Shown here in pieces: positions 1 to 17,101 of a DNA stretch of 17,101 nt. A program made the position numbers and the translations under genes. Position 1 is the first letter of the stretch. Each line of letters starts with the position of its first letter. Origin of the DNA: Candidatus Poribacteria bacterium (GTDB lineage: Bacteria; Poribacteria; DTPJ01; WJIO01); assembly GCA_014730235.1 (NCBI GenBank), contig WJIO01000294.1, positions 1 through 17,101 of the forward strand, written 5' to 3'. The notes beneath the pieces are model-generated. The model did not search any database. It saw nothing but the letters and a program-made list of their open reading frames with translations, and had not been told where the DNA came from.

Positions 1-861
1 AGGAATACCAATGCCAACAGCAAGGGTCGCACCGTAACCTCTAAACGACACACCCCGCAACCAATCCGGGACCATCTGTTTCAGGTCGCCAATAACCGAA
101 AGCGTTCCCGCTCCACCTTTTGGTACTCCGCCTTCTGTCCTGGCCACTGTTGGATTATGCTGTGTTCCCTGCCATATAACATAGCCCACGCCGCCTCCCA
201 GGAATATCCGGGTTCCAATACCGATGGTTTTGTATTCCGGGTCATTCATAAGTGGCGAAAGCTGGGCGGCACTACAGTATGTGGCATTTCCCAACTTGGG
301 TTTAATCGTTCCCATGTATGTGTATATGGTTTTATCCGAAAGATTAACCGCGCAGTTATAATTTTGATAGGCATTTCTGGGGTTAGTCAAAACTGCCTCA
401 TTTAAGTCTTCCAGCTTTATCCACGTATCCAGTTCTTTTCCAGGATAACAATCCGTTCCATAAGCAATGGCCTTCAGCCTGATGTCCTTACCGGATACCA
501 GGTCTTCAATAATATGACCGCCGCCGTATTTAAATTCACCGGGAAATACCTTATTCAGGGGATCATCCTCCGGCAATTCCGTTGCGCCGACATAAAGGTC
601 AACGGCAGCCAATCCCGCATAGGCATTAACACCGTTAAGCCATGCTTTCTGAACCTTTATCCTGGGTTTGGCATGACCAAAGTTCAGAAAAGCGCCGCTG
701 GAACACATGGGGCTAAAAGTTCCTGTGGTAACAACATCTACTTCCTGAGCAGCTTTTTTCACCCCTTTTTCATCCACAATATCAATAATCTCTTCCGCTG
801 TTACAACAACAACTTCACCTTTTTTAATCCTATCATTAATCTCTGCATAAGTTTTTGACAT
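1..861 (-). CDS. Homocysteine biosynthesis protein, DUF39/HcyBio family (3' end outside window)
   Basis: The first 287 codons of a DUF39 (HcyBio, COG1900) protein are present. The reading frame is open to the window edge, so the C-terminus is missing. In methanogens this family is linked to forming homocysteine from aspartate semialdehyde using sulfide-derived sulfur. Visible family blocks are TTGTFSPMCSSGAFLNFGH (about residues 45-63, with Cys53), AYAGLAAVDLYVGATE (80-95), YGGGHIIEDL (112-121), AYGTDCYPGK (133-142, with Cys138), NPRNAYQNYN and TIGIGTRIFLGGG. The two cysteines are the likely sulfur-handling residues (family knowledge, not shown here). The start is ATG at 861, with AGGAGG 6 nt upstream. 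That Shine-Dalgarno lies immediately after the T tract of a terminator, so expression must depend on readthrough from the rrf2 side. Identity is highly secure; its exact role in this bacterium is inferred. Confidence 0.93.
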   Translation of the reverse strand, partial: MSKTYAEINDRIKKGEVVVVTAEEIIDIVDEKGVKKAAQEVDVVTTGTFSPMCSSGAFLNFGHAKPRIKVQKAWLNGVNAYAGLAAVDLYVGATELPEDDPLNKVFPGEFKYGGGHIIEDLVSGKDIRLKAIAYGTDCYPGKELDTWIKLEDLNEAVLTNPRNAYQNYNCAVNLSDKTIYTYMGTIKPKLGNATYCSAAQLSPLMNDPEYKTIGIGTRIFLGGGVGYVIWQGTQHNPTVARTEGGVPKGGAGTLSVIGDLKQMVPDWLRGVSFRGYGATLAVGIGIP

Positions 862-881
862 CTCATCCTCCTTATAAAAAT

Positions 882-918
882 AAAAAAAACCCACTAACCA
901 ATTTATTCGGCAGTGGGT
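882..918 (-). terminator. Rho-independent terminator in the DUF39 leader
   Basis: Reading the minus strand, ACCCACT (918-912) pairs with AGTGGGT (895-889) across a 16-nt loop that can pair partly further (GCC with GGT). Eight T residues follow at 889-882, then A and five more T. The T tract ends about 8 nt before the AGGAGG of the DUF39 gene, which leaves no room for a promoter in between. It therefore sits in a 5' leader rather than simply closing rrf2. Confidence 0.85.
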
Positions 919-997
919 ATCTGATATTTAACTTGTAGTATAATTTCACATTAACATAGTCTCACCCCAAAGCCGATGGCTCATAGACATAGCCATC
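882..997 (-). promoter_or_regulatory. Putative methionine attenuator with mutually exclusive hairpins
   Basis: Four segments follow the trp/his attenuator plan. Segment 1 (997-991, GATGGCT) pairs with segment 2 (981-975, AGCCATC) and contains or flanks most of the Met codons of the leader ORF. Part of segment 2 (CGGC 975-972 plus GGGT 967-964) can instead pair with segment 3 (ACCC 918-915 plus GCCG 911-908). Segment 3 otherwise pairs with segment 4 (AGTGGGT, 895-889) to make the terminator. The leader stop codon (948-946) lies just past segment 2, so a ribosome resting there would mask it and favour termination. A ribosome stalled at the Met cluster would leave it free to form the antiterminator. 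The pairings are seen in the sequence; the sensing mechanism is inferred. Confidence 0.6.
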
Positions 998-1038
998 ATT
1001 ATCATCATATTATTTTCATTACACCACAAATTAAACAT
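946..1038 (-). CDS. Methionine-rich leader peptide, 30 aa
   Basis: This is a small ORF upstream of DUF39. From the ATG at 1038 it encodes MFNLWCNENN followed by MMIMMAMSMSHRLWGETMLM and a TGA stop at 948-946. An alternative start at 1008 would give 20 aa. Nine of 30 residues are Met, six of them within nine codons (1008-982), far above the frequency expected by chance. The ATG at 1038 lies 2 nt after the rrf2 stop codon, so reinitiation or translational coupling is the likely means of translation. No strong Shine-Dalgarno precedes either start, and this is the weak point. By analogy with amino-acid operon leaders, the peptide itself probably has no function beyond reporting Met-tRNA supply to the terminator downstream. 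Confidence 0.6.
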   Translation of the reverse strand: MFNLWCNENNMMIMMAMSMSHRLWGETMLM

Positions 1039-1040
1039 TA

Positions 1041-1451
1041 CTAACTTTCACTCATTTCCACCATATCCTGAAGAGATATGGATTCAAAAAATTCCTTCAA
1101 TCTATTTGACGCCTCTTCCCATATTCCAATGGTGACGCATTCTTCAGCTTTATCACAAATCTCTGGATTATCAACACATTCCACAATACATAAAGGGCCT
1201 TCCAACGTCTCGATAATCTCTCTTAGAGTTATATCCGAAGGCTTCTTTGCCAGATTATAACCACCATGCGCTCCCCTTGTAGAACTCACAAGGCCTGCAA
1301 CTTTGAGGGGATTTATCAACTGCCAGAGATATTTATCCGATACACTCTGTCGTTGTGCGATATCTTTTAAAAGTTGTTGCCCTTTGTTATAGTGGATAGC
1401 CAAATCAAGCATCAATCTTGCTCCATATCTGGCCCTTGTAGATAGTTTCAT
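1041..1451 (-). CDS. Rrf2 family transcriptional regulator, likely Fe-S or thiol sensing
   Basis: This 136-aa protein has the normal length for the Rrf2 family (IscR, CymR, NsrR). The N-terminus, MKLSTRARYGARLMLDLA, and the winged-helix segment SVSDKYLWQLINPLKVAGLVSS (about 36-57) are typical, as is the wing RGAHGGYNLAK. The C-terminal sensor loop holds Cys88, Cys92, Cys99 and Cys105. The last three are spaced like the Fe-S ligands of IscR-type members, so cluster binding is plausible but not proven. The ATG at 1451 follows a GGGTGAGG stretch. A consensus promoter with an overlapping palindrome lies upstream and suggests autoregulation. Position directly ahead of the leader and DUF39 suggests one operon for sulfur or methionine control. 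CymR-like cysteine control is an alternative to Fe-S sensing. Confidence 0.93.
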   Translation of the reverse strand: MKLSTRARYGARLMLDLAIHYNKGQQLLKDIAQRQSVSDKYLWQLINPLKVAGLVSSTRGAHGGYNLAKKPSDITLREIIETLEGPLCIVECVDNPEICDKAEECVTIGIWEEASNRLKEFFESISLQDMVEMSES

Positions 1452-1465
1452 AAATCCTCACCCTC

Positions 1466-1499
1466 AATCTCTACAATGTCTATTAAATTACTAGAGATT
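1466..1499 (-). promoter_or_regulatory. Palindrome overlapping the rrf2 promoter, candidate Rrf2 operator
   Basis: AATCTCTA at 1466-1473 and TAGAGATT at 1492-1499 form a perfect 8-bp inverted repeat with an 18-bp spacer. The right arm overlaps the -10 hexamer, and the repeat spans the expected transcription start. This is the geometry expected of an autorepressor site. Assignment to the Rrf2 protein is an inference. Confidence 0.5.
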
Positions 1500-1525
1500 A
1501 TACCTCAACTAAAAACCTTTGTCAA
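1497..1525 (-). promoter_or_regulatory. Full-consensus sigma-70 promoter of rrf2
   Basis: On the minus strand TTGACA (1525-1520), a 17-bp spacer and TATAAT (1502-1497) match the sigma-70 consensus at all twelve positions. The start of transcription is expected near 1490, about 40 nt before the rrf2 ATG. Such a strong promoter ahead of a regulator is usually held down by a repressor, in keeping with the overlapping palindrome. Confidence 0.85.
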
Positions 1526-1607
1526 GGTAAAATATTCATATATGATTTCGACCAAGCACAAATTTTACATCCCAGTGTTATTGCGAAGAACAGAGTAACA
1601 AATAAAG

Positions 1608-1737
1608 CTTTGGTTCTTCCGGGTTTAGTGTGATAAAGATAAGAAGCTTCTTTATGCTGCCATTCCTGCTTTCGCAGGAATGGCAAAGCTGAGAAAATTT
1701 TCAAATTATTACCACACTCAAACCACAAGAGCCAAAG
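1608..1737. repeat. Fold-back intergenic repeat, copy 1 (MITE/REP-like)
   Basis: The element is about 130 bp with imperfect terminal inverted repeats: the left end begins CTTTGGTTCTT and the reverse complement of the right end is CTTTGGCTCTT. At its core is a perfect hairpin, GCCATTCCTGC (1659-1669) with GCAGGAATGGC (1674-1684). Both arms match a second copy at 8302-8467. The core resembles the widespread REP-type sequence containing CATTCCTGCG and GCAGGAAT. No coding capacity is supported. The remaining flank 1738-1857, between this repeat and the PGPGW-like gene, shows nothing convincing apart from a weak ACCTG/CAGGT inverted pair. Confidence 0.8.
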
Positions 1738-1857
1738 TTTTCACAGACATAAATTTTATGCTTGGTGATTTCGAACATCGGTTGACCTGCCCTTTCTTTG
1801 TGCCGACAGGTATTATGAGACCGGAACGGGTTTATCCATAGGGCTTGTTATTGAACC

Positions 1858-2184
1858 TTAAGATGACGAATTGCGCTTTAATTTTCTGAGCCAGTGTCTC
1901 AATTTAATTTCACCCTTATCCAGAATTAAAGCAAAAAATTTTAACTGGGAACCAATAAGGCCCAGACCGGTCAGGACAAAGACAAATCCTGGCCCCGGTA
2001 AAAAGCCAAAAATTACTCCTGTTATTATTAACAGTATCCCAATTACTATATAAAAGACTTTTAGAACCAGATTTCCCTGCTGTTTTTGCTGACGCTTCTT
2101 GTAGTAATTGACAAATCTTTGTCCGGGCTCATCTTTTTTAATTTTGTGGTACTTTTCTTGAATGAAATTCTTTATTATTTTCAT
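1858..2184 (-). CDS. Small membrane protein, PGPGW-like (TIGR02611/PF09656-type)
   Basis: The 108-aa protein has a basic N-terminal region (1-38, rich in Lys and Gln), then a hydrophobic segment FYIVIGILLIITGVIFGF (about 44-61). The signature LPGPGF and a second hydrophobic stretch FVFVLTGLGLIGSQLKFFAL follow, with a short basic tail. The PGPG turn between two membrane segments is the hallmark of the PGPGW family, which has no established function. The usual Trp is Phe here. The basic ends suggest N- and C-termini in the cytoplasm. There is no strong Shine-Dalgarno. It lies downstream of the oxidoreductase gene after a stem-loop, so co-transcription is uncertain. Confidence 0.72.
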   Translation of the reverse strand: MKIIKNFIQEKYHKIKKDEPGQRFVNYYKKRQQKQQGNLVLKVFYIVIGILLIITGVIFGFLPGPGFVFVLTGLGLIGSQLKFFALILDKGEIKLRHWLRKLKRNSSS

Positions 2185-2226
2185 TTTCTATAAGCAAGAG
2201 AAAACTGGCCCAAGTCACTAATATAC

Positions 2227-2251
2227 CATGGGCGTGTTTTACATGCCCATG
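2227..2251 (-). terminator. Stem-loop after the oxidoreductase gene, possible weak terminator
   Basis: CATGGGC (2227-2233) and GCCCATG (2245-2251) form a perfect 7-bp stem that can extend by three pairs around a 5-nt loop. It stands 8 bp past the stop codon of the minus-strand oxidoreductase. There is no T tract after the stem on the minus strand, so it may protect or pause the transcript rather than terminate it. Confidence 0.4.
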
Positions 2252-2259
2252 ATAAAAAA

Positions 2260-3279
2260 TTATTTGGCTTTCAAAGTTCCATCCTCTATCATGGAAATTA
2301 ATGGTGAGTCCTCGATTTCCAGAGGTAGATTTATTCTGGCTCTTTTTCTGCTTGATTCGTAGGTAGCAAATATAAGTTCAGTGGCCTGTAACGCTTTTCG
2401 ACCGCTCAATACTGGCTCTTGGCCTGTTTTTAAGCAGTCAATTAGATCCAGCACTGACAGGGTGGTATCTCCGCCTGGTGGAACAACTCCTTTAAGATCG
2501 GCAACCTGCCATCCGGCTTTATCCTCGTTTTTAAACCTGCAAGAAGGCCCATTACGGACTTCAACTTCTATCATACCCTTTGTTCCTATTATTCTGTTAG
2601 AGCAGTTGCTTCCACCCATGCCTGTTACCAGAAGGCCGTGCAAACCGTTTTTCCATTTTATGTATGATAAACCGTTTGTTTCCACAGGAACGCCGAATAC
2701 CGTATGCTCTTTTTCGTAACTAAGCTGTCCGATTACCCATTCGGCTGGTTCGTCGTTATTGTAGAAGAAGAACATATCAAACCAATGAGTTCCCCAATCG
2801 AACAGGTTTGAGCAAAAACCTTCAACCCGGTATAAATCGCCTATAGTGCCATCATTAGCAAGCTCTTTGGCTTTTACGAAATGAGCGCCAAACCTTCGTT
2901 GATGACAAAAGGTTATCATAACATCATTATCCGCACAGGCTTTATAAATCTTTTTGGATTCACCCCATGTTGGAGCCATAGGCTTTTCGGCGTGGATGGC
3001 CTTTACACCAGCTTTAACACTATCAATAATCATCTTAGCGTGCAGGCCTGTCCATGTGCATACACTTACTATGTCGGGTTTTACCTCTTCCAGCATTTTG
3101 TTGTAGTCAGAGTAAATATCGGATTCAGGTATATTATGAGTTTCTGCCAGGGCTTTTGCATTCTCCCGTTTTGGATCAGCGCAGGCCACAATTTTGACAT
3201 CGGATGAAGCCGCATATCCTGCGGCGTGAGACCTGCCTCTGCCGCCACAACCAATTATACCTACCTTAAACATCGCCAT
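2260..3279 (-). CDS. Gfo/Idh/MocA family oxidoreductase
   Basis: This is a 339-aa NAD(P)-dependent dehydrogenase, the usual family length. The Rossmann fingerprint GIIGCGGRGRSH lies at residues 7-18, the EKP motif (AIHAEKPMAP) at about 95-103, and the family stretch FCHQRRFGAHFVKAKEL follows. The C-terminal alpha/beta domain includes GTKGMIEVEVRNG. Such enzymes oxidise or reduce sugars, inositols or related polyols; the substrate cannot be read here. The frame stays open further upstream, but the start is placed at ATG 3279, where AAGGAG lies 9 nt upstream. That is one base past the stop codon of the radical SAM gene, so the two are very likely translationally coupled and act together. It has no signal peptide and is cytoplasmic. 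Confidence 0.9.
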   Translation of the reverse strand: MAMFKVGIIGCGGRGRSHAAGYAASSDVKIVACADPKRENAKALAETHNIPESDIYSDYNKMLEEVKPDIVSVCTWTGLHAKMIIDSVKAGVKAIHAEKPMAPTWGESKKIYKACADNDVMITFCHQRRFGAHFVKAKELANDGTIGDLYRVEGFCSNLFDWGTHWFDMFFFYNNDEPAEWVIGQLSYEKEHTVFGVPVETNGLSYIKWKNGLHGLLVTGMGGSNCSNRIIGTKGMIEVEVRNGPSCRFKNEDKAGWQVADLKGVVPPGGDTTLSVLDLIDCLKTGQEPVLSGRKALQATELIFATYESSRKRARINLPLEIEDSPLISMIEDGTLKAK

Positions 3280-3280
3280 A

Positions 3281-4348
3281 CTAAGATTCTCCTTTTTTAT
3301 GTTCACGTTCCGTATCATAAATTTCCCCAGGGCCAAATGTTTCGGGGAAATAAGGTCTTAAAAACTTACGCGCTTCCCAACACATGTTGCATTTTTGGGG
3401 ATATTTTTCCTTTGGTTTATAACCATATTTAACTGCAAGATCAAGATAATCATAAGGTCCGTTTTCGTAGACCATATTTACAAGCTCGTTTTCCACATGA
3501 AATCCCTGTTTCATCCATTCCAGCAGGGGCTTTTTGTGAGCATCACCGATTATTATTCCACAGCAGGTCTGTATATTACCATAGGGATCAATATGAATCT
3601 CCCACATCTCCTGACTGTCAAACTCGGATTTGCAATCTCTGGTTTTATGACCACCATGCCACAGGGGATCTTCTGATAATTCGTCCAGGGGTCTATCATT
3701 GTAAAATCTGGTCAGCACATCCCCGGCCCTACCTACCAGGCGCGGGACGTGATGGAGGCTATATTCGGCCAGTTTATGCTCATTTTTAACAATATCCCGG
3801 AATTCAGAAAGCTGTTCATAAGAGGTATTGGATGCGGCTACATTTTCCTCACCAAATATTTCCACAGCCCACTTATATGCTCTTATACGGGGTTCGGGGG
3901 ATACGAATTCCTGATGGTATGGGTCTGCGCTTATCAACACACCCAATATGCCTGCATTTTTTAATTCTTCATATCTTGTTTGGGTTATGTGATCATTAAC
4001 GCACCATGAGGCGTTTGTCTCAAAAAAGTGAGGGGCACATCCTTCTTTGTTAGCATCCTGACATATGGCCAGCATCTTCTGGTAATACATCATGGCTTCA
4101 CCACCGGCAATGTGTATAACCCTATCAGTCGCCCTTAACTGACGCATAAACTCCACGCCGTCCTCATGGCTTATGTATACATCAGGCTGCCAGGGGCTAC
4201 AGTTAAATAAGCAGTGTTTACAGGCGATGGTGCAGCGATAGGTAAACAACAGGCTAGCAACATGCTTTATGCCTATAGCCCTGGATACACCCACCTTTTG
4301 TATTACCTCATCCACCGGTAAAGAACGCAGATCCTCATGTTCCATCAT
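3281..4348 (-). CDS. Radical SAM protein with SPASM/twitch-like cysteine-rich C-terminus
   Basis: The 355-aa protein carries the radical SAM cluster motif CTIACKHC (Cys39, Cys43, Cys46), with a further Cys50. The SAM-binding GGE motif (HIAGGEAMM) is at 82-84. The C-terminal third holds Cys239, the run IDPYGNIQTCCG (Cys262, Cys263) and the pair Cys320/Cys323 (CNMC). The run resembles the SPASM/twitch signature and suggests one or more auxiliary Fe-S clusters. Substrate and reaction are not recognised; such enzymes modify peptides, sugars or cofactors by radical chemistry. AAGGAGG lies 4 nt before ATG 4348 and 7 nt before ATG 4345, so either Met may start translation. It is the first gene of a pair with the oxidoreductase. 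A 205-bp gap separates it from a divergent operon. Confidence 0.85.
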   Translation of the reverse strand: MMEHEDLRSLPVDEVIQKVGVSRAIGIKHVASLLFTYRCTIACKHCLFNCSPWQPDVYISHEDGVEFMRQLRATDRVIHIAGGEAMMYYQKMLAICQDANKEGCAPHFFETNASWCVNDHITQTRYEELKNAGILGVLISADPYHQEFVSPEPRIRAYKWAVEIFGEENVAASNTSYEQLSEFRDIVKNEHKLAEYSLHHVPRLVGRAGDVLTRFYNDRPLDELSEDPLWHGGHKTRDCKSEFDSQEMWEIHIDPYGNIQTCCGIIIGDAHKKPLLEWMKQGFHVENELVNMVYENGPYDYLDLAVKYGYKPKEKYPQKCNMCWEARKFLRPYFPETFGPGEIYDTEREHKKGES

Positions 4349-4494
4349 ATTTCCTCCTTGATTCTATCCGGGTTAAACCTGAATTTTATATGTGGAGAAT
4401 CCTATCATAATTGGAATTAAGGATCAAGATTTTTTTTCTTTCCAGAAGGCCTATTCGTATGTTTGAAATCATGTCTGAATACCAGAAAGAAGGC

Positions 4495-4524
4495 TTGACT
4501 GATTCAATGGTAGTCTGTTAATAT
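4495..4524 (+). promoter_or_regulatory. Candidate sigma-70 promoter of the hydrolase/PaaK-like operon
   Basis: TTGACT (4495-4500) and TAATAT (4519-4524) are separated by 18 bp; TTAATA one base earlier gives 17. The predicted start near 4531 leaves a roughly 50-nt leader to the ATG at 4581. The rest of the divergent gap (4349-4553) shows no clear operator or minus-strand promoter. Confidence 0.55.
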
Positions 4525-4580
4525 GCTTTTGGAATTATTTTTATTCAAGTAAATTGAAATTTTGTTTTACGGAGGATAAA

Positions 4581-6206
4581 ATGCCTAAGTTTTTCTTTGC
4601 GTTAATGAGCTTATTAATTTTCATTAGTGTTTCTAAGTTTTGCCTTGCAGAACCAAGTCAGACGGTAATGGTTCCCATGCGTGACGGCGTAAAACTGGCT
4701 ACGGATATATATTTGCCGACAGGTGACGGTCCCTGGCCTGTTATCCTTATTCGCACACCCTACAACAAAGAAGGTGTAGAAGCCTGGGGAGGTATGGCGA
4801 ATTTAGGGGGATATGTATTTGTGGCTCAGGACTTTCGGGGGCGATTTGGCTCTGAAGGAAAAGATTACCCCGTCTTTCTTCACGGCGGCTGGAGTAAATA
4901 TCAGGACGGTTATGACACAGTTGAATGGATCGCAGAACAGGAATGGTGCAACGGTAAAGTGGGCGGTATTGGCATGAGCGCGCCGGCTATTGACCTGAAT
5001 ATGATGGCCCCCAGCCGACCGCCGCATCTAGTCTGCATTTACAGTGTTGTGGCCTATTCCAGCATGTATCATCAATGCACATATCAAGGCGGAGTATTTC
5101 GCAAAAGTCTGATGGAATTATGGTTAAGCGGAAATGAATTTGATCCGAAAAATCTGGAAATGTTCCGGGCCCATCCAAATTACGACGATTTCTGGAAAAA
5201 GTTTGACTGCGAAAGTGTGGCCGACAGGGTAAACGTCCCATGCCTGTTTTTAGGCGGCTGGTACGATATTTTCAACGCCGGAAGTGTCAACAGCTTTACC
5301 ACCATAAATAATAACGGAGACGAAGGGGCAAGAGGTAACTGCATCCTAGCAATGGAAGCCTACGGACACGGTCGCGCTGAGGAATGTGTTCAATTTCCCG
5401 ATAAAGGTCGGCCAGAAATTGCCAACATAGGAAACTGGATGAGTTGGTTCGATATGTGGATGAAAAACGACGGCAAAGGTATGGAAGAGCTTAAGCCTGT
5501 TTATTACTTCGTCATGGGTGATCCTGATGATAAAAATACCCCGGGAAACCAATGGAAAAGTGCCGATGACTGGCCCATTCCAGCGGAAATGACCAAAGCC
5601 TATTTCCATTCTGATGGAAAGCTGTCTTTTAATCCTTCAGAGGAATCGGAAAGTTCATTATACTATGATTACGACCCTAAGGATCCAGTTCCCACCATCG
5701 GTGGAGCGAACCTTGTTATATCAAAAGGACCGATGGATCAGCAATCTATTGAGGATAGAGAGGACGTGCTGTTATTTACTTCTGACGAATTGGAAAATTA
5801 CATGGAAATAACAGGCCCGTTGACGGTAAAGATATGGGCTTTGTCAGATGCCGTTGATACGGATTTCACCGCCAAGTTATGTGATGTTTATCCCGATGGT
5901 CGCAGCATATTAATTGCTGATGGAATTATCCGGGCAAGCCATCGTAACACACTGAAAAAGCGGGAACTTATGGAACCGGGACAGATTTATGAGTTTGAGA
6001 TCGATCTGTGGAATACCAGTCTCGTTTTCAGTCCCGGACACCGTATACGAGTGGCCATATCCTCAAGTAACTCTCCCAGGTTTGACACTAACCCAAATAC
6101 AGGCAAACTTCCGGATGAGGATGAGAAGACGAAGGTCGCCAGAAACACCATTTACATGGATGCTGAACATCCTTCACATATAATACTGCCGGTGGTGCCA
6201 CAATAA
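4581..6206 (+). CDS. Exported CocE/NonD family hydrolase (X-Pro dipeptidyl-peptidase S15-like)
   Basis: This 541-aa protein has a cleavable signal peptide (MPKFFFALMSLLIFISVSKFC, likely cut after LA at 22-23). The alpha/beta-hydrolase domain begins with the family start VPMRDGVKLATDIYLP. The likely triad is Ser133 (GIGMSAPA), Asp229 (LGGWYDIF) and His263 (AYGHG). A PepX_C-type jelly-roll domain follows to the C-terminus, including GPLTVKIWALSDAVDTDF and FSPGHRIRVAISSSN. Relatives cleave esters, amides or acyl groups. The elbow GMSAP is atypical, because many relatives have Gly after the serine-plus-one position. An in-frame TTG at 4554 exists, but ATG 4581 has GGAGG 5 nt upstream and gives the clean signal peptide, so it is preferred. 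It is the first gene of an operon with two PaaK-like proteins. Confidence 0.88.
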   Translation: MPKFFFALMSLLIFISVSKFCLAEPSQTVMVPMRDGVKLATDIYLPTGDGPWPVILIRTPYNKEGVEAWGGMANLGGYVFVAQDFRGRFGSEGKDYPVFLHGGWSKYQDGYDTVEWIAEQEWCNGKVGGIGMSAPAIDLNMMAPSRPPHLVCIYSVVAYSSMYHQCTYQGGVFRKSLMELWLSGNEFDPKNLEMFRAHPNYDDFWKKFDCESVADRVNVPCLFLGGWYDIFNAGSVNSFTTINNNGDEGARGNCILAMEAYGHGRAEECVQFPDKGRPEIANIGNWMSWFDMWMKNDGKGMEELKPVYYFVMGDPDDKNTPGNQWKSADDWPIPAEMTKAYFHSDGKLSFNPSEESESSLYYDYDPKDPVPTIGGANLVISKGPMDQQSIEDREDVLLFTSDELENYMEITGPLTVKIWALSDAVDTDFTAKLCDVYPDGRSILIADGIIRASHRNTLKKRELMEPGQIYEFEIDLWNTSLVFSPGHRIRVAISSSNSPRFDTNPNTGKLPDEDEKTKVARNTIYMDAEHPSHIILPVVPQ

Positions 6207-6207
6207 T

Positions 6208-7014
6208 ATGCTGGATAGACTGAAAGAACTGGTAGAATACGCTTTTGATAGCGTGCCTCTGTATCGCAGGATTTACGGCAGTAAGCCCTCTATAAGCAAT
6301 AAAGAAAACTTTAATAGTCTCCCTGCCGTTACTATAGGAGATTTTGCGTCGTGTGATATTCAGGATGTCATCTCAGATATGGACGATGCAGGAATTATTT
6401 TGCCCACTGTGCAGAACAAAACCATATTCCCTTTACCAAGGCTGGAAAGCTCTTATGACCGGGATATACGTTATGAGATATTTTACTATCTGATAAATCA
6501 GGCTGATATACCCAGTGGATGCAGATTTCTAATTATTACCGATAACGCTCATAGCTATTACTGCGGTGAGATTGTTAATAATCTGCTTTATTATGGCTAT
6601 CCTGCATGGATGATGATTCTGCGGGATCATAAGATTGATGAAGTTATTACATGGATCAGCAGGCTTGATCCTGACTGTCTGGTGTTGGGATTGGATTACA
6701 TACCCTGTTGGTCTACAAAAAGTGGCGTTGAAAATCTTTTTACCATAAATCAGTATAATGAAGATTTATCCTCTACATCTTTAAGGCATTTTGATTTATA
6801 TGTCCTGACGGAATTAAGCTGGATCGGGGTAAGATTGCCGGGTGAAAATTATATATATCCTCCGGATTATTTTTACATAGAATCCGTAAACAGCATTCTC
6901 AGCATTACGGCCTTGGAAAGCTGGCTTCAGCCTTTTATAAGGTATATGACTATGGACAGGGGGCAGATAACCGGTAATGGAAGATTAAGTGTAACTTACA
7001 TTGGGGAGCATTAA
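6208..7014 (+). CDS. Degenerate PaaK-like protein (pseudo-adenylation domain)
   Basis: The 268-aa protein has no obvious motifs of its own but runs parallel to the next gene product. Its N-terminal helix LKELVEYAFDSVPLYRRIYG matches the start of PaaK/F390-synthetase-like proteins. FLIITDNAHSYYCGEIVNNL followed by RLDPDCLVLGLDYIP corresponds to VVFIDVGDPGIYLWFSKACE and KLDPTVIFTVPSLL in the neighbour. LYVLTELSWIGVRLPGE corresponds to SHYGGTEVSTLGGE. The nucleotide-binding TSGTTGKPK loop is absent, and the protein stops at the hinge (RYMTMDRGQI), so the C-terminal lid with its catalytic Lys region is also absent. It starts one base after the hydrolase stop and ends one base before the next start, so it is very probably coupled. 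A non-catalytic partner or scaffold role is inferred; decay is an alternative, but the frame is intact. Confidence 0.65.
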   Translation: MLDRLKELVEYAFDSVPLYRRIYGSKPSISNKENFNSLPAVTIGDFASCDIQDVISDMDDAGIILPTVQNKTIFPLPRLESSYDRDIRYEIFYYLINQADIPSGCRFLIITDNAHSYYCGEIVNNLLYYGYPAWMMILRDHKIDEVITWISRLDPDCLVLGLDYIPCWSTKSGVENLFTINQYNEDLSSTSLRHFDLYVLTELSWIGVRLPGENYIYPPDYFYIESVNSILSITALESWLQPFIRYMTMDRGQITGNGRLSVTYIGEH

Positions 7015-7015
7015 G

Positions 7016-8290
7016 ATGATACTGGAACCACAGATCGAATGTATGGATCAGCAAAAGCTAATAGAAAGCATTGTGCGCCCAAAGTTATCATCACTTTTGC
7101 TCAGAGCTTATCAGCATTTTCCCTTTTATAAGAAGCGTATGGATGAAGCCGGTATTGATCCCTGTTCTGATCCCCTGGATGTGCTGAAAAGAATGCCATA
7201 CCTGACAAAGAAGGAATACTGCCACCTTGAGAGGGATGCGCTTTTGCATGCTAACCGCCGTTTGTATTATGTGGAGGTGACATCGGGTACGACGGGCAAA
7301 CCTAAAAGACGTTTCCAGAGTCGCAATGATGAATTAAACGAGTTAAAGCTGGCAAGTCGCGTAATGGCTGGGTTTGGACTATCCAGAGATGATGTTGTTG
7401 TATTCATAGACGTGGGTGATCCCGGTATATACCTGTGGTTTTCCAAAGCCTGTGAAGCTGTTGGGGTTAAAGATACCATATATTATGGTATTCAATCGGA
7501 TTTCGGGGAATCTTTAAAGGGATTAATAAAGCTTGATCCGACGGTTATATTTACTGTTCCAAGCCTGTTGGCCCGATCTTATGATGCCATATTGCATATG
7601 TATCAGGAAGCAGGCGAAACAAATCTGCAAAAGATCGTATATTTTGGCGAAAAGCTGGATGAAGGATTTAGAAAGCGTATTCAGTATGAACTGAATGTTG
7701 AAATATTTTCCCACTACGGTGGAACAGAAGTCAGCACACTGGGCGGGGAATGTCCGGCCCATAATGGCATACATATATATACCGATGTAAATCTTCCAAT
7801 GCTAATACAACCAGAGAATATCAGCAATACAGTCCAGCAGGGGGAGGTAACATGGACAACTATGCAAATTGATATACAGCCTGTAATTAAATACCGACTG
7901 GGGGATATGGTTCAGATAGATTCCAGCAAATGCAAATGTGGACGCACATCACCAAGGATTAAAGTATTGGGACGAACCGACGATGGCTTCAGCCTGTATG
8001 GTGAAAAATTCTATTACAGCACCTTCCTGAATACCATATATTCAGAGACAAACGAAACCGGCTTCTTGCAGATAATACTTTCAAATCAAAAAGCGCAGGA
8101 ACTAATGACCGTTATCCTGCCGGAGAAAATGAAAAGCAAACATATAGATATAAAAGATGCTTTGTATCATATGAATGAACTGGAGTTTTACCTTGAAGAG
8201 GGCTTTCTGGATTTGAAAATTGAATTTGTGGACAATAGCTATTTTACCGGTAGGAAGATAGCTTCGATTGTTGACAGAAGAAAATATTAA
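7016..8290 (+). CDS. Phenylacetate-CoA ligase-like adenylate-forming enzyme (PaaK family)
   Basis: This is a 424-aa member of the PaaK/CapK branch of ANL enzymes, which activate a carboxylic acid with ATP and often pass it to CoA. The ATP-binding loop is EVTSGTTGKPKRRF (about 87-100), the acyl-adenylate motif is SHYGGTEVS (232-240), the hinge is YRLGD (293-297) and the lid motif is GRTSPRIKVLGRTDDGF (309-325). KCKCGR includes the Cys pair usual in this branch. The C-terminal TGRKIASIVDRRKY matches the family's end. An upstream in-frame TTG (7001) lies inside the preceding gene. ATG 7016, with GGGGAG 7 nt upstream, is the better start. The acid it activates is not evident. Being cytosolic, it would act on a product imported after the exported hydrolase has worked. 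Confidence 0.88.
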   Translation: MILEPQIECMDQQKLIESIVRPKLSSLLLRAYQHFPFYKKRMDEAGIDPCSDPLDVLKRMPYLTKKEYCHLERDALLHANRRLYYVEVTSGTTGKPKRRFQSRNDELNELKLASRVMAGFGLSRDDVVVFIDVGDPGIYLWFSKACEAVGVKDTIYYGIQSDFGESLKGLIKLDPTVIFTVPSLLARSYDAILHMYQEAGETNLQKIVYFGEKLDEGFRKRIQYELNVEIFSHYGGTEVSTLGGECPAHNGIHIYTDVNLPMLIQPENISNTVQQGEVTWTTMQIDIQPVIKYRLGDMVQIDSSKCKCGRTSPRIKVLGRTDDGFSLYGEKFYYSTFLNTIYSETNETGFLQIILSNQKAQELMTVILPEKMKSKHIDIKDALYHMNELEFYLEEGFLDLKIEFVDNSYFTGRKIASIVDRRKY

Positions 8291-8301
8291 AGTAATAAAT
8301 A

Positions 8302-8467
8302 TGGCTCTTCCGGGTTCAGTTTGGTAAAGATAAGAAACTTCTTTATGCTGTCATTCCTGCGAAGGCAGGAATCCAATAGATCCGCATAAAGACGGGCTTG
8401 CTGCCTTCGCAGGAATGACAAGCTGAGGGAATTTTCAATTATAACCACACTGAAACCGGAAGAACCA
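8302..8467. repeat. Fold-back intergenic repeat, copy 2 (MITE/REP-like)
   Basis: The 166-bp element fills most of the 228-bp gap between two plus-strand operons. Its ends TGGCTCTTCCGGGTTCAG and, reversed, TGGTTCTTCCGGTTTCAG are near-perfect inverted repeats. Inside, the 19-bp sequence at 8350-8368 is repeated exactly inverted at 8401-8419, with a further GAAGGCAGGAATCC-type REP motif. Its outer arms (about 48 bp left, 50 bp right) match copy 1 at 1608-1737; the core is about 40 bp longer. It may also act as a transcript-ending or stabilising stem-loop after the PaaK-like gene. Confidence 0.85.
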
Positions 8468-8518
8468 TTTTAATTTATCAACTAAAGTGTTATATAATTA
8501 TCAGGAGGAAAAATAAGT

Positions 8519-10720
8519 GTGTTTATAAAAGAGCGATTAATGTATAAAACCTATATCAGCAATTCATTAAAGCTTATAATTATCATCATATCAATAGGAG
8601 GAATTCTTATCATGTCTTCATCAGAGGCAGTAGAGATTAAGCTTCCTGACCCACAACCCTGGCCTGCCGTTGCATGCAGCCCGGAAGAACTTCAGCGTCT
8701 CAGGGATGCCTATAAAAACGATGGTTTGGAACATAAAGTCGTGGCCAAAAAGGTGGAACAGGGTGATAAAGCTCTCAAGCATAAAGTTGATTTCCCCCCC
8801 GAGGGAGGTCAGCATAACCAGTGGTATCAGTGCGATAAATGCCAGATAGCCTTGGAAACTATAGACGAAACTCACCACCGATGCCCTAACTGCGAAGAGG
8901 TATACACCGGTTATCCCTACGATAACGTCATATACAGCCGCAGGCATTCTGCCCTGACAAGGAATATGGAAGCCTGCGCATGGGCTTATGCTCTTACGGA
9001 GGATGAAAAATATGCCCAACGGGTAAGGGACATAATGGTGAGATATGCCGAAAGATACTCGGATTATCCATATCACAGCGCAAACATGGGCAAAAAGACC
9101 GATAATCCCAGCAGGTCTGGCGGTCATGTGTTTGAACAAACCCTGAATGAGGCCAGTTGGATGCTATCGGTATGTAATTCATACGACCTTACACGACTTT
9201 CGGAAGTCTATTCTAAAGCGGATCATAAAGCTATCCGGGAGAATTTTCTTCTTAAAGTATATGAAAATATAGCCAAACACAAAGCAGGAAAAAGCAACTG
9301 GCAGACTTACCATAACTCGGCTTTTATGCTTATCGGGGGAGTGCTTAATAAAGCGGAACTAATACGTCAAGCCTTGGAAGATGAACAAAACGGTTTTTAT
9401 TATCAAATGAAGGTTTCGGTATTACCTGGCGGCATGTGGTACGAAAATTCCTGGGGTTATCATTTTTACACATTGGGGGCAGTCCAGCGGATTACTGAGA
9501 CGGCCCGAAGGCTTGGTATTGACCTTTACTCAGTTCCCCAGGTTAAAGACATGTATACTGTGGCTATGGACTACCAAATGGCAGATGGCACACTTCCCCG
9601 ATTTGGCGATGCCACCACGACAGGAATCCCCGGAAGGTTATACGAAGCTGCATATAACCATTGGAATGAGCCGGTATTTCTTTCAGTTTTACCAGAACCA
9701 CCTACATGGGATTCAATACTTTATGGACGCACCGAAAACCCAGATTCTGCCGCAAGTAAACCGCAATTAACAAGCACATTAAAAGAGGGCGCAGGACATG
9801 CTATTCTTCAATCCAATGGTGACAAAGGCCGTTCCAGTGCGGTTATGACCTTTGGCCCCTTCGGCGGATTTCATGGTCATTTTGACAAGCTTTCCTTTGT
9901 ATATTTTGGAATGGACATGGAGCTTGGATATGATCCCGGTCGGGCCCGGAGCCAGGCCTATCGTCTGCCGGTTCATAGAAACTGGTACAGGGCCACCACA
10001 AGTCACAATACAGTGCTGGTAGACAGGACATCCCAACAGGGTGTTGCCGGTAAATACGATCTATTTGTCACCAATTCCCGGGTATCAGCCGCGGCGGCTT
10101 ATACCAATGATGCTTATGGGGATGTAACCCACCACCGTCTTATAGTGCTCCGGCCCGATTTTCTTGTGGTGTTTGATATGCTGAAATCCAACCATGAGCA
10201 CACCTTCGACTGGATATATCACAATCTCGGTAAAGACATATCATGTCCAGCCGCCCTACAAGCCGATGATGTTCCTGAGGGTCAGGGCTTTGAGTATATT
10301 CAGGATATAAAAACCGGAATTACCGATAAAACTATAAAAGCTGTGGTTTTAATGGATGAGACCAGGGTAGAGATAATGGTAAACGCAGAGGCAGATTCTG
10401 GAGTAATGACCGGTACAGGTGTTGGTGAATCTATTAAACATCGTGTTCCCCTGATATTTGTTACAAGAAAAGGTAAAGAGACAAAATATGCCGCTGTCAT
10501 AGAGCCAGTAATGGAAGGTCAAGAAGGGAAAATCCAGGACATAAAAATAACTGACATTGGTATAGTGGTAGAAATGAAAAACGGTGATATGGAATTATAT
10601 TCCTACAGCCCTGAAGGTGTATCCCGAAATATTGAGGGTATAAATACTGAATCAAAACTGCTTTGCCTTTATAAAAAAGCAGGTCAAAAATATGAAGTAA
10701 TGACCGAATCTGAAGATTAA
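8519..10720 (+). CDS. Exported heparinase II/III family protein (polysaccharide lyase-like)
   Basis: The 733-aa protein has an N-terminal signal segment (LKLIIIIISIGGILIM, about 18-32), an alpha/alpha-toroid alginate-lyase-like domain, and a C-terminal heparinase II/III beta-sandwich. Likely active-site positions are Asn260 (SNWQTYHN), Glu309 and Tyr314 (MWYENSWGYHFY), and His452/His454 (GGFHGHFDKLSF). Enzymes of this fold cleave uronic-acid-containing glycans by beta-elimination; the substrate is unknown. A zinc-ribbon-like insert, CDKC-X13-CPNC (105-125), sits before the toroid. The GTG start at 8519 has GGAGG 10 nt upstream. An internal ATG at 8612 has its own AGGAGG, but starting there would remove the signal segment. 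The next two genes follow at 13-15 bp, suggesting one operon with rhamnose mutarotase. Confidence 0.88.
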   Translation: MFIKERLMYKTYISNSLKLIIIIISIGGILIMSSSEAVEIKLPDPQPWPAVACSPEELQRLRDAYKNDGLEHKVVAKKVEQGDKALKHKVDFPPEGGQHNQWYQCDKCQIALETIDETHHRCPNCEEVYTGYPYDNVIYSRRHSALTRNMEACAWAYALTEDEKYAQRVRDIMVRYAERYSDYPYHSANMGKKTDNPSRSGGHVFEQTLNEASWMLSVCNSYDLTRLSEVYSKADHKAIRENFLLKVYENIAKHKAGKSNWQTYHNSAFMLIGGVLNKAELIRQALEDEQNGFYYQMKVSVLPGGMWYENSWGYHFYTLGAVQRITETARRLGIDLYSVPQVKDMYTVAMDYQMADGTLPRFGDATTTGIPGRLYEAAYNHWNEPVFLSVLPEPPTWDSILYGRTENPDSAASKPQLTSTLKEGAGHAILQSNGDKGRSSAVMTFGPFGGFHGHFDKLSFVYFGMDMELGYDPGRARSQAYRLPVHRNWYRATTSHNTVLVDRTSQQGVAGKYDLFVTNSRVSAAAAYTNDAYGDVTHHRLIVLRPDFLVVFDMLKSNHEHTFDWIYHNLGKDISCPAALQADDVPEGQGFEYIQDIKTGITDKTIKAVVLMDETRVEIMVNAEADSGVMTGTGVGESIKHRVPLIFVTRKGKETKYAAVIEPVMEGQEGKIQDIKITDIGIVVEMKNGDMELYSYSPEGVSRNIEGINTESKLLCLYKKAGQKYEVMTESED

Positions 10721-10733
10721 TCTGGAGGTAATT

Positions 10734-11177
10734 TTGAAATATTCAGAGGCAAGCCTTGGAAGAATTTTTATAATAAGACTGGAAGATGGAGATATAGTTC
10801 ACGAAGAGATCGAGAAACTCGCCGCAGAGAAAGAAATCCGATCCGCAGCTATTATTATTCTTGGTGGAGCCAATGATGGTAGTAAACAGGTGCTGGGACC
10901 GGCTGATCCTGATGAATCTCCTATCGTGCCTATGGTACACACCCTCGCTGGTGTCCACGAAGTAGCCGGTGTGGGAACACTGTTTCAGGATGAATATGGT
11001 AGCCCAAGCCTGCATATGCACATGGCCTCCGGGAGAAAAGATTCCACTGTTACAGGCTGTATAAGGGTAGGGGTAAAAGTATGGCAAACTATGGAAGCTG
11101 TGCTTTTTGAGCTTAATGACACAACCGCGATGCGCTATCTTGATCAAAAGCTGGGCTTTAAACTTCTTAAACCCTAA
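10734..11177 (+). CDS. PPC/DUF296 domain protein
   Basis: The 147-aa protein consists of a single PPC domain (PF03479), known both alone in prokaryotes and fused to AT-hooks in plants. Family features are GRIFIIRLEDGDIVHEEIEK at the N-terminus, SAAIIILGGAND, the histidine motif LHMHMASGR (His94, His96), and the C-terminal VWQTMEAVLFELND. The paired histidines suggest metal binding. Prokaryotic stand-alone members form trimers, but their function is not established. The start is TTG at 10734, with GGAGG 5 nt upstream. It sits between the heparinase-like gene and rhaM in a tight plus-strand run, which hints at a part in uronate or deoxy-sugar metabolism. That role is inference only. Confidence 0.85.
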   Translation: MKYSEASLGRIFIIRLEDGDIVHEEIEKLAAEKEIRSAAIIILGGANDGSKQVLGPADPDESPIVPMVHTLAGVHEVAGVGTLFQDEYGSPSLHMHMASGRKDSTVTGCIRVGVKVWQTMEAVLFELNDTTAMRYLDQKLGFKLLKP

Positions 11178-11192
11178 CACCAGGAGAAAAGT

Positions 11193-11507
11193 ATGATTCG
11201 CAAGGCCTTTGCAATGTCAGTGAACAAAGGAAAAGAGGAAGAATACGAAAAGCGTCATAATCCTATATGGTCTGAACTGGAACAGACGCTAAAAGATCAC
11301 GGCGTGCATAATTACTCCATATTCCTGCAACCGCAGACAAACACGCTGTTTGCTTATGTGGAGATCGAAGACGAGGAGAAATGGAACAACATTGCAAAGA
11401 CAGAAGTATGTCAGCGGTGGTGGAAATACATGGGCGATATAATGCCATCAAACCCTGATAACAGCCCGGTCTCGGTGGATTTGAAGGAAGTATTTCATAT
11501 TGACTGA
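11193..11507 (+). CDS. rhaM: L-rhamnose mutarotase
   Basis: The 104-aa protein has exactly the family length and matches RhaM throughout: [10 protein letters not shown] at the start, [45 protein letters not shown] and the end EVFHID. Tyr18 and His22 are the expected catalytic-site residues, and Trp76/Trp77 line the sugar pocket in the family. The enzyme interconverts alpha and beta anomers of L-rhamnose in the cytoplasm, feeding rhamnose catabolism. No rhamnose isomerase, kinase or aldolase gene is in the window. The ATG follows an AGGAGA site. It is the last gene of the heparinase operon and is followed by a terminator, which suggests that the glycan handled here contains rhamnose. Confidence 0.95.
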
Positions 11508-11517
11508 TATGGTTTTT

Positions 11518-11553
11518 CGGGAGGGTAGAATTTCTCCCTCCCGTTTATTTTAT
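11518..11553 (+). terminator. Rho-independent terminator after rhaM
   Basis: CGGGAGGG (11518-11525) pairs perfectly with CCCTCCCG (11536-11543), with extra AGA/TCT pairing inside. TTTATTTTATTT follows. It lies 10 bp past the rhaM stop and touches the stop codon of the convergent GH95 gene. On the minus strand the stem is not followed by T residues, so it serves mainly the plus-strand operon. Confidence 0.85.
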
Positions 11554-13869
11554 TTACAACCCAAATTTTAATTCATAACATTTCCCTGCTTCGGTGTCAA
11601 ATTCGACGATTTCATAAGACCGAGTGACCTCTATTTCCTTACCCTCAGATACAGCCTTTACAGGAACAAGAACCTTTATCCGGCATTTGTTGCCTGCTGT
11701 TGATCGGATTTTCGCTTCAATAAGCTGTCCGTTATTCCAGTTCATATCCACCTCAAACCCTCCCCGGGCGCGCAGTCCCTTTACATAGCCTTTAGACCAG
11801 GCTTTAGGCAGGGCCGGGAGCATGCGAATTTGACCGGTATGGCTTTGCAGTAGCATTTCGGCTATGCCGGCTGTACCTCCGAAGTTGCCGTCAATCTGGA
11901 AAGGCGGATGGGTGTCAAAGAGATTAGGTAGGGTGCATCGTGTTAACAGGTCTTTAAGGTGCTTATACGCCTCCTCACCTTCATAAAGCCTTGACCAGAA
12001 ATTTACCAACCAGGCCCGACTCCATCCGGTATGGCCTCCGCCATGACTCAGGCGATATTCCAGTGATTTACGGGCAGCAGCCGCCAGTTCTGGAGTGTTT
12101 TCAAGGGTGATCTGGCATCCCGGATGCAGTCCATACATGTGAGACATGTGTCTATGGCCCGGTTCCGGCTCATCATAATCTTCGATCCATTCCTGCAAAC
12201 GACCTGTCTTTTTGCTGATCTGTAATGGCGCAAGTCTCTCCAGGGCCGATTCCAGTTCTTCCTTGAATTCCGAATCTAAATCATCATTCTCAGACAATAT
12301 ATTGATAGCAGTAGTGCAATTTGTTAGAAGTTCATGGATTATCTCCAGATCCATAGTTGCAGCATAAGTAAACATAGACCTGGTTCCATCGGGTTTTGTA
12401 AAGCTGTTTTCTGGCGAGTGGGACGGATTGGTAACCAGTTTCCCGACTACTGGCGTACCTTCCGGGGCTTCAACCATGAAATCCAGGATAAATCTTGCTG
12501 CGCCTTTCATGAGAGGGTAAGCCCTTTCTTTAAGAAAATCTTTGTCGCCGCTAAACAGATAATGCTCAAATAAATGCTGGCACAACCATGCTGCCCCCAT
12601 AGGCCAGATGCCCCATACCCCATCGGCTGGTGTTGTAAAACCAAACACGTCTGAAAGATGATGAACCACCCATCCCCCGGCTCCGTAATGAATTTTGGCA
12701 GTTTTGCTACCGGGTTCTACAAGGGTATCCATGTAATCAAACAGGGGAACGTGACATTCCGGCAGATTGCAGACCTCAGCGGGCCAATAATTCATCTGAA
12801 GGTTTATGTTGGTATGAAAATCGCTGTTCCAGGGCGCGTTCATGTGTTCGTTCCATACTCCCTGTAAATTTGCCGGGAAACATCCGGGTCTGGAACTACC
12901 CATCAGCATGTATCTTCCAAGCTGAAAATAAAGCTCAAACAAACGGGGATCGTTTCCTCCCTCTCTAACAGCAAACAAACGATCATCGGTTGGAACATCC
13001 TCTTTACTTTCGCCCAGATATAACTCAACCCGGTTAAACAGGAATTGATGATCCTCAACATGATCTCTGAGCATATCCTCATAAGATTTACCGGAAACAG
13101 CTTCCAGAGTTTCTTCGCATTGGGAATAGGGACCGCCGCTTATATCCTTCTGGTTGATGTAACTAGTGGCGGCAGCAATTATCAGAATAACCGAATCTGC
13201 ATCCTTTATGCTGATTTTTTCATCTGTTACACTGGTTTCCCCGCCCTCTGGAATGGCCTTAAGATAACCGGCGAATTTCATGCCTTCAGAACCGCATTGC
13301 CCCTGTAAAATCAGAGTGTCATTCGAAACCGCTTTTGTTTCTGCGTCCTGCTGACGGGTAATGCTGGCATCAAAGGTTATACGGCCGGATTTTGTGCAGC
13401 CAAGTTTTATTACTATCACCTGATCCGGCGCAGAAGCAAACACATCTCTGGTGAAACAATCCTGACCAACGCTGTAGATAGTATGGGCCACGCCAGTCTC
13501 CAGATCAAGTTCCCGACGATAGCCTGTTATGTTTTCATGACCGGAAAATTCCAGAATCAGATCACCCAGGGATTGATAGGATTTTATCCTGCATGGATCG
13601 CCCATCATCTTTTTCGCCAGTTCGGCGGCTTCTGCATTTTTACCCTCAAACAGAAGTTTTTGAACTTCAGGGAGAACTTCCAGAGATTCGGGGTTGTTTG
13701 TATCCCAGGGATGACCGTCCCAGAGGGAATCCTCGTTCATCTGTATGCGTTCTTTTCCTACTCCGCCGAACACCATTGCCCCTAACCGGCCATTGCCTAC
13801 CGGTAGGGCTTCTGTCCATTCTTCTGCTGGTTCACGATACCAGAGCTTCAGATTTTTATTTGAATTCAT
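11554..13869 (-). CDS. Glycoside hydrolase family 95 (alpha-L-fucosidase-like)
   Basis: The 771-aa protein is a full-length GH95 enzyme; characterised members are inverting alpha-1,2-L-fucosidases or alpha-L-galactosidases. The N-terminal beta-domain starts [28 protein letters not shown], with NEDSLWDG following. In the (alpha/alpha)6 barrel, Asn354/Asn356 ([13 protein letters not shown]), Glu487 ([10 protein letters not shown]) and Asp660 ([15 protein letters not shown]) correspond to the catalytic Asn, Glu and Asp known for the family. All are present, so the enzyme should be active. It has no signal peptide, implying action on imported oligosaccharides in the cytoplasm. The ATG has GGGGA 5 nt upstream. 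The LamG gene lies 25 bp upstream on the same strand, so the two are probably co-transcribed. Confidence 0.94.
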
Positions 13870-13894
13870 ATTTTCCCCATTTCATTTTGAATGA

Positions 13895-14671
13895 TTAATG
13901 CTTAATATATCCCCAGGTAATGACCAGTTTATCATCAGCTTCCACAGCAAACGAACCTGATTCCATGAAATGCTGAATTTCCCCCTGGCTTAGGGCCCTT
14001 CCGTTGAATATGACCATTTCATCCAGAACACCTGTAAACATGTTATTGGTTCCCCAGAGATTGCTTCCCCACAGTATAAGGGAATTTTCGTTTACAGGCA
14101 GAATATACGAGGGGTTATTTACAACAACTTCCGGTTTTCCATTTAAACAAATTTTCGTTACTCCGCTTTCATCCCTCGTTACGGCGCAGTGATACCATTC
14201 ATCAGCTACAAAATCCGGCGCTCCAACATCATCAGGTGCTTGCCATGCTCCATCTTTGTAAATCTGAAATCTCAGATTCCCGGACATAACTTTACCAAGA
14301 CGCCATCCTCCCGGGGTTTTATCATCAGCCCCTTTGTCAAAGAAAAATTGGTGTCTTTGTCCTGTAATTTCGGCAAATTTTACCCATACAGCCATAGTAT
14401 AGACTTCTGTGACGTGCAGACTATCAGAGTCAAAAACTTCCACGTAATTGGCCTGGCTTCCATCCATTTGCAGACCTTTGCCAAACTTACCATCAACTAT
14501 CTTATATTGCCCCATAGCTGTTCCATGATTTCCCATACCAGAGCGATCAAGAAGCTGATCCCCATCAAGACCATCAAACCTAAAATGCAGGACAAGACCC
14601 TCCTCTTCAGCACCAGCGTAGCAAATAAAAATTAAAGCAAAACTCAATATTAAAAAGAATAAAATCCTCAT
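13895..14671 (-). CDS. Secreted LamG/concanavalin A-like domain protein
   Basis: The 258-aa protein has a signal peptide (MRILFFLILSFALIFICYA) and one Laminin_G_3-type jelly-roll domain. Recognisable blocks are GLVLHFRFDGLDGDQLLDRSG, YTMAVWVKF, the FVADEWYHCAVTRD strand and the closing FTGVLDEMVIFNGRALSQGEI. These domains bind carbohydrate or occur on cell-surface proteins; there is no catalytic domain. The frame is open upstream to 14728, but ATG 14671 is chosen because a GGGGGG-rich site lies 7 nt upstream and the signal peptide begins there. Its promoter appears to lie within the adjacent MITE. It precedes GH95 by 25 bp, so it may hold the glycan outside while GH95 works inside. Confidence 0.85.
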   Translation of the reverse strand: MRILFFLILSFALIFICYAGAEEEGLVLHFRFDGLDGDQLLDRSGMGNHGTAMGQYKIVDGKFGKGLQMDGSQANYVEVFDSDSLHVTEVYTMAVWVKFAEITGQRHQFFFDKGADDKTPGGWRLGKVMSGNLRFQIYKDGAWQAPDDVGAPDFVADEWYHCAVTRDESGVTKICLNGKPEVVVNNPSYILPVNENSLILWGSNLWGTNNMFTGVLDEMVIFNGRALSQGEIQHFMESGSFAVEADDKLVITWGYIKH

Positions 14672-14713
14672 TGCATATCCCCCCTCTTTATAAACCAAAC
14701 ATTTTAAGTTATT

Positions 14714-14742
14714 ACTATACTTTCGCACTTTTTATATATCAA
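14714..14742 (-). promoter_or_regulatory. Outward promoter at the MITE end, reading into the LamG gene
   Basis: On the minus strand TTGATA (14742-14737), a 17-bp spacer and TATAGT (14719-14714) match the sigma-70 consensus at five of six positions in each hexamer. All but the final base lies in the MITE's terminal repeat region. The expected start near 14707 leaves a roughly 36-nt leader to the LamG ATG at 14671. Confidence 0.6.
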
Positions 14743-14849
14743 AACGGTAAATACAGATTTCATAGGGGTTCTTGGCTTTTAGGAACACGGCATGCCGTGT
14801 TCCTAAAAGCGTATAAATACTATGTCTTTTAAAAAGTGCGAAAGTATAG
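14715..14849. mobile_element. 135-bp MITE with perfect 20-bp terminal inverted repeats
   Basis: CTATACTTTCGCACTTTTTA at 14715-14734 is repeated exactly inverted at 14830-14849. The flanks carry a direct TTATTA at 14709-14714 and 14850-14855, a likely 6-bp target-site duplication (7 bp if the border is set one base in). There is no ORF, so a transposase would have to act in trans. The exact repeats and intact duplication suggest recent insertion. The parent transposon family is not recognised. It occupies most of the gap between the beta-helix and LamG genes. Confidence 0.85.
14775..14810. repeat. 36-bp perfect palindrome inside the MITE
   Basis: Eighteen-base arms meet with no loop at 14792/14793; the centre is ACGGCATGCCGT and the arms end GCTTTTAGGAAC. 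It resembles the GGCACGGCATGCCGTGCC-type palindromes dispersed in some bacterial genomes (from memory, not checked). It could be an inserted small repeat or the hairpin of the MITE itself. Confidence 0.85.
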
Positions 14850-14925
14850 TTATTACATACACACGACATTTTACCACTTGTGTAGTAGAAAGGAAAGCAG
14901 AATTTTTATATTCTTCCAATGAAAA

Positions 14926-16098
14926 TTAATTCTCTTTAAATAACGATATATTCCAGGAAACTGGACTACCGTCCTTAAGTCTTAGATCACCTTTTTCAGG
15001 ATCACAGAATTGTGGATCTTTACCGTAAATCCCGTTGGATTCCGGTGCAGGTAGAACAGGTTTGCTCTTATCAACATCATCCATGCAATACCAAAGGTTA
15101 CCGGCAAATGTAAAGGTTTCCGGCGCAGTTTTCGGGCCGATATTGACAGTGTTGGATACTTCGTCAGAACGGAAGACAACTATGTTGTTTATGAATTTCC
15201 CGTTTCTGCACGGCACAAATTCCGGCCCCCGGGTTTCCTGTAAAATCCGCATAATCCACTTGCGAGGGCGATAGATTTTGTTGTATCTTACCAATGCCCC
15301 ATCCACCCCAACAAAAGCAACAGGGGCCATTGAACCTATGAAGGAGCATCCTTCGACGGTTATATCTTTTGCTTCGTAGCCCTGGGGGTCGGGACGGAAA
15401 AACTGAAGGCCTGTGCTGCCGCCTATGTTGACAGCCCGGGAGCCGGCATGCTCAAAGCGACAGCTTTGGATCGTTATATCCTTACTGCCACCCTTTATCT
15501 GTATGGCATTACTTCCCTTATCATCGCCGTGCCGGAAAGTGCAGTCCTCAATAACTCCCTTATGACATCCCACCATGTCAATCCCCGAACCGCCGCTCCC
15601 CCAGCGTTCCACAAAACATTCCTTCACCTTGAATTCATCCACGCCGGAAAGCTTAATGCCATCGCGGTTGCCCTCGGGCCCTATGTCCCGTACCGTTAAG
15701 CCATGCAGAAGGATATGATGGGCTGGCGTTTCATAAGTTCCGCCGTCGTCAATATTCAGGCCGTTGCCGGTAGCTCCAGACAAAATCAGGTTTCGTATTT
15801 CCAGATAAGAAGCTTCGGCAATGTGAATACAGTTCCCACCTCCCTGAATAACGGGCTTTTTCTCCGGATCGGCGGCATCTATTACTATGGTTTTATCCAA
15901 ATCACCATTTAGCTCCTGGATATATATTCCGCCTTCATAATTTCCCGGCGTTATCAATATGTTGTGTCCGGGCTTAGCTTGGGTCAGGGCTTGATTTAGT
16001 TCACTTGTGTTGTGGACTAAAGTTTCATTTTCCCGAGATACTGCTGTTGTTGCTGTGGTTATAATGCAAAGTAATACCATAAATATTGTGTTTATCAT
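14926..16098 (-). CDS. Secreted right-handed parallel beta-helix protein
   Basis: The 390-aa protein starts with a signal peptide (MINTIFMVLLCIITTATTA). The PL6/chondroitinase-B-like entry VHNTSELNQALTQAKPGHNILITPGNYEGG follows, then successive beta-helix coils, e.g. YLEIRNLILSGATGNGLNI, HILLHGLTVRDIG, FKVKECFVERWGSGGSGID, GVIEDCTFRHGDDKGSNAI and DITIQSCRFEHAGSRAV. The fold is shared by pectate lyases, alginate lyases and non-enzymatic surface proteins. I cannot identify a catalytic set, so a lyase role is only possible. The ATG at 16098 is preceded by an AAGGGA site. It lies 35 bp after the URO-D gene on the same strand, so the two probably share a transcript. Confidence 0.85.
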   Translation of the reverse strand: MINTIFMVLLCIITTATTAVSRENETLVHNTSELNQALTQAKPGHNILITPGNYEGGIYIQELNGDLDKTIVIDAADPEKKPVIQGGGNCIHIAEASYLEIRNLILSGATGNGLNIDDGGTYETPAHHILLHGLTVRDIGPEGNRDGIKLSGVDEFKVKECFVERWGSGGSGIDMVGCHKGVIEDCTFRHGDDKGSNAIQIKGGSKDITIQSCRFEHAGSRAVNIGGSTGLQFFRPDPQGYEAKDITVEGCSFIGSMAPVAFVGVDGALVRYNKIYRPRKWIMRILQETRGPEFVPCRNGKFINNIVVFRSDEVSNTVNIGPKTAPETFTFAGNLWYCMDDVDKSKPVLPAPESNGIYGKDPQFCDPEKGDLRLKDGSPVSWNISLFKEN

Positions 16099-16133
16099 GC
16101 TAATCCCTTCGTTAAACGATTTTGGAAATTGTA

Positions 16134-17101
16134 TTAGAGCTTCGCCGCCTCCCGATCTAAAATCTCCCAGGCCTTATTTATGTAAAACTTATAGTTTTCC
16201 AGGGGCGTGCCGTTGGGGATGCGGTGATCCAGAGCTAAGACGCATCCGCCGGTGGCTACTATAGGAGGTATTTTGTATTCCAGTTCGGCTTCAATCTCCA
16301 TTTTGCTGCGCCGGATGACGTGTTTGTCGATGCCTCCGTAAAAGGCCAGCTTTTCACCGTATTTTTTGCGGATTTTCACGATGTCCATGTTGGCAGCCGG
16401 TTCCATAGGGTGCATGCAGTTTACGCCGGAATCTATGAAGGCATCTATAACGCCGTTCATGTCGCCATCGCTGTCCTGGTCAAAAAGCCGGGCTCCCCGA
16501 TCTGCCAGCATGTCCCATATTTTTCGATAATAAGGCTTGATAAACTCCTGAATCTGCTTTGGACCTGCCAGTGATCCGCTTTTTCCTGCCATGTCCTCGT
16601 GGACACTTAGAAGATCAACTTGAACTTTTGAAGAGACCTCATCCAGCACCTTGTAGGCTGTATCGCTGATGGTATTCAGGATTTCGTGAACCAGCTCCGG
16701 CTGTTCGTAATAGGCCATGCAGAGACCCTCTTCACCTATCAACTGGCGGGGCTGGTCAAAACCTCCGGGAATATTTACACAAACAACCCTCTCATTTTCC
16801 AGGTGTTTTCTGGCTGTGGCCTCCCAATCTTTGCTGAGTCGGGCTTGGGAGAATTCGTAAAAAGGTTTAATTTTAAGCCAGTCGTCCATGTTTTTAACAG
16901 GATAATCAAGAGGCAGGGCGATGGTGGCTGCGCCTTTCCACAGCTTCATGGTGCGCCCGAGACCGTCCCTTGTGATGCTGTATTCTTCAGTTTCCTCTAT
17001 AGTTTCACCGGGGAATCCACCCATACGACCAGTATTGACAGGTATGCCGCCCCGGGCTTCAAAGCGATATTTAAAAGCAGAAAAATTCAATTCTTCCGGT
17101 G
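16134..17101 (-). CDS. Uroporphyrinogen decarboxylase (URO-D) family protein, 5' end outside window
   Basis: About 322 codons of a URO-D superfamily protein are visible. The frame is open to the window edge; the TTG at 17090 is not a convincing start, because in-frame residues (PEE) precede it and no ribosome site is seen. Recognisable stretches are YSITRDGLGRTMKLWKGAATIALPLDYPV, LLSVHEDMAGKSGSLAGPKQIQEFIKPYYRKI, FDQDSDGDMNGVIDAFIDSGVNCMHPMEP, LAFYGGIDKHVI and GGCVLALDHRIPNGTPLENY. This divergent branch is not heme-biosynthetic HemE; it is closer to corrinoid or CoM methyltransferase-like proteins, and such paralogues are expanded in glycan-degrading PVC-type bacteria. Its substrate is unknown. 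It is upstream of the beta-helix gene and likely co-transcribed with it. Confidence 0.85.
   Translation of the reverse strand, partial: PEELNFSAFKYRFEARGGIPVNTGRMGGFPGETIEETEEYSITRDGLGRTMKLWKGAATIALPLDYPVKNMDDWLKIKPFYEFSQARLSKDWEATARKHLENERVVCVNIPGGFDQPRQLIGEEGLCMAYYEQPELVHEILNTISDTAYKVLDEVSSKVQVDLLSVHEDMAGKSGSLAGPKQIQEFIKPYYRKIWDMLADRGARLFDQDSDGDMNGVIDAFIDSGVNCMHPMEPAANMDIVKIRKKYGEKLAFYGGIDKHVIRRSKMEIEAELEYKIPPIVATGGCVLALDHRIPNGTPLENYKFYINKAWEILDREAAKL

Follow-up and report, generated by a model that had tools for sequence, protein, structure and literature searches.

A candidate methionine leader-peptide attenuator between rrf2 and a DUF39 homocysteine gene in a Candidatus Poribacteria bacterium

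How is a gene for homocysteine formation expressed when an intrinsic terminator stands directly before it, and why does the stretch ahead of that terminator hold a short reading frame crowded with methionine codons? Both questions are raised by the rrf2-DUF39 locus of the window, the whole 17,101-nt stretch of DNA that was analysed, which is one of the 451 contigs (C233) of a 5.5-Mb genome (G000). The best explanation is a ribosome-mediated transcription attenuator between the two genes that senses methionine, a reading to which we give a probability of roughly 0.6.

The locus and its methionine-rich leader

On the minus strand the order is promoter, rrf2, a 179-nt intergenic stretch and DUF39/HcyBio; the last gene is incomplete, as the contig end falls inside it. 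The following features carry the argument.

1525-1497, minus strand: predicted sigma-70 type promoter ahead of rrf2, TTGACA-17-TATAAT, matching the consensus at all 12 positions
1451-1041, minus strand: rrf2-family transcription regulator gene, 136 amino acids (Pfam PF02082, 1.8e-38)
946-1038, minus strand: leader ORF of 30 codons, nine of them Met, reading MFNLWCNENNMMIMMAMSMSHRLWGETMLM and ending in TGA
982-1008, minus strand: putative regulatory codon cluster, leader codons 11-19, M M I M M A M S M (Met at six of nine)
867-873, minus strand: Shine-Dalgarno AAGGAGG of DUF39, read in the sequence
1-861, minus strand: DUF39/HcyBio gene (homocysteine formation), ATG at 861 (Pfam PF01837, 1.1e-126)

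The predicted promoter is presumed to serve the whole rrf2-leader-DUF39 unit. The Rrf2 protein has the Cys pattern C-X6-C-X5-C, which is kept in relatives preceding cysK; in NCBIfam and PDB searches its nearest solved relatives were of the CymR/IscR type, and its NCBIfam matches fell under both equivalog cut-offs. Two relatives from the phylum, 55% and 49% identical, sit before a ThiS/MoaD-like gene with cysK and before cysK with a cysteine-desulfurase-like gene, respectively. To judge from its sequence, Rrf2 likely acts at the promoter in response to sulfur or Fe-S status, and it may regulate sulfur metabolism as an Fe-S type protein. DUF39 proteins are needed for the formation of homocysteine, the precursor of methionine (PMC5764234), and this supports the proposal, made in an earlier sequence-only reading of this DNA, that the amino acid sensed matches the gene product, which lies one step from methionine.

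The leader ORF is unusual in its codons. Beyond the cluster, codons 28 and 30 are also Met and directly precede TGA, and of the 11 ATG triplets in the intergenic stretch nine are in the frame of the ORF. The same reading had singled out the cluster (six of nine codons, 1008-982) and the two Met codons before the stop, and shuffling bears it out: in 50,000 dinucleotide shuffles of the intergenic stretch, six ATG codons within nine were never reached (maximum five), and neither were nine in one complete ORF (maximum eight). As a control, the Met pattern ATGATGNNNATGATGNNNATG was searched in the genome itself, with one mismatch permitted, and in 96 other genomes; apart from the window, the matches examined closely lay within longer ORFs in another frame or in low-complexity runs, a result that in the relatives covers the part of the loci that was opened. 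The weak point already named in that reading was correct in both respects, since a clear Shine-Dalgarno is absent from the leader ORF and its ATG lies 2 nt downstream of the rrf2 stop. This spacing would be suited to reinitiation.

Competing RNA structures and the position of ribosomes

Downstream of the leader ORF the transcript meets a terminator, and several pairings compete for it or surround it.

1018-1038, minus strand: 5' arm of stem P1, leader codons 1-7, beginning exactly at the leader ATG (folding)
975-997, minus strand: hairpin 1:2 (997-991 with 981-975), with two Met codons in its loop (folding)
964-976, minus strand: 5' arm of the antiterminator, 976-972 and 967-964 (folding)
924-944, minus strand: 3' arm of stem P1, in the spacer from the leader stop to the terminator (folding)
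907-918, minus strand: shared segment, able to enter either the antiterminator (as its 3' arm) or the terminator (as its 5' arm) (folding)
889-918, minus strand: intrinsic terminator hairpin, about -15 kcal/mol (folding)
876-888, minus strand: terminator T tract, T7 A T5, running into the DUF39 ribosome site (read in the sequence)

The strong terminator whose T tract abuts the DUF39 ribosome site was thus correctly recognised from the letters, with the hairpin at 918-889, then T7 A T5, and AAGGAGG at 873-867; the hairpin is absent from the list produced by a simple consensus scanner for terminators. There is no room for a promoter between the terminator and the DUF39 ribosome site, and therefore every DUF39 transcript must cross the terminator. 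The antiterminator pairs 976-972 with 911-907 and 967-964 with 918-915 (duplex -17.0 kcal/mol) and in this way competes for the 5' arm of the terminator, so that the two structures are mutually exclusive. It had been proposed that hairpin 1:2 completes a set of three mutually exclusive pairings. All three exist, but hairpin 1:2 is compatible with the antiterminator: it has only one or two bases in common with it, the two coexist in the ensemble (0.79 for hairpin 1:2 and 0.86 for the antiterminator), and as a switch element it was rejected.

The longest helix of the region, which had been missed in that reading, is stem P1, with 21 uninterrupted pairs (1038-1018 with 944-924). A helix of this length appeared in one of 3000 shuffles. 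Four of its pairs are G-U, which makes P1 stable on the minus strand only, and on the opposite strand the longest helix has seven pairs. P1 and the antiterminator together would require a pseudoknot, and in the folding model it is P1, in place of hairpin 1:2, that appears as the main competitor of the antiterminator. The stability of the whole leader fold corresponds to z = -5.3, and none of 200 shuffles was equally stable.

To relate these structures to translation, the leader was folded with ribosome footprints masked, both at full length and as RNA reaching only up to the terminator loop, and the E. coli leaders trpL, thrL, leuL and hisL were folded identically as controls. With the complete leader at equilibrium the terminator was dominant at all ribosome positions tried (0.82-1.00), so that this form of folding did not discriminate between ribosome states and was set aside as a test of them; as the terminator wins at equilibrium, kinetics would have to do the work. 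Attenuators decide before the terminator is complete, and folding was therefore repeated with RNA ending at the terminator loop. When all RNA behind the ribosome was covered, pairing of the shared segment was about 0.75 with the ribosome at Met11-17 and at most 0.14 from codon 22 on, a profile like those of E. coli trpL and thrL, to be read within the limits of ribosome-masked folding that are indicated by hisL, which departed from its textbook pattern. The switch was robust to footprint and RNA length; when the downstream half was shuffled 1000 times, an equal one arose in 17 cases (1.7%), which makes the fit of the antiterminator moderately unusual.

The number of ribosomes on the leader is decisive in these calculations. 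In RNA up to the terminator loop the antiterminator pairs were at 0.00 with no ribosome present and, with a lone ribosome, at 0.00 at Met12-19 and 0.40 at Met11; a lone stalled ribosome is insufficient because P1 closes behind it. With a second ribosome stacked behind the first, the same pairs rose to 0.99-1.00 at Met11-17 and 0.65 at Met19. The position of the stop codon had been thought to fit trp-type logic, and this is contradicted by the value of 0.78 with a lone ribosome on the stop codon, where the 5' arm of the antiterminator stays free. Trp-like logic would, as far as folding goes, work only if ribosomes queue. We infer that they do so on the leader, which is plausible because the ORF begins 2 nt past the rrf2 stop and would be supplied by rrf2 translation. 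The methionine attenuator first read from the letters is thus upheld in its codons, terminator and antiterminator, with methionine as a plausible signal, whereas its wiring, by way of hairpin 1:2 and the stop position, is not.

If the attenuator reading is correct, methionine would be sensed through the charging of elongator Met-tRNA. Transcription from the rrf2 promoter would enter the intergenic leader, and ribosomes that are done with rrf2 would reinitiate on the Met-rich ORF. On the one hand, with ample methionine, ribosomes would finish the ORF and depart, P1 would close and block the antiterminator, and the terminator would stop transcription ahead of DUF39. On the other hand, with scarce methionine, a ribosome would stall at codons 11-19 and those following it would queue over codons 1-7; the queue would keep P1 open, leaving 976-964 free to capture the terminator's 5' arm (918-907), and once the antiterminator has formed RNA polymerase would continue into DUF39. 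A more specific version, which we hold only tentatively and regard as rather doubtful, is that P1 makes termination the default, that antitermination needs a ribosome queue coming from rrf2, and that readthrough would report methionine shortage together with rrf2 translation.

Among the alternatives, the one that survives best, unlikely as we consider it, is a plain intergenic terminator of rrf2 with partial readthrough, in which P1 would be a stem that protects or processes the 3' end and the Met codons would be a functionless expansion of an ATG repeat. The terminator is located about 120 nt past rrf2, ATGATGATAATGATG resembles a short repeat expansion and the Met ORF is without conservation, all as such a terminator would have it. 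Because part of the Met cluster resembles an ATG repeat, a second shuffle was made with that block kept and the rest shuffled, and four more in-frame ATGs before the stop arose in 37 of 20,000 cases. The four further ATGs outside the block therefore speak against repeat expansion, and the presence of an antiterminator and the lack of promoter space for DUF39 downstream of the terminator speak against a terminator serving rrf2 alone.

Sensors before other DUF39 genes

The comparison set, about 110 upstream regions, was made up of the 80 closest DUF39 loci, relatives from the phylum and another 25 loci. Neither a Met-run nor a homologous leader was present in any of these other regions, and the conserved Met ORF that the sequence-only reading had suggested looking for in related DUF39 leaders was accordingly not found. 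With the leader as a DNA query, only short chance-level matches were obtained in the phylum, and a plasmid collection that was searched had no DUF39 relative. The Met leader was likewise absent from the close relatives, namely the second DUF39 copy of the same genome and those of G001, G016 and G079, and no Met-run lies upstream of the metF, S-methyltransferase and NIL-ferredoxin genes or the second DUF39 of this genome. The nearest DUF39 genes, which are 82% identical, occupy different gene contexts. The case thus consists of one sequence; the DUF39 leaders examined are not homologous to the Met leader, so that the missing Met ORF is no refutation.

Three side observations belong to this comparison. 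The second DUF39 of the genome is full-length (G000:C23, 672-1868, locus L001; 82% identical) and has a long hairpin about 200 nt upstream, without a T tract or Met ORF. Upstream hits of the form LSALMTTTMPRM in many Syntrophomonadaceae looked like a conserved Met peptide and proved to be part of a cobalamin-binding (MetH-like) gene. In five deltaproteobacterial loci (L040, L041, L043, L052 and L059) a small conserved ORF that starts MDRES or MGPES lies 167-198 nt upstream of DUF39, between the SAM-I riboswitch (where one was found) and the gene; positions 1, 7 and 12 of its product are Met, as is often position 14, and its ribosome site, GGAGGTG, is strong.

What other DUF39 genes do carry is informative. 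A SAM-I riboswitch or its core motif lies directly before about 20 of them, and three have a T-box.

L010, 3593-3864: T-box before DUF39, specifier-aligned codon AUG
L202, 2680-2897, minus strand: T-box before DUF39, specifier-aligned codon AUG
L205, 1172-1399: T-box before DUF39, specifier-aligned codon AUG

The specifier was read off the alignments in all three, which suggests control of the DUF39 homocysteine route by sensing of Met-tRNA. The order in L010 is rrf2, T-box, DUF39, and in L040, L043 and L059 it is rrf2, SAM-I riboswitch, DUF39. The order of rrf2, RNA sensor and DUF39 thus recurs across unrelated phyla, and rrf2 also precedes DUF39 without a sensor (L048, L084 and G079:C903). 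Since the slot elsewhere holds sensors of Met-tRNA or SAM, methionine is a plausible signal for the Met leader, and this comparison of gene order and motifs would be the strongest independent support for it.

The genome itself employs RNA sensors of several kinds. It has one SAM-I riboswitch, before a metK-sahH pair (G000:C143, L191), and T-boxes before ilvD (G000:C53, L194) and pheS (G000:C161, L195), the gene names being assigned by reading translations. Given that its one SAM-I riboswitch sits before metK, DUF39 would need another sensor. The Met leader had no match at gathering score in Rfam, and those below were at chance level; it matched neither SAM-I nor the other Rfam SAM riboswitch covariance models, which detected positive controls in other DUF39 loci, nor the T-box covariance model with its GGUGGNACCGCG element, for which L010, L202 and L205 were the positive controls.

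These tests bear on a second alternative, namely that the leader belongs to an as yet undescribed class of RNAs that bind a metabolite (SAM, methionine or a sulfur compound, for example), where P1 closes a multi-helix domain before the terminator and the Met ORF is a by-product. A fold more stable than any of its 200 shuffles (z = -5.3), a 21-bp closing stem with hairpins inside it and the many DUF39 genes under riboswitches would suit such an RNA. However, a riboswitch does not predict nine in-frame Met codons with a stop just ahead of the terminator, aptamers of riboswitches are usually conserved whereas no homologues were found here, and Rfam offered nothing above chance level; we therefore consider it improbable, more so than a plain terminator. 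That the ORF encodes a small Met-rich protein with a function of its own, perhaps binding metal as Met-rich motifs in known proteins bind copper, is highly improbable although the ORF is complete and coupled to rrf2, for it has no relative at any DUF39 locus examined, its ribosome site is weak, and the ORF lies inside RNA stems with its stop adjoining the terminator, as in leader peptides.

Relation to known attenuators

Attenuators of the leader-peptide type are familiar from His, Phe, Thr, Leu, Ile/Val and Trp, whereas the control of methionine genes is commonly ascribed to SAM riboswitches, T-boxes and repressors. The codon cluster, terminator and antiterminator that mark the attenuator class are all found at this locus, and the element likely works like a leader-peptide attenuator. 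As in E. coli trpL, thrL, leuL and hisL, a short ORF has clustered codons of the pathway's amino acid, its stop lies 24-65 nt ahead of an intrinsic terminator, and an antiterminator competes with that terminator. Three differences from the E. coli leaders are seen: the amino acid is methionine; the leader is intergenic and follows a regulator gene, where the E. coli leaders open the transcript; and the classical 1:2 hairpin is replaced by a 21-bp stem over the first seven codons. With the T-box and SAM-I leaders of other DUF39 genes it shares its place ahead of DUF39, and with some of them that downstream of rrf2 as well, and the T-boxes with an AUG specifier read the same signal as is proposed here, the charging of Met-tRNA. 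Those leaders bind tRNA or SAM directly, whereas the Met leader is without either motif.

In surveys, leader peptides are described for amino acids other than methionine, which is placed under S-boxes (PMC1262725, PMC2965389). A methionine leader peptide, metL, in our view a weak example, has been proposed before the metNIQ transport genes of Streptomyces lividans; it has two internal Met in 29 codons, as well as Cys and Thr, and no typical terminator according to its authors (PMC8079986), whereas the leader described here has eight internal Met and a clear terminator. No other methionine leader was found in a search of the literature outside subscription journals, and an earlier report may exist. 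In Chlamydia trpRBA, too, control is described in the stretch separating a regulator gene from the biosynthetic genes after it (PMC7755916); there the repressor YtgR and an internal promoter take part, whereas the proposal here is a short leader ORF with an intrinsic terminator.

A putative Met leader-peptide attenuator of this kind is so far known from one genome, and what chiefly weakens the attenuator reading is that no homologue was found. If that reading is true, AUG can be used for regulation besides being the start codon, and homocysteine formation through DUF39 would be served by at least three RNA sensors that replace one another in the same slot: the SAM-I riboswitch, the Met T-box and the Met leader peptide.
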